Positions 1 to 64,000 of a DNA stretch of 64,000 nt are shown piece by piece. This DNA comes from Paludibacteraceae bacterium. Its GTDB lineage: Bacteria; Bacteroidota; Bacteroidia; Bacteroidales; Paludibacteraceae. Made by a program: the position numbers and the translations under genes. The number at the start of each line of letters is the position of its first letter. Positions within the stretch are counted from its first letter, which is position 1. The notes under the pieces were generated by a model. That model did not search any database, was not told the DNA's origin, and worked only from the letters and a program-made list of their open reading frames with translations. The DNA lies in contig JAKSKX010000005.1 of NCBI GenBank assembly GCA_024401535.1, forward strand, positions 1 through 64,000, written 5' to 3'.

Positions 1-1
1 C

Positions 2-346
2 CTAACAAGCATCGTAATCCCTGAGTCGGTAACTAAAATAGGGAATGGGGCATTCTCTGGTTGCACAAGCCTAACAAGCGTCGAAATCCCTAACTCGGTA
101 ACTGAAATCGGAGCGGAGGCATTCTCTGGTTGCACAAGCCTAACAAGCATCGTAATCCCTGAGTCGGTAACTAAAATAGGGAATGGGGCATTCAGCGGTT
201 GCACAAGCCTAACAAGCATCGAAATCCCTGAGTCGGTAGCTGAAATCGGAGAGGAGGCATTCTCTGGTTGCACAAGCCTAACAAGCATAGAAATCCCCAA
301 CTCGGTAACTAAAATCGGAGAGGAGGCATTCTCTGGTTGTATAAAT
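2..346 (+). repeat. 69-bp tandem repeats inside the BspA-like gene
   Basis: Five direct copies start at 2, 71, 140, 209 and 278, followed by a diverged sixth. Copies 1 and 3 differ only at three adjacent bases (tct versus agc). Copies 2 and 4 are also closer to each other than to 1 and 3, giving an A-B-A-B order with a 138-bp higher period. The array probably continues left of the window. Confidence 0.95.
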
Positions 347-970
347 CTTTCTAATATCGAAATACCCCAAAGTGTAAAAAGTATGGATTATCGAGCTTTC
401 CAAAATTGTAAAAGTTTAACAAGTATTTTTATCCCTTGTGATTTATATTTTTATGGTGGTGGCGTATTATTAGGTGGTTGTGAAAATATAGAAAGTGTTA
501 CTTTTTCAAGAAGAGTTTCCCGTTTCACATATGATGGTTATTATTCTTATAAAAATTTATTTTCTGATTGCCCAAATCTCATGTCAGTAAAAATGTATAG
601 TGCTGAACCACCGGATGTTCAATTAACCAATTATGCTTTTGGAAAAAGAGATGTAATGTTTGTTTTATATGTTCCAGTTGGATGTAAAGAAAAATATAAA
701 AATTATCGCGTTTATTATAATAAAGCAGTCTATTATTACCCATACGAAAATTACTACATCGAAGAATTTGATCCAGAAGAAGATCCGTTTGGTAATAACG
801 ATGGTATAGAAACCATAGTTTCTTATGACTATGATGGCGTTATTGATGTCTATAATATGTCGGGTGTCAAGATTCTTTCAACTTACAATAAAGATGAAAT
901 TGACAACTTGCCGAAAGGAATATATGTCGTAAGGGCAGGACAAAAGCCTGAAAAATACATTGTAAAATAA
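2..970 (+). CDS. BspA-like leucine-rich-repeat surface protein, 3' part only
   Basis: The frame is open from the window edge, so the start codon lies outside. The visible part holds at least six 23-residue BspA/LRR_5-type repeats with the pattern LTSIxIPxSVTxIGxxAFSGCTS. They are followed by degenerate repeats (about residues 125-230) and an acidic linker (EEFDPEEDPFGNNDG). The last 55 or so residues contain VYNMSGVKIL and LPKGIYVVRAGQ, which is the layout of a type A sorting domain of the type IX secretion system. Family knowledge: BspA-like proteins are secreted or surface-bound and often bind host or bacterial surfaces. The function of this copy is inferred. A strong hairpin follows the stop codon. 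The first five repeats are nearly identical in DNA, which suggests recent expansion. Confidence 0.88.
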   Translation, partial: LTSIVIPESVTKIGNGAFSGCTSLTSVEIPNSVTEIGAEAFSGCTSLTSIVIPESVTKIGNGAFSGCTSLTSIEIPESVAEIGEEAFSGCTSLTSIEIPNSVTKIGEEAFSGCINLSNIEIPQSVKSMDYRAFQNCKSLTSIFIPCDLYFYGGGVLLGGCENIESVTFSRRVSRFTYDGYYSYKNLFSDCPNLMSVKMYSAEPPDVQLTNYAFGKRDVMFVLYVPVGCKEKYKNYRVYYNKAVYYYPYENYYIEEFDPEEDPFGNNDGIETIVSYDYDGVIDVYNMSGVKILSTYNKDEIDNLPKGIYVVRAGQKPEKYIVK

Positions 971-985
971 TGGTTGTTGCATTAA

Positions 986-1026
986 CAAAAGGGAAGGTGG
1001 TAAATCATTTACCACCTTCCCCTTTT
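986..1026. terminator. Bidirectional terminator between convergent genes
   Basis: Inverted arms caaaagggaaggtggtaaat and atttaccaccttccccttttg pair over about 19 bp with one bulged base. The hairpin sits between the stops of the BspA-like gene and the minus-strand gene ending at 1031, with T or A runs on both sides. Confidence 0.9.
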
Positions 1027-1030
1027 GTTC

Positions 1031-1456
1031 TTATTTCTCTATTATCCCCTTTTTATATAGTTCGTTTAAAGTCTCAGGAATTTGCTTTTCTAATTTTTTG
1101 CCTCTCTTTGTTCGTATGAATAGTATTGCTTCATTATTCTGAAGCCTTACAATTTCTAATTCTTTTATGTTTTTGGGGTCTATCTTAGAAAGAATCGGGT
1201 CTTCATTCAATTTTACCAAACTGTCCGATTCTATGGCATTAAATGTATTTCTATGAATTCTCCCATTAGTGACATAGGCGATAAATTTTAGTTGTGGAGA
1301 AGAACCATTAATGTGTATTTGTTCTACCGGAGGCCCAGGTTGATAGTCTTTTAATATTTCTATTTTTTTTACTTCGTCAATTGCAAGAGAATCACCTGCG
1401 GCAAATGCAGATAGTGAGGAAAGGAGTAGCGCGCTAAAAACAAAATTCTTTATCAT
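1031..1456 (-). CDS. Small secreted protein resembling an isolated TonB-receptor plug segment
   Basis: 141 residues with a clear signal peptide (about residues 1-20, ending SAFAAG), so it is exported to the periplasm or outer membrane. The remainder has two stretches, EVKKIEILKDYQPG and IKELEIVRLQNNEAILFIRTKRGKK. These recall the plug-domain signature of SusC/TonB-dependent receptors (xIESIEVLKD...GVIxITTKKG). There is no barrel, so it would be a stand-alone plug-like or plug-derived domain; this is an inference from pattern, not a firm family call. It is the last gene of the sufS-sufE unit, 6 bp after the membrane protein gene, and reads into the shared terminator at 986-1026. It could equally be an unrelated small periplasmic protein. 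Confidence 0.6.
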   Translation of the reverse strand: MIKNFVFSALLLSSLSAFAAGDSLAIDEVKKIEILKDYQPGPPVEQIHINGSSPQLKFIAYVTNGRIHRNTFNAIESDSLVKLNEDPILSKIDPKNIKELEIVRLQNNEAILFIRTKRGKKLEKQIPETLNELYKKGIIEK

Positions 1457-1462
1457 AGAAGT

Positions 1463-1810
1463 TTATTGTATTGCCTTGCTCAAGAAATACATTACAATCG
1501 TACCGACAAAGAACAAGGTTGTTATTATAACCAAAGGTTTTTTCTCTGCCCCTAGAAACCTGAAAAGTATTGCCGGAACAACAATATTGAACAGCGAGTT
1601 TATTATTAGCCCATAGATCCCCGTAATTGCCGCAAAATAGCCTCCTGAGACGCTTGCAACAAGCAGAGCGAACACTAGGTCCCACTTGCTCATTCCGTGC
1701 GTAAAAAAGGCCGCCTTTATGGAAATGATGAGCATTGCCAAAGCGTACATCAGGAACAGAGGGCAGAAACTCTCTTTTAATGCAACTGACCAAACAAATA
1801 TATCTGACAT
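1463..1810 (-). CDS. Small integral membrane protein, unknown function
   Basis: 115 residues, mostly hydrophobic, with about four predicted membrane segments (near residues 16-36, 46-66, 68-85 and 92-112). I recognise no family. It starts 4 bp after the sufE stop and ends 6 bp before the next gene, so it is almost certainly cotranscribed with sufS and sufE. This position suggests, but does not show, a link with sulfur or iron-sulfur metabolism. Confidence 0.7.
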   Translation of the reverse strand: MSDIFVWSVALKESFCPLFLMYALAMLIISIKAAFFTHGMSKWDLVFALLVASVSGGYFAAITGIYGLIINSLFNIVVPAILFRFLGAEKKPLVIITTLFFVGTIVMYFLSKAIQ

Positions 1811-1814
1811 GTAA

Positions 1815-2243
1815 TTATTTCTCTAGTTGAGCTTTGAATACCATAGCGTACATTCTCATCTGCTTGACCATAGCAAGCATTCCGTTGGAACGTGTTGGAG
1901 TAAGGTGTTCTTTCAAGCCAATCTTGTCGATGAACTCCAAATCTGCATTAAGAATGTCGTCCGGAGTGTTTCCGGAAAGGATATAGACAAGCATTGAAAC
2001 GATGCCGTTTACTATCTCTGTGTTGCTTTCTCCCTGGTAATATACTTTGCCGTCCTTTAGGTCTGCGTTTACCCATACCTTGCTCTGGCAACCTTCGATA
2101 AGGTGCTGGTCATCCTTGTACTTTACGTCGATTCCCTCGCCCTCGTTACCTTTGTCAATAATAAGCTGGTATCTGTCAAGCCAGTCCTCAGAGAATGAGA
2201 ACTCCTCGATTATTTCTTCTTGTCTTTCCTGTATTGTTGCCAT
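1815..2243 (-). CDS. sufE: Cysteine desulfuration protein SufE
   Basis: 142 residues, normal length for SufE. The family accepts persulfide sulfur from SufS and passes it to the SufBCD scaffold in the cytoplasm. The acceptor cysteine is visible as C52 in the conserved IEGCQSKVW motif. Further family landmarks are the GNTPDDILNADLEFIDKIGLKEHLTPTR region and the C-terminal helix. It lies 6 bp downstream of sufS on the same strand, so the sulfur donor pair is cotranscribed. Nothing looks broken. Confidence 0.95.
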   Translation of the reverse strand: MATIQERQEEIIEEFSFSEDWLDRYQLIIDKGNEGEGIDVKYKDDQHLIEGCQSKVWVNADLKDGKVYYQGESNTEIVNGIVSMLVYILSGNTPDDILNADLEFIDKIGLKEHLTPTRSNGMLAMVKQMRMYAMVFKAQLEK

Positions 2244-2249
2244 AGTTAT

Positions 2250-3479
2250 TTATTTTTTCTTGCGGAACATTCTTGCGGCACGTTCGATGCCTGCCACAAG
2301 CACGTCAATTTCATCTCTTGTATTGTAAAGTGCGAAGCTTGCCCTTACAGTTCCCTCTATTCCGAATCTGTGCATTACTGGTTCGGCGCAGTGGTGTCCT
2401 GTACGAACAGCTATTCCCAGCTTGTCAAGAATTGTTCCCATATCGTACGGGTGAATAGTTCCGACAAGGAAAGAAATCAAGCCGCTCTTGTTAGTTGACT
2501 CGCCTATAAAGCGCATGTCCTCTATTGTCTTCATCTTCTCCGTAGCGTAGGCCAGAAGGTCGTTCTCGTGCGCTATTATATTGTCCAAACCAAGATTTGA
2601 AACATAGTCAAGAGCCGAAGCCAAAGCTGTAGAGCCGATGTAGTCAGGCGTACCGGCCTCGAACTTGAAAGGAAGCTCATTAAAAGTGGTTAGCTCGAAA
2701 GAAACATTCTTAATCATCTCACCACCGCCTTGATATGGAGGAAGTTTCTCTAACCATTTCTCTTTTCCGTAGAGAACTCCAATTCCTGTTGGACCATATA
2801 TCTTGTGGCCGGAGAATACATAGAAGTCAGCGTCAAGGTATTGAACATCAACCTTGTGATGAGGAACTCCCTGCGCGCCATCTATAAGTACCGGAACATT
2901 ATGGCTATGAGCAATCTCTATTATTTCTTTTATTGGGTTTACCGTGCCGAGAGTATTAGAGCAATGAGTCACAGAAACCAGCTTTGTTTTCTCTGTTATC
3001 ATTGACTTGAAAGACTCTATGTCAAGTACGCCCTTGTCATCGAAAGGAATTACCTTTAGCTTTATGTCTTTTATGGATTGCTGTAGTTGCCAGGGAACGA
3101 TGTTTGAATGATGCTCCATGGCAGAGACAATGATTTCGTCTCCGTTATTTATCATGTCACTTCTGACGAAACTGCTAGCAACTAGGTTTATAGCTTCTGT
3201 AGTTCCTCTTGTGAAGATAATCTCGTGGTTCTTCTCTGCATTTATGAATTTCTGTACAGTGATTCTTGCGGCCTCGTGCGCTTCTGTAGCTATTTGGCTT
3301 AGAAAGTGTACTCCGCGATGTATGTTAGCGTTCTGGTTTGAATAGCCCTTGATTATCGTGTCTAGCACGCACTGTGGCTTTTGGGTTGTAGCGGCGTTGT
3401 CCAAGTAAACAAGTGGCTTGCCGTTGACCTCAGCGGTAAGAATAGGGAAATCTTTGCGTATGTTGTTTATGTCTAACAT
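2250..3479 (-). CDS. sufS: Cysteine desulfurase SufS
   Basis: 409 residues, full length for the group II (SufS/CsdA) PLP-dependent cysteine desulfurases. It releases sulfur from cysteine as a protein-bound persulfide for SufE. Visible landmarks are the N-terminal YLDNAATTQKP, the HHSNIVPWQ substrate segment, DGAQGVPHHKVDVQ, the PLP-lysine motif SGHKIYGPTGIGVLYG (lysine near 226), and the catalytic cysteine near residue 364 in RTGHHCAEPVM. It has its own promoter at 3525-3532, separate from sufBCD, and starts a four-gene unit with sufE, a membrane protein and a plug-like protein. Intact. Confidence 0.97.
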   Translation of the reverse strand: MLDINNIRKDFPILTAEVNGKPLVYLDNAATTQKPQCVLDTIIKGYSNQNANIHRGVHFLSQIATEAHEAARITVQKFINAEKNHEIIFTRGTTEAINLVASSFVRSDMINNGDEIIVSAMEHHSNIVPWQLQQSIKDIKLKVIPFDDKGVLDIESFKSMITEKTKLVSVTHCSNTLGTVNPIKEIIEIAHSHNVPVLIDGAQGVPHHKVDVQYLDADFYVFSGHKIYGPTGIGVLYGKEKWLEKLPPYQGGGEMIKNVSFELTTFNELPFKFEAGTPDYIGSTALASALDYVSNLGLDNIIAHENDLLAYATEKMKTIEDMRFIGESTNKSGLISFLVGTIHPYDMGTILDKLGIAVRTGHHCAEPVMHRFGIEGTVRASFALYNTRDEIDVLVAGIERAARMFRKKK

Positions 3480-3524
3480 TCCTGTCTAAATTGTTTGAGA
3501 GTTATAACTTACTCTAAATGCGTG

Positions 3525-3532
3525 CAAAGATA
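3525..3532 (-). promoter_or_regulatory. -7 box for the sufS operon
   Basis: Minus-strand TATCTTTG matches the Bacteroidota -7 consensus TAnnTTTG and lies 46 bp upstream of the sufS ATG. The U-tract of the preceding gene's terminator directly abuts this box. Confidence 0.75.
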
Positions 3533-3541
3533 CAAAAAAAG

Positions 3542-3573
3542 AGTAGAGACGCCAATTTTTTGACGTCTCTACT
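3542..3573 (-). terminator. Terminator of the OmpP1/FadL-like gene
   Basis: Ten-base arms AGTAGAGACG and CGTCTCTACT flank a 12-nt loop. On the minus strand they are followed by a run of T at 3533-3540, just before the sufS promoter. Confidence 0.9.
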
Positions 3574-3603
3574 TGATTTATGCTTTGATTTTTATGCTTC
3601 CTG

Positions 3604-5016
3604 TTAGAATCTCAAGCCAAGAGTTAGCATAAAGTCGTTGCTTCCACGCTTAGTGTCCTCAACCTTCAAAGAAGTGAAATCAGCACCAGTTCCAGGAATT
3701 GCCTCGAAGTACTGCTCGTCAACAAGTCTGCGAACGTAAGCGAAGTCAACGTATCCGATCTTGCCAGTGTAGCCAATGCCTGCAGTGAAGTACTGTGACT
3801 TGCCAGTCATTGTAATTCCGTAGTTAGGGATGAATCCTGTATTGGCGTCTGCATCTAGGTAAAGACCTCCGACACGCTTAGCGTAATCCTTCATGTCATC
3901 TGCATTCTTCATCGGAGAAGTTGTCAAGGCATATCCAGCTCTTACGTCAAGACCTTCTACTATGTTGCATTCTGCTCCGATCTTCAATGTGCTCTGTTTC
4001 TTTCCAAGGTTCTCGATATCCTCCTCAAGAGGTCGGTTCTCTATGCCGTTCATCTCTACCCAAGTCTTGGCAAAGTCCTTCATAGAGTAGTCGATACCTA
4101 AGTTAACTCGGTCGTTGATCATGAAACCGACACCTGCATTGAACTTGAATGGAAGGTGTAGCTCATAAGTGTACTCAGAGTCTGTCAAGCCATTTACTGA
4201 ATTTCCCTGCTCGTCCATATTCTCCTGATAGAACTCCCAGTAGTCTGTGCAGTTGTACTTAGTAGGAGTCTGGATAGAAGCGCCAATGCGCATGTAGTCA
4301 GTTGGCTGGAAAATCATACCTACCTTGAAGTTCACGCCATGACCATCTGTCGAGCGGTAGAAGTCATCAGGGTACAGCCAGTTGCGGTCCCAATCGTCAA
4401 CATTAACTGGGTCTAGGGAAGTCTTCTGGTAAATTGAACGCTGGCTGTAGTGAAGAGATGTTGCAGCGACGCTCAAACCAAAATAGAACATGTTGTTGAT
4501 ATTTCCGGCGTAAGCGAAGTTAACCTCTCCTGTACCGCCTTTCTCTACGCCCTCGTCACTGAATGAACCCGATGAAGTGCCTATCAACTGGCCGTCAGCA
4601 TCAATGTCAGTATAGTTTATTGTGCCGTAGCGGTAAAGTCTGTGTGCATAGTTTCTGACTCTGTTGTACGAGATAGCCAATGCAGAAGAAACAAAGCCAG
4701 AACTGTGGTGGTTGAAGTTAAATACTGCAGAAGCGTCGTTCATGTTGAAAGAACACTTGCCTTCGCTGTCCGAGTGAACATTGAAAGTAAGTCCTACATC
4801 ACTCAATGTGCTTGTTGCAAGACCTGCAGGATTGTCCTTAACTGAACTACTGTTGCCACCAAGTGCACCCATTGCTCCGGCCATTCCAGAGTATCTTGCT
4901 GTTCCTAAAACGGGATCCTCAAGCCCCAAGTTAGTAGTATGAAATGCTGTTACTTGAGCAGTTGCCAAGGAAGCAACGAACGCCATCGGAATGACTAAAA
5001 ATTTTGCTCTTTCCAT
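3604..5016 (-). CDS. OmpP1/FadL/TodX-family outer membrane barrel protein
   Basis: 470 residues. A signal peptide (residues 1-20, ending ATAQ) leads into a segment with GTARYSGMAGAMGALGGNSSSVKDNPAGLA, the N-terminal hatch motif typical of OmpP1/FadL-type transporters. The rest alternates in short beta-strand-like pieces and ends FMLTLGLRF, with the terminal aromatic residue expected for outer membrane barrels. Family members carry hydrophobic substrates across the outer membrane; some Bacteroidales homologues are labelled hemin receptors, and the substrate here is unknown. It has its own promoter (-7 box TACATTTG, minus strand, 5087-5094) and terminator, so it forms a single-gene unit set between the two halves of the suf locus. 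Confidence 0.85.
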   Translation of the reverse strand: MERAKFLVIPMAFVASLATAQVTAFHTTNLGLEDPVLGTARYSGMAGAMGALGGNSSSVKDNPAGLATSTLSDVGLTFNVHSDSEGKCSFNMNDASAVFNFNHHSSGFVSSALAISYNRVRNYAHRLYRYGTINYTDIDADGQLIGTSSGSFSDEGVEKGGTGEVNFAYAGNINNMFYFGLSVAATSLHYSQRSIYQKTSLDPVNVDDWDRNWLYPDDFYRSTDGHGVNFKVGMIFQPTDYMRIGASIQTPTKYNCTDYWEFYQENMDEQGNSVNGLTDSEYTYELHLPFKFNAGVGFMINDRVNLGIDYSMKDFAKTWVEMNGIENRPLEEDIENLGKKQSTLKIGAECNIVEGLDVRAGYALTTSPMKNADDMKDYAKRVGGLYLDADANTGFIPNYGITMTGKSQYFTAGIGYTGKIGYVDFAYVRRLVDEQYFEAIPGTGADFTSLKVEDTKRGSNDFMLTLGLRF

Positions 5017-5086
5017 ATTCTTAAATTTTTATTATTCAACATTTGTGTACAAGCCAGAGAAGTGTATTCTTTGTTGCTTGTGTTTG

Positions 5087-5094
5087 CAAATGTA
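5087..5094 (-). promoter_or_regulatory. -7 box for the OmpP1/FadL-like gene
   Basis: Minus-strand TACATTTG fits TAnnTTTG. It would give a leader of about 65 nt before the ATG at 5016. Confidence 0.55.
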
Positions 5095-5164
5095 TATATA
5101 TTATCGTGAGTTTGGCTATTTTTTTCTTATAAAATATCACGAATATCTTAAAAAATCTTAAAAT

Positions 5165-6397
5165 TTATTTGAAAAAGTAATAGGCGATGAAAATTGCCGC
5201 TATTACTCCGACAATATCTGCGAATAGTCCTGCTGTTACAGCGTATCGTGTTTTTTTGATTCCTACAGAGCCGAAATACAGTGCTATTACATAGAATGTA
5301 GTGTCCGCCGCTCCTTGGAATAGGCATGACAGTCTGCCTGGGAAACTGTCTGCTCCAAAGTTCTTCATGGTGTCAATCATAAGGCTTCTTGCACCTGTAC
5401 CGCTCAATGGCTTCATGATGGCGACTTTGAGGGCATCCACAAAATCTGTGTTGATAGAGAACACCTCGAACATACTCTTTAGTCCGCAAGTTATGTATTT
5501 CATTGCTCCGGATTCGTTGAATACTCCGATGGCTACAAGCATGCCGACAAGGTAGGGAATGACTTTAATTGATGTTTCAAATCCGCTTTTGGCACCCTCT
5601 ATAAATGCTTCGTAGGCATTTACTTTCTTTATCAGTGCTGCGACAATAAAGCAGATGATTATTGAAAACAGAAGGAAGTTGCTTGCAAGCTTTGACACAA
5701 CTCTGATGTTTTCCGGGCTTAGTTCGGACATTCCCCACATTACAAGGCCAATGAATGCGCAAATTCCCAGAATCCAGCTGATGACAACCGGGTTAAGAAG
5801 GTTCAGCCTCTGCTTGATGCCAACAAACAGAATTGCGGCAAGAGTGGAAGTGAATGTCGTGAGAATCAGTGGAATAAGTATGTCAGTAGGGTCGCTTGCA
5901 CCAAGTTCACTTCTTTGTCCCATAATCATAATCGGAATGAGAGTCAAACCGGAAGTGTTCAGGGCAAGGAACATAATCTGTGCATTCGATGCCTCTTCTT
6001 TGTTTGGGTTAAGTTCCTGTAGTGAATTCATCGCCTTCAGCCCCATAGGGGTTGCGGCATTGTCAAGTCCAAGCATATTTGCAGAGAAGTTCATCAGAAG
6101 CTGTCCGTTTACAGGATGGTCCTTGGGAATCTCTGGAAACAGTTTGGAAAAGAAAGGTCCTATGATTTTGGAAAGGAATCTAACTGCGCCAGCCTTTTCT
6201 CCGATGTTTAGTAGTCCAAGCCACAAAGTCATCACTCCTGTTAGGGGAAGAGCTATTCCCATGACAGCGAAATGCGACATCTTGAAAGTGCCGGCAACAA
6301 TCTTTTCGAATACGGTATAGTCTCCTAGGAAGCACTGTATGACAGCAACTATCATGCCGACTAGAAAGAATCCTATCCAAATATAGTTTAAGACCAT
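5165..6397 (-). CDS. Fused SpmA-SpmB-like nucleoside-recognition (Gate) membrane protein
   Basis: 410 residues with about ten hydrophobic segments. It contains two related Gate/nucleoside-recognition halves: an N-terminal SpmA-like part with MNFSANMLGLDNAATPMGLKAM, and a C-terminal SpmB-like part with PLSGTGARSLMIDTM and CLFQGAADTTFYVIALYFGSVG. In spore formers the halves are separate genes (spmA, spmB); Bacteroidota carry the fused form without sporulation. Its role there is unknown, with transport of a small solute the usual guess. It starts 11 bp after the sufD stop, so it is likely the last gene of the sufBCD operon. Confidence 0.88.
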   Translation of the reverse strand: MVLNYIWIGFFLVGMIVAVIQCFLGDYTVFEKIVAGTFKMSHFAVMGIALPLTGVMTLWLGLLNIGEKAGAVRFLSKIIGPFFSKLFPEIPKDHPVNGQLLMNFSANMLGLDNAATPMGLKAMNSLQELNPNKEEASNAQIMFLALNTSGLTLIPIMIMGQRSELGASDPTDILIPLILTTFTSTLAAILFVGIKQRLNLLNPVVISWILGICAFIGLVMWGMSELSPENIRVVSKLASNFLLFSIIICFIVAALIKKVNAYEAFIEGAKSGFETSIKVIPYLVGMLVAIGVFNESGAMKYITCGLKSMFEVFSINTDFVDALKVAIMKPLSGTGARSLMIDTMKNFGADSFPGRLSCLFQGAADTTFYVIALYFGSVGIKKTRYAVTAGLFADIVGVIAAIFIAYYFFK

Positions 6398-6408
6398 TTA
6401 GTGCTGTT

Positions 6409-7755
6409 TTATTTACATGAATTGCAGATAGTACATCTGTGCTGTTCGCCTCTGAATCTTTTCTCTACAAGAACCTTGATTCGATTTCTTAGAGCTTCGA
6501 TGTCGATCTTCTCTATGATGTCGTTGGTGAATGCCAATTTCAGAAGCATTTTTGCCTCTTTCTCAGATATACCTCTTGAGCGAAGATAAAATAGTGCGCC
6601 GTCGTCAATCTGTCCTACTGTCGCACCATGCGAACATTTTACGTCGTCGGCGTAAATGACAAGCTGGGGCTTAGTGTACATCTTGGCGTGAGTGCTAGAG
6701 CAGATGTTCTTGTTGCTTTGGTATGCCTCAGTCTTCTGGGAGTCCTGGTCAACCAGAATGCGGCCTGCAAACGAACCCACGGCACAGTCGTCAAGAATAT
6801 ACTTGAATAGCTCGGTACTCTTGCAGTTTGACGCGGAGTGCTCGATGAACGTGTCGTTGTCGATATGGTCATGCTCGTCACCGATACATACTCCGCAAAG
6901 AGTAGTCTCGGCATATTTTTCTGCCAAGTCAATATGTACGTCGTTCCTTACGAAACCGGCATTAAGCACAATGTCGGAAATGTTTGAAGTCGAACCCTCC
7001 ATCTGCTTGATGTAAACACCGCCTATACTTGTTGTTGCTCTTGCCGAGTCAACCATCTTGTGGTGGCTGTATCTCGCGTTCTTTCCGATGTAAATTTCTG
7101 TAACTCTGTTTGAAAGGAATTTCCTGTCCTTTTCGCTGTGGTCGCAAACAATAACCTTAGCCTCTGCTCCTTCGTCAAGTATGATAAGGTTTCTGCTGTT
7201 GGCAAGGAAGTCGAAGTCTGCGTGCATCACATTTATAAGCTGGATTGGCTTTTCTATAGTCACATTCTTTGGAACGTAAACGAAAAAGCCGTCCTGTGCA
7301 AAAGTTGTATTGAAGGCAATGACAGCCTCGCTTTTGTGAGGAGCTATTTTTGCGTAGTATTTCTTGACCAATTCAGGATGCTCCTCTGCAATAGTCTTGA
7401 GTGAGCCGAAAATTACACCCTTTTCCTTAAGAGCGTTGTATTCCTCCTTGTTGACATCTGATGCAAATACATCGTTCACAACATAGAATGTATATGTGTG
7501 CAGACCGGGAACTTCGCATCGGAAAGGCTGTCCGTTAATAGGGACCATCAGGTGTTTTATGTTCACGCCGTACTCGGGTTCGAATAATGACGGGATGTTG
7601 CTTCTTCGATAGCGTTCCTGGTCCATAGTCGGAAATCCCATTCGCTCGAATACCTCGAAAGCCTCTTCTCGGACCGAATTCAGAACTTCAGGACTATTGC
7701 CTAGAAGTTCATCGTGAAACTTGTTGTATATGTCTTTGTAAGTCTGTTCTACCAT
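6409..7755 (-). CDS. sufD: SUF scaffold protein SufD
   Basis: 448 residues, standard length. SufD is the inactive paralogue of SufB in the SufBC2D complex, which builds iron-sulfur clusters in the cytoplasm. The C-terminal half shows the parallel beta-helix family signature (DEGAEAKVIVCDH, then STHAKMYTKPQLVIYADDVKCSHGATVGQID, ending LRSRGIS). The conserved histidine of HGATVG is present. The gene lies 12 bp downstream of sufC and 11 bp upstream of the SpmAB-like gene on the same strand. Intact. Confidence 0.96.
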   Translation of the reverse strand: MVEQTYKDIYNKFHDELLGNSPEVLNSVREEAFEVFERMGFPTMDQERYRRSNIPSLFEPEYGVNIKHLMVPINGQPFRCEVPGLHTYTFYVVNDVFASDVNKEEYNALKEKGVIFGSLKTIAEEHPELVKKYYAKIAPHKSEAVIAFNTTFAQDGFFVYVPKNVTIEKPIQLINVMHADFDFLANSRNLIILDEGAEAKVIVCDHSEKDRKFLSNRVTEIYIGKNARYSHHKMVDSARATTSIGGVYIKQMEGSTSNISDIVLNAGFVRNDVHIDLAEKYAETTLCGVCIGDEHDHIDNDTFIEHSASNCKSTELFKYILDDCAVGSFAGRILVDQDSQKTEAYQSNKNICSSTHAKMYTKPQLVIYADDVKCSHGATVGQIDDGALFYLRSRGISEKEAKMLLKLAFTNDIIEKIDIEALRNRIKVLVEKRFRGEQHRCTICNSCK

Positions 7756-7767
7756 AGCCGTAAGATA

Positions 7768-8529
7768 TTACTCGCCAAGTTCCTTTTTAATCCAGTCGTA
7801 ACCCTTCTCCTCAAGCTCAAGAGCCAACTCCTTGCCTGCAGTCTTTACGATTTTTCCTTTGTAAAGGATATGCACGAAGTCAGGTACGATATAGTCAAGC
7901 AAACGCTGGTAGTGAGTGATAACAATGCTTGCGTTGTCTGCATTCTTTAGCTTGTTTACACCGCCTGCAACTATCCTAAGAGCGTCGATGTCAAGTCCAG
8001 AGTCTGTCTCGTCAAGAATTGAAAGTTTTGGTTCAAGCATTGCCATCTGAAAAATCTCGTTGCGCTTCTTTTCACCGCCAGAGAATCCTTCGTTTACGGC
8101 TCTTCCGGCAAGCTTGCTGTCAAGTTCAACATATTCGCTTCTTGACTTCATCAGCTTTAGGAATTCCGATGCTGAAAGCGCTTCCTCGCCCTTGTATGCG
8201 CGATGTTCGTTTACTGCTGCACGCATAAAGTTAGTCATGCTCACGCCTGGAATCTCAACAGGGTATTGGAAGCTAAGGAACAAGCCTTCGTGGCTTCTGT
8301 CCTCAGGGGAAAGCTCAAGCAGATTTTTTCCATTGAATATAACCTCGCCTCCAGTCACTTCGTAGGCGGGGTGTCCGGCAAGAACAGAAGAAAGAGTACT
8401 CTTTCCGCTTCCGTTAGGCCCCATGATAGCATGTACTTCGCCAGAATTTACTGTTAGGTTTATACCTTTAAGTATTTCTTTGCCGTTGCTTTTTATTATA
8501 GCGTGTAAATCTTTTATTTCTAATAGCAT
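7768..8529 (-). CDS. sufC: SUF ATPase SufC
   Basis: 253 residues, full length. SufC is the ABC-type ATPase of the SufBC2D scaffold. Walker A is GPNGSGKST (residues 37-45), the signature is FSGGEKKRNEI, and Walker B is LSILDETDSGLD with the SufC-typical DETDSGLD ending. An H-loop histidine follows in ITHYQRLL. It lies between sufB (24 bp gap) and sufD (12 bp gap). Confidence 0.97.
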   Translation of the reverse strand: MLLEIKDLHAIIKSNGKEILKGINLTVNSGEVHAIMGPNGSGKSTLSSVLAGHPAYEVTGGEVIFNGKNLLELSPEDRSHEGLFLSFQYPVEIPGVSMTNFMRAAVNEHRAYKGEEALSASEFLKLMKSRSEYVELDSKLAGRAVNEGFSGGEKKRNEIFQMAMLEPKLSILDETDSGLDIDALRIVAGGVNKLKNADNASIVITHYQRLLDYIVPDFVHILYKGKIVKTAGKELALELEEKGYDWIKKELGE

Positions 8530-8553
8530 ATCTTGTTCTTTTTATATCTTTAA

Positions 8554-9984
8554 TTATCCCACAGAACCCTCAAGTGACACACTTAGCAGATTCTTTGCTT
8601 CTACAGCGAACTCCATAGGTAGCTTGTTTATTACTTCCTTGGCATAGCCTCCCACGATAAGTCCTATAGCATCCTCTGTCTTGATGCCTCGCTGGTTGCA
8701 GTAGAACACTTGGTCTTCACTGATTTTTGAAGTAGTAGCCTCGTGCTCGACGACTGCAGTCTCATTGTTTATCTCCATGTAGGGGAATGTGTGCGCACCG
8801 CACCTGTCTCCAAGAAGCAGACTGTCGCATTGTGAGAAGTTTCTTGCGTTCTCTGCATTGGCAGTAACTTTCACAAGACCGCGGTAGCTGTTCTGACTCT
8901 GACCTGCGCTGATTCCTTTCGAGACAATGCGCGAACGAGTATTCTTTCCGATGTGAATCATCTTTGTGCCGGTATCGGCCTGCTGGAAGTTGTTTGTGAC
9001 AGCCACAGAATAGAATTCTCCCACAGAGTTGTCGCCCATAAGCACGCAGCTCGGGTATTTCCAAGTTATTGCAGAACCTGTCTCCACCTGAGTCCAGGAA
9101 ACTTTTGAGTTAGTTCCCTTGCAAAGTGCTCTCTTTGTAACGAAGTTGTATATACCTCCCTTGCCTTCCTTGTCTCCTGGGTACCAGTTTTGGACAGTTG
9201 AATATTTGATTTCTGAATTTTCCAAGGCTACTAGTTCGACGATAGCTGCATGGAGCTGGTTCTCGTCACGCATAGGTGCGGAACATCCTTCAAGGTATGA
9301 TACGTAGCTGTCGTCATCAACTACGATAAGTGTTCTCTCGAACTGACCTGATCCCTTTGCGTTGATACGGAAGTATGTGGAAAGTTCCATTGGACAGCGC
9401 ACGCCTTTGGGAATATATACGAAAGTTCCGTCGCTGAACACTGCAGAGTTCAGTGCTGCGAAAAAATTGTCGGTGTAATTGACTACTGTACCAAGGTACT
9501 TCTTTACTAGCTCCGGATAGTTCTTTATCGCTTCTCCGATTGAACAGAATATAATGCCAAGCTCAGCCAGAGCTTCCTGCTGAGTGGTCTTTACTGAAAC
9601 GCTATCCATGACAGCATCCACAGCCATGCCTGACAGCATTTTCTGTTCGCTTAGGGGAATTCCTAGCTTGTCGAAAGTTTTCAAAAGCTCCGGATCTACA
9701 TCGTCAGGATTCTTTGAAGATTCTGATTTGGGAGCTGCGTAGTAGTATATGTCTTGATAGTCTATCTCTGGAATTGAAAGGTGCGCCCAATGAGGCATTT
9801 CTTGAGTCTTCCAATATCTGAAGGCTTCAAGTCTGAACTCAAGCATCCACTCAGGTTCGTTTTTCTTCTTGGAAATCATGCGCACGATGTCCTCGCTGAT
9901 TCCCTTAGGGAATAGCTCGGTCTCGATTTGAGTTTCAAATCCGTATTTATAATCTTCGTTCGTTACTTTGTCAACAATATCCAT
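8554..9984 (-). CDS. sufB: SUF scaffold protein SufB
   Basis: 476 residues, standard SufB length. It is the main scaffold subunit on which the cluster is built. Family motifs include [38 protein letters not shown], the cluster-related cysteine in [18 protein letters not shown], and [23 protein letters not shown]. It is the first gene of sufB-sufC-sufD-spmAB, with a -7 box at 10010-10017 placing the start about 20 nt into the transcript. Intact. Confidence 0.97.
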
Positions 9985-10009
9985 GAATTGTATATATAAG
10001 ATTCGGGCG

Positions 10010-10017
10010 CAAAGTTA
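10010..10017 (-). promoter_or_regulatory. -7 box for sufBCD-spmAB
   Basis: Minus-strand TAACTTTG matches TAnnTTTG, 26 bp upstream of the sufB ATG. No Fur- or IscR-like operator was obvious by eye. Confidence 0.7.
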
Positions 10018-10106
10018 GTAAATAATTTTGGTAGTATTGATGTTTTGACTTAATAAAACAAGTCGTTAAGAGATAAACTGACAGGTAGAAACCGATGTAA
10101 AACAAC

Positions 10107-10138
10107 AAAGGTTGCACCTTGAACAAAGTGCAACCTTT
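10107..10138 (-). terminator. Terminator downstream of rpsT
   Basis: Perfect 11-base arms AAAGGTTGCAC and GTGCAACCTTT surround a 10-nt loop, extended by AACA/TGTT. It lies 40 bp past the rpsT stop. Confidence 0.88.
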
Positions 10139-10178
10139 TATGTTGTGTTTCAACTTCCGATTTAGATTTGGCGAAAGA

Positions 10179-10430
10179 TTAGAGTTTGTTGATGTAGATA
10201 GCCAACTTTGACTTCAAGTTAGAAGCCTTGTTTGCGTGGATAACCTTAATCTTTGCAAGCTTGTCAAGCATAGAGCTTACCTTTGGATAAAGAGCCTGTG
10301 CCTCAGCCTTATCAGATGTTGCGCGAAGGTTGCGAACTGCGTTACGAGTAGTCTTAGCGTAGTATCTATTGTGCAATCTTCTTGCCTCTGTCTGTCTAAT
10401 TCTCTTGATAGAAGACTTGTGATTTGCCAT
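10179..10430 (-). CDS. rpsT: 30S ribosomal protein S20
   Basis: 83 residues, standard length and strongly basic. S20 binds 16S rRNA in the small subunit body. The family opening [22 protein letters not shown] is split here by a Bacteroidota-like sequence, and the helix [20 protein letters not shown] closes it. The gene is 39 bp downstream of tRNA-Glu on the same strand with no terminator between, so both are probably on one transcript. Confidence 0.97.
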
Positions 10431-10469
10431 TTTCTTGATAAATGTTAAATTCTTTATTTCTTTAATTTG

Positions 10470-10541
10470 TAGTACCTAGGGGAATCGAACCCCTCTTGCA
10501 AGAATGAAAATCTTGAGTCCTAGCCGATAGACGAAGGTACC
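10470..10541 (-). tRNA. tRNA-Glu (anticodon TTC)
   Basis: A 72-nt cloverleaf on the minus strand. The acceptor stem GGTACCT pairs with AGGTACT (one G-U), the anticodon stem is CAAGA/TCTTG around loop TTTTCAT, and the T-arm is GAGGGGTTCGATTCCCCT. The anticodon TTC reads glutamate. CCA is not encoded. Confidence 0.97.
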
Positions 10542-10592
10542 AGGTCCAGCAATTTAGAAGCTGCTCTCGTGCAGTGTTCTCGATTGCGATTG

Positions 10593-10600
10593 CAAAATTA
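10593..10600 (-). promoter_or_regulatory. -7 box for the tRNA-Glu/rpsT transcript
   Basis: Minus-strand TAATTTTG lies 52 bp upstream of the tRNA 5' end. No other promoter-like box is seen before rpsT. Confidence 0.65.
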
Positions 10601-10739
10601 GTCTTATTTTTCTAAATAGCAAACTTTTTTGTGATATTTTTTACAAATAGGTGCTATTCTTTGTTTTTTGGACTGTTTATGTAACTGAAAAATAAAGGTC
10701 AGACTTTCGCCTGACCTATGTTTTGTTTGTTTGGTTCAA

Positions 10740-11399
10740 TTACTTAAGTCCAACTGTTGGATCGCAGTTAGTCTCCTGTGTGCCGATACCACAATACTCC
10801 TTCAAAGAATCGAAAGCCTTGTAGAAGTCAAGAGATGCAGCGCGCTCCCAGTCAAGAGCAGCAGCCTCAACGTCTCCACCCTTGTAGCGAAGGTGACCAC
10901 GGTTGTAGTATGCCTTAGCGAACTGAGGTGTTAGGGCGATAGCCTTGTTGTAGTCCTTCAAAGCAGCCTTCTCGTCACCTAGCTCTGCGTAAGAGTTTCC
11001 ACGGTTGAAGTAAGCCTCAGAGAACTTAGGGTTGATCTTGATTGCAGTGTTGCTGTCATCGATTGATCCCTGAATGTCACCAAGCTCTTTTCTAGCGATT
11101 GCGCGGTTGTAGAATGTAAGAGCGTCCTGGTCGTTAGACTCAAGAACTACATCGTAGTCAGCCTTGGCTCCCTTGTAGTCTCCTAGGCGGAACTTAGCGT
11201 TACCCATATTTCCGTAAGCCTCGATGAACTTAGGATTTAGCTCAAGAACCTTATTGAAACTCTGGATAGCCTTCTTGTATTCACCTGCACGGTACTTGTC
11301 GATACCCTCGTTGAAGTAGTCTGTAATGCTCTTGTCTTGTGCGTTCACTGCAAGAACAGCAGCAAATAGCGACGCCAATAGGAATAAAAATTTCTTCAT
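10740..11399 (-). CDS. Secreted tetratricopeptide-repeat protein
   Basis: 219 residues. A signal peptide (1-20, ending AVNAQ) is followed by four to five 34-residue TPR units with the pattern AYxNRGNxxxxLGDxxxALxDYNKAIxLxP (about residues 25-195). TPR arrays are protein-binding scaffolds; this one acts in the periplasm or on the outer membrane. The repeats are close to each other, as in many Bacteroidales TPR proteins. It is a single gene with a leader of about 100 nt from the -7 box at 11508-11515. The partner is unknown. Confidence 0.9.
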   Translation of the reverse strand: MKKFLFLLASLFAAVLAVNAQDKSITDYFNEGIDKYRAGEYKKAIQSFNKVLELNPKFIEAYGNMGNAKFRLGDYKGAKADYDVVLESNDQDALTFYNRAIARKELGDIQGSIDDSNTAIKINPKFSEAYFNRGNSYAELGDEKAALKDYNKAIALTPQFAKAYYNRGHLRYKGGDVEAAALDWERAASLDFYKAFDSLKEYCGIGTQETNCDPTVGLK

Positions 11400-11507
11400 A
11401 TTTGTATAGTCAATTTTCTTTATTTAGTGTAATTAAGTTTTTGTAGTGTTTCGTCGAGTCTTCAAATTCCTTTTCATAATCATCCAACTGGACGACATTT
11501 ACGGGTG

Positions 11508-11515
11508 CAAAAATA
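11508..11515 (-). promoter_or_regulatory. -7 box for the TPR gene
   Basis: Minus-strand TATTTTTG matches TAnnTTTG and implies a leader of about 100 nt. The 282-bp gap to the divergent kinase gene is otherwise AT-rich, with no other feature I can support. Confidence 0.6.
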
Positions 11516-11681
11516 AAATGAATTATTTAATTACTAAAACTTTTTATTACTTTATTATCAAAAAAGTGTTATTTTTTATGTTTCTCGTCATGTTTTGTTC
11601 TTTTTTGCCTATAATTTTTAACTTTGTTTCAGTTATATTCTCTATCTTCACATCAGTAAAACAATAAAAAACGTAATTGAC

Positions 11682-13346
11682 ATGGAAAAGAAGGTATTGG
11701 TTCATTGTTTGAACAATGACATGACTAAGTCCTATCCTGTCGGAACATCTCTCATTGACATATATGAGGATATTTGTCCACAGCAGGTAGGCGCAGTAGT
11801 GGCGAAGGTGAATGGAAAGGTGCGTGATTTGAAGTTCTGTGTCTATAAGCCTAAGCAGGTGGAGTTTTTAGGTCTGGATACTCAGCAGGGACAGCGTGCG
11901 TATCTGCGCAGTCTCTCGTTCTTGTTGTTCGACACTATATATAGTATGAACTCTTCGGCTCAGCTTCGTATCGAGCATCCTATTTCTGGAGGTTATTTGT
12001 GCGAGATCTCTGGTCTTGGTGACATTAACCAGGCTCTTTGCGACTCGTTGAAGGAGAAGATGATGGCAACTGTAAAGAGAAACATCGAGTTCGAGCAGGA
12101 GATTGTCCCTACGGAGGACGCTATCAAGTATTTCAATGACTTGGACTTGAAGGACAAGGTGAACATTCTTCGTTCTAAGGGCGAGATTTATACTGAGCTA
12201 TACAGACTGGGAGGCCTAAGAGACTTTTTCTATGGTTGTCTTGTCCCAAGTACAGGCTATCTTGACAAGTTCAGCCTTACTCCATATCATGGCTCGGTAT
12301 TGTTGTCTTTGCCTAGCATCAATGACACTTCAAAAGTAGTTGTCGGTGAAGACCAGCCTAAGTTGTTCCAGGCATTCAAGGAGCATACTGAGTTCAACTC
12401 ACTTTTGGGTGTGAAGAATGTCGGAGATTTGAATCTTTCAATACTAGAGAACAAGAATTCCGCTTCCAATCTTATAAAGATAGCTGAGGCGCTTCAAGAG
12501 AAAAAAATCGCAAAAATAGCCGATGAAATAGCAAAGAGGGAGAAAGCTAGAATCGTTCTTCTAGCTGGACCATCATCTTCCGGGAAAACGACTTCAAGCA
12601 AGAGACTTTCTGTTCAGTTGGCAGTTTGCGGACTTAAACCGATTGCGGTTTCTCTTGACGACTATTTTGTTCCACGCTCTGAAACTCCGCGTGACGAGAA
12701 GGGAAATTACGATTTCGAGAGTTTGTATGCACTAGACTTGGAGTTGTTCAACAACGACTTGAACAAACTCCTTGCTGGCGAGGAGGTTGAGCTTCCGCGT
12801 TACAACTTCGAGACTGGACTTCGTGAATACAACGGAAATAAGGTTAAGTTAACAGAGGGTTGTGTGCTTATTTTTGAGGGTATTCATGCTCTAAATCCAC
12901 TTCTAACAGCGAAGATTCCGGCAGAGAACAAGTTCAAGATATTTGTTTCTGCACTTACATCTATTTCTCTTGACGACCACAACTGTATTCCGACTACAGA
13001 CAACCGTCTTATTCGTCGCATTGTTCGTGACTACAAGTATCGTGGCTATTCGGCAGAGGATACTATCATGCGCTGGCCTGATGTTATGAGAGGCGAGGAG
13101 AAGTGGATTGTTCCTTTCCAGGAGGAGGCAGATGCAATGTTTAACTCGGCTATGATATTCGAGCTTGGTGTTTTGAAGCAGCACGCACTTGCTCCGCTCA
13201 ACCTTGTTCCTCAGTCAAGTCCTGCATATATGGAGGCTGTCAGACTGTTGAAGTTCCTAGGTTATTTCGCAGCTATTCCAGAGAGCGAGATTCCGCAGAC
13301 ATCTCTTCTTCGTGAATTTGTGGGAGGAAGCAGCTTCAAATATTGA
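11682..13346 (+). CDS. TGS-domain nucleoside (uridine) kinase-like protein
   Basis: 554 residues. The N-terminus (1-60) resembles a TGS domain. The following part (to about 200), with EDAIKYFNDLDLKDKVNIL, recalls the threonyl-tRNA-synthetase second additional domain. The C-terminal half is a uridine kinase/phosphoribulokinase-type P-loop domain with LLAGPSSSGKTTSSKRLS (Walker A near 295), SLDDYFVPR, and FEGIHALNP. The family phosphorylates nucleosides, probably uridine or cytidine, in the cytoplasm; substrate specificity for this fused form is inferred. It stands alone, followed by a strong terminator. Confidence 0.9.
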   Translation: MEKKVLVHCLNNDMTKSYPVGTSLIDIYEDICPQQVGAVVAKVNGKVRDLKFCVYKPKQVEFLGLDTQQGQRAYLRSLSFLLFDTIYSMNSSAQLRIEHPISGGYLCEISGLGDINQALCDSLKEKMMATVKRNIEFEQEIVPTEDAIKYFNDLDLKDKVNILRSKGEIYTELYRLGGLRDFFYGCLVPSTGYLDKFSLTPYHGSVLLSLPSINDTSKVVVGEDQPKLFQAFKEHTEFNSLLGVKNVGDLNLSILENKNSASNLIKIAEALQEKKIAKIADEIAKREKARIVLLAGPSSSGKTTSSKRLSVQLAVCGLKPIAVSLDDYFVPRSETPRDEKGNYDFESLYALDLELFNNDLNKLLAGEEVELPRYNFETGLREYNGNKVKLTEGCVLIFEGIHALNPLLTAKIPAENKFKIFVSALTSISLDDHNCIPTTDNRLIRRIVRDYKYRGYSAEDTIMRWPDVMRGEEKWIVPFQEEADAMFNSAMIFELGVLKQHALAPLNLVPQSSPAYMEAVRLLKFLGYFAAIPESEIPQTSLLREFVGGSSFKY

Positions 13347-13371
13347 TTAAACGCTTGTTTACATATTTTCC

Positions 13372-13410
13372 AGAAGCAGTCCGTAGAGAATTACGGACTG
13401 CTTCTTTTTT
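13372..13410 (+). terminator. Terminator of the nucleoside kinase gene
   Basis: Arms AGAAGCAGTCCGTA and TACGGACTGCTTCT pair perfectly over 14 bp around a 6-nt loop, followed by a T run. Confidence 0.95.
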
Positions 13411-13477
13411 ATAGTTAAATAATGTTAAAGCGTTTCAAAAATTGTTTCTATGCAGTTTGCAATGATTATAAAGCACT

Positions 13478-13485
13478 TATCTTTG
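13478..13485 (+). promoter_or_regulatory. -7 box for the gene at 13515
   Basis: TATCTTTG matches TAnnTTTG, 29 bp before the ATG. Confidence 0.7.
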
Positions 13486-13514
13486 CAATGTTTAACGAAT
13501 ATTAAGGTTGTTTT

Positions 13515-14300
13515 ATGAAACGATTGTTGACTATTTTAGTATCTTTTTTTGTGAGCTCTATGTTATGGGCAGAGAATACCATCGTGTCAAACATTTATAA
13601 TATTGTTGACTTGGACTATTCAAAGAACTATAAGGGAGTCAAGCAGATAAAGGTTCTTAGAAACAATGATGAATTGGAAAGTGTAGCTCATTTTGACAAG
13701 GAGGGCAGGTTGGTTTCCGATTCAATAGTAGATTCGGGGAAATATATGGTTCTGCTCTTCTATTATGGCAAAGAAACTCCAGCACCGCAGATAAACGACA
13801 GCAACACATGTATTCTTTTCCATTTCAAGGACGATAAAAATATCACAATGAATTTTTACTATGCTCCGGACATGGAAATGGGTGACAGTGTTCTGTTAAC
13901 GCTTAATTCCCGTAAGGATTTGACAAAAGCAGACTACTACTTGGAAGGAAGTGTGTTTCAGACATTTAGCTTTCAGACTTCGTGGACTGCTGACGGCAAT
14001 TCCTGTGCAACAAAAAGGTTTATTAATAACAAACTACAAGGTAAGGTAGTAACTACATACAAGAACAAGAAGATGTTTTTAAACAAAGGCTTCGATGCTA
14101 GCGGCAATCCAACTTTTGAGCAGAAATTCAATGCTTATGGAGATTTGACTAATGAGTCATTTTCGACTGCAAACTACACTGCTACAAATACATATAAGTA
14201 CGACAGCAAAGGGCATTGGATTTCAAGGACTCAGGAGGCTAAATCCAGTCGTTGGGGAACTTTAACTGGAACAAAGACCCGTCAGATAGTCTATTACTAA
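13515..14300 (+). CDS. Secreted protein of unknown function
   Basis: 261 residues with a signal peptide (1-19, ending MLWAE). The mature part is beta-rich and has repeated units of the type FDKEGRLVSD, FNAYGDLTNES and YKYDSKGHWISR. These look like the YD-type or antitoxin-like beta-hairpin units found in many secreted Bacteroidota proteins of unknown role. I do not recognise a specific family. It is a single gene between terminators, convergent with the YaaW gene. Confidence 0.75.
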   Translation: MKRLLTILVSFFVSSMLWAENTIVSNIYNIVDLDYSKNYKGVKQIKVLRNNDELESVAHFDKEGRLVSDSIVDSGKYMVLLFYYGKETPAPQINDSNTCILFHFKDDKNITMNFYYAPDMEMGDSVLLTLNSRKDLTKADYYLEGSVFQTFSFQTSWTADGNSCATKRFINNKLQGKVVTTYKNKKMFLNKGFDASGNPTFEQKFNAYGDLTNESFSTANYTATNTYKYDSKGHWISRTQEAKSSRWGTLTGTKTRQIVYY

Positions 14301-14320
14301 TTAAATACAGTCGAAAAAAG

Positions 14321-14352
14321 AAGAGTGGTTGCCTTTTTAGACAGCCACTCTT
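14321..14352. terminator. Bidirectional terminator
   Basis: Arms AAGAGTGGTTG and CAGCCACTCTT (one G-U) sit between the convergent gene ends at 14300 and 14375. Confidence 0.85.
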
Positions 14353-14374
14353 ACTTTTAGGTATGTAGTATTTG

Positions 14375-15094
14375 TTATTTATTAAGAGCAGCTCTCATAT
14401 ATGCTATTTGAATGCAGGCAGGAATAGTTACTCTGTAAGCTGGACTTGCTAAATCTATAGCTGTCCATATTGCTGTAATTATCCAACCAATAGGTCCAGC
14501 AAAGCCAGCCATAATACGTGTCAAACCTGCATTTGCACCTACCGCTAATCCTCTACCAAGTATCGCTTTAGCAACCCAATTTGCTACTATCATAGCTACT
14601 TTATATGCTCCAAATCCACCTGCTTTGATAGCTATTTGTAATGTGGCTATCATAGCTGGTTTTGATCCTACAGTATTGGGATTCCCGAGTTCTTTAATAA
14701 GAATTTGTAATTCTTCTTCATTCATCTCGTCTAAAGTAGAAATAAGTATAGACTGAAGTAAATTTGTTTCTATTAATTCTACTGTTGATTGTTTGTTGTA
14801 TGCTACTTTTAATTTGTCACATACATCCATAAGGATTTCTTTATAAGCTGGTCCTCCTCCGCGAAACATATTTACAAAAGTGTTTCCTCCAAATTTTTGA
14901 AATTCTTCAGCTATTTCACTCCACATCCTGTTCAAATTGTTAGGGTAACACGTTCTATATAAAGAAGTGCCAGTTAACTCTTCTGAAATTCTTGTACTGC
15001 CATCTTTATCATGAGTAAGATAGTCAATAAGAATGTGAAGATCATCATTCTTGCATTTTTCTAAAAATAGCAATTTATAGTCTATATTTGCCAT
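14375..15094 (-). CDS. YaaW/UPF0174 (DUF3944-type) family protein
   Basis: 239 residues from ATG 15094. An in-frame ATG 51 bp upstream lies in the leader just after its terminator-like hairpin, and is less likely. From memory of E. coli YaaW, the match covers the whole chain: an N-terminal helix ending DLHILIDYLTHDKDGSTRIS, then FQKFGGNTFVNMFRGGGPAYKEIL, a glycine-rich hydrophobic segment (about 160-220), and the end AYRVTIPACIQIAYMR, nearly identical to E. coli. The molecular function is unknown. The hydrophobic stretch suggests membrane contact. It lies behind a long structured RNA (15146-15461), and regulation through that leader is likely but not shown. Confidence 0.87.
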   Translation of the reverse strand: MANIDYKLLFLEKCKNDDLHILIDYLTHDKDGSTRISEELTGTSLYRTCYPNNLNRMWSEIAEEFQKFGGNTFVNMFRGGGPAYKEILMDVCDKLKVAYNKQSTVELIETNLLQSILISTLDEMNEEELQILIKELGNPNTVGSKPAMIATLQIAIKAGGFGAYKVAMIVANWVAKAILGRGLAVGANAGLTRIMAGFAGPIGWIITAIWTAIDLASPAYRVTIPACIQIAYMRAALNK

Positions 15095-15145
15095 ATTCTC
15101 GAAATTTTGCCCTATAGTTCCCCCGATTCGGCAAATAATAAGCAC

Positions 15146-15461
15146 AAAAAAAGGCGTGGAGAACTTTACCGTTGCTCAGTTCCACTCCTACCAAGGCTTC
15201 TCGCATTGCCCACCAAGTCATTGAACGAGCAACGCAGAAGCCCCACGCTATGCATAAACCAAACCAACTACTTTGTTTGAACAAAATAGCAGGCATGATA
15301 TTACACACCCATGAGACATCTACCGTTGCAATAGTTCCGACTTGGTTTTGAGAATTTTGCGAGAATTCTGGTAGTCCAAACTAAAGCGTAAGTAAACGCC
15401 TTTTAATATGTCCCTTACCGCTTCATAATGCCCCTAACATAGAGGCTTCTGCAACGATAAC
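15146..15461 (-). ncRNA. Candidate structured RNA or long leader upstream of the YaaW gene
   Basis: A -7 box on the minus strand (TACTTTTG, 15468-15475) would start a transcript near 15461. It runs through hairpin GCCTC/GGGGC and hairpin GCGT/ACGC, then a 16-bp stem (15195-15211 with 15227-15242). It finishes with a GG(A)GTGGAACT/AGTTCTCCACGCC hairpin (15153-15189) directly followed by seven U. The last hairpin is terminator-like and ends 52 nt before the YaaW ATG. It is either a free RNA of about 315 nt or an attenuated leader. It does not show the core motifs of tmRNA, RNase P RNA or SRP RNA that I can recall. Confidence 0.55.
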
Positions 15462-15467
15462 TAGATG

Positions 15468-15475
15468 CAAAAGTA
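15468..15475 (-). promoter_or_regulatory. -7 box for the structured RNA / YaaW unit
   Basis: Minus-strand TACTTTTG matches TAnnTTTG; the upstream element is weak (TGTT). It lies 374 bp before the YaaW start codon. Confidence 0.55.
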
Positions 15476-15550
15476 TAGAAAAAATATAACAATCCTAATT
15501 TTAGATAGATTATTTTACTGTCTTTTCTTCTTTTTTAATCATAGAACAAT

Positions 15551-15790
15551 TTAATGCCAATTTATTTTTTCAGAAAGGCTGTTTATTCCCTTTGGCAAGC
15601 TTTTGTGAAATTTATTTTTCCATCCATTTATATTTGCATAGAAAAAGAAATTTGAATTTCCTTTGGGATGGTTCTTTGCGCTGTGAATAAAGTCGTTTTT
15701 AAGCTTCCCATAATCTTGGGAAGGAAAATTTTTCTTTGTTTTGCCTAAAGGAAGATGCTTGCAAGAAAAATAACCTTTTGTACAAGACAT
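15551..15790 (-). other. Doubtful 79-codon ORF in a 300-bp gap
   Basis: An open frame starts directly behind the terminator at 15791-15824, with no promoter or ribosome site that I can see. It codes a Lys/Asn/Phe-rich peptide with no recognisable motif. Loose variants of cttcccaaaggaa recur in it, which may be degenerate repeats. I regard it as probably non-coding. Confidence 0.2.
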
Positions 15791-15824
15791 AAAAAAGCGA
15801 TGAGGATTCTCTCATCGCTTTTTT
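15791..15824 (-). terminator. Terminator of the DASS/porin unit
   Basis: Perfect 14-base arms AAAAAAGCGATGAG and CTCATCGCTTTTTT around a 6-nt loop, 20 bp past the porin-like gene stop. Confidence 0.93.
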
Positions 15825-15843
15825 CCTTAGTTCTATGTTGGAA

Positions 15844-17295
15844 TTAGAAGTTGTACTTTACCATAGCACAGATACGGTTGTTTATAACAGTATTGCAAGT
15901 TCCATCTACAACCTTGCCGAAGAATAGACCATCCTGATTCTTCTCCTCCTCGCCATAAGTTGCTCCTGTTAGTTCGTACTCGATAGCAAGGTCAAGACAC
16001 TTGATTGAGTAGATGTATGCAGGGGCGATACGGAAGCAGTTGTCAAGAGTCTTTCCGCCCTTGTGCTGAAGTGAAGTGTACTTTACGTACTCCTCGATCA
16101 TAGGATCTTTTGAACCCAAGTTTTTCTGGTATCCTGTGAACAAGCTTAGCTTTACAACATTACCTGTTTTGCTGCTGTTGATTGTCCATGTCGGATTGAT
16201 CCATGAACTGAATACTCCTAGTGCAGTGTACTCGCACTCTCCAGTCTCCTCGTTTACACTAGAAAGACCATATCCGCTCGGCATGTTCAAGTGTGCTGTG
16301 TTGTTTCCAATCAATGCCTTAGCCATTAGCTTGAACTTGTTCTCGTTCTTGTATTGGAAGTAAACAACAGGGGAAACAGATGTGATTCTGTCGCTTGACT
16401 TGACTGTGCAGACAGTGTCAACACCGTTTAGCACGATCTTCTCTTGTCTTGTCTGGCGAGGCTTTAGGCTTGTAAGGTCAACACCTGCACCGATAGTAAC
16501 CTTCTTGCCTACATGCTCAAGTCCGTAGTATAGCTCTGGAATGCAAGAGTTGTTCTCGAATTTGATGTTTGCAGTTGTACCTGCACCGAAACCGTCCTTG
16601 TCAGGACCTACAGGAGTGTACTGAAGCATCCATAGTAGGGCAGTGCTCATTCTCCAGTAGCCCTCAGTCTTGTTTGTCTCCTCGTTAACTTTCTTTCCAA
16701 AGTTGAAGTCGTGGCGAATCTGAGGCGAACGGTTGAATGGCTGGAAAGGTGAACCAGTGGCAAGTGCAATACAACCAGGCATCATGTCTGAGTTGAACAT
16801 TGGGTGCCAAGCCTGACCTAGAGTCAACATGTTCTGCTTCCATGCCATCTTTGCGTATGCCTGACGGATACGAAGAAGGTATGTGTATGTGCTGTAGCCA
16901 CAGAAATCCATCTCAATCTTTCCGCTTAGCATACAGTTCTCGCTTATTCTTGGGCCGTTAAGGTTAAGACCAAGACGTGTAGTGAAAGCCATCCACTGCA
17001 TAGAAGGCTGCCTGTTCAAGTCCTCGCCTAGGATGTTAAGGTTCTCGTCGTTAGGAAGAGTAAGGAACAATCCTCCGTTCACAGTCTGTGCTGTGTGGGA
17101 ATCGTAAGTGAAGTAGTTACGAACGAATCCATAAAGCTGAACTTTAGGCTTCTTGTCATTACCCTCGAACACTACGCCGTTGCGGTGATGGTGGTGATGA
17201 CGGTGAGCTCTTGCTGTGTCAGCAGCAGCTTTGTCTTGTGCAAATGAACCAAGAGACGCACAAGCGACCAAGATTGATAGTAAAATTTTTTTCAT
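15844..17295 (-). CDS. Porin-like outer membrane barrel protein
   Basis: 483 residues from ATG 17295. An in-frame ATG 30 bp upstream would place charged residues before the signal peptide, so I prefer MKKILLSIL. The signal peptide ends at GSFAQ, followed by a His-rich stretch (AHRHHHHHR). A beta-barrel-like chain then starts VQLYGFVRNYFTYDS and ends ICAMVKYNF with the terminal Phe. It resembles DcaP/phosphate-selective-type trimeric porins. It sits 65 bp downstream of a DASS anion transporter gene on the same strand and shares its terminator, so it likely admits the same organic anion across the outer membrane. Substrate and exact family are inferred. Confidence 0.8.
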   Translation of the reverse strand: MKKILLSILVACASLGSFAQDKAAADTARAHRHHHHHRNGVVFEGNDKKPKVQLYGFVRNYFTYDSHTAQTVNGGLFLTLPNDENLNILGEDLNRQPSMQWMAFTTRLGLNLNGPRISENCMLSGKIEMDFCGYSTYTYLLRIRQAYAKMAWKQNMLTLGQAWHPMFNSDMMPGCIALATGSPFQPFNRSPQIRHDFNFGKKVNEETNKTEGYWRMSTALLWMLQYTPVGPDKDGFGAGTTANIKFENNSCIPELYYGLEHVGKKVTIGAGVDLTSLKPRQTRQEKIVLNGVDTVCTVKSSDRITSVSPVVYFQYKNENKFKLMAKALIGNNTAHLNMPSGYGLSSVNEETGECEYTALGVFSSWINPTWTINSSKTGNVVKLSLFTGYQKNLGSKDPMIEEYVKYTSLQHKGGKTLDNCFRIAPAYIYSIKCLDLAIEYELTGATYGEEEKNQDGLFFGKVVDGTCNTVINNRICAMVKYNF

Positions 17296-17360
17296 TTTAT
17301 TGTGAATAAAAAAGTAGAGACGCACAAAATTGCGCCTCTACATTGTATTTGTTTCTTCTA

Positions 17361-18941
17361 TTACTTTCCGAATACTGTGCTACCAAGAGTAATCAAAGCG
17401 CAATAGCCTACAGCCAAACCGAAGATACCTACGATGATACCAACGACAGCCATATCCTTCTGCTTGATGAATCCCTTTGCATAGGCAAGTGCATTTGGAG
17501 GAGTCGAGATAGGCAATGCCATAGCCAATGATGCTGAAAGAGCTACACCAACAAGAAGTGAAGAAGCACCGCCAAGCGCATCCAACTTGTCTCCCATACC
17601 TACTGCAAGTGTTCCCAATAGCGGAACAAGAAGGGCAGCAGTACCAGAGTTAGACATGAACGTACTCATTACTATACAAAGCACACCTGCACCGATCATC
17701 ATTACTAGTGTTGGCCATGATGCCAATGGAATTGAATCAACTAGGTGCTTGTCCAAACCAGTATTCTTAAGACCTACACCAAGAGCGAAACCTCCTGCTA
17801 CAAGCCAAAGAACATCCCAATCAACGCTTGCCAAATCCTTCTTTGTGATTACGCCTGTTGCAACGAATACTGCGAAAGGAATCAAGGCAACTACATTTGC
17901 ATCAAGGTTCCATAACTGCTTTCCACATACCCAAAGGAAGATTGTAACAGCGAAAGTGACGTAAACAATCATCGCCTTAGGACTCTTGTCGAAGTCGCCT
18001 GGCACCTCAATTACTATGTTCTTCTGTGAGAATGGGAACATCTTTAGTAGCAAGAACCATGCGAAGAACAAGATGATGAACACGATTGGAATCATCAATC
18101 CCATCCACTGTCCGAAACCGATCTGAATGTTGTTGTCTGCCAACCAACCCTGAGCGATTGCGTTAGGAGGAGTTCCGATAGGAGTACCGATACCACCTAC
18201 GTTGCAGGCAATAGGAATTGCTAGTGCTAGACCGATTCTTCCTTTACCCTCTGCTGGTAGTGTTGCAAGCACCGGAGAAAGGATTGTAAGCATCATTGCA
18301 GCTGTTGCTGTGTTGCTCATAAACATAGAGAAGATAGCCGAAATCAAAATGAAGCCAAGAAGGACGAACTTTGACTGTGTTCCGAAAGGCTTTAGCATTG
18401 CCTTGGCAAGACCTGCATCCATCTTATACTTTGTAGCTGCGATTGCCAAGATGAATCCACCCATGAAAAGCATGATAGTAGGATTGGCGAATGTAGCCAT
18501 GATTGTCTTGAAACTGATGCGGGCACCGAAAGTTCTGCCACAATACTCGCCAGAAGGAACCATTACTGGCTCACCGCCCTTCATTACGACGTTTCCTGCA
18601 TCATCCAACTTCTCGATCATTGGGTCTGCCATGAACGATAGTGCGCTGTCAGATGTTGTAAGCAACATCAATACGATAACTGTTACTGAAGTCGCCCAAA
18701 CGGGAATTGGCTCAGTAATCCACATTGCAGCCGCAAACAAGAAGATTGCGATTACACGCTGCTCTAGTACTGTTGGTGAATAAGGAATGGCTGCACCATC
18801 AGGCTGCGGTGTTGAGAATCCCCAAAGCTCTGGTGGTAAAAACCAAGCTATTAGTCCGATAGTGATACAAATAGCCAAACAAATCATCTTGCCCTTTTCT
18901 TCTTTTGGAGCAGATGGTGCTGACATGTTTTCGTTAGACAT
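17361..18941 (-). CDS. DASS (SLC13) family sodium:dicarboxylate-type transporter
   Basis: 526 residues with about 11-12 membrane segments. Both family SNT/SNS signatures are visible: MSNTATAAMM near residue 215 and MSNSGTAALL near residue 435. Each is paired with a proline-rich hairpin (GTPIGTPPNAIA and PISTPPNALAYAKG). These build the two sodium- and carboxylate-binding sites in the known VcINDY-type structures. The insert at about 105-145 (MADPMIEKLDD...) lies between early helices. It likely takes up succinate or related dicarboxylates through the inner membrane with the porin-like partner. The exact substrate is not readable. Confidence 0.92.
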   Translation of the reverse strand: MSNENMSAPSAPKEEKGKMICLAICITIGLIAWFLPPELWGFSTPQPDGAAIPYSPTVLEQRVIAIFLFAAAMWITEPIPVWATSVTVIVLMLLTTSDSALSFMADPMIEKLDDAGNVVMKGGEPVMVPSGEYCGRTFGARISFKTIMATFANPTIMLFMGGFILAIAATKYKMDAGLAKAMLKPFGTQSKFVLLGFILISAIFSMFMSNTATAAMMLTILSPVLATLPAEGKGRIGLALAIPIACNVGGIGTPIGTPPNAIAQGWLADNNIQIGFGQWMGLMIPIVFIILFFAWFLLLKMFPFSQKNIVIEVPGDFDKSPKAMIVYVTFAVTIFLWVCGKQLWNLDANVVALIPFAVFVATGVITKKDLASVDWDVLWLVAGGFALGVGLKNTGLDKHLVDSIPLASWPTLVMMIGAGVLCIVMSTFMSNSGTAALLVPLLGTLAVGMGDKLDALGGASSLLVGVALSASLAMALPISTPPNALAYAKGFIKQKDMAVVGIIVGIFGLAVGYCALITLGSTVFGK

Positions 18942-18987
18942 AAGAATTTAATTTATTTTACTTTATGTTATTTTCTAAAAATCGTTG

Positions 18988-18995
18988 CAAAATTA
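18988..18995 (-). promoter_or_regulatory. -7 box for the DASS/porin unit
   Basis: Minus-strand TAATTTTG with TTGC about 20 bp upstream, 46 bp before the transporter ATG. The rest of the 350-bp divergent gap (18942-19295) shows only this and the box at 19267. Confidence 0.6.
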
Positions 18996-19266
18996 AGGAA
19001 AATATGTTTCGTTATGCAATTCTGACCTTTCTTTTTTTATTGTGAATTATTATTCGTTTGTTGCATTTTGTATTGTTAAACTCGTGATGTGCTGTCTTTG
19101 TGATTTGATTTTTTGATATGTGCTGACAAAGTGTAATTGTTGGTTAGAAACTTGGGATTGCAAAAATAATTTCGTTAATGCAAGTATATACATTTATAGT
19201 GCATGTTTTGTCTTGTGTAATGCAAATGTATTCGAATATGAGTGTCGCTTGCATTGAAAAAAGTTG

Positions 19267-19274
19267 TATCTTTG
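19267..19274 (+). promoter_or_regulatory. -7 box for the acyltransferase gene; decides its start
   Basis: TATCTTTG matches TAnnTTTG. Because transcription should begin near 19281, the in-frame ATG at 19242 cannot be the start and ATG 19296 is favoured. Confidence 0.7.
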
Positions 19275-19295
19275 CGTCCAAAATTGTTTTTGGGT

Positions 19296-20192
19296 ATGTC
19301 TCAGTGGAAAGGTAAGACACGTGGAGGTAGCACCGGCTATGCTATATTTATATTTTTAATCAAGCACTGCGGAGTTAAGGCGGCTTATGCCCTGCTTTGG
19401 CTTGTTGTGCCTTATTTTGTTGTGTTTGCACCCTCTGCGACCCATTCTTCGTGGAGATACTGGAGAAGAATACACAAGGAAGGTGTGTTCAAGAGTTTCT
19501 GCAGATTGTTTCAGCACTATTACAGATTCGGTCAGGTAATTATTGACAAGGTTGCCACATCTTCAGGCTTGGAGTCGAAATACACCTTTGAGTTTGATGG
19601 AGTAGATGAAATGGAGTCAGTACTTAAGTCAGACAAGGGTGCGATTATGATCGGAGCTCACTTTGGGAACTGGGAGGTTAGCCGTGTGTTCATGAAAGAG
19701 TTCGGCAAAAAAATAAATGTTGTGATGCTTGACGCCGAGTATGAAAAGATTAAGGAGAAGCTTGAGGACGTTATGGGACAGCGCACCTTTGGTGTCATAC
19801 CAGTAAGCAAGGACAATATTGACCACATCTTCGCAATAAATACTGCTCTCAATAGCGGGGAATTTGTCTGTTTCCAGGGAGATAGATACCTTAACGATGA
19901 AAGGGTAGAGAACGTTAATTTTCTTGGAGAAAAAGCCGGCTTCCCAGTAGGCCCTTATCAGCTAGGAGCAAAAATGGGCGTGGACGTGTTCTTTTTCTTC
20001 GTAGTTAGACAGAATGGCATGAAGTACAGAATTTCTGCCGTTAAAGCCTCAAAATATCTGGAAGCAGACAGGAAGGGCAGACAAAGTGCTTTGTTGGGTG
20101 AATATTTAGAGGTGCTTGAATCTCAGGTGAATAATAATCCGGAGCAGTGGTTTAACTTTTACGATTTTTGGAATTTTTCAAAAAAACAATAA
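19296..20192 (+). CDS. LpxL/HtrB-like lysophospholipid acyltransferase
   Basis: 298 residues from ATG 19296, chosen because the promoter box lies downstream of the alternative ATG. An N-terminal membrane anchor (about residues 15-45) precedes the LPLAT domain. The catalytic HX4E motif appears as GAHFGNWE near residue 121. Later blocks are VCFQGDRYLNDE and FLGEKAGFPVGPYQLGAKMG, as in lipid A late acyltransferases. It probably adds a secondary acyl chain to lipid A or another glycolipid at the inner membrane. It is a single gene. The acceptor is inferred from the family. Confidence 0.87.
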   Translation: MSQWKGKTRGGSTGYAIFIFLIKHCGVKAAYALLWLVVPYFVVFAPSATHSSWRYWRRIHKEGVFKSFCRLFQHYYRFGQVIIDKVATSSGLESKYTFEFDGVDEMESVLKSDKGAIMIGAHFGNWEVSRVFMKEFGKKINVVMLDAEYEKIKEKLEDVMGQRTFGVIPVSKDNIDHIFAINTALNSGEFVCFQGDRYLNDERVENVNFLGEKAGFPVGPYQLGAKMGVDVFFFFVVRQNGMKYRISAVKASKYLEADRKGRQSALLGEYLEVLESQVNNNPEQWFNFYDFWNFSKKQ

Positions 20193-20274
20193 AATTTGAT
20201 TTGTCTAGGGTTTTCATTTTACTGATTTTGTATTGATTTTTCCATATAATAGTTCAATTTTATTCAAATTGTCT

Positions 20275-20282
20275 TAACTTTG
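20275..20282 (+). promoter_or_regulatory. -7 box for the MFS transporter gene
   Basis: TAACTTTG matches TAnnTTTG, 42 bp before the ATG at 20325. Confidence 0.65.
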
Positions 20283-20324
20283 CCCGAACGTAATAAATTT
20301 TTTAAGTAAATCTAGTTTAATATC

Positions 20325-21974
20325 ATGAGCAACGAAATGAACATGCCTTATAGCGGCAAGTTGTCATTTAAAGAGAAGTTTTGTTATGCGCTAGGAGATG
20401 CAAGTGCAAATATTGCATGGCGTGGCGTTGCGGCTTTCCTTACAATTTTCTATACAGATGTTTTCGGCTTAACACCAGCCACTGTAGCTATGATTATGTT
20501 GATATGTCGTGCCGGAGACGGCGTCAGCGACGTATTCATGGGTGTCGTTGGTGACAGAACAAAGTCCAAGTACGGACATTTCCGCCCTTGGGTGCTTTGG
20601 ACAGCCATTCCTCTTGGCGTTATTTTGTCCTTGCTGTTCACAGCTCCCGACTGGAGTGAGCCAATGAAGATTGCATATGCTTATGTTACATATATATTAT
20701 TTACCTTAATATATACTGCAAATAACATCCCTTACGGTGCTTTGATGGCAGTAATGACTCCAAGTGAGAACGAGCGTGCATCTCTTGGTGCATTCCGTAT
20801 GGCGGGAGCATTTACCGGCGGTATGCTTGTCCAGGGTGCTTTGTTCATGCTAGTAAACTGTTTTGGTGAGATTAACTCTAATATCGAACTAGAGCAGAAG
20901 GCCGAAACAGAATATGTTGTTAAGATTACTTCTCCAGAGAATGTAAAAAGCGCTATTCTAAAAACTACTCATGGCCCTCTTGGCCTATATGGAAGTTGCG
21001 CTCAGTTCCAAGAAATTGAAACTTCTGATTCTGCAAATCAAACTTTGGGAGAAATCTCAGAGGTCGGAAAGGGAATAAGATTTGCTATTGATGCAAATCA
21101 AACTTATTCTTTCGTTGTAACAGGCGAGAAAGATTTGGAAACATCTGATTTCTCTTTGGTTAACCAGAGTACAGGTTATAGCAAGAGTATGTATATTCTA
21201 AGTGCAATTCTTGCTCTATGTATGTTCTTCACATTCTATGGAACAAGAGAGAGAGTTGAGCCACCAAAGACGCAGGAGAATAACCTTTGGGAAGACTTAA
21301 AGAACTTGATTCAAAATAAGCCTTGGGTTATCTTGTTGGTTGTTGGTCTTGGTTTCAATATCTACAACAACATGAAGACAATCATCATTCCATTCTATTT
21401 TACTCACTATATGGGTAATCCAATGCTTGCTGGCGTTTACTTCATAGCATTGATGCTTGTCAGTATCGTCGGAGCTTCAATCACACCTGCTCTTTGTGAC
21501 AAGTTCGGAAAGAAGAATGTGTTCCTTGGTTCAATGGTTATCACCTCAATAATCAACAGTTTCTTGTGCGTCTTCGAGCCAAATCAGATCGTAGGAATCT
21601 TTATTGTAGGTTTGATGTCGGAGTTGTTCGCCGCTATTCTTCCTACTTTGTTCTTCGGAATGTTGGGAGATGCTGCAGATTATGGAGAGAAGGTGTTTGG
21701 TCGTCGTGCTACTGGTCTTGTTTACTCTGCGGGAAGTTTCGCTACTAAGTTTGGTGGCGGTATTGCAGGTGCAATCATAGGTTGGGTGTTGGCAGGCTTC
21801 GGTTATGAAGGAACAGATCCAAATTCTATTCGCGAGGCAGTACCTGGTATCGTAATGCTTATGAGCTGGATTCCTGCTGTAATATGCATAATTTTCGCAG
21901 TAGTGATGAGGTTCTATCCAAGCCAGGCTGAGTTTGATGCGCTATCGTCAAAGTCTGTTGCAAATAACGATTAG
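20325..21974 (+). CDS. GPH-type MFS sugar transporter with a large central insert
   Basis: 549 residues, longer than the usual 450 or so of glycoside-pentoside-hexuronide:cation symporters. N-terminal landmarks fit the family: YALGDASANIAWRG, DVFMGVVGDRTKSKYGHFRPWVLW and YTANNIPYGALMAVMTPSENERASLG. Between the first six helices and the second half there is a polar insert of about 95 residues (roughly 185-285: ELEQKAETEYVVKI through DFSLVNQSTG). It looks beta-rich and would lie on the outside of the membrane if the insert follows helix 5 or 7. The second half (SMYILSAILAL onwards) carries the remaining helices. Substrate is probably a sugar or glycoside. Single gene with promoter and terminator. 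Confidence 0.88.
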   Translation: MSNEMNMPYSGKLSFKEKFCYALGDASANIAWRGVAAFLTIFYTDVFGLTPATVAMIMLICRAGDGVSDVFMGVVGDRTKSKYGHFRPWVLWTAIPLGVILSLLFTAPDWSEPMKIAYAYVTYILFTLIYTANNIPYGALMAVMTPSENERASLGAFRMAGAFTGGMLVQGALFMLVNCFGEINSNIELEQKAETEYVVKITSPENVKSAILKTTHGPLGLYGSCAQFQEIETSDSANQTLGEISEVGKGIRFAIDANQTYSFVVTGEKDLETSDFSLVNQSTGYSKSMYILSAILALCMFFTFYGTRERVEPPKTQENNLWEDLKNLIQNKPWVILLVVGLGFNIYNNMKTIIIPFYFTHYMGNPMLAGVYFIALMLVSIVGASITPALCDKFGKKNVFLGSMVITSIINSFLCVFEPNQIVGIFIVGLMSELFAAILPTLFFGMLGDAADYGEKVFGRRATGLVYSAGSFATKFGGGIAGAIIGWVLAGFGYEGTDPNSIREAVPGIVMLMSWIPAVICIIFAVVMRFYPSQAEFDALSSKSVANND

Positions 21975-21989
21975 TATTAAATAACATAA

Positions 21990-22026
21990 AATTAAGGTAG
22001 TGGAACACGTTTTCACTACCTTAATT
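21990..22026 (+). terminator. Terminator of the MFS transporter gene
   Basis: Perfect 13-base arms AATTAAGGTAGTG and CACTACCTTAATT around an 11-nt loop. Confidence 0.85.
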
Positions 22027-22046
22027 GTATAATTTCATTTGCAGAA

Positions 22047-23048
22047 ATGAAACATTCTAGTCTATATATGCTTGTGTTTTCTCTGTTTGCTTTTTCGTCA
22101 TGCCTTTCATCTGGCAAGACAGCAGAGAAGGAGATAAAGAGGGAAGTAAAACAACCTAAGAAGGTCGAGATAGCTTTCTCAGCCGATTCAGCTTATTCAT
22201 ATACGGCTAAGCAATGCTCGTTTGGCCCTCGTTTGCTCGAGTCTAAAGCTCATGACAAGTGCGTAGAGTATATGGTTGGAAAACTTAAAGAGTTTGGTGG
22301 GGACGTCTCAGTGCAGAAGTGTCAAGTTACTGACTGGGCGAAAAAGAAGTGGAATGCCGAGAATGTAATTGCCCATTTCGGAGACGATTCTTTCGCCAAT
22401 CGCATAGTTCTGTTCTCTCATTATGACTCTCGTCCATACGCTGACAAGGATGCGGATGAAAGTACACGCCGCACTCCAATAGATGGAGCTAATGACGGTG
22501 CAAGCGGAGTTGGTGTTATCCTTGAAATTGCTCGTCAATGGAAGGACTGTAACCCCAAGTATGGGCTTGACGTAGTGTTCTTTGACGCAGAAGATTTGGG
22601 TGAGCCTTCTTTTATTACAGGAGATAGTTCGAACGAGTCTTGGTGCTTGGGTTCTCAGTACTGGTCAAAAAATGCGGATTTTGGTCGCTATAAAAAGCCT
22701 TGTGCCGGTATCTTGCTTGATATGGTCGGAGACAAGGATGCCAGATTCTGTATAGACTATGTTTCCAACCACTATGCAAACGATTTGGCTGTGAAAGTCT
22801 GGAAAAATGCAAAGGAACTCGGCTACTCAGATATGTTCAGAACCGATGCTAATGGTGCCGGCTTGATAGACGACCACTATTACGTCAACCTATTGTCAGG
22901 TATTCCAACCATAGACATAATCGACTACTATGATCCGAGAGGCGGTTTCCCAGAAACTTGGCATACACATAACGATGTAATTGAAAATATTTCAAAATCT
23001 ACGCTTGAAGCAGTAGGAAAAACAGTTTTATCGTATATAAAACATTAA
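22047..23048 (+). CDS. M28-family lipoprotein, glutaminyl-peptide cyclotransferase-like
   Basis: 333 residues. A lipoprotein signal ends FAFSSC with the lipidated cysteine at 19. The M28/glutaminyl-cyclase fold shows the zinc-site order FSHYDSRPYAD, DGANDGASGVGVILEIAR, FFDAEDLGE, and LIDDHYYVN near the end. Bacterial glutaminyl cyclases convert N-terminal glutamine to pyroglutamate. In Bacteroidota this caps many exported proteins, because signal peptidases often cut before Gln. The acidic general-base pattern favours a cyclase over an aminopeptidase, but activity is inferred. It is probably anchored to the inner membrane facing the periplasm. Single gene. Confidence 0.88.
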   Translation: MKHSSLYMLVFSLFAFSSCLSSGKTAEKEIKREVKQPKKVEIAFSADSAYSYTAKQCSFGPRLLESKAHDKCVEYMVGKLKEFGGDVSVQKCQVTDWAKKKWNAENVIAHFGDDSFANRIVLFSHYDSRPYADKDADESTRRTPIDGANDGASGVGVILEIARQWKDCNPKYGLDVVFFDAEDLGEPSFITGDSSNESWCLGSQYWSKNADFGRYKKPCAGILLDMVGDKDARFCIDYVSNHYANDLAVKVWKNAKELGYSDMFRTDANGAGLIDDHYYVNLLSGIPTIDIIDYYDPRGGFPETWHTHNDVIENISKSTLEAVGKTVLSYIKH

Positions 23049-23107
23049 AAATTATCAATTTAAGACGATTGTTGATAATTAAATTTGGTATTTATAAAAA
23101 TAGTGCA

Positions 23108-23115
23108 TACTTTTG
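23108..23115 (+). promoter_or_regulatory. Full -33/-7 promoter for a candidate small RNA
   Basis: TTTG (23084-23087), a 20-bp spacer, then TACTTTTG. This is a textbook Bacteroidota promoter, lying in a 267-bp gap far from the next start codon. Confidence 0.7.
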
Positions 23116-23121
23116 TATCAA

Positions 23122-23237
23122 ATTTCGCTGAGAGCGTAATTTGTTTTAAGTTCGGCTTAATTAAAACAAGCTATATTTTTGATAAGTGATTTACTAATGG
23201 TGAGGCAACCTTGTGAAAAGGAGGCCTCTCTTTTTTT
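23122..23237 (+). ncRNA. Candidate small RNA with two hairpins and a terminator
   Basis: The predicted transcript begins just after the promoter at 23108. A hairpin of CAAATT-T-CGCT, loop GAG, AGCG-T-AATTTG spans 23119-23143 and overlaps the expected 5' end. A second hairpin TTAAG/CTTAA with loop TTCGG follows at about 23146-23160. The end is a GAGGC/GCCTC stem with inner CCTT/AAGG (23202-23228) and seven T. No ORF of note is present. The downstream DUF6242 gene has its own promoter at 23287, so this reads as an independent RNA gene. Confidence 0.55.
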
Positions 23238-23286
23238 ATAACACCCAATTTTAGTCGTCATAATCGGTTTATAAATTTATTTTTCT

Positions 23287-23294
23287 TATCTTTG
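23287..23294 (+). promoter_or_regulatory. -7 box for the DUF6242 gene; decides its start
   Basis: TATCTTTG covers the in-frame TTG at 23292, ruling that codon out as a start and favouring ATG 23316. Confidence 0.7.
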
Positions 23295-23315
23295 CAGACA
23301 AATACGTATTATAAA

Positions 23316-24644
23316 ATGAAATTAAGTAAGAACTTATCAAGTATATCGTGTAAGTGCGTTCTTTTATTGACAGCGCTTGCTGGCATTTCTCTGTCTTCGT
23401 GCAAGGATGATGACGATGATAAAAAGTTGAGCGATGATCCTCGTGTTCGCAAGGTAATGATTTCTGAGTTTTCGGACTACGAGTTTGTTGTCAATGATGC
23501 AGAAGGAATAATTTTCAATTATGATTCTTTGCCATACGGTACCAGAGTGGATTCTCTTGTGCCTTATTTTTATGGTTATTCCTCTACAGATTTGCCTGTT
23601 TGTATCAAGAACGAGAACTCAGACATCCTAACACTTTATATGAACAATGCTTCCTTGGATTTGTCTAGACCTTTGTCTGTGGTTTCTACATCGGAGGATG
23701 GCAGACATAACAAGACCTATACTTTTGACCTTAGAGTTCACAAGTATGATGTAGATGCATTCGACTGGGACGAGATAGCAACTCTTGATTTGGATGGAGA
23801 TACTATTTATTCTGAGAAATCTATCCTATATGGTAATATTTTCAGTTGGTTTGTCAGAACTAATCATGGAAGCTTGGTGTTCAAAAGCACAAATGGCAAG
23901 GATTGGACAAAGAAGGCTGTTACTTCTCCATCAGATTTGGATTTTGAGAACCTAGTTCTTTGTGGCGATACCTTATTTGCTACTACAGTGGACAATGTTG
24001 TTGTCAAGTCTCCTGCAAGTGGTGAAACTTTCGAGACTGCTTCATTAGGTTCTGCTTCAGTTGTAGATAGGATTCTTTTCACTATCGATAGTAAAGTTTG
24101 GTTTGTCTCAGGAAATAACATCTGTTCATATTCGTCGAAGAAAGAAGGAGTGAGCAAGGAAATGCCAGAAGATTTTAAGAAATCCATCGCTTCAGGTGAG
24201 TTCAAGGCTTTCTCTGCAGCTTCTGGGTACACGACTTTAGGTTATGTATATTGCTTTACAGATTCTAAAGCCGATGTGTGGAGCATAGACAGATATGGAA
24301 ATATCGTGTGCCTTTCTAAAGGAGTGTTGCCAATTCGTAAGTCTCCTATAGTATTCAATTATGGTGAGACGCTTGGACTTATAGGTGGATATGATGCAGA
24401 CAATATACTCAATAACAAGTGCTACAGTTCCAAGAACAGTGGATTGAGTTGGAGTGAAGACTGGCACAAAGATTTTTCTGAAAGTGTTGGAGCCATAGCA
24501 AAGTCTGGTGTTTTCGTAACTTCTGAAAAGGGAGAACTGCTACTTGTTGGAGGATTGCAAAATGACGGAGTCTCTGCTAAAGTTTATGCCGGCAGACTTC
24601 GTATCCTAAAGCAGAAAGAAGAGTTCCTTAATTCTTTAAAGTAA
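23316..24644 (+). CDS. DUF6242-type lipoprotein
   Basis: 442 residues from ATG 23316. A lipoprotein signal ends ISLSSC (Cys29), followed by an acidic run (KDDDDDKK). The first third has an Ig-like opening (DPRVRKVMISEFSDYEFVVNDAEGIIFNYDSLPYGT). The rest is built of beta-propeller/Kelch-like blades (for example NHGSLVFKSTNGKDWTKK and NKCYSSKNSGLSWSEDW). This matches the DUF6242 layout as I recall it. It is surface or periplasmic, with unknown function. A small basic protein gene starts 4 bp after its stop, so the two are probably cotranscribed. Confidence 0.8.
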   Translation: MKLSKNLSSISCKCVLLLTALAGISLSSCKDDDDDKKLSDDPRVRKVMISEFSDYEFVVNDAEGIIFNYDSLPYGTRVDSLVPYFYGYSSTDLPVCIKNENSDILTLYMNNASLDLSRPLSVVSTSEDGRHNKTYTFDLRVHKYDVDAFDWDEIATLDLDGDTIYSEKSILYGNIFSWFVRTNHGSLVFKSTNGKDWTKKAVTSPSDLDFENLVLCGDTLFATTVDNVVVKSPASGETFETASLGSASVVDRILFTIDSKVWFVSGNNICSYSSKKEGVSKEMPEDFKKSIASGEFKAFSAASGYTTLGYVYCFTDSKADVWSIDRYGNIVCLSKGVLPIRKSPIVFNYGETLGLIGGYDADNILNNKCYSSKNSGLSWSEDWHKDFSESVGAIAKSGVFVTSEKGELLLVGGLQNDGVSAKVYAGRLRILKQKEEFLNSLK

Positions 24645-24648
24645 TGTC

Positions 24649-24858
24649 ATGAAGAATAACGGGACTAAAACTCCAGGTTCAATCGGCCGTAAACCTGCCA
24701 AAGATAGAAGACTTGTTGTCCTTCTGACGGAAAGGGAGGAGGCTATGCTTCACAAGTATTGCGAGCGTAAAGGTATCAAGTGTGGATCCTTTGCCAGGAC
24801 TGTAATCGTAAATGAAGTCTGGCGTTTGTTAGGAGAGGAAAATCCTACCATATTCTAG
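24649..24858 (+). CDS. Small basic protein, possible ribbon-helix-helix DNA-binding type
   Basis: 69 residues. A basic N-terminal arm (KNNGTKTPGSIGRKPAKDRR) leads into a beta-strand VVLLTEREEAM and two helices (HKYCERKGIKCGSFARTVIVNEVWRL). The order strand-helix-helix is that of CopG/MobC-like ribbon-helix-helix proteins. The start is 4 bp after the DUF6242 lipoprotein stop, suggesting translational coupling. Targets are unknown. A strong terminator follows at once. Confidence 0.65.
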   Translation: MKNNGTKTPGSIGRKPAKDRRLVVLLTEREEAMLHKYCERKGIKCGSFARTVIVNEVWRLLGEENPTIF

Positions 24859-24863
24859 AGTTA

Positions 24864-24896
24864 CATAACCAAATAGGGGGCCCCTATTTGGTTGTG
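24864..24896. terminator. Bidirectional terminator between convergent genes
   Basis: AACCAAATAGGGG and CCCCTATTTGGTT pair perfectly over 13 bp with a single central G. The hairpin abuts the stop codon of the convergent rnhB gene. Confidence 0.85.
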
Positions 24897-25520
24897 TTAT
24901 TCCTCTCCGAAGTCTATTTTAAGTTGCCTTGCAGTTAGATTGAATGACATTCTATGGTATGGGGAGGGCCCGTATGTTTCTATTGCCTCGCGATGTGCCT
25001 TGGTTGGATAGCCTTTGTTCTTTGCCCAGCCGTACATAGGATACTCCTCTGCAATTTTGTTCATGAAGTCATCTCGATATGTTTTTGCCAGGATACTTGC
25101 AGCAGCTATGGAAAGGTATTTGCCGTCACCCTTGACTATCGTGTGGTGTGAAATGTTTTTGTATGGATAGAATCGGTTTCCATCGACAATAATATGCTGT
25201 GGTTGAGGCTTTAACTGCTCCAACGCTCTGTGCATTGCAAGAATTGAAGAGCGTAGAATGTTAAGTTTGTCAATTTCCTCTGCTGTAACTATGCCGACAG
25301 CCCAAGAAATGGCACGCTCCTCGATGATGGGTCTAAGTTCGTATCTTTGCTTTTCTGTAAGTTGTTTTGAGTCATTTAGCGGCTTGTAATAGAAGTCGCT
25401 GGGTAATATTACTGCAGCTGCATATACAGGGCCGGCAAGAGGTCCTCTGCCAGCCTCGTCACATCCAGCTTCTATAACTCCATACGTGTGATAGCTCTCT
25501 AAAGGTGCATGTTCTTTCAT
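24897..25520 (-). CDS. rnhB: Ribonuclease HII
   Basis: 207 residues, standard length. The enzyme cuts RNA in RNA-DNA hybrids and removes single ribonucleotides from DNA. The catalytic opening [22 protein letters not shown] (shown in parts: Asp-Glu-Ala-Gly-Arg-Gly) is present. [35 protein letters not shown] (approximate) and [17 protein letters not shown] also fit. The start codon overlaps the flippase gene end by 4 bp, giving translational coupling with an unrelated upstream gene. Confidence 0.95.
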
Positions 25521-26803
25521 GATTCTTTCTGTTTTCCTGATGAAACCGTTAAAATTTTATTGTTGTAGTAATGAACAATGCTTCCGGAAATTGCAATCTC
25601 CAATGCTTCTGCTATTAAGTAAGCGTAGGCTGCTCCTTGTGCGCCGATAGATTCGATAAATCCGTTTGTTAAGGTGAAGCACACAGTTAGTGTTATTATG
25701 CTGATTGCAAAAGCTATGTTTTGTCTGTTCATTGCATAGAGCCCCTGGACTGTCAGAAACAATGCAGTTGTGCATAGCAGTGGAGCAGTGCTATAGGCTC
25801 TCAGGTATTCTATAGACATTAAGAACCTGGCCCCTAACAGAATCTTTACTGCAAGTGGTGCGAACAAATATGTTAGCAAACTAATTGCTGTAGAGTAGGC
25901 TATCACAATTATTAGACTTTTTCTAAAGTATCTTATTCCTGCTTCTTTGCTTTGCGCGAATTCTCTCGTTAATTTGGGGAATATTGCCATGGAAACAGGA
26001 ACATTTGTTATTGCAAGTATAGCAAATATAATCTTGTAGGCCCCTGAAAAATACCCTATGTCCAAAGGGTTCAATTTGCTGGCCCCTACGAGTGTAAGTG
26101 CAAGAGTTGGGGTGATAGACGAGAAAAGATTAGCTATAAATATAGGTGAAGATTTTTTTAGTAGATAAATAATGCCCTCTTTATCGGGACTTTTTGTGAT
26201 TACATTCTCCTTTTTTATGCAATAGTATAGTGTGCCGACAGCTCCTAAGATGTAGGGTAGTGAATATGTGACAAGGTAAGTTGAGCTGTCATTTTCACTT
26301 CTTACGCATGTCACTATAAGTATTGCTCCAGTTAATTTAATCAGGAAGTTTGTTATGCTCATCACCCCCATCTTTTCTGTCCCCTGAAAATACCAGGAAG
26401 GGTATAGACACCATCCAATATTTATTATCCATGCTGCAATGTACATGGTAACTTCTTCCTGACTGTTTGCGGCAGCAATGCTGTAGGGAATGAATATCAG
26501 TGCTGTAACCAGAAGCAATACACTTTTTATTGTGATTGTATTCCAAAAAATTTGGCCTAGTTTTTCTCGGTCGTTCTTGTATAAGGCAATTTCTTTGGTT
26601 GTTGAGTATTCAAAACTGAAGTTTACGAGTATAGTAGCGTAATTAGCGATGTTTTGTATGTATGTTACTTTGCCAAAGTTTAAAACCCCGAGTTTGTGTG
26701 ATATGTACGGGATTATTAGCATCGGAATAATGTAGTTGGCAAACTGAAATATAGTTAGCCAAACAGCATTTTTTACTACCTTTTTGTTCTCGTTGTTTCC
26801 CAT
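25517..26803 (-). CDS. Wzx/RfbX-type oligosaccharide flippase
   Basis: 428 residues with about 12 membrane helices. The opening [26 protein letters not shown] is typical of polysaccharide-biosynthesis (MATE-like) flippases, which move lipid-linked sugar units across the inner membrane. It overlaps rnhB by 4 bp, and its start codon overlaps the ABC-F gene stop by one base, so all three are cotranscribed. No glycan cluster is next to it, so the cargo is unknown. Confidence 0.87.
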
Positions 26804-28698
26804 TATGCTTCTGCTTTTTCGCTAAGTTCGAGCCACATCATTTCCTTTTCATCCAGTTCATTCGACACATGTTCGAAACGCTTGCTCTTTTCAACGATTT
26901 CTTCGGAAGAAAGTGTGCCGGATGACATGATTTCCTCCAACTCCTTTTTTTCTTTTGAAAGGCTTTCTATGTCTATATTTAGCTGTTCCAGAAGCTTCTG
27001 CTCCTTGTATGAAAGTTTCTTGTTGCTTGGGTTTTTCTGCTTGTAGCTGTTTGCCGGAACTTCCTGTTGAGACTTGTTGTTTTTTGCGGTTTCTTCAGCT
27101 TTTTTCTGTTCTTCCACTTCAGTGTATATCCTATAGTCTGAGTAGTTTCCAGGAAAATCTTTTACTATGCCGTTACCTTTAAACACAAGAAGATGGTCAA
27201 TTGTCTTGTCCATGAAGTATCTGTCATGACTGACTATAATCACGTTTCCAGGAAAGTTGGCCAAATATTCTTCAAGTATCGCTAATGTAGTGATGTCAAG
27301 GTCGTTTGTAGGCTCGTCCAGAATAAGCAGATTCGGACTGCTCATCAGTACTTCACAAAGTGCAAGTCTTTTCCTTTCGCCTCCGGACAATTTATATACA
27401 TAGTCCTGCTGGCGTGAAGGAGAAAACAGAAATTGAGACAGCAGTTGCGATGCTGTGAATTTTTGTCCTGTTCCCAGGTCAACCACATCAGCATGAGCCT
27501 TTACTACATCTATCACTTTTTTGCCCTCTTCTTCGGGTTTTAGTTCTTGGGAATAGTAACCGATTCTGACGGTTTCTCCTATTACAATTTGTCCGCTGTC
27601 TGGCTTTGTTTCTCCTGTTATCATCTTTAGGAGAGTAGTCTTGCCAGATCCGTTCTCGCCAGTTATTCCAAGCTTCTCATGACGGGCCATGTTATAGTAG
27701 AAGTTGTCTAAAATGACCTTTTTATCGAACTTTTTGCTTATATACTGGGCTTCGATTATCTTGCTTCCAATGTATGACTTGCTCTGCTTCAGTGAAAGGT
27801 CTTCCTCAACTCTTTTGTTTTTGAGCCTAGCTTCGATTTCTTGGAACCTGTCAAGTCTGTACTTGGCCTTGCCGCCACGAGCCTGAGGCTGTCTTCTCAC
27901 CCATTCGATTTCGCGCCTGTAGGCATTTCTGAGATGCTGTTCTGTACGTTCCTCGATTTCCCTTCTCTGCTCTTTCTTTTCAAGATAGTAGCTGTAGTTA
28001 CCGATATATGAATATGCTTGAAGGTCTGCTATTTCGATAATCTTGTTGCATACGCGGTCAAGGAAATATCTGTCGTGGGTTACCATGAGGATTGCCTTTT
28101 TCTGGTTGGACAGAATATCTTCTAGCCATTCAACCATGGCAAGGTCCAGGTGGTTTGTAGGCTCGTCCATGATAAGTATGTCCGAATCGCACATAAGTGC
28201 CGCAGCTAAAGCAACTCTTTTTCTGCCGCCTCCACTTAAATTTTCTACCTTTTCATCGAGGTTTTTTATTCCTAATTGGGAAAGTGTTCGTTTTATTTCG
28301 GTTTCTATGTCCCAGGCGTTTAGCCTGTCCATTTCGTGAGTTAGCTTCAAAATAAGGGCTTCGTCCGAATTCTTATCTATAGCTTCTTCGTACTGTCTAA
28401 TTATTTTAGCGGTTTCCTTTTGGTTCCTAAGTACGGCTTCTATGACAGTTTCACCGGCTACGAATTCTGGGTTTTGTGGCAGGTAGCTGATGCGCAAGTC
28501 CTTTTTATAGATAATATTGCCTGAATCAGCTTCTTCTTGCTTTAGAATTATCTTCATCAGCGTACTTTTGCCGCAACCGTTAGTTCCGACAAGCGCAGTC
28601 TTTTCTCCTTCGCATAGTGTGAAGGAAACTCCGTTGAATAGCTCTCTGTCACCGAATCTTTTGCTGACGTTTTCTATTCCTATTAAGTTTTCTGCCAT
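26803..28698 (-). CDS. ABC-F family ATPase, Uup-like
   Basis: 631 residues with two ABC domains and no membrane helices. The first domain has GTNGCGKST, signature LSGGGRKRVALA (GGG instead of the usual GGQ) and DILIMDEPTNHLDL. A linker rich in Arg/Lys/Glu (about 240-310) follows. The second domain has GENGSGKTT, LSGGERKRLALC and LLILDEPTNDLDI. A C-terminal coiled coil (about 550-625) completes the Uup layout. ABC-F proteins act on the ribosome or on branched DNA structures; this one is most like Uup/Mdf-type. It starts the flippase-rnhB unit, 11 bp after the PCMD-like gene. Confidence 0.9.
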   Translation of the reverse strand: MAENLIGIENVSKRFGDRELFNGVSFTLCEGEKTALVGTNGCGKSTLMKIILKQEEADSGNIIYKKDLRISYLPQNPEFVAGETVIEAVLRNQKETAKIIRQYEEAIDKNSDEALILKLTHEMDRLNAWDIETEIKRTLSQLGIKNLDEKVENLSGGGRKRVALAAALMCDSDILIMDEPTNHLDLAMVEWLEDILSNQKKAILMVTHDRYFLDRVCNKIIEIADLQAYSYIGNYSYYLEKKEQRREIEERTEQHLRNAYRREIEWVRRQPQARGGKAKYRLDRFQEIEARLKNKRVEEDLSLKQSKSYIGSKIIEAQYISKKFDKKVILDNFYYNMARHEKLGITGENGSGKTTLLKMITGETKPDSGQIVIGETVRIGYYSQELKPEEEGKKVIDVVKAHADVVDLGTGQKFTASQLLSQFLFSPSRQQDYVYKLSGGERKRLALCEVLMSSPNLLILDEPTNDLDITTLAILEEYLANFPGNVIIVSHDRYFMDKTIDHLLVFKGNGIVKDFPGNYSDYRIYTEVEEQKKAEETAKNNKSQQEVPANSYKQKNPSNKKLSYKEQKLLEQLNIDIESLSKEKKELEEIMSSGTLSSEEIVEKSKRFEHVSNELDEKEMMWLELSEKAEA

Positions 28699-28709
28699 AT
28701 CTGTTGTTG

Positions 28710-29666
28710 TTAGTAAACTAATTCTACGTTGTCAACCCAAAACTTGTCGCCGATAGCGCCCGCAAAAGCTCCGCCGTAGCCGCAAGAAAATCGGATGATG
28801 ATGTGAGTCGGCGTGTCGTCTATAGTTCCGTATTCAGCCTCGTCTATCTTCATTTTTTTGCCTTTGCTGTTTTTGCCCCATATAGGGTATCCCTTATAGT
28901 TTGCACCCATATAGTCCTTGAAGTCAGGCTCTTTCTCGATGTTTCCGTACTTCAGGGGCAATGTGTAGTCGTTAACCCAGTCGCTTGTGCTTTCCTTTAT
29001 TCTGATATAGCCTGTAGCAATTCTTTTAGCATGTAGTTTGCCCGTTTCATCCTCCCATCTCTTTTGGAGGATTACCGACACTTCAGCCTCGTTCTTGCCT
29101 TCTAGGTCCGTTGTCTTTGTGACGGTTATTTTTTGTCTTTTGCCACCAATGGATGCCTTATAGTCGAACTTCAATGCCTTCGGCTTTCCGGTAAATGGAA
29201 TTCCCTGCATCATGTATTGCATAGGTTTGTCCCCGTCCTTGATAGGCTCGTCAAGATAACCAGTAAATATGCTTCCGGTTGCAAGACAGCTAAGGTTGAT
29301 CATTCCGAGAACTTTGACGCTTTCGAGTACGCTTTCAAGTCGTGCACAATATCCGTTGCCTCTCTTCTCAGGGAATACAGTACTGCTTCCCTTGTCGATT
29401 CCGGAAACGTGTGCATATATGCTTGATGTCTCCCACGGCGAGTCACCTCTTTCTCTGGCTTTTGCCCCTTTTACGGTACCTGGCTTTCCTATTTCATAGA
29501 CTTCCTTGGTACCGTTTCCGATTATAAAGCTCTCCTCTATAAGCCTCTTCTCCCATGAATCCATGTCGGAGTATTTTATCTGCTGCGCATTTGCAAGATT
29601 CAATCCCAAAAGAATCGAGGCGCATAGTGCTTTCGTCTTGTTTGTTATCTTTCTCCTTACTATCAT
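28710..29666 (-). CDS. Secreted PCMD-like (putative carbohydrate-metabolism domain) protein
   Basis: 318 residues with a signal peptide (about 1-27, ending LANAQ). The mature chain reads as a jelly-roll with landmarks SDMDSWEKR, SPWETSS, ALKFDYKAS, and the ending GDKFWVDNVELVY. This layout I associate with PCMD/galactose-binding-like domains of Bacteroidota. It is likely a periplasmic or surface carbohydrate-related protein, with the activity unknown. It is preceded by dedA at a 94-bp gap and followed by the ABC-F gene at 11 bp. Confidence 0.65.
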   Translation of the reverse strand: MIVRRKITNKTKALCASILLGLNLANAQQIKYSDMDSWEKRLIEESFIIGNGTKEVYEIGKPGTVKGAKARERGDSPWETSSIYAHVSGIDKGSSTVFPEKRGNGYCARLESVLESVKVLGMINLSCLATGSIFTGYLDEPIKDGDKPMQYMMQGIPFTGKPKALKFDYKASIGGKRQKITVTKTTDLEGKNEAEVSVILQKRWEDETGKLHAKRIATGYIRIKESTSDWVNDYTLPLKYGNIEKEPDFKDYMGANYKGYPIWGKNSKGKKMKIDEAEYGTIDDTPTHIIIRFSCGYGGAFAGAIGDKFWVDNVELVY

Positions 29667-29760
29667 TATAATTAGTGTAGTTTGTGTTTCAAGTATCTGT
29701 TGGTGAAGTTAAAAAACATCGGTTTGATCGTATATTTCTTGGTTATTGCAAGATTCGGAA

Positions 29761-30213
29761 TCAATTGAATAAAGAAATGGAATAAACTGAGATATACATC
29801 CAGCTGACATATCTGATTGTTTTTCCCAATAGGACTGTCATCCAAACTTTCCATTGCGAAACCTTCATGTATCCAAGTGTCACAACTATTATGTTTCCAA
29901 GAACCGGCACCCAAGAAATGAGCCCTAGCCATACTCCATATTTGTCAACCCATACCTTTGCTTTCTCCACTTTCGTATGGTCTATTTTGTAGTATTTTTC
30001 AAGCCACTCTGTTTTTCCCATGTATCCGAGCCAGTAGCAGGTCATTTCGCCTATAGTGTTTCCTGCTATTGCTGTCCAAACCAGATGCCATTTGTTCGCT
30101 CCGGCGAAGATAAGTGCTGTCATTACGCCCTCGGAAGGAACAGGGATTATTGTTCCTGCCAGGAATGCTGCAATGAACATTCCCCATAGACCGTATTCAG
30201 CAAGAAAATCCAT
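29761..30213 (-). CDS. DedA/VTT-family membrane protein (YqaA-like)
   Basis: 150 residues. Family landmarks are the N-terminal GMFIAAFLAGTIIPVPSEGVMTALI, the amphipathic IGEMTCYWLGYMGKTEWLEKYYKI, and SWVPVLGNIIVVTLGYMKVSQWKV. DedA/VTT proteins are linked to lipid carrier scrambling at the inner membrane. The length is normal for the short YqaA-like group. It follows a polytopic membrane protein gene by 9 bp. The 94 bp after it contain nothing I can support. Confidence 0.88.
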   Translation of the reverse strand: MDFLAEYGLWGMFIAAFLAGTIIPVPSEGVMTALIFAGANKWHLVWTAIAGNTIGEMTCYWLGYMGKTEWLEKYYKIDHTKVEKAKVWVDKYGVWLGLISWVPVLGNIIVVTLGYMKVSQWKVWMTVLLGKTIRYVSWMYISVYSISLFN

Positions 30214-30222
30214 TGCCTTTGT

Positions 30223-31212
30223 TTACTCGATATACTGCATAATAACGAACGCAGCGTTGATTACTGCCAAAATTATGGCTATCCATCGGGAAATTAGGTC
30301 TTTGTCGAATAGAGCGCTCAGCATACATCCCAGAAACAATGCTCCGAAAGCTGTCACTGTATGCAGTGCGTAACCGATGCCGTCCTTGAATATCACGACG
30401 AACAGAATACTTATGAAGAACACTGCGAAAAGCAGTGTGAACATTCCTCGTTGCCTAACACTTTCATGTGTGAAGAATATGGACAACCTGAATAGGGAGT
30501 ATATTGAAAGAAGAAGTACGAAAAGTGAGTAAATCTTCTCTATTATGCTCAAATCGTAGTAGCCGTCAAGCGATACAAGCTGAAGCACTGGTGTGGCTAT
30601 AGTGCTGAAGTCTATTCCAATATATAGCAGAATGGGAATAGAGTACAGCAGTGTCACCAGATAGCCTATTATAAGGGAGAGTAGTGTTCTCACCGAAAAT
30701 GCGTTGCAGAATCTGAAAAATGACGCAATAGGAACAGCATAGAGAATAAACAAAGGAAAGTTTATCGACCCCAATGCTATTAGAGCCCCTATATTGAAAG
30801 AAATTAGCTCTGAGCGGTTGTCAACGTACGCCAGTGCCAGAATGACTGCAATAAGCAATATAAGAGCGTGTATTCCGCCCGCACTGGCCATGTCGTGTGT
30901 TGTGAACAAAGTAAGGAAAAAGGCGCCTGTAATCGTAGGCAGCAGCGTTCTGACTCTGATAAGGCTGAATTTTTCATTTATGATGAAAAGCAGGTATGAA
31001 ATCAGGAGCGCTCCGATCAGGTTGGCATAGTCTCTGAAGCTTTCGCCAAAATTGACATAGTAAAGTACCTGAGACAATACTGATCCGGCTGTTTCGTCCT
31101 CGGATGTTAAGGCTATGGTTTGAGGTAGAGTAAGCCACAAAGCTATAGTAACAACTATCCATATTGTATAGTTGATAATGCTTGGTTCTATTTTATTTGT
31201 CCAATTTCTCAT
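30223..31212 (-). CDS. Polytopic membrane protein, possibly DUF6427
   Basis: 329 residues with about ten hydrophobic segments and short loops. Polar landmarks are NFGESFRDYANLIG and TTHDMASAGGIHALI. The pattern resembles the DUF6427 group found beside purD in other Bacteroidales, but this family call is from memory and weak. Some segments recall glycosyltransferase-type membrane scaffolds. It lies after the purD terminator and 9 bp before dedA. Confidence 0.6.
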   Translation of the reverse strand: MRNWTNKIEPSIINYTIWIVVTIALWLTLPQTIALTSEDETAGSVLSQVLYYVNFGESFRDYANLIGALLISYLLFIINEKFSLIRVRTLLPTITGAFFLTLFTTHDMASAGGIHALILLIAVILALAYVDNRSELISFNIGALIALGSINFPLFILYAVPIASFFRFCNAFSVRTLLSLIIGYLVTLLYSIPILLYIGIDFSTIATPVLQLVSLDGYYDLSIIEKIYSLFVLLLSIYSLFRLSIFFTHESVRQRGMFTLLFAVFFISILFVVIFKDGIGYALHTVTAFGALFLGCMLSALFDKDLISRWIAIILAVINAAFVIMQYIE

Positions 31213-31234
31213 CCTCTGTCTGATAGATAATAAT

Positions 31235-31270
31235 AAGGAGAATTCGCGGATAAATCCATGAATTCTCCTT
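31235..31270 (-). terminator. Terminator of purD
   Basis: Perfect 11-base arms AAGGAGAATTC and GAATTCTCCTT around a 14-nt loop, 14 bp past the purD stop. Confidence 0.9.
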
Positions 31271-31284
31271 ATTTGTATTATGTT

Positions 31285-32553
31285 TTACAAGTCAAAACCG
31301 ATGTCTCTTCTGAAGTATTTCTTCTCGAAGTCGATTGTGTTTGCGTTCTTGAACGACTGAGCAAGTGCTTCAGCCTTAGTGTTTCCGTAAGAGCTGACAG
31401 ACATAACGCGGCCACCGCTTGTTACGATGTTGCCGTTTTCAATCTTTGTTCCTGCGTGGAATACTATGCTGTTCTCTACTTTGTCAAGTCCTGTGATGAC
31501 CTTGCCCTTCTCGTAAGCCTCAGGGTATCCTCCGGAAACAAGCATTACGGTAACCGCAGTGCGTGAATCCTCCTCCAACACTCTTGAACCAAGGTTGCCC
31601 TCAGCTACGCCTTCAAACAAGTCAACAAGGTCGCTCTTGATACGAAGCATTACAGCTTCAGTTTCAGGGTCTCCCATACGAACGTTGTACTCGATAACCA
31701 TAGGCTCGTTCTTGACGTTTATCAAGCCAAGGAATATGAATCCCTTATATGTGATCTTCTCTTCTTTTAATCCCTTGATTGTAGGGATGACGATACGCTC
31801 CTCAACCTTCTTCATGAATGTTGCGTCTGCGAAAGGAACAGGGCTGACAGCACCCATGCCTCCTGTGTTCAATCCCTTGTCACCCTCTCCAATTCTCTTG
31901 TAGTCCTTTGCAACAGGAAGAATCTTGTATGACTCTCCGTCAGTTAGGACGAATACAGAACACTCGATGCCAGAAAGGAACTCCTCGATCACTACAGTAG
32001 CACTGGCTGCACCGAACTTTCCGTCAAGCATGTTGGCTAGTTCTAACTTGGCTGTTTCAAGGTCAGGGATGATAAGCACACCCTTTCCGGCAGCAAGACC
32101 GTCAGCTTTAAGGACGTAAGGAGCTTCAAGAGTCTCAAGAAACTTCTTTCCCTCCTCCAAAGTTGCAGAAGTGAAGCTCTTGTACTGGGCAGTAGGGATG
32201 TTGTGGCGTATCATGAATGCCTTTGCAAAATCTTTGCTTCCCTCCAATTCGGCACCCTGCTTCGAAGGTCCAATAACAGGAATGCTCTTTAACTGAGTGT
32301 CGTTCTGGAAAAAGTCATATACACCCTTAACAAGCGGATCTTCAGGACCAACAACCACCATGTCGATTTTTTTCTCGATGGCAAAAGCCTTGATAGCTTC
32401 GAAATCGTCAGCCTTGATGTTAACATTCTGAGCCAATCCTGCTGTACCTCCATTTCCTGGAGCTACATAAAGATTCTCTACTTTAGGGCTTTGCTTGATT
32501 TTCCAAGCCAAAGCGTGCTCGCGTCCTCCGCTTCCTAACAATAGTATATTCAT
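31285..32553 (-). CDS. purD: Phosphoribosylamine-glycine ligase
   Basis: 422 residues, standard length. The enzyme makes glycinamide ribonucleotide in purine synthesis. Visible blocks are [28 protein letters not shown], the ATP-grasp segments [14 protein letters not shown] and [14 protein letters not shown], and [15 protein letters not shown]. It lies 42 bp downstream of a polysaccharide deacetylase gene on the same strand and may be cotranscribed with it. Intact. Confidence 0.96.
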
Positions 32554-32595
32554 AGTCTTATAATTATTATCTGGATAAACCTAATGAATTTGAAC

Positions 32596-33225
32596 TTAGA
32601 ATAGAGGTTTCATCTCTATTTTTTCGAATGAGTAGCCTTGAGATTTCAGCCATTCGATAGACTGTGGCAGTGCTGTCTTGAGTTTGTCAATGCTTTTCAG
32701 CGAATCATGAAATACGATAACAGATCCGTTTCGTGCATATTTTTTGACATTGTCGAACACATCCTGCGCAGTCAGTTTTTTGCTATAGTCTCTGGTCACC
32801 ACATCCCACATTATAATCCTGCGGGTTCTTCTTAGTATCAGGGCATGAATCTTTCTAAGCTGTCCGTGTGGGGGCCTGAAAAGATTCGAGTTTATTAGCT
32901 TGTCGGCCTCATATATGTTCTTGAAATAGTGCTGACTGCTAACCTTGAATGCTTGGAGATGGTTGAATGTGTGGTTTCCCACGGAATGCCCTTCGCTGAG
33001 AATGTTTGCGAAAAGTTCCGGGTGTTTCCTCACATTATCTCCCACGCAGAAGAATGTGGCTTTAATGTTGTATTTTCTCAAAGTCTCCAGAATCCATGGG
33101 TTAGCTTCGGGAATAGGTCCGTCGTCAAAAGTGAGATAAACCTTTTTCTCGCTGCTGTTTATTCTCCAGACAGACTCTTTGTACAAGAGGTGTCGGACGA
33201 ATTCTGGAGGTTGTTCAATAAACAT
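32596..33225 (-). CDS. Polysaccharide deacetylase (NodB, CE4) family protein
   Basis: 209 residues, essentially a bare NodB domain. Motif 1 is TFDDGP (catalytic and metal-binding Asp), motif 2 is HSVGNHTFNH (metal histidines), motif 3 is RPPHGQ and motif 4 is WDVVTRDYS. Family members remove acetyl groups from peptidoglycan or other glycans. No signal peptide is seen, so the location is uncertain. Its ATG overlaps the DUF2723 stop by one base, which implies a joint role in envelope glycan work, but the substrate is unknown. Confidence 0.9.
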   Translation of the reverse strand: MFIEQPPEFVRHLLYKESVWRINSSEKKVYLTFDDGPIPEANPWILETLRKYNIKATFFCVGDNVRKHPELFANILSEGHSVGNHTFNHLQAFKVSSQHYFKNIYEADKLINSNLFRPPHGQLRKIHALILRRTRRIIMWDVVTRDYSKKLTAQDVFDNVKKYARNGSVIVFHDSLKSIDKLKTALPQSIEWLKSQGYSFEKIEMKPLF

Positions 33226-36200
33226 TATCTCTTACTAAAATATTTGGCAAGCTCTCTGTAAAAGTCATTGACTGTCTGAGTGTTGGCATCAGAGTACTCT
33301 GTGTCTTCAGCTCTCTTGGCAGACTCGTTCAAAGAGTCGTACATGCTCCAGTACTGCGCAACATCGTTGGATGCGCTCTTCTTCTGATTCTCACTAAGCT
33401 TGTTGAACCAGTCTCTGTACTGCTTGCAAGTAGTAGTAATTTCATCGCGTAGAGCCTTGCCTTTTTCTATTTCGCCAAGACCAAGATACATGTTCGAGAT
33501 ACGAACATTTGAATAATCTGCGTACACATTATATGTCGGAAGCTCCTCCATGCACTTGTCAAGTACTGCAATTGCACTGTCTTTCTTGCCCTCTGCGATT
33601 AGGCCGTCAGCCAATCTTAGGAACATGTGTCGGAAAGTCTTACCCATTCTCATGGCATTCTCATCCATGTATGTGTTAGGGTCTTTGACGTTACCCCAGG
33701 CAAACTTGTTCATCATGTTGTCATACATGATGTCTGTGTCGATTGCGTCAATTCTCTTGAATGGAGTCACGCGGTAGCCCATACCTTCAAGTCTTAGATA
33801 GCTGTAGTCTCCCATTACAGGCTTGCCGTTTTGGTCAACGAACTTTCTGCCGTTCTCGACTCTCTGCTCAACACTCTCGAACTCACTATAGCTTTCGCTT
33901 CCTACAGTGACAGCGAAGTATATAGGAGTCTTCCAGTCCTTGTTCGAGCGGATCAAGTCAAGAATGAACAAATCCTGCTTGCCAAGATAATTCTTTCCAG
34001 AGAAGTCTAAAACCATTGGCTTGATCTTCTTAACTCCGCCTGTAGTGTCTATGTCATCAACTGTTGGTTTGAAACCGGCAGCGATTACAGCGTCATAGTC
34101 AACAGGAACGATAATCTTTTTTGTAGGAAGAATGTTGATGTTGTCTCTATATCCAAGATTCTTGGACAAATTTGTGTTAAGCATGAACTCGAAGGCCTGA
34201 TCGATAGTTAGTGATTCGAACTTGTCGTCGATGTAAACAACGTCAAGCTTTCCGTTAGAGTAGTCTGCAGACTTCAGTCCCATAGGAAGAGCCTTTGAAT
34301 CGTATGCGTCGTTCTGCATTTGGTCAACATACCAGTCCATCTGTAGGTAAGAAAGGTTACCCACACGCTTGTCTGTTCCCTCGCCTTCTACCTCCTGGTT
34401 GTACCAAAGAGGGAAAGTGTCGTTGTCTCCGTTTGTGAATATGATACCCTGGCTTGGAATAGACCTCAAGTAGTTTGCACCGTAGTCTCTGCAAATGAAT
34501 CTTCCGCTTCTGTCGTGGTCATCCCAGTTCTGAACGGCCAAAACAGTAGGAACTGATGACGACATTGCCAATGCAATGACAGCGCAGATTTTCTTGTTAG
34601 AGATTATTTGGTTCAAAAGCTGAGCTATGTAAAGTACACCGAAGCCAATCCATATACAGAACGCATAGAAACTACCTGCATACGCGTAGTCTCGTTCACG
34701 TGGCTGGTATGGTGTCTGGTTCAAATATACTACGATAGCAAGTCCAGTCATTACGAACAACACCAAAGTAAGCCAGAAGCTCTGCATACCCTTCTTGCCT
34801 CTGCTGAATTGAGACAAGATACCAAAGATTCCCAAAATCAAAGGAAGGAAGTAGTAAGTGTTCCTACCTCTGTTCTCCTTCATAATATCAGGAAGTGACT
34901 CTTGGTCTCCAACCAATAGATTGTCAATGAAAGGAATACCCGAAATCCAGTTTCCGTTAGTTATCTCGCCATGTCCCTGAATGTCGTTTTGTCTTCCCAC
35001 GAAGTTCCACATGAAGTATCTCCAGTACATGAATCCCACTTGGTATGTAAAGAAGAACTGCATGTTGTCAGCCTGTGTCGGAGCCGCAATCTTTTTGCCG
35101 TTGTCAGCTCTGATTATGTTCTTGTCATTTACACCTCCCCAGCTCTTGTATGCCTTGACATGACTCTGCTGTTTGCTATGCATACGAGGGAACAGCATCT
35201 GGAACTGAGACTGGTACTGGTATGTTTTCTTTGTGTCGTAAACAATGTACTTGTCAGCTTCGTTTTCGTTCTTCTTGATAGCCTTTGCATAAAGGTTGTA
35301 GCCTTCGTCGTAGGCAACTGTTCCCGAACGGGTTCTCTTGTATTCAGATGCATAGCTTTCTCCGTAAAGAAGCGGAGTGTCGCCGTACTGGTCACGGTTC
35401 AAGTAGCTCTTTAGTGCGAATACGTCGTCCGGAGAGTTCTGGTCCATTGTAGGATTAGCACACGAACGGATGATTAGCACTGCATAGGTAGAGTAGCCAA
35501 GAAGTATCACTGTCAAACAAATCATGATTGTGTTTAGCAATACTACAGGCTTCTTGATTACATTTGAGTTCTGGCTGTAGAATAGGAATGCTGCCAATCC
35601 TATTGTAAGGACAATTCCTAGGAATATGTGTGTGCCAAAGAACGGAATGCCAAGCAGCACGACAGAAGCTACGAAGAAGGCAATCTGCTTTGTTGTTAGC
35701 TCATCTCCCTTGTTGAATGTAATATAGATGCCATAGATTAGGCAGGCAATCAATACTACACTATATATTACAGTTCCTGTGTTGAAACTGCATCCAAGCG
35801 TATTTACAAAGAACAGTTCGAACCATCCTGCTGTAGTCACGAAACCTGGAACCACTCCATAAAGGATTACAGCCAAAAGGAAGCATGAGAAAATCAATGA
35901 ATAGATGATTCCCTTTGTTGTTGTGTTCTTGTTCTTTCTGAAGTAGTAAACAAGTACTAGCGCTGGAATTGAAAGCAGGTTCAAAAGGTGGACACCTATT
36001 GAAAGTCCCATCAAGTATGCAATAAGCACAAGCCAACGGTTTGCGTAAGGCTTGTCAGCAATATCCTCCCACTTCAATATTGCCCAGAACACCACGGCTG
36101 TAAACATTGAGGAAGAAGCATATACCTCAGCCTCGACTGCCGAGAACCAGAATGTGTCAGAGAAAGTGTATGCCAAAGCACCAATAACACCGCAACTCAT

Positions 36201-36560
36201 GATTACGATTGTCTTGTTGCTTGACACTTCAAATCTGTCTTCGCAGATAGTTACGCGAACCATGTGTGTAATAGTCCAGAACAGGAACAGAATAGTCAGC
36301 GCACTCATTGTTGCCGAGAATATGTTCACCATTTTGGCTACTTCGCTTGCTTCACTTGCAAAAAGTATGAAGAAACGAGCCATCAACATAAAGAAAGGTG
36401 CTCCAGGCGGGTGTCCTATCTCCATTTTATCTGCGGTACTGATAAACTCTCCGCAGTCCCAAAAGCTTGCTGTCGGCTCTATCGTAAGCAGATAAACTAC
36501 TAACGATATAGCAAAAACAACCCAACCAGTCAAGTTGTTGATAAACTGAAATCGTTTCAT
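33225..36560 (-). CDS. DUF2723 membrane protein, PMT-like glycosyltransferase
   Basis: 1111 residues. The first 660 or so hold about 12 membrane helices with the N-terminal loop FWDCGEFISTADKMEIGHPPGAP. Its acidic and proline motif recalls protein O-mannosyltransferase-type GT-C enzymes. Soluble periplasmic segments follow. The tail (about 990-1100) has TPR-like helices (DSAIAVLDKCMEELPTYNVYADYSNVRISNMYLGLGEIEKGKAL in parts). In Bacteroidota, DUF2723 proteins are candidates for protein O-glycosylation of exported proteins, with function inferred from fold. It is coupled to a NodB deacetylase. The -7 box is at 36610-36617. Confidence 0.88.
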   Translation of the reverse strand: MKRFQFINNLTGWVVFAISLVVYLLTIEPTASFWDCGEFISTADKMEIGHPPGAPFFMLMARFFILFASEASEVAKMVNIFSATMSALTILFLFWTITHMVRVTICEDRFEVSSNKTIVIMSCGVIGALAYTFSDTFWFSAVEAEVYASSSMFTAVVFWAILKWEDIADKPYANRWLVLIAYLMGLSIGVHLLNLLSIPALVLVYYFRKNKNTTTKGIIYSLIFSCFLLAVILYGVVPGFVTTAGWFELFFVNTLGCSFNTGTVIYSVVLIACLIYGIYITFNKGDELTTKQIAFFVASVVLLGIPFFGTHIFLGIVLTIGLAAFLFYSQNSNVIKKPVVLLNTIMICLTVILLGYSTYAVLIIRSCANPTMDQNSPDDVFALKSYLNRDQYGDTPLLYGESYASEYKRTRSGTVAYDEGYNLYAKAIKKNENEADKYIVYDTKKTYQYQSQFQMLFPRMHSKQQSHVKAYKSWGGVNDKNIIRADNGKKIAAPTQADNMQFFFTYQVGFMYWRYFMWNFVGRQNDIQGHGEITNGNWISGIPFIDNLLVGDQESLPDIMKENRGRNTYYFLPLILGIFGILSQFSRGKKGMQSFWLTLVLFVMTGLAIVVYLNQTPYQPRERDYAYAGSFYAFCIWIGFGVLYIAQLLNQIISNKKICAVIALAMSSSVPTVLAVQNWDDHDRSGRFICRDYGANYLRSIPSQGIIFTNGDNDTFPLWYNQEVEGEGTDKRVGNLSYLQMDWYVDQMQNDAYDSKALPMGLKSADYSNGKLDVVYIDDKFESLTIDQAFEFMLNTNLSKNLGYRDNINILPTKKIIVPVDYDAVIAAGFKPTVDDIDTTGGVKKIKPMVLDFSGKNYLGKQDLFILDLIRSNKDWKTPIYFAVTVGSESYSEFESVEQRVENGRKFVDQNGKPVMGDYSYLRLEGMGYRVTPFKRIDAIDTDIMYDNMMNKFAWGNVKDPNTYMDENAMRMGKTFRHMFLRLADGLIAEGKKDSAIAVLDKCMEELPTYNVYADYSNVRISNMYLGLGEIEKGKALRDEITTTCKQYRDWFNKLSENQKKSASNDVAQYWSMYDSLNESAKRAEDTEYSDANTQTVNDFYRELAKYFSKR

Positions 36561-36609
36561 TTTTTAATTGTTGTTCTTATCTAATTATCCGAATTTACTA
36601 TTTAGTCTG

Positions 36610-36617
36610 CAAATATA
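36610..36617 (-). promoter_or_regulatory. -7 box for the DUF2723-NodB-purD unit
   Basis: Minus-strand TATATTTG matches TAnnTTTG, 50 bp before the ATG at 36560. Confidence 0.65.
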
Positions 36618-36657
36618 GACATTTTTTTTCAATTTCTGGTTACTTGTTGCCTATATT

Positions 36658-37179
36658 CTAATATCCCCACGATTTTATAATTGAATCTGCCTTTACTTTC
36701 TCGATTTCTTCGACGCTAATGACCAATAAAGTTCTTTCTTTAGATGCGGAGTCTACAAAGAATCCATTATATTCATATTGCAAGCATTTCTTTTTATCGA
36801 AATGATAGGATATTTTTAATGTGGCATTAAGGTGCCCGTCAATAGTATTGTATAGTTCTTTGCTTTGGTAGGTGTCAGATTCAGAAAAAATAGTGTCGTT
36901 TCTTATTTCTATTCTTTTGCATATTGATTCTGATGATTCAGTTCTGGACTTTTCCCAGATTATGCATCCGTAATTTTCCTTAGGACTGGTAGGTGTAATT
37001 TCTATCATTTTGAATTCGTCTGTTAGTGGAGTCAGTCCAATTATTTCCCTCTCTTTATTGAATGATTGGCCATATTTGTCTATGGTATTTTGTGACAATC
37101 TGTTGTCATAGAAGCATGAGGGGAAGTGAATTGAAGTAAAAGAAAATGCGATGAAAAGGAACTTTTTTAGCTGTATCAT
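36658..37179 (-). CDS. Hypothetical lipoprotein
   Basis: 173 residues with an N-terminal hydrophobic segment ending IHFPSC (candidate lipidated Cys22). The remainder is polar, beta-rich and mentions no family I know. It lies alone between metK (with a terminator) and the DUF2723 gene. The cysteine could be chance, in which case it is a simple exported protein. Confidence 0.65.
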   Translation of the reverse strand: MIQLKKFLFIAFSFTSIHFPSCFYDNRLSQNTIDKYGQSFNKEREIIGLTPLTDEFKMIEITPTSPKENYGCIIWEKSRTESSESICKRIEIRNDTIFSESDTYQSKELYNTIDGHLNATLKISYHFDKKKCLQYEYNGFFVDSASKERTLLVISVEEIEKVKADSIIKSWGY

Positions 37180-37202
37180 TTCGTTTTGCTAATAAATAAA
37201 CG

Positions 37203-37228
37203 AAAGACGGACATAAATGCCCGTCTCT
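37203..37228 (-). terminator. Terminator downstream of metK
   Basis: GACGG/CCGTC arms with a T-rich stretch on the minus strand, 22 bp past the metK stop. The stem is short. Confidence 0.6.
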
Positions 37229-37249
37229 TTTATGGATTGTGGAGGATTT

Positions 37250-38506
37250 TTATTTGAAAAGTTTCTTCAAATCCTCGACTTTGTCGGTCTTTTCCCAAGT
37301 GAAAAGTTCGACCTCTTTCTTGTATTCCTTGCCGAAAGAGTCTGTGAATGTTTTTGTTACAACCTTCGGCTCACGGCCAAGATGTCCGTATGAAGCAGTT
37401 TCCAAGTACTTCGGCTCGCGAAGTTTTAGTCTGTCCTCGATAGCTTTAGGGCGGAAATCGAACAGTCCGCTTATTTGGATCTTTGTTGCGATTTCTCCGT
37501 CAGTAAGAGAAACAGTTGATGTTCCGTAAGTATTGATGTAAAGGTTCATAGGCTCGGCAACTCCGATAGCGTAGGCAACTTGAACAAGACACTCCTTAGC
37601 AATGCCTGCGGCTACAATGTTCTTTGCCAAGTGGCGAGCTGCGTAGGCTGCAGAACGGTCAACCTTGCTTGGGTCTTTGCCAGAGAAAGCGCCGCCTCCG
37701 TGTGCGCCCTTACCTCCGTATGTGTCAACAATGATTTTTCTGCCGGTCAAACCTGTATCTCCGTGAGGACCGCCGATAACGAACTTTCCTGTAGGGTTTA
37801 CGAACAGCTTGTAGTCGTTCTTGCTAAGCAGGTCTGCATAGACTTTGGAAATCTTTGCAACCTTTGGAAGTAGTATGTTCTTGACATCAGCTGTGATTTT
37901 ATCGACCATCTTTTCGTCTGTATCGAACTCGTCATGCTGAGTGCTGACGACGATATCGGCGATTCTTTTCACTTTGTTGTCGTCTCCATATTCCACAGTA
38001 ACCTGGCTCTTTGCATCCGGACGAAGGTAGGTCATTTCCTTTCCTTCCTTGCGAATGTCAGCAAGAACGCGAAGAATTGCGTGTGAAAGGTCAAGAGTTA
38101 TAGGCATGTAATTTTCTGTTTCGTCAGTGGCATATCCGAACATCATGCCCTGGTCTCCAGCTCCCTGCTCCTCGATGTTTTCGCGCTCGACACCACGGTT
38201 GATGTCTGCACTTTGGCTATGTAGCGCAGAGAATATGCCGCAAGACTCTGCATCGAACTTGTACTCTGACTTGGTGTAGCCAATCTTTGTGATTACTTCG
38301 CGAGCCACACGCTGATGATCGACTACAGCCGAACTCTTGATTTCGCCGGCTAGCACCACTTGACCTGTTGTGACAAGTGTTTCGCAAGCTACCTTGGAAT
38401 CCTTGTCTTGAGCAAGGTAGTTGTCCAAAATGGCATCGGAAATCTGGTCGGCCACTTTGTCTGGATGTCCCTCGGAAACACTCTCAGATGTAAAAAAGTA
38501 ACTCAT
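37250..38506 (-). CDS. metK: S-adenosylmethionine synthetase
   Basis: 418 residues from ATG 38506. The enzyme makes SAM from methionine and ATP. Landmarks are the opening [39 protein letters not shown], the P-loop-like [19 protein letters not shown], and ANPTGKF-type [18 protein letters not shown]. The frame stays open upstream for 91 codons through the leader, but the conserved N-terminus fixes the start at 38506. The 5' leader (38507-38668) carries a short Met-rich ORF and a terminator-like hairpin, pointing to attenuation in response to methionine or SAM. Confidence 0.97.
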
Positions 38507-38532
38507 AGTTTGTAATGATTTAACTATTAAAT

Positions 38533-38563
38533 AAAAAAACAGCTCCACCTTTTCGGCGTGCTG
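38533..38563 (-). terminator. Attenuator-like terminator in the metK leader
   Basis: On the minus strand CAGCACGCC, loop GAAAA, GGTGGAGCTG forms a stem of about eight pairs with one small internal loop, then seven U. It ends 27 nt before the metK ATG, so it lies inside the leader and not at a gene end. Confidence 0.7.
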
Positions 38564-38577
38564 CATCCATAAAATAA

Positions 38578-38625
38578 TTAAAAAATGTCTTTGCAGTTGA
38601 GAAGCATGTTTCTCATCTTTAGCAT
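38578..38625 (-). CDS. Candidate metK leader peptide, methionine-rich
   Basis: A 15-codon [18 protein letters not shown], with three Met codons in its first seven positions and one Cys. It lies about 43 nt into the predicted transcript, upstream of the attenuator-like hairpin. Codons 4-9 also form a small hairpin (GAGAA/UUCUC). The composition and position are those expected of a leader peptide that senses charged tRNA-Met. Translation is not shown, and the ribosome site is weak, as is common in this phylum. Confidence 0.45.
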
Positions 38626-38674
38626 TTTTTATTGTGGTTGCAATCGCACAAATCCGTCCACGGTGTTTTCGACT

Positions 38675-38682
38675 GCAAAGAT
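38675..38682 (-). promoter_or_regulatory. -33/-7 promoter of metK
   Basis: Minus-strand TTTG (38701-38704), an 18-bp spacer, then TATCTTTG. It implies a start near 38668 and a leader of about 160 nt. Confidence 0.7.
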
Positions 38683-38976
38683 ACAACTTATTTTTTAATG
38701 CAAAGAATTTTTGAAGAAATTTGTTGGCCATAATTTGTGTTCCAGTTTTTGATGTTCTTTTTATACAGTCAAATTGCAAAAATGAAATTTCAGTTTGCCT
38801 TTCTTTTAGTCTGGAATAAGTCCAATGATTCTAATTTTGGTTTTTCTCTTCTGTGAGTCTTTTGGTTTAATTTGTAAGAAAAAACGTTAGCAACGAATAC
38901 TATTTTTATAGCCAACAAGTTTAAATTCATAAAAAAAGCAATTGTTGTCTAGTTTTGGGCTTTGGAACGTGTAGTT

Positions 38977-38992
38977 TGGCACGCTTTTTGCA
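38977..38992 (+). promoter_or_regulatory. Sigma-54 (RpoN) promoter
   Basis: TGGCACG-CTTT-TTGCA fits the sigma-54 consensus TGGCACG-N4-TTGCW without mismatch, with GG (38978-38979) and GC (38990-38991) separated by exactly 10 bp. An imperfect CAACAA...TTGTTG inverted repeat lies about 30-60 bp upstream, where an activator could bind. The start is expected near 39003. Confidence 0.85.
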
Positions 38993-39002
38993 TTGTAGTT
39001 AG

Positions 39003-39141
39003 TAGAGGTTTAAGCCAATTTGAGAAAACTGACTTGCCTTTTGTAGTTTAGTCCTAATATTAAATCCTTTCGCTGCGGGAAACCGTGGCAGTAAAAAGAG
39101 CGATAAGCATCTCGGTGTTGATTGTTCTTTTTATTTTTTTT
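39003..39141 (+). ncRNA. Candidate sigma-54-dependent small RNA
   Basis: From the predicted start, the transcript runs about 139 nt without a worthwhile ORF. It includes a CTGC-GG-GAAA-CC-GTG-GCAG hairpin at about 39073-39091. It ends in a 14-position stem (39098-39111 with 39114-39127, one mismatch, several G-U), followed by TTTTTATTTTTTTT. The next gene (39273) has its own sigma-A-type promoter at 39239-39246, so the unit is not simply its leader. I do not recognise a named RNA family. Confidence 0.65.
39098..39141 (+). terminator. Terminator of the sigma-54-driven RNA
   Basis: GAGCGATAAGCATC pairs with GGTGTTGATTGTTC over 13 of 14 positions, counting G-U; the innermost pairs open to form the loop. 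A T5-A-T8 tract follows. Confidence 0.8.
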
Positions 39142-39238
39142 GTTGACTATACTGTATATTTATATACATTATATGTTATAAAATCGACAATAAATTTAAA
39201 AAATGATGATTTTGTTTGCTATGTATTGGATTTTACTC

Positions 39239-39246
39239 TATATTTG
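39239..39246 (+). promoter_or_regulatory. -33/-7 promoter for the gene at 39273
   Basis: TATATTTG with TTTG about 20 bp upstream (39215-39218), 26 bp before the ATG. Confidence 0.7.
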
Positions 39247-39272
39247 CAAAATGGTTAACTATTTGACGGGTA

Positions 39273-40595
39273 ATGAGCAATAAATTACAGAACATATTTC
39301 TTACTTCTTTGGCTGTTTTGCCCATTGGAGTGATGGCTGTAGAGGATGGCAGCAGAGACTTCCCTTTTGTTGTGTCCTCTGTGAATGATTTGATTGCTCT
39401 GCAGAAAGCAGTTAACGGAGGAGTGTCTTATCACAAGGCTGAGTTGACTGAAGGTGCCGAAGGTGCATACTTTATATTGACTCAGGATATTGATTTGACA
39501 AAGAATGACCAGCTTCGCAAGCATGGTTGGACACCAATTGGTACTGAGGCAGTCCCTTTCAAGGGAAAATTCGACGGTAAGGGTAACAAGATCATTTTCG
39601 ACAGCAAAAAGAACAAAACTCCTTTTGTCTTGTTCGGTAATGCAGATAATGCCGAGATCAAGAATGTACTGTTGGACACAAAGAACAGCGAGGCGTTGGG
39701 AATAAACAATATCTGCCAGAATGAAGGAACTTCCGTAATATGTAGTTGCGCAGTGACAGATACAATGCCTTCTACTTGGTCGCAGTTCGCTCATTCAACA
39801 TATTCGCATTACGGTGTCAGCCAAGTAAAGGCGCGCGGTTATGAGAATGGCTCTTATGAGCACCCTTTTGTGATTGCTGATGAGATGGACTTCCTTCAGC
39901 TGAGCAAGGCAATTCGAGGTGGATCTCCGTACCATAATTCTGAAATGGAACTTGGCGGAAAGAACAGCCATTTCGTGCTTGGTGCAGATATCGATATGAA
40001 AAAACTTGTCAGCCGTGGCTATACAAGTTGGATTCCAATCGGAGCTCCAGACATGCCTTTCAAAGGACATTTCTCTGGAAACGGTCATAAAATCATAAAT
40101 CTTTCTATCATAACTCCTGATCAAAGTTATTTGGGCTTGTTTGGATATACAGATGGAGCGGTGATTGAAAACGTAGAGCTATATTCTGCAAGGATTGAAG
40201 CTAATTACGATGCAGGTTTCATAATCGGCTATGCGGCAAATTCTGAAGTAAGGAATTGTGTTGTTCAGGGCGAAATGAACGGTCACCGCTGGTTAGGTTC
40301 TATTTGCGGAGAGACCTATAACACACTTGTAGGAACTTGCGAGGTTGATTGTGACATCAAGGCCGGAAAGAATTCCTACTCAATAGGTGGAGTTGTGGGT
40401 GAAGCGATTAATCAGACTACAGTCTATCAGTGCATGGTTCAAGGTTCTGTGGCCGGTGCTGTTTCTGTGGGTGATATCTGCGGAACTTTGGAGGATAGCA
40501 ACATCTACTTGTGCTCTAAGAACAAGGTTGCAACATCCTCTCAGGAAGTGGAGCTTGTTGATTTGAACAAGAAATTGTTCCAGGTTAGCAAGTAA
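39273..40595 (+). CDS. Secreted GLUG-like protein with an internal duplication
   Basis: 440 residues with a signal peptide (about 1-22, ending GVMAVE). Two related modules are visible, at about 25-115 and 188-280. Each runs DFPF/HPFV...LIALQKAVNGG...YFILTQDIDL...WTPIG...PFKGKFDGKGNKI, and in the second module the same order is kept. This is the layout of secreted proteins with GLUG motifs and right-handed beta-helix tails. The C-terminal 150 residues continue as short hydrophobic repeats (SYLGLFGYTDGAVIENVEL and similar). The family is linked to adhesion or surface display, with function unproven. Single gene with its own promoter. Confidence 0.78.
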   Translation: MSNKLQNIFLTSLAVLPIGVMAVEDGSRDFPFVVSSVNDLIALQKAVNGGVSYHKAELTEGAEGAYFILTQDIDLTKNDQLRKHGWTPIGTEAVPFKGKFDGKGNKIIFDSKKNKTPFVLFGNADNAEIKNVLLDTKNSEALGINNICQNEGTSVICSCAVTDTMPSTWSQFAHSTYSHYGVSQVKARGYENGSYEHPFVIADEMDFLQLSKAIRGGSPYHNSEMELGGKNSHFVLGADIDMKKLVSRGYTSWIPIGAPDMPFKGHFSGNGHKIINLSIITPDQSYLGLFGYTDGAVIENVELYSARIEANYDAGFIIGYAANSEVRNCVVQGEMNGHRWLGSICGETYNTLVGTCEVDCDIKAGKNSYSIGGVVGEAINQTTVYQCMVQGSVAGAVSVGDICGTLEDSNIYLCSKNKVATSSQEVELVDLNKKLFQVSK

Positions 40596-40636
40596 TTAAG
40601 TTGACTTTTCATAATTATAGTTTTAGTTTGTTACCA

Positions 40637-40674
40637 AGTGGTTATTCTCGTGATTGAGAATGCCACTTTTTTTG
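40637..40674 (+). terminator. Terminator of the GLUG-like gene
   Basis: AGTGG-T-TATTCTC pairs with GAGAATG-CCACT, followed by seven T. Confidence 0.85.
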
Positions 40675-40727
40675 TGCTGTTCTGCTTATGGTGGTTGCGG
40701 AAATGTGCGATGAAATCGAGAAAAATT

Positions 40728-40758
40728 AAAGGAAGAGATTGCGGTCTCTTCCTTTTTT
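40728..40758. terminator. Bidirectional terminator
   Basis: AAAGGAAGAGA and TCTCTTCCTTT flank TTGCGG; T run on the plus side and A run on the minus side, 13 bp past the AlkD-like gene stop. Confidence 0.85.
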
Positions 40759-40770
40759 GTTGGTTTGGGG

Positions 40771-41430
40771 TTATGATGTGAATTCGATGTATGTTTTGAC
40801 TTCCTCTGTCAGCCATTTGCTTTTGGCGTCTGGTTGGTGGCTTATGGTTTCAAGGGCTGATTCGACTTGGAGTTTGTGGATTGGATAGGCTCGCTTGAGG
40901 AGACTGGCTATGCTGGAGATTTGTCTCTCGTTCAGCTGCTGCGTCTTTGTTTGGGATTCGGCTATGAGCGAGGTCACTGATTCGCTGTCACTGCCGCTTA
41001 GGAGCAGTCTGGAGGCTAGCGAGTAGCGGATATAGTCGAAGTATTCGCCTTCGTATGTTGATTCTATGATGCTCCAAGGGTTTGAGATACGTGTTAGGAG
41101 GTTGCGTGACAAGTATTCCGCGATTTCCTCGTTGAATGTGTCTTTGATGAGGTAGGGGATTACGGACTCGTCTATCGGGTGCATGATAATTGTCGCGAGT
41201 ATCATGGTCTCTCTCTGATGGAGGTTCCACAGGTTCATCGCAAGTTCATAGTCGGGCTCTATTTTGGCTGAAAGTTCCTTGAGCCTAGGGTATGTTACAC
41301 CGAATACGAGCTTGTAGCCGAGGTTGCGAAGCCTCTGCGCGGTGATGCCGTCCATCGAAAGCCTAAGCATTTCCTTGACTCTCCTTACTCGTTCCCTTAG
41401 TTCCAAATCTTTTGTGACCTTGTATTCCAT
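40771..41430 (-). CDS. AlkD-like HEAT-repeat DNA alkylation repair protein
   Basis: 219 residues, almost all helical. The N-terminus RRVKEMLRLSMDGITAQRLRNLGYKLVFGVTYPRLKELSAKIEPDYELAMNLW (in parts) matches the AlkD-type opening I recall from Bacteroidales. RETMILATIIMHP is the typical second HEAT block. AlkD proteins bind alkylated DNA and remove bases. The C-terminal half is more divergent, and the catalytic residues cannot be assigned by eye. The gene is transcribed away from the 42-bp repeat array. The -7 box is TAAATTTG on the minus strand at 41494-41501. Confidence 0.6.
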   Translation of the reverse strand: MEYKVTKDLELRERVRRVKEMLRLSMDGITAQRLRNLGYKLVFGVTYPRLKELSAKIEPDYELAMNLWNLHQRETMILATIIMHPIDESVIPYLIKDTFNEEIAEYLSRNLLTRISNPWSIIESTYEGEYFDYIRYSLASRLLLSGSDSESVTSLIAESQTKTQQLNERQISSIASLLKRAYPIHKLQVESALETISHQPDAKSKWLTEEVKTYIEFTS

Positions 41431-41493
41431 ATCTGTTTTCTTGTTTTCGTTAGTTTCTATGCCGGCTTACATCTTCAGCGGCAGTTGGTTCTG

Positions 41494-41501
41494 CAAATTT
41501 A
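41494..41501 (-). promoter_or_regulatory. -7 box for the AlkD-like gene
   Basis: Minus-strand TAAATTTG fits TAnnTTTG, 64 bp before the ATG. Confidence 0.5.
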
Positions 41502-41556
41502 GTCATTTTATCCGATACCTTATTATATATATATCTATTTTTTGCTCTATTTTTGG

Positions 41557-41892
41557 AAAAAGGCTTTTGTGGATTTACAAGAGGGGGATTTCTTGCGGAA
41601 AAGTCCTTTTGCACATCTACAAAACGTGTTTTCTAGTTGGAAAAGTCCTTTTGTACATCTACAAAACGGGTTTTCTTGTTGGAAAAGTCCTTTTGCACAT
41701 CTACAAAACGGGTTTTCTTGTTGGAAAAAGCCTTTTGTACATCTACAAATCGAGTTTTCTCGTTGGAAAAGTCCTCTTGCACATCTACAAATCGAGTTTT
41801 CTTGTTGGAAAAGTCCTTTTGTACATCTACAAATCGGGTTTTCTAGTTGGAAAAGTCCTCTTGCACATCTACAAATCGTGTTTTCCTTGCGT
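41557..41892 (+). repeat. 42-bp tandem repeat array, about eight copies
   Basis: Units begin at 41599, 41641, 41683, 41725, 41767, 41809 and 41851, with a degenerate unit before the first (41557-41598). The consensus is aaaagtccttttgtacatc followed by tacaaaacgggttttcttgttgg. In the first copies an inverted repeat TTTTGTN6ACAAAA is kept; later copies carry CTCTTG...CAAATCG instead. Since 42 is a multiple of three, all three forward frames stay open, which produces spurious ORFs. There are no unique spacers, so this is not a CRISPR array. Confidence 0.93.
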
Positions 41893-41991
41893 CAAGACCC
41901 TTTTTTATATGTCAGTTCGGTCTTTTACATAAAAAAACATCTTTTTTTTGATTTTTGTCAAGAATTTTCTTTGCGGAAAGAATTTTATTCG

Positions 41992-41999
41992 TATCTTTG
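41992..41999 (+). promoter_or_regulatory. -33/-7 promoter for the DUF6261-like gene
   Basis: TTTG (41970-41973), an 18-bp spacer, then TATCTTTG. The -33 region, tttgcggaaag, resembles the edge of the repeat array (cttgcggaaaag at 41592-41603). Confidence 0.7.
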
Positions 42000-42031
42000 C
42001 ACAAAATCGATTTTAAAATAAAAACAAAGTT

Positions 42032-43102
42032 ATGGCAGAAAAGTTAAACAAGACATACAGAGTCATCAACGTTGTCGGCAGCTCGTTCATCAAAAGACTA
42101 AGCAACGCCGACCACGCCCACTTCATGATGGAGTTCATCGACCTTTTGCCCATCGGACTCTACGACAACAAGCGCCCTCTACTTACACAGCTAGTAAATA
42201 ACGAGGTAGAGAACATCAACAACTGTCGCAAGAACCACAACAGGGAAGTCTATAACTCCAAAATCGGAATGCTAAAGAGCGTAATGTCAGCACTTTACCG
42301 CATTCTAGTTTCCGAGGCCAAGGCAGGCCACCAGGGTGCGGCCGTAGAGGTTCACTCGTACGAGGTTCGCGTGATGCCGGAAATCAAGAACAAGGGATAC
42401 CTTGAGGCTGTGAGCGGATTCCTGCACGCATGGGCCGGAACGGAAAGCCGTGCCGCCGAGGCTTTGGTCGATGACGCAAGAGACCTCTGCGAAGAGCTTC
42501 GCAACGTGGTCCAGTTCATGATGATGGAGGACCTTATGATAAAGAACATCGAGGCGCAGATTGTCTATCGCGAATCGACTGACGCACTTGTGTTCGACAT
42601 CATCGCCAAGGCCAGCATCGAGAACTACGAGCTGAGCCCGACTATCGAGAGCGAGGTTGAAAGACTTGAGCAGGTGAACGAATTCCTTGAGGCATGGATT
42701 GGATTCGTCGAGAGAATACGTATCTCTGTCAAGAACTCCGGACCGGAGCCAGGTGACGAGCCAGAGCCTCTTTCAACTGTAAAGGATCATAACTTCCCAG
42801 TGTCAGCATCAGAGAAAATTGACAGCGAGGAGGCAAAAATGAGCCGTTCCATCAGGGAAATGGTCTATAACAACATCAAGAGCGAGGACGGTGAGGCGAA
42901 AAACCCTAACGATGCCGCAACTCAGGAGGAAAGACAGGCCCTTTACCAGAAACAGCGCGCTCAGAAGCTTGACGCCTACGAAATCGCCGACCAGGTGATG
43001 AAGAATGTCGTTGCAAAGTACGGCTCAAACCTTACTGACGAGGAGCTTCAGAAGTACTCTCAGGAGGAGTATGCGCTTTTGACAGCTGATGAAGAGGAAT
43101 AA
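42032..43102 (+). CDS. Helical protein, DUF6261-like
   Basis: 356 residues, soluble, with no signal peptide. It is mostly helical through about residue 235 (KTYRVINVVGSSFIKRLSNADHAHFMMEFIDLLP at the start), then has an acidic linker (GPEPGDEPEP) and a highly charged helical tail. The opening pattern recalls DUF6261 of Bacteroidota, whose function is unknown; the assignment is tentative. It lies just after the 42-bp array, driven by a promoter at its edge, and 35 bp before ruvX. High use of C-ending codons sets it slightly apart from its AT-richer flanks. Confidence 0.65.
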   Translation: MAEKLNKTYRVINVVGSSFIKRLSNADHAHFMMEFIDLLPIGLYDNKRPLLTQLVNNEVENINNCRKNHNREVYNSKIGMLKSVMSALYRILVSEAKAGHQGAAVEVHSYEVRVMPEIKNKGYLEAVSGFLHAWAGTESRAAEALVDDARDLCEELRNVVQFMMMEDLMIKNIEAQIVYRESTDALVFDIIAKASIENYELSPTIESEVERLEQVNEFLEAWIGFVERIRISVKNSGPEPGDEPEPLSTVKDHNFPVSASEKIDSEEAKMSRSIREMVYNNIKSEDGEAKNPNDAATQEERQALYQKQRAQKLDAYEIADQVMKNVVAKYGSNLTDEELQKYSQEEYALLTADEEE

Positions 43103-43136
43103 CAAAAGACTGATTCTCAAACTATTATATTAAGCA

Positions 43137-43559
43137 ATGGGTCGAATAATTGCGATTGACTATGGCAAGAAAAGGATTGGCATAGCCGCGACTGACCCCT
43201 CTAAAATTATCGCCAACGGACTCACAACAGTGGGCCCTGGCGATATTTTTAAGTTTTTGGAGGACTATGTCGCAAAGGAAAGCGTCGAAACCATCGTCGT
43301 CGGACTGCCCAAGACTATGAGGGGCGAAGCCAGCGAAAGCATGAAGTACATAGAACCGTTCGTCAAGGGACTCAAGAACAAGTTCCCGAACATAAACGTC
43401 GAATACTTCGACGAAAGGTTCACTTCGGTACTTGCAAACCGCGCGATACTCGAGTCCGGCAAGGGCAGGAAGGAGCGCAGGGAAAACAAGGAGCTGGTCG
43501 ATATGGTATCGGCAACCATTATCCTGGAGGGATACATGGAGTCAATTCACAATTCATAA
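43137..43559 (+). CDS. ruvX: YqgF/RuvX-family Holliday junction resolvase-like nuclease
   Basis: 140 residues, standard length. The RNase H-like fold shows IAIDYGKKRIGIAATDP at the start, VVGLPKTMRGE in the middle, FDERFTS near 97, and LVDMVSATIILEGYM at the end with the last catalytic Asp. Family members process 16S/23S rRNA ends or resolve junctions; which applies here is not readable. It is followed by the heptamer-rich spacer before def. Confidence 0.93.
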   Translation: MGRIIAIDYGKKRIGIAATDPSKIIANGLTTVGPGDIFKFLEDYVAKESVETIVVGLPKTMRGEASESMKYIEPFVKGLKNKFPNINVEYFDERFTSVLANRAILESGKGRKERRENKELVDMVSATIILEGYMESIHNS

Positions 43560-43670
43560 TTCACAATTCACAATTCCGTGTCAGCGATGCGATAAATTGT
43601 GAATTATGCATTGTGCATTAAGAATTATGCATTATTTTTGCATTATGAATTATGAATCTTTAATTATTAG
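43555..43670. repeat. Short AT-rich heptamer repeats between ruvX and def
   Basis: Variants of attcataattcacaattcac and its complement (aattgtgaattatgcattgtg and similar) occur six or more times in 110 bp. Together they form long imperfect inverted repeats. A related inverted repeat recurs at 44246-44299. Confidence 0.75.
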
Positions 43671-43676
43671 TTGTTT

Positions 43677-44228
43677 ATGATACTTCCAATTACAATATAC
43701 GGCCTGCCCGTGTTGAGAAAGGTTTGCACACCGATTGACAAAAACTATCCGAACCTCAAGGAACTGCTTGAGAACATGTACGCAACCTTGACTCACAGCG
43801 AAGGCGTCGGCTTGGCGGCTCCGCAGGTCAACCTGCCCATCCGAATATTCATCGTGGACCTTGACGTGATGGGCGAGGACGAGCCTAAGTACAAGGGTGT
43901 GAAAAAGACGTTCATCAATCCCGTAATCACATGGATGTCCGATGAAACCGAGACTTCCGGCGAGGGTTGCCTCTCGCTTCCAGGCATTAACGAGAACGTC
44001 ACAAGGGCAAAGAAGGTGCGCGTGAAGTACCAGGACGAGGACTTCGTGGAGCATGAGGACGAGTTCGAGGACTTCTATGCCAAGGTTATCCAGCACGAGT
44101 ACGACCACCTGGAGGGCAAGGTCTTCATCGACAGAATCTCTCCTATCCGAAGAGCCATGAACAAGGGCAAAATCGAGAGCATGAAGAAGGGTAAGGTGCG
44201 TTGCCACTATAACGTAAAGACAGTCTAG
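43677..44228 (+). CDS. def: Peptide deformylase
   Basis: 183 residues from ATG 43677; the TTG two codons upstream is an unlikely start. The enzyme removes the formyl group from nascent proteins. All three motifs are intact: GVGLAAPQV, EGCLSLPG (metal Cys) and QHEYDHLEG (metal histidines and catalytic Glu). A 20-residue insert (DLDVMGEDEPKYKGVKKT) between motifs 1 and 2 is usual for the Bacteroidota form. Confidence 0.96.
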   Translation: MILPITIYGLPVLRKVCTPIDKNYPNLKELLENMYATLTHSEGVGLAAPQVNLPIRIFIVDLDVMGEDEPKYKGVKKTFINPVITWMSDETETSGEGCLSLPGINENVTRAKKVRVKYQDEDFVEHEDEFEDFYAKVIQHEYDHLEGKVFIDRISPIRRAMNKGKIESMKKGKVRCHYNVKTV

Positions 44229-44245
44229 AACTTTATTTCAAACAC

Positions 44246-44299
44246 AGTGCATAATTCACAAATAACCGCCATTCCAACGGGAATTTTGAGTTATGCACT
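44246..44299. repeat. Inverted repeat between def and the DUF1599 gene
   Basis: AGTGCATAATTCA and TGAGTTATGCACT pair with one wobble across a 28-nt loop. The arms resemble the heptamer units at 43555-43670. There is no T run, so it is not a classical terminator. Confidence 0.65.
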
Positions 44300-44317
44300 C
44301 TTTATTTAGCTTACATT

Positions 44318-44863
44318 ATGACTACAGAGGAACAGTTCGACAAGGCTATAGCAGAGTGCCGCGGCATATACATCAAGAAATATCACGACTATGGAGCCGC
44401 ATGGAGAATCATGCGTCCGGAAAGCATTACCGACCAAATCTATATCAAGGCGAACAGAGTCCGCACGCTTGAAACTACGGGTGTGAGCCTTGTCGGAGAG
44501 GGTATCAAGCCCGAACTCATAGGCATCGTGAACTACGCAGTCATGGGAATGGTTCAGCTCGAGAAGGGGTACAGCGAGAAGGACGACCTCAGCGAAGCGC
44601 AGGCCATCGAATTCTATGACCAGCACATGCAGGCGACTCGCAGCCTCATGCTCAAGAAGAATCATGACTATGACGAGGCCTGGAGAGCCATGCGAACAAG
44701 CTCTTATACCGACCTCATACTTATGAAGATATACCGCACGAAGCAGATAGAGTCGCTCAAGGGCGAAACACTAATCAGCGAGGGCATAGAAGCCAACTAC
44801 ATGGATATGCTCAACTATGCGATGTTCTACCTTATCAAGCTGGACGAGGAAAAAACACGATGA
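44318..44863 (+). CDS. DUF1599 (nucleotide modification associated) protein
   Basis: 181 residues made of two related halves: KKYHDYGAAWRIMRPESITDQIYIKANRVRTLE (first copy, in parts) and KKNHDYDEAWRAMRTSSYTDLILMKIYRTKQIE (second). The repeated HDY..AWR.MR motif is the mark of DUF1599. Homologues sit in phage nucleotide-modification clusters, but in Bacteroidales the gene is a chromosomal neighbour of a DoxX-like gene. It ends 6 bp before that gene here, so the pair is one operon. Activity unknown. Confidence 0.88.
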   Translation: MTTEEQFDKAIAECRGIYIKKYHDYGAAWRIMRPESITDQIYIKANRVRTLETTGVSLVGEGIKPELIGIVNYAVMGMVQLEKGYSEKDDLSEAQAIEFYDQHMQATRSLMLKKNHDYDEAWRAMRTSSYTDLILMKIYRTKQIESLKGETLISEGIEANYMDMLNYAMFYLIKLDEEKTR

Positions 44864-44869
44864 AACCGT

Positions 44870-46003
44870 ATGAATAGCACACTGGCCAAGACATATCACA
44901 GGGTTGTGGAGTCGCTAGAGAACCTGACCTTCAGACGCATAGTCATTGTCATATTCCGACTTGTCGTAGGCTTCGTTCTGCTTAGGGACGGCTTCCTGAT
45001 AGTCAATGACCCGTATGGAAGCGGAATCGTCGCAGAGGGCATAATCTCGGAGCTAGGACTCAGACTGCTCATGCCTTTGAGCCTGGTTCTGGCATTCATA
45101 GTCGGCTCGTTCAAGGTCAGTGTTGGGTGCTGCCTGCTGATGGGAACAAACGTCGGGGTAGCCGCCATGAACCTAATAATCTACCTTTTCATCGAGTTTT
45201 TTGTACTTGTGAAGCTCGATAGCCCTACATCGTGGCTCATAGCCAGAAACGTGGCCTTCATACTGCTCGGCGCACTGATTTTCTATTGGCGCAAGCACTC
45301 GGTAAAGATATACACCAAGAGGACGGAATGGGTGATAGAGCTGTATAGCTTTGCGTTCTCGGTCTTGTTCGCCGCCCACTGCTACATAAGTCTGCCGATG
45401 CTGGACACGACTGCGGCAAAAGAGGGAAACTCGATGAAATCGGCATTTTTGACAGAAGCCAAGGCTCTGGGAATGGACACGGCTAAGGTCGGTAGGGAGC
45501 TTGAGTGCCTGGCGGACACGGGATACTCGTTCGTGCTGCTGAGCAGACACCTGCCGGACGCATCGACGATGAGGAAGGACGAAATCAACACCCTCTACGA
45601 GTACTCTGTGGGGCACGGATATCCGTTCGTGTGTCTGATAGGCGAGGAGGTGACTGAGGACGAGATGCGCGAGTACATCATAGAGAGCAAATGTGCGGAG
45701 TATCCCATTGTCAAGTTCGAGAAAAGCATAATCGAATGCGTGGCGAGGAGCAACCCGGAGCTTCTAATCATGAAGGACGGAACCATAACGCGAAAGTTCA
45801 GCGCCTACAAGATTCCGAAGCTTGAGGATGCGCTCGGCGAGGAGCTCTACGGACACCAGAGCGAGAGCTCGACGGGAAGAACGATACTGTTCTCGGTGAT
45901 AGCTTATCTGTTGCCTTTGGTAGTGCTTCTGGCATACGACTACTTGATAGAGCTGTTGAAGTGGCTGATTAAAAAAATCGTGATGAAATCGAAGAAAAGC
46001 TAA
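44870..46003 (+). CDS. DoxX-like membrane protein with thioredoxin-like part (BT_3928-like)
   Basis: 377 residues. The first 170 or so form four to five membrane helices of DoxX-like type (FRLVVGFVLLRDGFLIVNDPYGSG at the start). Residues about 190-335 resemble a thioredoxin-fold domain (SYSFVLLSRHLPDAS, YPFVCLIGEEVTEDEMREYI, PELLIMKDGTITRKFSA) but without a CxxC pair. A last helix (about 345-365) returns to the membrane. This fits BT_3928-type proteins next to DUF1599 in other Bacteroidales. The role is unknown; redox or lipid related is a guess. Confidence 0.75.
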   Translation: MNSTLAKTYHRVVESLENLTFRRIVIVIFRLVVGFVLLRDGFLIVNDPYGSGIVAEGIISELGLRLLMPLSLVLAFIVGSFKVSVGCCLLMGTNVGVAAMNLIIYLFIEFFVLVKLDSPTSWLIARNVAFILLGALIFYWRKHSVKIYTKRTEWVIELYSFAFSVLFAAHCYISLPMLDTTAAKEGNSMKSAFLTEAKALGMDTAKVGRELECLADTGYSFVLLSRHLPDASTMRKDEINTLYEYSVGHGYPFVCLIGEEVTEDEMREYIIESKCAEYPIVKFEKSIIECVARSNPELLIMKDGTITRKFSAYKIPKLEDALGEELYGHQSESSTGRTILFSVIAYLLPLVVLLAYDYLIELLKWLIKKIVMKSKKS

Positions 46004-46071
46004 TATTGGACGCGACTATACAGCGCCGTAATGGATGTGCAATGAATATATTTTTGGAACAGGCGCGAAAC

Positions 46072-46105
46072 AAAAAAGAATCCTCCTCACGGGGGATTCT
46101 TTTTT
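46072..46105. terminator. Bidirectional terminator after the DoxX-like gene
   Basis: AGAATCCTCC and GGGGGATTCT arms around TCAC, with six A before and six T after. It could end both the operon on the plus strand and a minus-strand RNA starting near 46171. Confidence 0.88.
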
Positions 46106-46171
46106 ATTAACATTAACTTTTTATTATGGCTCACACCTTCGGCGAGAAGTGTGTGTAATTCTTCACTTTTG
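46072..46171 (-). ncRNA. Possible minus-strand small RNA
   Basis: A minus-strand -7 box TAATTTTG (46178-46185, with TTGC 19 bp upstream) is followed after about 15 nt by a CACACTTC/GAAGGTGTG hairpin with loop TCGCC. The shared terminator lies 100 nt downstream. No ORF is present. The 308-bp gap otherwise holds only the promoter at 46306. Confidence 0.35.
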
Positions 46172-46305
46172 ACAATGCAAAATTACTGCCGTTCGTAAAA
46201 GTCTGCAATACCTAAAAGTTGGTATTTTGCGTGGTAAAAGTATCAATGTGTAATTTCAGCCTCCATATTTGTTATAAAAAAGTGAGCTGTGTTAGATAAA
46301 ATGCT

Positions 46306-46313
46306 TATATTTG
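46306..46313 (+). promoter_or_regulatory. -7 box for the glycosyltransferase pair; decides the start
   Basis: TATATTTG overlaps the in-frame TTG at 46311, so translation should begin at ATG 46332. Confidence 0.65.
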
Positions 46314-46331
46314 CTTATCAAATCAAAGCAG

Positions 46332-47339
46332 ATGAACTCGAATCTACTAATAGCGGTTGTACTATACGAGTGCCAGCCCCATATGAGCAGGACAATACAG
46401 ACACTAAGGTCTGCGCTCAAGGAGGCAGGCGCTGAAGTTCGTGTCGTCGTAATCAATAACAGCAGGCATGTGGTCATAGTGCCTAGCTGGGACTTTGAGG
46501 TCTATCAGTCAGACTCGAACAGGGGACTAGCTGAGCCGTATGACTTGGCGGCAACTTTGTGTCTGAGGGACGGAATCGACTACCTGGTGACTTTTGACCA
46601 GGACACGGCCGTGACGCTTTCGTATATAAGGGCTATGATTGGAAAATCGGCGTCTCCATCGGATAAAGTTGGGGCGTATGTTCCTTTGGTAAGAAACGAA
46701 TCGAACCATCTTTCACCGGGATACTATAACATTGAAAAGGGACTCTATCATTCCCATAAGCCGGTTCTAGGCAACGATGACCTGAACAAACTGAAGAGCC
46801 ATGAACTTCCATACGCCTTCAACAGCGGAACTATGTGGAACGTGAAGGCTTTGAAGGATTGTGGAGGTTTCCCCCAGAGGTATCCGCTTGACATGCTTGA
46901 CCATGCAATGTTCAGGCGCCTTTACCTGAAGGAATGGAAGGTGGAGGTCGTTGACGAGCAAAACAGCCTGATGCACGGTTTGAGCATAGAGAGTAAGGAG
47001 GGCATGAGCCTTGGAAGGGCGCAGAACTATCTGGATGCAGTTCATCAGTACTATGTGGAGGAGAGCATGCTTGCCGAGTATTACCATAAGGTTTCACCGG
47101 AGTCAAATCTGAAGAATCTTGGAAGCAACTATATGGGAGTGCTTCTGCGCAAGGGATTGAAAAGGTTTGTGATGGGAATCTTGGGGCGACAGCTCGGAAA
47201 CCCTACGACACAGATGTATTTCGACCAGCTGCAAAAGCTTAGAAATCCCGATGAAATGCACAGTTTTGTGCCGTTCGAATCTGAAATCCTGGACAAGGTG
47301 GAGGACTACACCTCAATTCGCAAAATAAAAGTGTTCTGA
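46332..47339 (+). CDS. Family 2 glycosyltransferase, rhamnosyltransferase-like
   Basis: 335 residues from ATG 46332. The GT-A fold opens LLIAVVLYECQPHMSRTIQTL, and the nucleotide-sugar site is the DQD of YLVTFDQDTAVT. Later blocks are YAFNSGTMWNVKAL and GGFPQRYPLDMLDHAMFRRL, as in rhamnosyltransferases of the WbbL/RfbF type. It adds a sugar to an envelope glycan in the cytoplasm; the sugar is inferred. Its stop overlaps the next start by one base. Confidence 0.87.
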   Translation: MNSNLLIAVVLYECQPHMSRTIQTLRSALKEAGAEVRVVVINNSRHVVIVPSWDFEVYQSDSNRGLAEPYDLAATLCLRDGIDYLVTFDQDTAVTLSYIRAMIGKSASPSDKVGAYVPLVRNESNHLSPGYYNIEKGLYHSHKPVLGNDDLNKLKSHELPYAFNSGTMWNVKALKDCGGFPQRYPLDMLDHAMFRRLYLKEWKVEVVDEQNSLMHGLSIESKEGMSLGRAQNYLDAVHQYYVEESMLAEYYHKVSPESNLKNLGSNYMGVLLRKGLKRFVMGILGRQLGNPTTQMYFDQLQKLRNPDEMHSFVPFESEILDKVEDYTSIRKIKVF

Positions 47340-48241
47340 TGGAGACGACAGTTGACATAATATACGTGAATTACAACACCGCCGACCAGATACTAGATTC
47401 GGTTGGAACGCTTGACGCGGCATGTGGCAAGTACGGGTTTCGTGTGACTGTGGTCGATAACTGTTCGGACGCCGATGCGTGTCTGGAACAGCTCAAGCAG
47501 GTTGATGGCTTGAATTATGTTCAGCTGGACAGAAACTATGGGTTCGGATACGCTAACAACAGGGGATATGAGCAGACAAGCGCTCCGATAGTCTTGTTCC
47601 TGAATCCGGATACGCTCTGCAGAAAGGGAAGCATAGAGTCTATGATTTCATTCCTGCTTGGTCATGATGGTGTCGGTTGTGTTGGAGCTTCACTGTTTGA
47701 TGCTGACGACAAGCCTGCTCATTCGTTCAGACGTCTTGACTATGGAGTGAGAATTGAGCTGAGCAATGCGCTCTGTCACATACCTGCAAAGGTAGCTTAC
47801 GGCAGAAATGCGGAGCATAACTATACGGGCAAAGAGCTTGATGTCGCCTATGTGTGTGGTGCGGCAATGATGTGCAAGAGGGATATTCTCGATGAAACGG
47901 GAGCTTTTGATGAGAGATTCTTTATGTATTTCGAGGATAACGAACTATGTCGAAGAATTAGGATGAAAGGCTTGCGTGTGGTTTCCTTGCCCAATGCGGA
48001 GATTGTCCACCTTGAGGGCAAATCAATTTCTCTCAAGGAGACAAGAGAGAAACTGCAGGAGCAGAGCCGCAGACTGTTCTATGAAATAACGGGGAAGTCG
48101 TGGCACAGACCGATTATTGATGCGGTGAACATAGTTCTGCTGACTGTGGGCGAGATCTTGTGCGGAGTAACAGGCAAGTCCGAAAAGAGAAGAATTTATA
48201 GTTTCCGCAAAAAACTATTGCTAAGCAAGGAAATCAATTAA
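47339..48241 (+). CDS. Family 2 glycosyltransferase
   Basis: 300 residues. GT-A landmarks are VDIIYVNYNTADQILDSV at the start, LDRNYGFGYANNRGYEQ, the metal site VLFLNPDTLC, and AAMMCKRDILDETGAFDERFFMYFEDNELCRRI. These match the WbbL-like rhamnosyltransferase group. Translationally coupled to the preceding glycosyltransferase. A C-terminal hydrophobic helix (about 255-275) may hold it at the membrane. No other glycan genes adjoin. Confidence 0.9.
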   Translation: METTVDIIYVNYNTADQILDSVGTLDAACGKYGFRVTVVDNCSDADACLEQLKQVDGLNYVQLDRNYGFGYANNRGYEQTSAPIVLFLNPDTLCRKGSIESMISFLLGHDGVGCVGASLFDADDKPAHSFRRLDYGVRIELSNALCHIPAKVAYGRNAEHNYTGKELDVAYVCGAAMMCKRDILDETGAFDERFFMYFEDNELCRRIRMKGLRVVSLPNAEIVHLEGKSISLKETREKLQEQSRRLFYEITGKSWHRPIIDAVNIVLLTVGEILCGVTGKSEKRRIYSFRKKLLLSKEIN

Positions 48242-48324
48242 CCTATTCCAGCTAAAGACTTAACAATTCGCGTGAATGTTAAACTTTTAGCGTGAAAAAG
48301 TGTGTGTCGGGGAGTGATTCTTAT

Positions 48325-48332
48325 TATCTTTG
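48325..48332 (+). promoter_or_regulatory. -7 box for the large T9SS cargo gene
   Basis: TATCTTTG matches TAnnTTTG, 26 bp before the ATG at 48359. Confidence 0.7.
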
Positions 48333-48358
48333 CTTTTGTAAGACACTTTATACTATAG

Positions 48359-51300
48359 ATGTTTATGATTTATCTAAAAAAGATATTTGTTGGACTTTTA
48401 ATGATGTTGTCGGCAGGGGTGAATGTCTCTGCTGCAGACTATTTTCTGACAACAGATGTCGGTCATGACAAGAACGGAGAGTATTATCTTTGTCAGAATC
48501 TGGACGGACTATGGATTATGCCTGTTTGGACGGGAGGCGGGGAAGAGCCTACTGTCAATGTGAAATGGTACGCTTCACCGATAAATTCTACGGAAGTTGA
48601 TATGTCAGCTCCAATCAAGGAGAAGAACAATGTTCTGATTTCAAGTGCCGAGTATAACGTGCGTTCAAGTATGTTTGATGTAAGGACTGCACAGACAAGC
48701 CAGAGCAGAACATTCAAGGTTGTTACCGAATATGTTGAGACGGGTGATGTGCAGGAGTCTGAAATAACTATTGTTGCCCGATACGTTCCTCAGCCAACAG
48801 AGATAAAGATGCCTTCTTTTTGTGCTGGAGGAGGCACTCTTGCTGCACTAACATTGACAAAATTCTTTGATACAGACAAGTACAGCTGGTACGATGAAAA
48901 TGGAAAGTCTATCAAAGGAATGGCAGAGGTATTGGCTATTTCGCAAAAGCCTGCAGGCAGCTATACGTATTTTGCAAGTGCAAAAGATGGCAAGTGCTTG
49001 AGTGATAAGCTGGAGCTAACACTAAACATAAATGGCAAAGTTCCGGCTGATTTGAACTATGCTTTTGTGACATATTCTTCCGATGAAGACTACGAAAATG
49101 ATGTGCAGCAGCAGTCTTTGAAAATGAATGGTAGATTGCTTGCCGATGGAGAAGGCTGCAAATACAAATGGTATTCACCAGAGAAGAAGGAACTGACATC
49201 TCCATATAAGCCCGAACCAAGGGCAGAAGCAGGACAGACTATGACGGTGGCTTATGTTTCTCAGGATTGCGGATGTGGATATGGACCTCTGACACCATAT
49301 ACTATTGTATGCAGTAAACTTGCTCCTCCCGATGTCGCTGACTTGAATATGTGTTATGACGAAAGCAAGGTAGCCCTCCCTGTTGTTCATAAAGCTACAA
49401 TCAACACAATCTCTGAATTCGATGAAAAGACGAATTATTATTTGGAATTGAGTGAGACACCGGATTTTTCTGTTTCGATAAAAGGTGCGCCAGGTGAAGA
49501 AAACCTTGATTTGATGACCGTAGGTGGTAAACCGGGCGTTCATACATACTACTTGCGCCAGGTCAGATTGGATGGTGCTATGAGTGGAGTGGCTTCGTTC
49601 AATGTGACTGTTTTGCAGGTAAGCGAGCCAGGTATGAAGTCTGCTCATGTAAAAGAAGGTACTTGCAGCCTGAATTTGAACAACTATCTTGACAGTGAAG
49701 GATATTCAAACCTTGAGTGGTACGATGCGGCAAAGTCACCATTAGCTTCTTCAACAGGCATTTCTGTCAGCAATGGTGAAGATAAGGAATTCTATGCAAG
49801 AATATTCTCCGATAAAAGCGGAGAAAAATGCTATTCCAAGTATGTTCCGCTGACTATTACCGGAGTAGCTTTGAATCCTACTGTTTCCGAAGGAACAAGT
49901 GTCTGCTTGAACAGTCCTTTGAAGTTGGTTTCATCAGGAAATAACAAGGACAGCCACGTAACTTGGGATAAGGCTCCTTCGTGGGTTGAGTGCAGTTATT
50001 CGGCAGATTCCACAGAGAATGTTATCAAGGTCAGCGAGGCCAAAGACTTCACTTTGACTTCTACAATTTCACTATATTCTTGCAAGTATGACTATCCTAT
50101 GGCATTCACTGTAAATACCCCTTCTTTAGAGGGTACAGTGAAGATTGCTAGGGATGATAATTCCATAGACAGTTACGAAACTTCGGAGAAACTGCAGTTT
50201 AGGTCATGTAACTTAAATTCACGAGTTATTGTGGATGTTCCGCATACAGGCTATGCAATAAAAGTCGTGTATCCATCGGGAAAATCAAAGGATTGCCCGT
50301 TTTCAATGCCTTTTACTTCTTTTCAAGCAGATGAGTGGGGAACTTACAAAATTTCTTATGAGAATGAATGTCCTTTGTCCTTCGAGGTCTCTTTGACAAG
50401 ACCTTTGGTTGAAGGCGCAAAGCTGACTAAAAATGAGGTTTCCTTCTGTAAGGATGAAACGCAATCGATTGACTTAAGTTCGTATTTGGTTGGTACTCCT
50501 TCTGGTTTTTGGACTGACGATAAGGATAAGGAGCTGGCCAATACGGTGGTCGATTTGTCTGCAATAGACAAATACGTTAACGAGTTCTCCTTCTATCCAA
50601 ATACTGTAATATTGTCGCAGAGCGGTAAAGAGACAAAATGTCTCGGGGAACCTATCAAACTGAAAGTCTTGGTTGATTCGTTAGGCCTTGAGATTAGCGG
50701 TGACTCTTTGCTTTGTCCCGATGAAGTGGTGACCTTGTCAGCAAAGTCGCAGGCTCTGGATTCCAGATCTGTTGGCTACACTTGGAACGTGTCGCCAAGC
50801 AATGCAACAGTTTCTTCCAACTTGAGCGGAACTATGATTGATTGTGTCGGCAAGGAAGATGTTGTTTATGTGACACTTACAGCTAGCACTAAGGTGTGTA
50901 GCAAGTCAATTGAAAAGACATTGACTGTTGGACAAAAAGAGGCAAAGGGAACAATATCAGCCTTACACAAGGGTGCGGCGGTCAAAACTATAAATGTAGA
51001 AGAACAGAACTTCAATATTGCCTATTGTAGCGGTCAGCAGGTTCGTTTTGACTTGGAACACACTAAAGACGAATACACCTTGATATTGCCAAGTGGAGTT
51101 TCTTCTACAGAAAGTTTTTCAAACAGAACCCCTTTCAGCCTAGTTGCCCCCGGCGTCTATACTATAAAGTATATGAATGGATGCGAATCGGAGTATTCCT
51201 TCGAGGCCTCAGCAGAAAAGCGTCCTCAGCTAAAGGAGAGCGTTGTCCAGGCTTGTCCTAATTCCTCAACATACATAGAGGTAATGAATACGCAGGGTTG

Positions 51301-52486
51301 CATTATTGAGTTGGAGGGAGTGTCAGAAAAGTTTACTGACGGGAAGATTCGCTTCGACTCAAAGGGTGAAGGCTCCTATAACAAACTATATAAGGTTACT
51401 TGTGACGGCTGTGAGAGAAGGCCTATGGACCAGTTGAACGTAGATGTCATGGATGGCGGAGGACTAGGAGAGCAGCTTTACGTTGAAACTTATGGAAGCC
51501 ACATCTGTATTGGTGGAGAAGTGCAGGTGAACCGCGTATATACAGTGCCGCCTTCGAGGTTTACAATCCAGTGGGAGGATAATCCCGACATTATCGGAGA
51601 CAGAACTACTCAGCAAATCAAGATAAAACCGAACATAAAAGACTGGAAGCCAGGTGAGTTGTCCAGAGAGATTCTCTATTCCGCAACGCTTACTTCTACT
51701 GACGTATGTGCTGACCCGTCAAAGCGCAAGGCTGTTGACAATGTAAGCATAATAGTTGGAAGGCCTTTTGACGCTGAGATTGTTGGACCATCTTTGATTT
51801 GTTACGGAGAAGAGTCGTTATTGACTGTCCCTAACATGGATTCAAAAACTGTGTACGAGTGGAAGAGTTCTACTGACGATAAAGTTAACGGTAAAACAAC
51901 AGGTACAGTTTCCGCAAGTCCTGAAATTGGTACGAATGATTATTCCGTAACTATAACCAGAGACGGATGCACTGTTACAAAAACCCATACATTGAATGTG
52001 GGCTCTATTCCTCAAATAAACGAGATCAAGCAATCCTCTATGGGAGATGTCAAACTCTCTGCTTCAAGTTTGTCAGGCAAGCAACTGATATACTCAATAG
52101 GAAAGACTGAATTCCCAGACGGAGATTTCGGAAGACTGTCGCCCGGCCAGTATAATGTAAAGATTAGCGAAGTCGATGGTTGCGTGAACGACACGAACAT
52201 TGTAGTAGATGAACCGAAGCTTTTGGTTATGCCTTTCTTTACACCTAATGGGGATGGAGAGAATGATGTGATTTCCATACCGAACAACATGCTCGAATAC
52301 AAGAACACGGAAATGACAGTGTATGACCGTTGGGGAAAGAAGGTGGCATATTTGAATAATGACAATCCCGACTGGGACGGTACGTACAACGGAAAGCCGA
52401 TGCCAAGTGCCGACTATTGGTATGTCCTCAATGTTAATGAAATACGAAGGTACTATTCAGGCCATTTCTCGTTGATAAGGAATTAA
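48359..52486 (+). CDS. Large type IX secretion cargo with gliding-motility (CHU_C) C-terminal domain
   Basis: 1375 residues with a signal peptide (about 1-25, ending VNVSA). The body is a chain of beta-sandwich Ig/PKD-like modules with recurrent openings such as ICYGEESLLTVPN, LCPDEVVTLSAKS and VCLNSPLKLVSSG, and many cysteine pairs. The last 85 or so residues form the gliding-motility-associated C-terminal domain: VMPFFTPNGDGENDVISI, MTVYDRWGKKV, WDGTYNGKPMPSADYWYVL. This is the type B sorting signal of the type IX secretion system. It is therefore exported and either released or surface-attached. Function unknown; adhesion is a guess. It lies after two glycosyltransferases but has its own promoter and terminator. 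Confidence 0.88.
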   Translation: MFMIYLKKIFVGLLMMLSAGVNVSAADYFLTTDVGHDKNGEYYLCQNLDGLWIMPVWTGGGEEPTVNVKWYASPINSTEVDMSAPIKEKNNVLISSAEYNVRSSMFDVRTAQTSQSRTFKVVTEYVETGDVQESEITIVARYVPQPTEIKMPSFCAGGGTLAALTLTKFFDTDKYSWYDENGKSIKGMAEVLAISQKPAGSYTYFASAKDGKCLSDKLELTLNINGKVPADLNYAFVTYSSDEDYENDVQQQSLKMNGRLLADGEGCKYKWYSPEKKELTSPYKPEPRAEAGQTMTVAYVSQDCGCGYGPLTPYTIVCSKLAPPDVADLNMCYDESKVALPVVHKATINTISEFDEKTNYYLELSETPDFSVSIKGAPGEENLDLMTVGGKPGVHTYYLRQVRLDGAMSGVASFNVTVLQVSEPGMKSAHVKEGTCSLNLNNYLDSEGYSNLEWYDAAKSPLASSTGISVSNGEDKEFYARIFSDKSGEKCYSKYVPLTITGVALNPTVSEGTSVCLNSPLKLVSSGNNKDSHVTWDKAPSWVECSYSADSTENVIKVSEAKDFTLTSTISLYSCKYDYPMAFTVNTPSLEGTVKIARDDNSIDSYETSEKLQFRSCNLNSRVIVDVPHTGYAIKVVYPSGKSKDCPFSMPFTSFQADEWGTYKISYENECPLSFEVSLTRPLVEGAKLTKNEVSFCKDETQSIDLSSYLVGTPSGFWTDDKDKELANTVVDLSAIDKYVNEFSFYPNTVILSQSGKETKCLGEPIKLKVLVDSLGLEISGDSLLCPDEVVTLSAKSQALDSRSVGYTWNVSPSNATVSSNLSGTMIDCVGKEDVVYVTLTASTKVCSKSIEKTLTVGQKEAKGTISALHKGAAVKTINVEEQNFNIAYCSGQQVRFDLEHTKDEYTLILPSGVSSTESFSNRTPFSLVAPGVYTIKYMNGCESEYSFEASAEKRPQLKESVVQACPNSSTYIEVMNTQGCIIELEGVSEKFTDGKIRFDSKGEGSYNKLYKVTCDGCERRPMDQLNVDVMDGGGLGEQLYVETYGSHICIGGEVQVNRVYTVPPSRFTIQWEDNPDIIGDRTTQQIKIKPNIKDWKPGELSREILYSATLTSTDVCADPSKRKAVDNVSIIVGRPFDAEIVGPSLICYGEESLLTVPNMDSKTVYEWKSSTDDKVNGKTTGTVSASPEIGTNDYSVTITRDGCTVTKTHTLNVGSIPQINEIKQSSMGDVKLSASSLSGKQLIYSIGKTEFPDGDFGRLSPGQYNVKISEVDGCVNDTNIVVDEPKLLVMPFFTPNGDGENDVISIPNNMLEYKNTEMTVYDRWGKKVAYLNNDNPDWDGTYNGKPMPSADYWYVLNVNEIRRYYSGHFSLIRN

Positions 52487-52511
52487 AGATGCGTTTTACG
52501 CATCTTTTTTT
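52487..52511 (+). terminator. Terminator of the T9SS cargo gene
   Basis: AGATGCGT and ACGCATCT arms around TTT, then a T run. Confidence 0.88.
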
Positions 52512-52569
52512 CTTTTGTAGAAGTGGATAAAACAAAAAAGAAGTCAAACTTTCATTTGACTTCCCCTTG

Positions 52570-52644
52570 TCGAGATGAAGGGATTCGAACCCCCGACCCT
52601 CTGGTCCCAAACCAGATGCGCTAACCGGACTGCGCTACATCTCG
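52570..52644 (-). tRNA. tRNA-Pro (anticodon TGG)
   Basis: A 75-nt minus-strand cloverleaf. The acceptor CGAGATG/CATCTCG has discriminator A, the anticodon stem-loop is CTGGTTTGGGACCAG with TGG, and the T-arm is TCGGGGGTTCGAATCCC. A -7 box TAATTTTG lies upstream at 52671-52678. CCA is not encoded. Confidence 0.97.
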
Positions 52645-52670
52645 AATCGCTTTGTTTCTCAAAAGCGATG

Positions 52671-52678
52671 CAAAATTA
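52671..52678 (-). promoter_or_regulatory. -7 box for tRNA-Pro
   Basis: Minus-strand TAATTTTG matches TAnnTTTG, 27 bp before the tRNA 5' end. Confidence 0.65.
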
Positions 52679-52944
52679 CATCTTAATTTTTAATTCGCAA
52701 ACAAATTTGATAAAAAATACTGGATTTTTCTAAAAAAAAGAAAAAATATGCTTCCAACTTTGTCTTATGCCGTGAAAAGTAAAGGGAGAAATGTTGACTT
52801 CAGCAGGAATTATGCTGCTTCTCTGTGCCTCAAAATAGTTGAAAAATACAATTAAAACTTGCCATATAACATAAAAAATAGCAAGTTTAGTCGTTTTACT
52901 TGTGGAAAAATAGCATTTCGTTTTGCAAAATTGTTGATTTAAGA

Positions 52945-52952
52945 TATTTTTG
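52945..52952 (+). promoter_or_regulatory. -33/-7 promoter for the cdsA operon
   Basis: TTTG (52922-52925), a 19-bp spacer, then TATTTTTG. It implies a leader of about 55 nt. The rest of the 370-bp gap after tRNA-Pro is AT-rich, with only a weak hairpin near 52800-52830. Confidence 0.7.
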
Positions 52953-53015
52953 CACTCGCTTGTGCGTTTCTTGACGGATTGTGCTTGCGTGAATAAAAAT
53001 TAAATAGGGGGTATT

Positions 53016-53882
53016 TTGAAGAACTTTTTTAAGCGAGCATTAACAGGATTAGTGCTTCTGATAATAATGATTTGGGCAATACTGACTCCGGCGATTGGTT
53101 TTGGAGCGGTGTTCTTGGCTATAAACATGCTTTGCTTGTATGAGTTTTATGCTATGTCATACCATATCGAGCAGACGAAACCCATTTCCAAATGGGCAAT
53201 GGTAGGTGGAGCTATGATGTTCTCCGCCGTATTCTTCGGCATCTACTTGAAGCAGTTGTGGTTGATTCCATTGATGTATGTGCCGTTTTTTACAGGAACT
53301 TTTGTTGTAGAGATTTTTAGGAATAACGGTTCTCCTATATTAAATGTTGCGCTTTCTATACTCGGCCATATTTATATATCGTTGCCATTCTCTTGTCTAT
53401 GCCTTATGGAAAGCTTTGGCGGATGGAATGGCGGAGAATGGAAGGGAGGACTCTTCGTTCTCTGTTTCTTCATTGCGATTTGGGTATCTGATACAGGAGC
53501 CTATCTTGTTGGAATGACAATAGGAAAGCATAAACTGTATGAAAGGGTGTCGCCCAAGAAATCTTGGGAAGGTTTTTGGGGAGGTTTTGTTTTAGCTTGT
53601 TTAGTTGGATATTTTTTGGGAAAATTCCTGGTTGACAGTGACTACAATCCTCATATTAATGACAGGCAACTCTACTCGCTTGAGTATTGTATATTTTTTG
53701 CGCTAGTTAGTGTTTTGGGCACACTTGGTGATTTGGTTGAGAGTTTGTTCAAGAGATATTTCCAAGTGAAGGATTCAAGCAATTTGCTTCCCGGACATGG
53801 AGGTTTCCTTGACAGATTCGACAGTGCGTTGGTTGCTGCTCCATTTGCATTTGCTCTTCTAATTATGTTTTTTTATGCATAA
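53016..53882 (+). CDS. cdsA: Phosphatidate cytidylyltransferase
   Basis: 288 residues with about eight membrane helices. It makes CDP-diacylglycerol, the precursor of phospholipids. The family signature near the C-terminus is SVLGTLGDLVESLFKRYFQVKDSSNLLPGHGGFLDRFDS (in parts), together with SDTGAYLVG and SPKKSWEGFWGG. The start codon is an unusual TTG, supported by an AGGGGG ribosome site 8 bp upstream and the immediate MKNFFKRALTG-type N-terminus. The next ATG, within the third helix region, would remove conserved sequence. It leads the psd-pssA operon. Confidence 0.94.
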   Translation: MKNFFKRALTGLVLLIIMIWAILTPAIGFGAVFLAINMLCLYEFYAMSYHIEQTKPISKWAMVGGAMMFSAVFFGIYLKQLWLIPLMYVPFFTGTFVVEIFRNNGSPILNVALSILGHIYISLPFSCLCLMESFGGWNGGEWKGGLFVLCFFIAIWVSDTGAYLVGMTIGKHKLYERVSPKKSWEGFWGGFVLACLVGYFLGKFLVDSDYNPHINDRQLYSLEYCIFFALVSVLGTLGDLVESLFKRYFQVKDSSNLLPGHGGFLDRFDSALVAAPFAFALLIMFFYA

Positions 53883-53928
53883 TGTTAGAAAAGTTATGCT
53901 TTTTTGTTAAGAATTTGAGAAAAAAAGG

Positions 53929-53936
53929 TAATTTTG
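53929..53936 (+). promoter_or_regulatory. -7 box in front of psd
   Basis: TAATTTTG lies in the cdsA-psd gap. It suggests an internal promoter and makes the in-frame TTG at 53947 an unlikely start, favouring ATG 53980. Confidence 0.5.
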
Positions 53937-53979
53937 CCCCTCAAAATTGAATTCATACTACAAAGATATAATCAGATTT

Positions 53980-54648
53980 ATGACTATACATAAGGAAGGA
54001 AAAGGAATGTTGTTGGCGTTGTTCGTCATAATAGTGTTGGTAGATGTAGTCGCATACATCTATTTCGGAGACACTAATATGACCGTCGCATACGCTATAT
54101 TCGGATTGGCTGCTGTGGTCTTTCTTTTCTTCCTTAACTTCTTCCGTAACCCTAAGAGAGAGTTCGCCGGTTTCGAGGAAGGAATGATTGTTGCTCCAGC
54201 AGACGGAACTGTTGTTGTTTCGGAACTTACGCATGAGTCTGAGTATTTCAATGAGGACAAGATTCAGGTTTCAATTTTCATGAGCGTTTTGAATGTTCAT
54301 GCCAATTGGTACCCGACAAATGGTAAGGTTGTTTATTACACACATACTGACGGCGCGTTCATGAAGGCAAACCTGCCAAAGAGCAGTACCGAGAACGAGC
54401 GTTCCACTTTGGTCATAGAGACAAATAGCGGTGTCAGAATCCTTCTTCGCCAGGTGGCAGGAGCTTTGGCTCGAAGAATTGTCACTTATGCTCGTGAAGG
54501 ACACGAGAGCGATGTGAATAAGCAGTTAGGTTTTATCAAGTTTGGTTCGAGGGTGGATCTTTACTTGCCTACAGATGCAGAAATCTTGGTAGGCCTAAAG
54601 CAGAAGGTTACGGCAAACCAGACTGTAATAGCTAGGTTAAAGAAATGA
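53980..54648 (+). CDS. psd: Phosphatidylserine decarboxylase, short (archaeal-type) form
   Basis: 222 residues from ATG 53980; an upstream TTG at 53947 would add 11 residues but sits too near the promoter. It converts phosphatidylserine to phosphatidylethanolamine. Two N-terminal membrane helices (about 10-60) precede the catalytic domain VAPADGTVVVS, FMSVLNVHANWYPTNG, STENERSTLVIET, and the self-cleavage site GFIKFGSRVDLYLP. There the Gly-Ser bond is cut and Ser becomes the pyruvoyl group. It overlaps pssA by 4 bp. Confidence 0.93.
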   Translation: MTIHKEGKGMLLALFVIIVLVDVVAYIYFGDTNMTVAYAIFGLAAVVFLFFLNFFRNPKREFAGFEEGMIVAPADGTVVVSELTHESEYFNEDKIQVSIFMSVLNVHANWYPTNGKVVYYTHTDGAFMKANLPKSSTENERSTLVIETNSGVRILLRQVAGALARRIVTYAREGHESDVNKQLGFIKFGSRVDLYLPTDAEILVGLKQKVTANQTVIARLKK

Positions 54649-55376
54649 GTTTGTTTACAACGATAAAAAAGAGTATTCCCAACACACTAACATGCATGAG
54701 CCTGTTTTGTGGCTGTTTCGCTGTGGTATGTGCGATGAATCTGCTCTTTTTTTATGCAATGTGCTTTATATTCGTAGGAGCTGTTTTTGATTTCAGCGAT
54801 GGCTTTGCCGCAAGATTGCTCAATGCAACATCTCCGATTGGCAAGGAACTGGATTCGCTAGCAGACCAGGTGACATTCGGTGTAGCTCCCGGTTTTGTCG
54901 TTTATTTCTGGACAGCGTCCAATTTCGGAGGAAGCCTGCTTCCGTGCATTGCTTTCCTGATAACGGCATTTTCAGCGCTAAGATTGGCGAAGTTCAATGT
55001 TGATGAGCGCCAGACATCATCTTTCATAGGCCTTGCCACGCCTGCAAATGCAATATTCTTTTCGTCATTGATTGCTGCGAATACAAGTAACGATATGTAT
55101 GGATTCTTGAAGGAGTCTCCTTGGTACATGGTTACGCTTGTTGTTGGATTTTCATTGTTATTGACTTCGGAACTTCCTATGTTCTCTTTTAAGTTTAAGC
55201 ACGGGGGATTTAAGGGTAATGAAGATAAGTTCATTTTGATAGGTTTCGCAGTACTTGCCATGTTATCCACTTTGTTTATGGAAAATGTGAAAGTGTATAG
55301 CGTGATTCCAGTGATAATATTATTCTATATTGTTGTCTGTCTTTTCGAATTGTTGAAGTCAAAAAAGAAAGCATAA
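54645..55376 (+). CDS. pssA: CDP-diacylglycerol-serine O-phosphatidyltransferase
   Basis: 243 residues with about seven membrane helices. The CDP-alcohol phosphotransferase motif DGX2ARX8GX3DX3D is complete in SDGFAARLLNATSPIGKELDSLADQ (shown as D-G-AR-G-D-D). It makes phosphatidylserine, the substrate of the adjacent psd gene. Start overlaps psd by 4 bp; stop overlaps the SIS gene by 1 bp. Confidence 0.95.
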   Translation: MSLFTTIKKSIPNTLTCMSLFCGCFAVVCAMNLLFFYAMCFIFVGAVFDFSDGFAARLLNATSPIGKELDSLADQVTFGVAPGFVVYFWTASNFGGSLLPCIAFLITAFSALRLAKFNVDERQTSSFIGLATPANAIFFSSLIAANTSNDMYGFLKESPWYMVTLVVGFSLLLTSELPMFSFKFKHGGFKGNEDKFILIGFAVLAMLSTLFMENVKVYSVIPVIILFYIVVCLFELLKSKKKA

Positions 55377-55984
55377 TGATTGAAGATATCAAGAACATAA
55401 TCAAGCATGAGGCTGAGGCGATTCTAAATCTGCCTGTAGATGATTCCTATGAGAAGGCTGTTGACCTAATTATAGAGCAAGTCCACAATAAGAGAGCCAA
55501 GCTTGTGACTAGTGGAATGGGTAAGGCTGGCCAAATAGCGATGAACATTGCGACAACTTTCAGTTCTACTGGAACTCCGGCTGTATTCCTTCATCCAAGT
55601 GAAGCGCAGCATGGTGATTTGGGAGTGTTGCAGCCCAATGACATAATGCTTTTGATTTCTAATTCTGGGAAAACGAGAGAGATTGTCGAACTTATCTCCC
55701 TGGCTAGAGGATTGAGACCTGACGTCAAGATAATTGTCATTACAGGAAACAATGAGAGCCAGTTGGCAAAAGAGTCCGATGTGTGCCTTTATACAGGCAA
55801 TCCTGCAGAGGTTTGTACACTTGGCTTGACTCCAACAACTTCTACTACAATGATGACTGTAATCGGAGACATATTGGTGGTCGGAACAATGAAGAAGATA
55901 AAATTCACTAACGAGGAATACGCAAAGAGACATCATGGTGGTTATCTCGGAGTAAAGTCTCGTGAGCAGGCAGGCAAAAAATAA
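55376..55984 (+). CDS. SIS-domain sugar isomerase, KdsD/GutQ-like
   Basis: 202 residues: a SIS domain without the CBS pair found in full-length arabinose-5-phosphate isomerases. Landmarks are VTSGMGKAGQIAMNIATTFSSTGTPAVFLHPSEAQHGDLGVL, SNSGKTREIVELI (phosphate-binding) and LTPTTSTTMMTVIGDIL. A Kdo-pathway isomerase role is likely, since Kdo would go to the same envelope as the lipids made by its operon partners. The missing CBS domains leave this open. Translationally coupled to pssA. Confidence 0.88.
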   Translation: MIEDIKNIIKHEAEAILNLPVDDSYEKAVDLIIEQVHNKRAKLVTSGMGKAGQIAMNIATTFSSTGTPAVFLHPSEAQHGDLGVLQPNDIMLLISNSGKTREIVELISLARGLRPDVKIIVITGNNESQLAKESDVCLYTGNPAEVCTLGLTPTTSTTMMTVIGDILVVGTMKKIKFTNEEYAKRHHGGYLGVKSREQAGKK

Positions 55985-56005
55985 AAACCATATAGAAACA
56001 TAATG

Positions 56006-56042
56006 ACAAAAGAGGATGCAAAACAGCATCCTCTTTTGTTTT
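56006..56042 (+). terminator. Terminator of the cdsA-psd-pssA-SIS operon
   Basis: Perfect 14-base arms ACAAAAGAGGATGC and GCATCCTCTTTTGT around a 6-nt loop, then T. Confidence 0.95.
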
Positions 56043-56178
56043 CCCAGATGCTGACATTTTGGAGCAAATGTGTCTTGGAATGTCGATTTACTCCATATAA
56101 AATGCCCTTCCGCCCACTTTTCTATGGAATGAGTGCTATTTTATCTATTTTCTTTGCCTTTTTATTTAACTTTATTCT

Positions 56179-56186
56179 TAACTTTG
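56179..56186 (+). promoter_or_regulatory. -7 box for lysS; decides its start
   Basis: TAACTTTG lies downstream of the in-frame start at 56133, so ATG 56229 is correct. Confidence 0.7.
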
Positions 56187-56228
56187 CATTTGGTTTGTGT
56201 AAAGAAAAATAGAAAACAATATATTGAT

Positions 56229-57953
56229 ATGGGTTTACTAGATTTAAGTGAACAGGAGATTCTAAGACGCGAAAGTCTTAAGGCATTGCGCGATATGGGC
56301 ATTGAGCCATATCCTGCAGCTGAGTATAAGGTTTCTGCATACAGTACAGAAATCAAAGAGCAGTTTAAGGACGACGCTGAGAAATGGGAGCTTTCCATTG
56401 CAGGTCGTATCATGAGCCGCCGTATTATGGGTAAGGCTTCGTTCGCTGAAATTCAAGATTCCAAAGGACGTATTCAGGTTTACATCTCTCGCGACGACTT
56501 GTGTCCTGGCGAGGATAAGGAGATGTACAACACTGTATTCAAGAAACTTCTAGATATCGGTGATTTCGTTGGTATTAAGGGCTACGCTTTCCGCACACAG
56601 ACAGGTGAGATTTCGGTACATTGTGCTGAACTTACTGTGTTGAGCAAGAGCCTTAAGCCACTTCCAATCGTAAAATACAAGGATGGTGTTGCTTACGACG
56701 CTTTTGATGATCCGGAGCTTCGCTATCGTCAGCGCTATGTTGACTTGATCGTTAACGATGGAGTTAAGGATACTTTCCTAAAGCGTGCTAAAATTGTTCG
56801 TACTCTACGCAACATCCTCGACAACACAGGTTACACTGAGGTTGACACTCCTATCCTTCAGAGCATCGCAGGTGGTGCTTCGGCTCGTCCGTTCATCACT
56901 CACTTCAACGCTCTAAACCAGGATATGTATATGCGTATCGCTACAGAGCTTTACTTGAAGAGACTAATCGTAGGTGGATTCGAGGGTGTTTACGAGATGG
57001 GCAAGAACTTCCGTAACGAGGGTATGGACAAGACTCATAACCCAGAGTTCACATGTATGGAGCTTTACGTCTCTTACAAGGATTTGAACTGGGGTATGGA
57101 CTTCACAGAGAAGATGCTTGAGGAGATCTGTATCGCAGCCAACGGTAAGCCAGAGGTTGAGATCGACGGTAAGGTTATCTCATTCAAGGCTCCATTCCGT
57201 CGTCTTCCTATCCTTGATGCTATTAAGGAGAAGACAGGTTACGACCTATATCCAATGAGCGAGAATGAGATCCGTGAGACAGCAAAGAAACTTGGTATCG
57301 AGGTTGATGAAACAATGGGTAAGGGCAAGCTTATAGACGAGATTTTCGGCGAGACTTGCGAGGGTACATTCATCCAGCCTACATTCATAACAGACTACCC
57401 AGTGGAGATGTCTCCACTTACTAAGATGCACCGTTCTAAGCCAGGTTTGACAGAGCGTTTCGAGCTTATGGTCAACGGTAAGGAGCTTGCTAATGCATAT
57501 TCAGAGCTTAACGACCCAATTGATCAGGAACAGAGATTCATCGACCAGATGAAGCTTGCGGACAAGGGTGACGACGAGGCTATGATTATCGACCATGACT
57601 TCCTACGCGCACTTCAGTACGGTATGCCTCCAACATTCGGTATCGGTATCGGTATTGACCGCTTGGTAATGCTTATGACTGGTAAGTTCGCTATCGGTGA
57701 GGTTATGTTGTTCCCTCAGATGAAGCCGGAGACTACACAGGCTAAGGACGGAGCTTCAAAGTACGTTGCTCTTGGTATTCCTGAGGCTTGGGTTGAGGTT
57801 ATCCAAAAGGCTGGCTTCTTGACAGTCGAGAGCCTAAAGGAGTGCAATCCTAACAAGCTTCATCAGGATATCTGCGGATTGAACAAGAAGTTTAAGCTTG
57901 ACTTGGCTAATCCAACTAAGGAGGAAGTTGCCGAGTGGGCGTCAAAAGCCTAA
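56229..57953 (+). CDS. lysS: Lysyl-tRNA synthetase, class II
   Basis: 574 residues. The N-terminal OB domain (about 55-165) includes SIAGRIMSRRIMGKASFAEIQDSKGRIQVY (in parts). Class II motifs follow: motif 1 near YTEVDTPIL, motif 2 FRNEGMDKTHNPEFTCME, and motif 3 GIGIGIDRLVMLMTG. About 70 residues after motif 3 (QAKDGASKYVALGIPEAW onwards) form an extra helical tail (helix-hairpin-helix-like), seen in Bacteroidetes LysS as I recall. Codons are strongly biased to those of highly expressed genes. It leads a lysS-gpsA-pgi neighbourhood known from other Bacteroidales. Confidence 0.96.
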   Translation: MGLLDLSEQEILRRESLKALRDMGIEPYPAAEYKVSAYSTEIKEQFKDDAEKWELSIAGRIMSRRIMGKASFAEIQDSKGRIQVYISRDDLCPGEDKEMYNTVFKKLLDIGDFVGIKGYAFRTQTGEISVHCAELTVLSKSLKPLPIVKYKDGVAYDAFDDPELRYRQRYVDLIVNDGVKDTFLKRAKIVRTLRNILDNTGYTEVDTPILQSIAGGASARPFITHFNALNQDMYMRIATELYLKRLIVGGFEGVYEMGKNFRNEGMDKTHNPEFTCMELYVSYKDLNWGMDFTEKMLEEICIAANGKPEVEIDGKVISFKAPFRRLPILDAIKEKTGYDLYPMSENEIRETAKKLGIEVDETMGKGKLIDEIFGETCEGTFIQPTFITDYPVEMSPLTKMHRSKPGLTERFELMVNGKELANAYSELNDPIDQEQRFIDQMKLADKGDDEAMIIDHDFLRALQYGMPPTFGIGIGIDRLVMLMTGKFAIGEVMLFPQMKPETTQAKDGASKYVALGIPEAWVEVIQKAGFLTVESLKECNPNKLHQDICGLNKKFKLDLANPTKEEVAEWASKA

Positions 57954-58021
57954 TAAAACTATTACGGGTTAGGAATTGGGCTAGCGCTTGATTTCTAATC
58001 CCTGATTATAAGAAACAAATT

Positions 58022-59023
58022 ATGCAGGATACAACGAAAAGAATAGCAGTGATGGGAGGAGGTAGCTGGGCTACGGCCTTGGCTAAAATCTGCATGTCTG
58101 ACAACAACAGACACATCAATTGGTATATGCGCAGACAAGAGCAGATTGATGAGTTCAAATTGCATGGACATAATCCTTCTTATCTCGTATCAGCACAGTT
58201 TGATATAGACAGAATTACTTTCTATTCTGATATTGATGCTGTCGTAGAAAACTCTGATATTCTTATTTTTGCCACTCCTTCTCCTTTCTTGAAGTCACAT
58301 TTGGAGAAGCTTCATGCTTCTTTGGAGGATAAGATTGTAGTGTCTGCCATCAAGGGAATCGTACCTGACGAGAACATGATTATTTCCGAGTATTTCAAGA
58401 TGAAATACGGTGTCAAGGATGAAAATATTCTTGTCATTTCCGGACCAACTCATGCTGAGGAAATCTCTATGGAACGATTGTCATTTCTTACTGTAGGCTG
58501 TAGCTCGGAGGAGAGAGCAAGAGAGATCGGTGAAATTTTGAACTGCCACTATTTGAAGACTCGTATTCTTGACGATGTGTTTGGAATAGAGTACGCCTCG
58601 GTCTTGAAGAACGTGTATGCCATAGCTGCAGGTATCTGTCATGGTATGAAATGTGGAGATAATTTTCAGGCTGTGCTTATTTCTAACGCTATTCAGGAGA
58701 TGGATAGATTCTTGCACGTTGCTACAAACAAGATTCGCAACATCAACGAGCCTGTATTCCTAGGTGACCTTCTTGTTACCGGTTATTCAAAGTTCTCACG
58801 AAACCGTCTGTTCGGTTCAATGATAGGAAAAGGCTATTCAGTAAAGGCTGCTCAGGTTGAAATGGAGATGATTGCCGAAGGATACTACGGTACCAAGTGC
58901 ATCTCAGAAATCAACAAGAAGTATAATGTAGATATGCCTATTCTTGAGGCTGTCTATAATATTCTTTACAACAAGCAGTTGGCGGTAAGCGAGATTCGTA
59001 AATTGACAGCGAAACTAAAGTAA
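58022..59023 (+). CDS. gpsA: NAD(P)-dependent glycerol-3-phosphate dehydrogenase
   Basis: 333 residues. It supplies sn-glycerol 3-phosphate for phospholipids. The Rossmann motif VMGGGSWATALAKI opens the protein, with FATPSPFL, SAIKGIVPDEN, SGPTHAEEIS, and the catalytic lysine region EYASVLKNVYAIAAGICHGM. It matches the position seen in related genomes after lysS. A 35-bp hairpin (GGGTTAGGAAT/ATTTCTAATCCC) in the gap before it has no T run. Confidence 0.96.
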   Translation: MQDTTKRIAVMGGGSWATALAKICMSDNNRHINWYMRRQEQIDEFKLHGHNPSYLVSAQFDIDRITFYSDIDAVVENSDILIFATPSPFLKSHLEKLHASLEDKIVVSAIKGIVPDENMIISEYFKMKYGVKDENILVISGPTHAEEISMERLSFLTVGCSSEERAREIGEILNCHYLKTRILDDVFGIEYASVLKNVYAIAAGICHGMKCGDNFQAVLISNAIQEMDRFLHVATNKIRNINEPVFLGDLLVTGYSKFSRNRLFGSMIGKGYSVKAAQVEMEMIAEGYYGTKCISEINKKYNVDMPILEAVYNILYNKQLAVSEIRKLTAKLK

Positions 59024-59030
59024 ATTTGGT

Positions 59031-59423
59031 ATGAGAAGACTTGTTTTATTTATCATATCGCTTCTTACTTTTGTTTCAATAGAAGCCAAGACCACTTTTA
59101 TGGTGGAAGGTGCATCGAGGTGGTACAAACACATTCGTGTCATCAATCAAACTACTCAGGAGAATTTTTCTTGCAGGCTTGTGACGTTGACAGTAAATGA
59201 AGATGGCTCGTTTACACGTGGAGAGGTCTATGGAATCTATAATTTAAAGAAAAAGAACGATATAGACACTAACACAAAATATATCAAACGTGGAACTTTG
59301 GTTGGCGTAGAAATGCCTGCAGATTTCCCGGAAGATGTTGAGGCCGTTGTCGAATATGGTACTTTTGTCAACACAGTACGTGTTACTCTGGTTAGTAAAA
59401 ATAAAAACTTTGAGTCTTTTTAA
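59031..59423 (+). CDS. Small secreted protein of unknown function
   Basis: 130 residues with a signal peptide (about 1-19, ending SIEAK). The rest is beta-rich (MVEGASRWYKHIRVINQTTQENFSCRLVTLTV at the start, in parts) and ends VRVTLVSKNKN. I recognise no family. It starts 7 bp after gpsA and lies between gpsA and pgi, so it is cotranscribed with one or both. Confidence 0.7.
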   Translation: MRRLVLFIISLLTFVSIEAKTTFMVEGASRWYKHIRVINQTTQENFSCRLVTLTVNEDGSFTRGEVYGIYNLKKKNDIDTNTKYIKRGTLVGVEMPADFPEDVEAVVEYGTFVNTVRVTLVSKNKNFESF

Positions 59424-59471
59424 TCATTGCAAATTTTAATTTTAAGAAAAATAAAAACAAATAAAGAATAA

Positions 59472-60833
59472 ATGGAAAACATGAAACTTAACGTGGAGAA
59501 CGCCTTCGTTTGCAAGGATCTTCACATTTCAATGTCTGCTGTAAAGGGTTACGAGCAGGCTGTAGCTGAGGCACAGGAGATGCTTCACAAGGGTACTGGT
59601 CTTGGTAACGACTTCCTAGGTTGGTTGACTTTGCCTTCTTCTATCACAGAGCAGTTTATGGACGAGATCATCGCTGCTGCTAAGGTTTTGAGAGAGAAGT
59701 GTGAATACGTTGTTGTTGCTGGTATCGGAGGTTCTTACCTTGGTGCTCGCGCAGTAATCGAGGCTCTTTCTAACTCTTTCTCTTCATACATGAAGAGTTC
59801 AAAGAACCCAACAATCCTTTACGCTGGTAACAGCATCTCTGAGGATTACCTTGCTGAGCTTTCTTCATTCTTGAATCGTAAGAAGTTCGGTATCATCAAC
59901 ATCTCTAAGTCTGGTACAACAACTGAGACTGCTCTTGCATTCCGTATCCTTAAGACTCAGCTTGAGGAGCAGGTTGGTAAGGACGAGGCTCGTCAGAGAA
60001 TCATCGCTGTAACTGACGCTAAGAAGGGTGCTCTTCGCACACTTGCTACAAAGGAGGGTTACAAGACTTTCGTTATTCCTGACAACATCGGTGGTCGTTT
60101 CTCAGTTCTTACTCCAGTAGGTTTGCTTCCTATCGCAGTAGCTGGTTTCGATATCAAGAAGCTTGTTGCTGGTGCTGCTTCAATGGAGAAGCTAACAGCT
60201 CAGGATGTTCCATTCTCAAAGAACCCATCTGCTATCTACGCTGCTACTCGTAACGAGCTTTACCAGAAGGGTAAGAAGATCGAGATCTTGGTTAACTACA
60301 ACCCTAAGTTGCACTACATCGCAGAGTGGTGGAAGCAGCTTTACGGTGAGTCAGAGGGTAAGGATCTTAAGGGTATTTTCCCAGCTGCAGTAGATTTCTC
60401 TACAGACCTACACTCAATGGGTCAGTGGATTCAGGAGGGTGAGCGTTCTATCTTCGAGACTGTTATCTCAATCGCTCGTCCATCAAAGAAGATCCAGGTT
60501 CCTATGGATGCTGAGAACCTTGACGGTCTTAATTTCGTAGGTGGAAAGAATGTTGACTACGTTAACAAGCAGGCTGAGCTAGGTGTTATCATCGCTCATA
60601 CAGACGGTGGTGTTCCTAACCTACACATCAACTTGCCTTCACTTAACGAGTTCTACATCGGTCAGTTGTTCTACTTCTTCGAGAAGGCTTGTGGTATCTC
60701 TGGTTACCTACTTGGTGTTAACCCATTCAACCAGCCAGGTGTTGAGGCTTACAAGAAGAACATGTTCGCTCTACTAGGCAAGCCAGGTTACGAGGAGGCT
60801 ACAAAGGCTATGAATGCTCGTCTTGGAAGATAA
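59472..60833 (+). CDS. pgi: Glucose-6-phosphate isomerase
   Basis: 453 residues, the short form of the family. It interconverts glucose 6-phosphate and fructose 6-phosphate. Landmarks are [59 protein letters not shown] and the end [10 protein letters not shown]. Codon choice is extremely biased (GGT, AAG, GCT, CTT), as in lysS, indicating high expression. Intact, followed by a terminator. Confidence 0.97.
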
Positions 60834-60860
60834 TTCTGATTAAAGAATCATTAAATATGA

Positions 60861-60889
60861 GAGACGCGAGAAATCGCGTCTCTTTTTTT
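60861..60889 (+). terminator. Terminator of pgi
   Basis: GAGACGCGA and TCGCGTCTC arms around GAAA, then T7. Confidence 0.93.
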
Positions 60890-60911
60890 GTAGTTATTCC
60901 GACAGAATATC

Positions 60912-60919
60912 TATCTTTG
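60912..60919 (+). promoter_or_regulatory. -7 box for the frameshifted lipoprotein gene
   Basis: TATCTTTG matches TAnnTTTG, 20 bp before the ATG at 60939. Confidence 0.65.
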
Positions 60920-60938
60920 TTCCGTTAAAGTTTGAATT

Positions 60939-61792
60939 ATGAGGTATATTATAGCGATTGTTTCATGTCTGCTTGCAGTTGTGTCCTGTTCCCGACAGAA
61001 TGTTGAGAGCAAGGAAGTAGAGGTGCAGGACTCTATTGTGGTTGGCTCAAAAGATACGGTTGTAGTGGAGCTTTCAATAAATAATAACATTAAAAGTGAC
61101 ACTGTGATTCGAGTATCGGATGGTGATAGTGCGATTAGTATTACAGATACTTTCCTGTTAAAGGACGCCGACAGAAGTGTTTTTGATTGGTTGAGAATAG
61201 ATATCAGATCATGTCTGTTGAATGATTGGGAATATTCCGAAAATGCAGAGTATGTAGTGACCAAAGTAGAGTGGGAGGATGATTCTGGTTGCCACGGAGA
61301 TTCAATGTTTGCCTACAGAAACGGAATAAAGATCATGAAGTATTCTTATGATGCGTGTGGTGACATGGGCGGTGATAAACTTGAATGTTACTATGACAAT
61401 GGTATAATAGGTTACGAAGAAAGAGAATACGGACAATTTGGAGGAGGATTTGCTAGTAACTCAAAATCCGTTAAAGAATACTCAAAAGATGGAAAATTTA
61501 TATATGAGATTGATTGCTCAAAAAACGAAGTTCCAGTTTATAATGATTCTACGGAATATGATGAAACATCCTACACATCAATATTGAAAAGGGATGGACA
61601 GGAAGTAACGATCAATCGACAAGACACTACAATCTCCTGGACAATCATATACCCTGACGGGGGGGGAATACATATAATTCCGATGATTATACTTCTATTG
61701 ACGAGGCAGAAAAATTTGCTTGGCCCAGGATTGTTTATGAAACCATGGATCAATGTAAAAGTATAATGAATGAATACAAATTAGATCAATAG
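60939..61792 (+). pseudogene. Lipoprotein gene with a frameshift at a G8 tract
   Basis: The first 240 codons give a lipoprotein signal (LLAVVSC, Cys17) and an acidic beta-rich protein. At 61659-61666 a run of eight G follows PDG. In the present frame the C-terminus becomes hydrophobic and basic (IHIIPMIILLLTRQKNL) and stops at 61766. With one more G (or two fewer) the frame continues as NTYNSDDYTSIDEAEKFAW and on to a stop at 61792, which looks like the natural end. The gene is either phase-variable by slipped-strand mispairing or carries a sequencing error. Function unknown. Confidence 0.7.
61659..61666 (+). repeat. Homopolymeric G8 tract inside a coding region
   Basis: Eight consecutive G in an AT-rich gene, the longest G run I noticed in the window. 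It lies exactly where the reading frame turns from natural to unnatural. Confidence 0.85.
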
Positions 61793-61802
61793 TTGTTTGA
61801 AT

Positions 61803-61840
61803 AAAGGTTCAATCTTTATAAGGTTGGACCTTTTTATTTT
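61803..61840 (+). terminator. Terminator of the lipoprotein gene
   Basis: AAAGGTTCAATC and GGTTGGACCTTT arms (with G-U pairs) around TTTATAA, then TT-rich sequence. The remaining 175 bp to the lyase gene show no clear promoter. Confidence 0.82.
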
Positions 61841-62015
61841 TAGAAAAAGACCTTGAAAAGAGATAGAAATACCATAGATTTAGTCGCGTATTTATGTCTT
61901 ACAACATAGATAATACGAAATTACTTTTATTTGGTACGATTTTCCCTTTTGGTATTACTTTTTTTTGACAATTTTGTGGCACACTTAATTCTAATACATA
62001 AAATCTGAAAAGCTT

Positions 62016-64000
62016 ATGAAAAGACTTTATGCCATATTTTGGGCAGCATTGTTGCCGCTATCTTCATCTTTCGCTGCACGACAGATGGAGAACTTGTCGC
62101 GCGGAGTACACGCTGTAAAGACAAGTAACGGAGTTTATATCTCTTGGCGCTTTCTCGGTACTGATGCCAAGGGAACAGCTTTCAATGTCTATAGAGATGG
62201 CAAGCTTGTAAATTCTTCGCCTATTACTGGTGCCACAAACCTTGTGGATGCAGGCGGTAGCACTTCCTCTTCATATATAGTAAAGACTGTTGTAAATGGC
62301 AAAGAGGTGGCACAGAGCGATGCGTGCAAGCCATGGGCAGATTGGTACAAGAGCATTCAGCTTTCTCGCCCTGCCAACGGTACAGGCGGCTGCACTTATA
62401 CACCTAACGACATGAGTGTCGGAGATGCTGACGGAGACGGAAACTATGAACTATACGTGAAGTGGGACCCAAGCAACTCAAAGGATAACTCCCAGAGTGG
62501 TGTGACAGGTAATGTTTACATCGACTGCTACAAGCTTGACGGTACAATGCTTTGGAGAATTGACCTAGGTCAGAATATTCGTGCGGGTGCCCATTACACT
62601 CAGTTCCAGGTCTATGACTATGACGGGGACGGAAAGTGCGAGGTTGTAATGAAGACCGCTCCGGGAACAAAGGATGGCCAAGGAAAGTATGTTTTGATGG
62701 GTAATGACGACCCTAAGGCTGACAATAGAAACAGTGACGGCTATATTCTTTCTGGATCAGAGTATTTGACAATATTCAACGGCTTTACCGGTGCAGAGAT
62801 AAATACAGTAAAATTTTATCCGGAGCGTGGTACTGTGTCAAGTTGGGGAGACAAGTACGGAAACCGTGTTGACAGATTCCTTGCCTGCACTGCATACCTT
62901 GACGGACAGCATCCGAGCATTGTAATGTGCAGAGGCTACTATACTCGTTCAACTATCACTGCCTGGGACTTCAAGAACGGAAAGCTTGTACAAAGATGGT
63001 ACCATAATTCCCCTACAAGTGGACAAGGAGCATACGGTGAGGGTTTCCATAATGTTTCGGTAGCTGATATTGACAATGACGGTTTTGATGAGATTATCTA
63101 TGGCTCGGCAACTATTGACCATGATGGAAATCTATACAGCCGCACAGGTTACGGACACGGAGATGCCCAGCATGTAAGCCGAATGTTCCCTAATGACAAC
63201 GACTTCTACGGATGGTTTGTTCACGAAGAGAAGACAAGCGCATACGGATATGAGTTGAGAAACCTTCGTACAAACGAGGTTGTTTTCGGAAAGAAGACCG
63301 GTACAGACAACGGCCGTGGCTTTGCCGCAGATGTTGACCCGAACAATCCAGGCTTTGAGTTCTGCAGTACAGCCGATGGCAACTATTACAACAAGGCTGG
63401 AGAAGTGGTAGGCTCACGTTCAAGCGTGAACTTCCGACTATATTGGGATGGAGATCTTCAGGACGAAATCTTTGACGGTCAGGGAACAGGTGCAAAGATT
63501 GCAAAGTTCAATGCAACATCAAAGAAACAGCAGGATATGGTAGTGCTTGGCAACTACGGAAACGGTTCTTCGTGCAACACTACAAAGTCAACTCCTTGTC
63601 TTACTGCTGACCTTTTCGGAGACTGGCGTGAGGAGGTGATACTTTATGATGCAAACGACCCGAGCAAGATAAACATCTATACAACTACAATAGAGACTAA
63701 GTACCGTTTGTTCACACCTATGCACGACTATGTATATCGTCTTGGTGTGGCTTGGCAGAATACTTCGTACAACCAGCCTCCTCATTTGTCAAACTATATA
63801 GGCGGAGGTGTGGACAAGATTGCTCAGCCCGACATTTACACACCGGGCAATGCGGTCAAGATTGAGCCAGCTCGCAGAGTGTTCAATCGTGCTGCAGAGA
63901 ATTCTGACTGGAGTGACTCTAACAACTGGGTGGGCGGCGTAGTGCCTTCGAGCATTGACACTGCTGTGATTACAACCGGAGAGGTTGACATTAACGGCTC
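62016..64000 (+). CDS. Rhamnogalacturonan lyase (PL11), 5' part
   Basis: 661 codons are visible and the frame is open at the window end. A signal peptide (about 1-20, ending SSFAA) leads into the PL11 opening RQMENLSRGVHAVKTSNGVYISWRFLGTDA (in parts). Calcium-type loops VGDADGDGNYELYVKWDPSN and VYDYDGDGKCEVVMKTAPGTKDG follow. Then come SWGDKYGNRVDRF, MCRGYYTRS, and the C-terminal catalytic block GDWREEVI...NIYTTTIETKYRLFTPMHDYVYRLG. The enzyme cleaves the rhamnogalacturonan I backbone of pectin. After about residue 620 a second module begins (SDWSDSNNWVGGVVPSSIDTAVI), probably a linker or carbohydrate-binding or sorting part. No susC/susD genes are in view on the left. Confidence 0.93.
   Translation, partial: MKRLYAIFWAALLPLSSSFAARQMENLSRGVHAVKTSNGVYISWRFLGTDAKGTAFNVYRDGKLVNSSPITGATNLVDAGGSTSSSYIVKTVVNGKEVAQSDACKPWADWYKSIQLSRPANGTGGCTYTPNDMSVGDADGDGNYELYVKWDPSNSKDNSQSGVTGNVYIDCYKLDGTMLWRIDLGQNIRAGAHYTQFQVYDYDGDGKCEVVMKTAPGTKDGQGKYVLMGNDDPKADNRNSDGYILSGSEYLTIFNGFTGAEINTVKFYPERGTVSSWGDKYGNRVDRFLACTAYLDGQHPSIVMCRGYYTRSTITAWDFKNGKLVQRWYHNSPTSGQGAYGEGFHNVSVADIDNDGFDEIIYGSATIDHDGNLYSRTGYGHGDAQHVSRMFPNDNDFYGWFVHEEKTSAYGYELRNLRTNEVVFGKKTGTDNGRGFAADVDPNNPGFEFCSTADGNYYNKAGEVVGSRSSVNFRLYWDGDLQDEIFDGQGTGAKIAKFNATSKKQQDMVVLGNYGNGSSCNTTKSTPCLTADLFGDWREEVILYDANDPSKINIYTTTIETKYRLFTPMHDYVYRLGVAWQNTSYNQPPHLSNYIGGGVDKIAQPDIYTPGNAVKIEPARRVFNRAAENSDWSDSNNWVGGVVPSSIDTAVITTGEVDING

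Follow-up and report, generated by a model that had tools for sequence, protein, structure and literature searches.

A family of small RNA genes with putative sigma-54 promoters in Paludibacteraceae

Described systems and the present family

The Qrr small RNAs (sRNAs) of Vibrio have a conserved core and a terminator and work with Hfq. They are sigma-54-dependent and occur in five paralogous copies in V. harveyi, according to PMC2680268. The Pxr RNAs of Myxococcus and Cystobacter are described as having an apparently sigma-54 promoter and three stem-loops, with tandem paralogues in Cystobacter (PMC5568312). Within Bacteroidota, the accessible text on Flavobacterium psychrophilum lists a putative regulatory RNA, Rfp36, behind the sigma-54 motif SM4, and gives the sigma-54 regulon as one of protein quality control, envelope stress, gliding, and exported proteins (PMC9723704). 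In Bacteroides thetaiotaomicron, the FopS and GibS RNAs are paralogous multi-copy sRNAs that have a terminator and a seed that is conserved and unpaired; FopS has sigma-ABfr promoters and 14 copies, binds the RRM protein RbpB, and was deposited in Rfam (PMC11697453). A 2025 regulon survey that covers Bacteroidota contains, in its available portion, no mention of sRNA, small RNA, or non-coding.

The window analyzed here is the whole stretch of 64,000 nucleotides on contig 45 of the 2.96-Mb genome of a Paludibacteraceae bacterium. The locus studied in it is, very probably, a small regulatory RNA gene that exists in several similar copies, every one of them with a sigma-54 promoter of its own. 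This sRNA family, of which we found no description in the open-licence literature, is known so far from one family of gut Bacteroidales. The only other multi-copy sRNAs under sigma-54 that we know of are Qrr of Vibrio and Pxr of some myxobacteria.

The family resembles Qrr in its association with sigma-54, its several paralogous copies, its conserved core, and its terminator. It differs in belonging to another phylum, in that Hfq, the partner of Qrr, has no match in the genome that carries the window (91.5% complete), and in that no counterpart of the luxR target has been shown. A Qrr model is presumably contained in Rfam, and the Rfam scans gave no Qrr match at the gathering threshold or at E values up to 1. 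No Rfam family reaches its gathering threshold for the window RNA; four matches below threshold lie on the 3′ hairpins, the best with E = 0.0045 and 25.8 bits, versus a gathering threshold of 55.8. With Pxr the family shares the apparent sigma-54 promoter, the stem-loops, and the tandem paralogues, but Pxr belongs to another phylum and acts in development, a comparison made by description only. Rfp36, compared in the same way, sets a precedent in the phylum for an sRNA behind a sigma-54 motif, although its report, as far as accessible, presents a single RNA rather than a family. As multi-copy paralogous sRNAs of Bacteroidales with a seed and a terminator, FopS and GibS are the nearest such precedent in that order. 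The present units differ from them in having sigma-54 boxes and one to five copies per genome, and in lacking an RRM_1 match in the genome of the window and any Rfam match (the FopS entry in that release being unconfirmed).

Promoter, RNA, and flanks of the window copy

The sequence-only reading of the window had proposed an RpoN promoter with GG-N10-GC spacing, and the letters are exactly as it described them. TGGCACGCTTTTTGCA occupies positions 38977–38992, with GG at 38978–38979, GC at 38990–38991, and 10 bases between, and this is the sole zero-mismatch match to TGGCACN5TTGC in the window. With up to two mismatches the same pattern matches 59 times, versus 50.6 expected; hence, the exact match alone is unusual. 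The longer TTGGCACN4TTTGCA occurs once (38976–38992), versus 0.02 expected per window, and at least once in 2 of 100 shuffles. The predicted −24/−12 promoter on the forward strand, TTGGCACGCTTTTTGCA (38976–38992), is based on this exact match and on the recurrence of the box in all copies found without it (see following). Transcription from sigma-54 promoters starts 12 nt after the −12 C, which places the predicted start at 39003 on the same strand. In 27 units, the first base of the best local 5′ stem falls within −2 to +13 of the predicted start. The pair of motifs for which an activator-binding role had been suggested is indeed present (CAACAA at 38913–38918 and TTGTTG at 38942–38947), but such a role finds no support in the 12 units compared, where the 60 bases analyzed upstream of the box hold no conserved element and where neither these bases nor the spacer contain invariant runs.

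The predicted RNA, on the forward strand, is 139 nt long when counted from the predicted start through the last base of the T tract. A 5′ hairpin can be drawn at 39012–39035 as a local stem with two mismatches and a GAGA loop (39022–39025); it is weak in this copy and absent from its minimum free energy (MFE) structure. It is followed by a 32-nt core (39039–39070), over which 31–32 nt are identical in 15 copies from eight genomes of the same genus, and whose positions 39040–39057 (TTTGTAGTTTAGTCCTAA) are close to the part common to five genera in a profile of 12 units. The MFE structure then has a second hairpin with a GAAA loop (39072–39089) and, starting about 90 nt past the predicted start, an intrinsic terminator hairpin (39090–39141), the latter also indicated by covariation. 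The earlier claim of a strong hairpin with a T5-A-T8 tract (39128–39141) stands, whereas the 13 pairs attributed to it compare with 20 counted in the MFE stem (39090–39135), including A-U pairs with the U tract and interrupted by one 1×1 internal loop. A simple terminator scan does not list this hairpin, and its single hit (38968–38983) overlaps the promoter box. The transcript has a stability z-score of −2.69, with 2 of 200 shuffles equally stable. In agreement with the reported absence of an open reading frame (ORF) in this interval, the window copy has no internal ORF of at least 12 aa, and none is common to the 27 units. A 57-aa GTG frame (39085–39258) crosses the terminator. An encoded peptide was considered and rejected, as the frame through the core is startless or broken in many units.

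Upstream of the window copy lies a divergent metK-like gene (named by eye), itself preceded by a SAM-II riboswitch aptamer on the reverse strand (38609–38667, 56.7 bits versus a gathering threshold of 44). Downstream, the 440-aa ORF at 39273–40595 has no Pfam match at E = 0.001. As had been noticed, it has its own promoter, which is of the primary-sigma type (39215–39246, forward strand), with TTTG at 39215–39218 and TATATTTG at 39239–39246 ahead of the ATG at 39273; the TAnnTTTG-type consensus used is the one quoted in PMC7366714. Farther on, the window contains a 42-bp tandem array (41585–41885) of 7.2 copies with 89% matches, open in several frames.

Distribution and conserved structure of the family

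A BLAST search with positions 38930–39145 against 41 genomes gives matches in nine, all of one genus. The genome of the window has five units and its eight genus mates have 15 (two in each of seven and one in G008), where the BLAST matches cover just the 31–32 nt of the core, at 100% identity. All 20 copies have a TGG...TTG box with sigma-54 spacing 52–70 nt upstream of the core. The GC of the −12 element is kept in the five copies of the window's genome, and the 15 genus-mate copies have GT or GA instead; TGGCGC is found in two of the 20, both in genus mates, and TTGAT in two. One of the five (G000:C6:24940–25124, L020/L080) has diverged: its core contains an insertion and its 3′ part is longer.

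A covariance model built on the transcript alone was run over 358 Paludibacteraceae genomes (E ≤ 0.01). Of its 37 matches, 20 are the units already known and six are new, five of them in genus g46 and one in g5 (G322, E = 0.0065); each of the other 11 was read and rejected, box and core both being absent. All six new units have the box. Together with the 15 genus-mate copies, found by their core, these make 21 copies identified independently of the promoter, and 21 of 21 have correctly spaced GG and TTG, mostly with GT or GA for GC. Sigma-54 control of these RNAs is thus supported by sequence comparison. For the window RNA itself, we infer both transcription and dependence on RpoN.

A search with a promoter-plus-core pattern gave 43 matches, eight of which were rejected by eye for missing context. 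This brings the family to at least 35 units, spread over 24 of the 358 genomes and five of 33 genera (g1, 9/9 genomes; g46, 7/16; g5, 3/6; g4, 4/4; g6, 1/2), a count that proves nothing by itself because the backwards control of the pattern also matched scattered places. The box was part of the query for the units of g4 and g6, for two of three in g5, and for two of seven in g46. These searches show no unit in the other 334 genomes, most of which have rpoN. The rpoN profile matches 337 of the 358 genomes, and 23 of the 24 unit-bearing genomes are among the matches listed (G011 is not); hence, the presence of rpoN does not discriminate the genomes with units. A similar pattern run over 84,980 genomes, one per species, matches 28 stretches, of which 26 are real units and two lack the context, on contigs labelled Paludibacteraceae, Bacteroidales, or Candidatus Scybalocola fimicaballi. 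In a sample of 393 genomes of the order, including six Paludibacteraceae, the genome of the window is its sole match. Outside Paludibacteraceae no unit was recognized in the species scan, the order genomes, or Rfam, searches that diverged cores would escape. A phage origin was also considered and dismissed, there being no blastn match among 50,697 phage records; in viral_contigs, five stretches matched, and the two distinct sequences shown lack the core context.

The neighborhoods of the copies differ. In the genome of the window there is a tandem pair between a 731-aa ORF and a mnmG-like gene, and the other copies precede dprA-like and dapF-like genes or lie at metK. In the genus mates the copies precede an MFS gene or have an MmcQ-like gene nearby, and in g4 they lie between ABC-transporter and M13-peptidase-like genes (all names by eye). 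Such unrelated neighbors argue for action in trans. Where flanking genes are retained, the boxes are retained too, as the sequence-only reading would have it: they are kept with the MmcQ-like and 457-aa genes in three loci (L086, L087, and L093) and before the MFS gene in seven (L085, L098, L099, and L106–L109). In three g5 genomes (L060, L061, and L062/L245), a second sigma-54-like box (TGGCAYTGTTTTTGCC) is found just behind the sRNA terminator. It precedes a 127-aa secreted-looking protein in G012, and similar proteins are found behind the units of G321 and G322.

The units typically comprise, in order, the −24/−12 box, a 5′ hairpin often closed by a GNGA loop, the core UUUGUAGUUUAGUYCUAA, in most cases a second hairpin, and the terminator. 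Beyond the pattern used for anchoring, 12 locus representatives share a T before TGG and the A and C within the −24 box; around the core anchor, they share TT two bases before TAGTTTAGT and CTA behind it. Of 27 units, 20 have a GNGA loop on their best local 5′ stem and two more show it in the MFE, while five type-A copies shift register; a hairpin with this loop is within the MFE in 17 of 24 units, the window copy not included. The core is mostly free of strong stems, with a small hairpin using part of it predicted in many units, more involvement in pairing in the MFE folds of g5, and an alternative pairing of its 5′ half favored by RNAalifold. The second hairpin is found in g1, g4, g5, and g6 with differing sequences and is not evident in g46.

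The expectation that relatives would carry the same promoter-hairpin unit, with covarying stems, is borne out, chiefly for the terminator. In an alignment of 15 sequences, two helices have 85.0% paired cells (73.2% when shuffled), 30 cells with changes on both sides (11.6 when shuffled), and a covariation score of 0.414, versus 0.223 ± 0.026 in shuffled and at most 0.250 in slid alignments; these shuffles leave the relatedness of the sequences in place. Nearly all of the two-sided changes are in the terminator, where they affect 10 of 11 pairs, as compared with one of six in the second hairpin. The window copy pairs at nine of the 11 terminator positions. At the second hairpin it pairs at one of six alignment positions, its own hairpin being in another register, so that covariation there supports the other 14 copies and not this one.

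Mode of action and sigma-54 output

By the evidence of sequence, the units form a real sRNA gene family under sigma-54. We think it probable that this is a free-standing, multi-copy family, Qrr-like in action without being Qrr, whose core pairs with mRNAs in trans. The genome of the window codes for an RpoN with its AID, CBD, and DBD all present and for two full-length Sigma54_activat (enhancer-binding) proteins: one (L151:4767–6011) with a receiver, an AAA+ domain, and no recognized DNA-binding domain, the other with HTH_8 and no receiver. Four more weak partial Sigma54_activat matches are probably other AAA+ proteins. The RpoN holoenzyme would recognize the −24/−12 box and, as sigma-54 promoters are opened by an enhancer-binding ATPase, one of the two found here would open it. 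The terminator would release the RNA, the hairpins may protect its ends and display the core, and the core would pair in trans with mRNAs, probably near their translation starts. With several copies under one sigma factor, the response could be fast and scale with dosage, as it does for Qrr.

No conserved pairing target was found in the nine genomes of the genus. With up to three mismatches, the totals for TTAGGACTAAACTACAAA are not above the backwards control in any of them. At zero or one mismatch it matches the sRNA loci alone, and at two mismatches one sRNA copy and the leader of an M23-peptidase-like gene (G003:C23), the latter a match that the other genomes lack. TTATCACTAAACTGCAAA, three mismatches from the core complement, is present in seven of the nine genomes and not in that of the window (e.g., G002:C23:67058–67075). 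Among the places inspected for CTAAACTACN{0,30}ATG, the leaders of the M23-like gene and, in G001, of a methylase-like gene account for two, each in one genome; a site that recurs is behind a terminator, and the remainder look coding or unclear.

The 1.03 Mb covered of the 2.96-Mb genome provided 741 translation starts, at which duplex energies were computed with 12 shuffled cores as controls. There is no excess of duplexes at or below −18 kcal/mol (nine, versus 2–15 for shuffled cores), and the best, at −23.3 kcal/mol, is bettered in two of the 12 controls; in a smaller set of 179 starts, none of 20 shuffled cores had a better best. One candidate is a leader (L157:590–650) whose gene lies two genes before rpoN and encodes a secreted-looking protein of 148 aa. 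In this leader each half of the core has an exact complement, AAAGGATTTAA and AGGACTAAAC, ending 17 nt before the ATG. For two exact complementary blocks of length 10 in one leader, the real value of 1 is reached by one of 300 shuffled cores; at length 9 the real value is reached by 26, at length 8 (real value 2) by 85, and at length 7 (real value 5) by 292. As its energy is not beyond chance (two of the 12 shuffled cores do better) and one of the four block lengths tried stands out, the L157 candidate is only suggestive. In seven relatives a different gene is found before rpoN, and in G008 the contig ends there. With the leader of the receiver-type activator (L151:4735–4767) the core forms the sixth-best of the 741 duplexes, a rank that is not significant.

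The same anatomy could belong to a sigma-54 RNA that binds a protein, as a decoy like CsrB or CrcZ, instead of pairing with mRNAs. This would fit the near invariance of the core across genera, the lack of pairing excess at the 741 starts, and the lack of Hfq and RRM_1 matches; yet known decoy RNAs have repeated protein-binding motifs, whereas each RNA here has one core, mainly outside strong stems in many folds, and we regard a decoy as unlikely. That the units are cis-acting leaders or attenuators appears very unlikely: in most loci compared the unit and the ORF behind it share a strand, but the downstream genes are unrelated (by eye: mnmG, dprA, dapF, MFS, and M13 peptidase), the terminator is strong, and the next gene in the window carries its own promoter.

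Two further alternatives concern the promoter. A real sRNA family might be transcribed by the primary or another sigma factor, given the TTTG inside the box. The element that the units share is, however, TTGGCA-N6-TTG, and no TAnnTTTG is common between box and RNA, which makes this another improbable reading. Still less probable is a dispersed repeat of the MITE or REP type with a chance likeness to a promoter. Such an element would be expected to occur several times per genome in different places, as the units do, two of them in tandem; against it stand the low copy number, the compensated changes in the terminator stem, the box in every copy found without it, and the fact that no shared terminal repeats are seen by eye in the units.

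The pairing family remains the reading that we prefer, and it points to RNA as one of the routes by which sigma-54 acts in these bacteria. A bolder version, which we put forward as speculative, is that the main direct output of sigma-54 here is a redundant, relocatable sRNA family, convergent with Qrr and free of Hfq and RRM_1, that feeds back on sigma-54; the feedback is drawn from the candidate sites in two leaders, that of the 148-aa gene and that of the sigma-54 activator. A third, apparently unrelated case, in a genome without detectable Hfq, would point to a recurrent combination of enhancer-gated promoters and redundant sRNAs.

Exact TTGGCAYN4TTTGC sites number nine in the genome of the window: five at the sRNAs, two ahead of lipoprotein-like genes, and two inside ORFs. 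The targets of sigma-54 in Bacteroidales are little mapped, and the five exact boxes at one RNA family, with the two at lipoprotein-like genes, offer a direct handle on them. The latter two boxes (genome sites C9:34593 and C12:249567) lie directly before genes of 144 and 165 aa, at L159:6568–6583 (reverse strand) and L154:14593–14608 (forward strand). These two boxes, and the analogy with the sigma-54 regulon of F. psychrophilum, suggest that the inducing signal would most likely be envelope or protein-quality stress. At another locus of this genome (L158:6100–6680, reverse strand; G000:C1:268599), a TTGGCACGTTTTTTGT box stands ahead of a short ORF, about 50 aa long, whose product looks exported.
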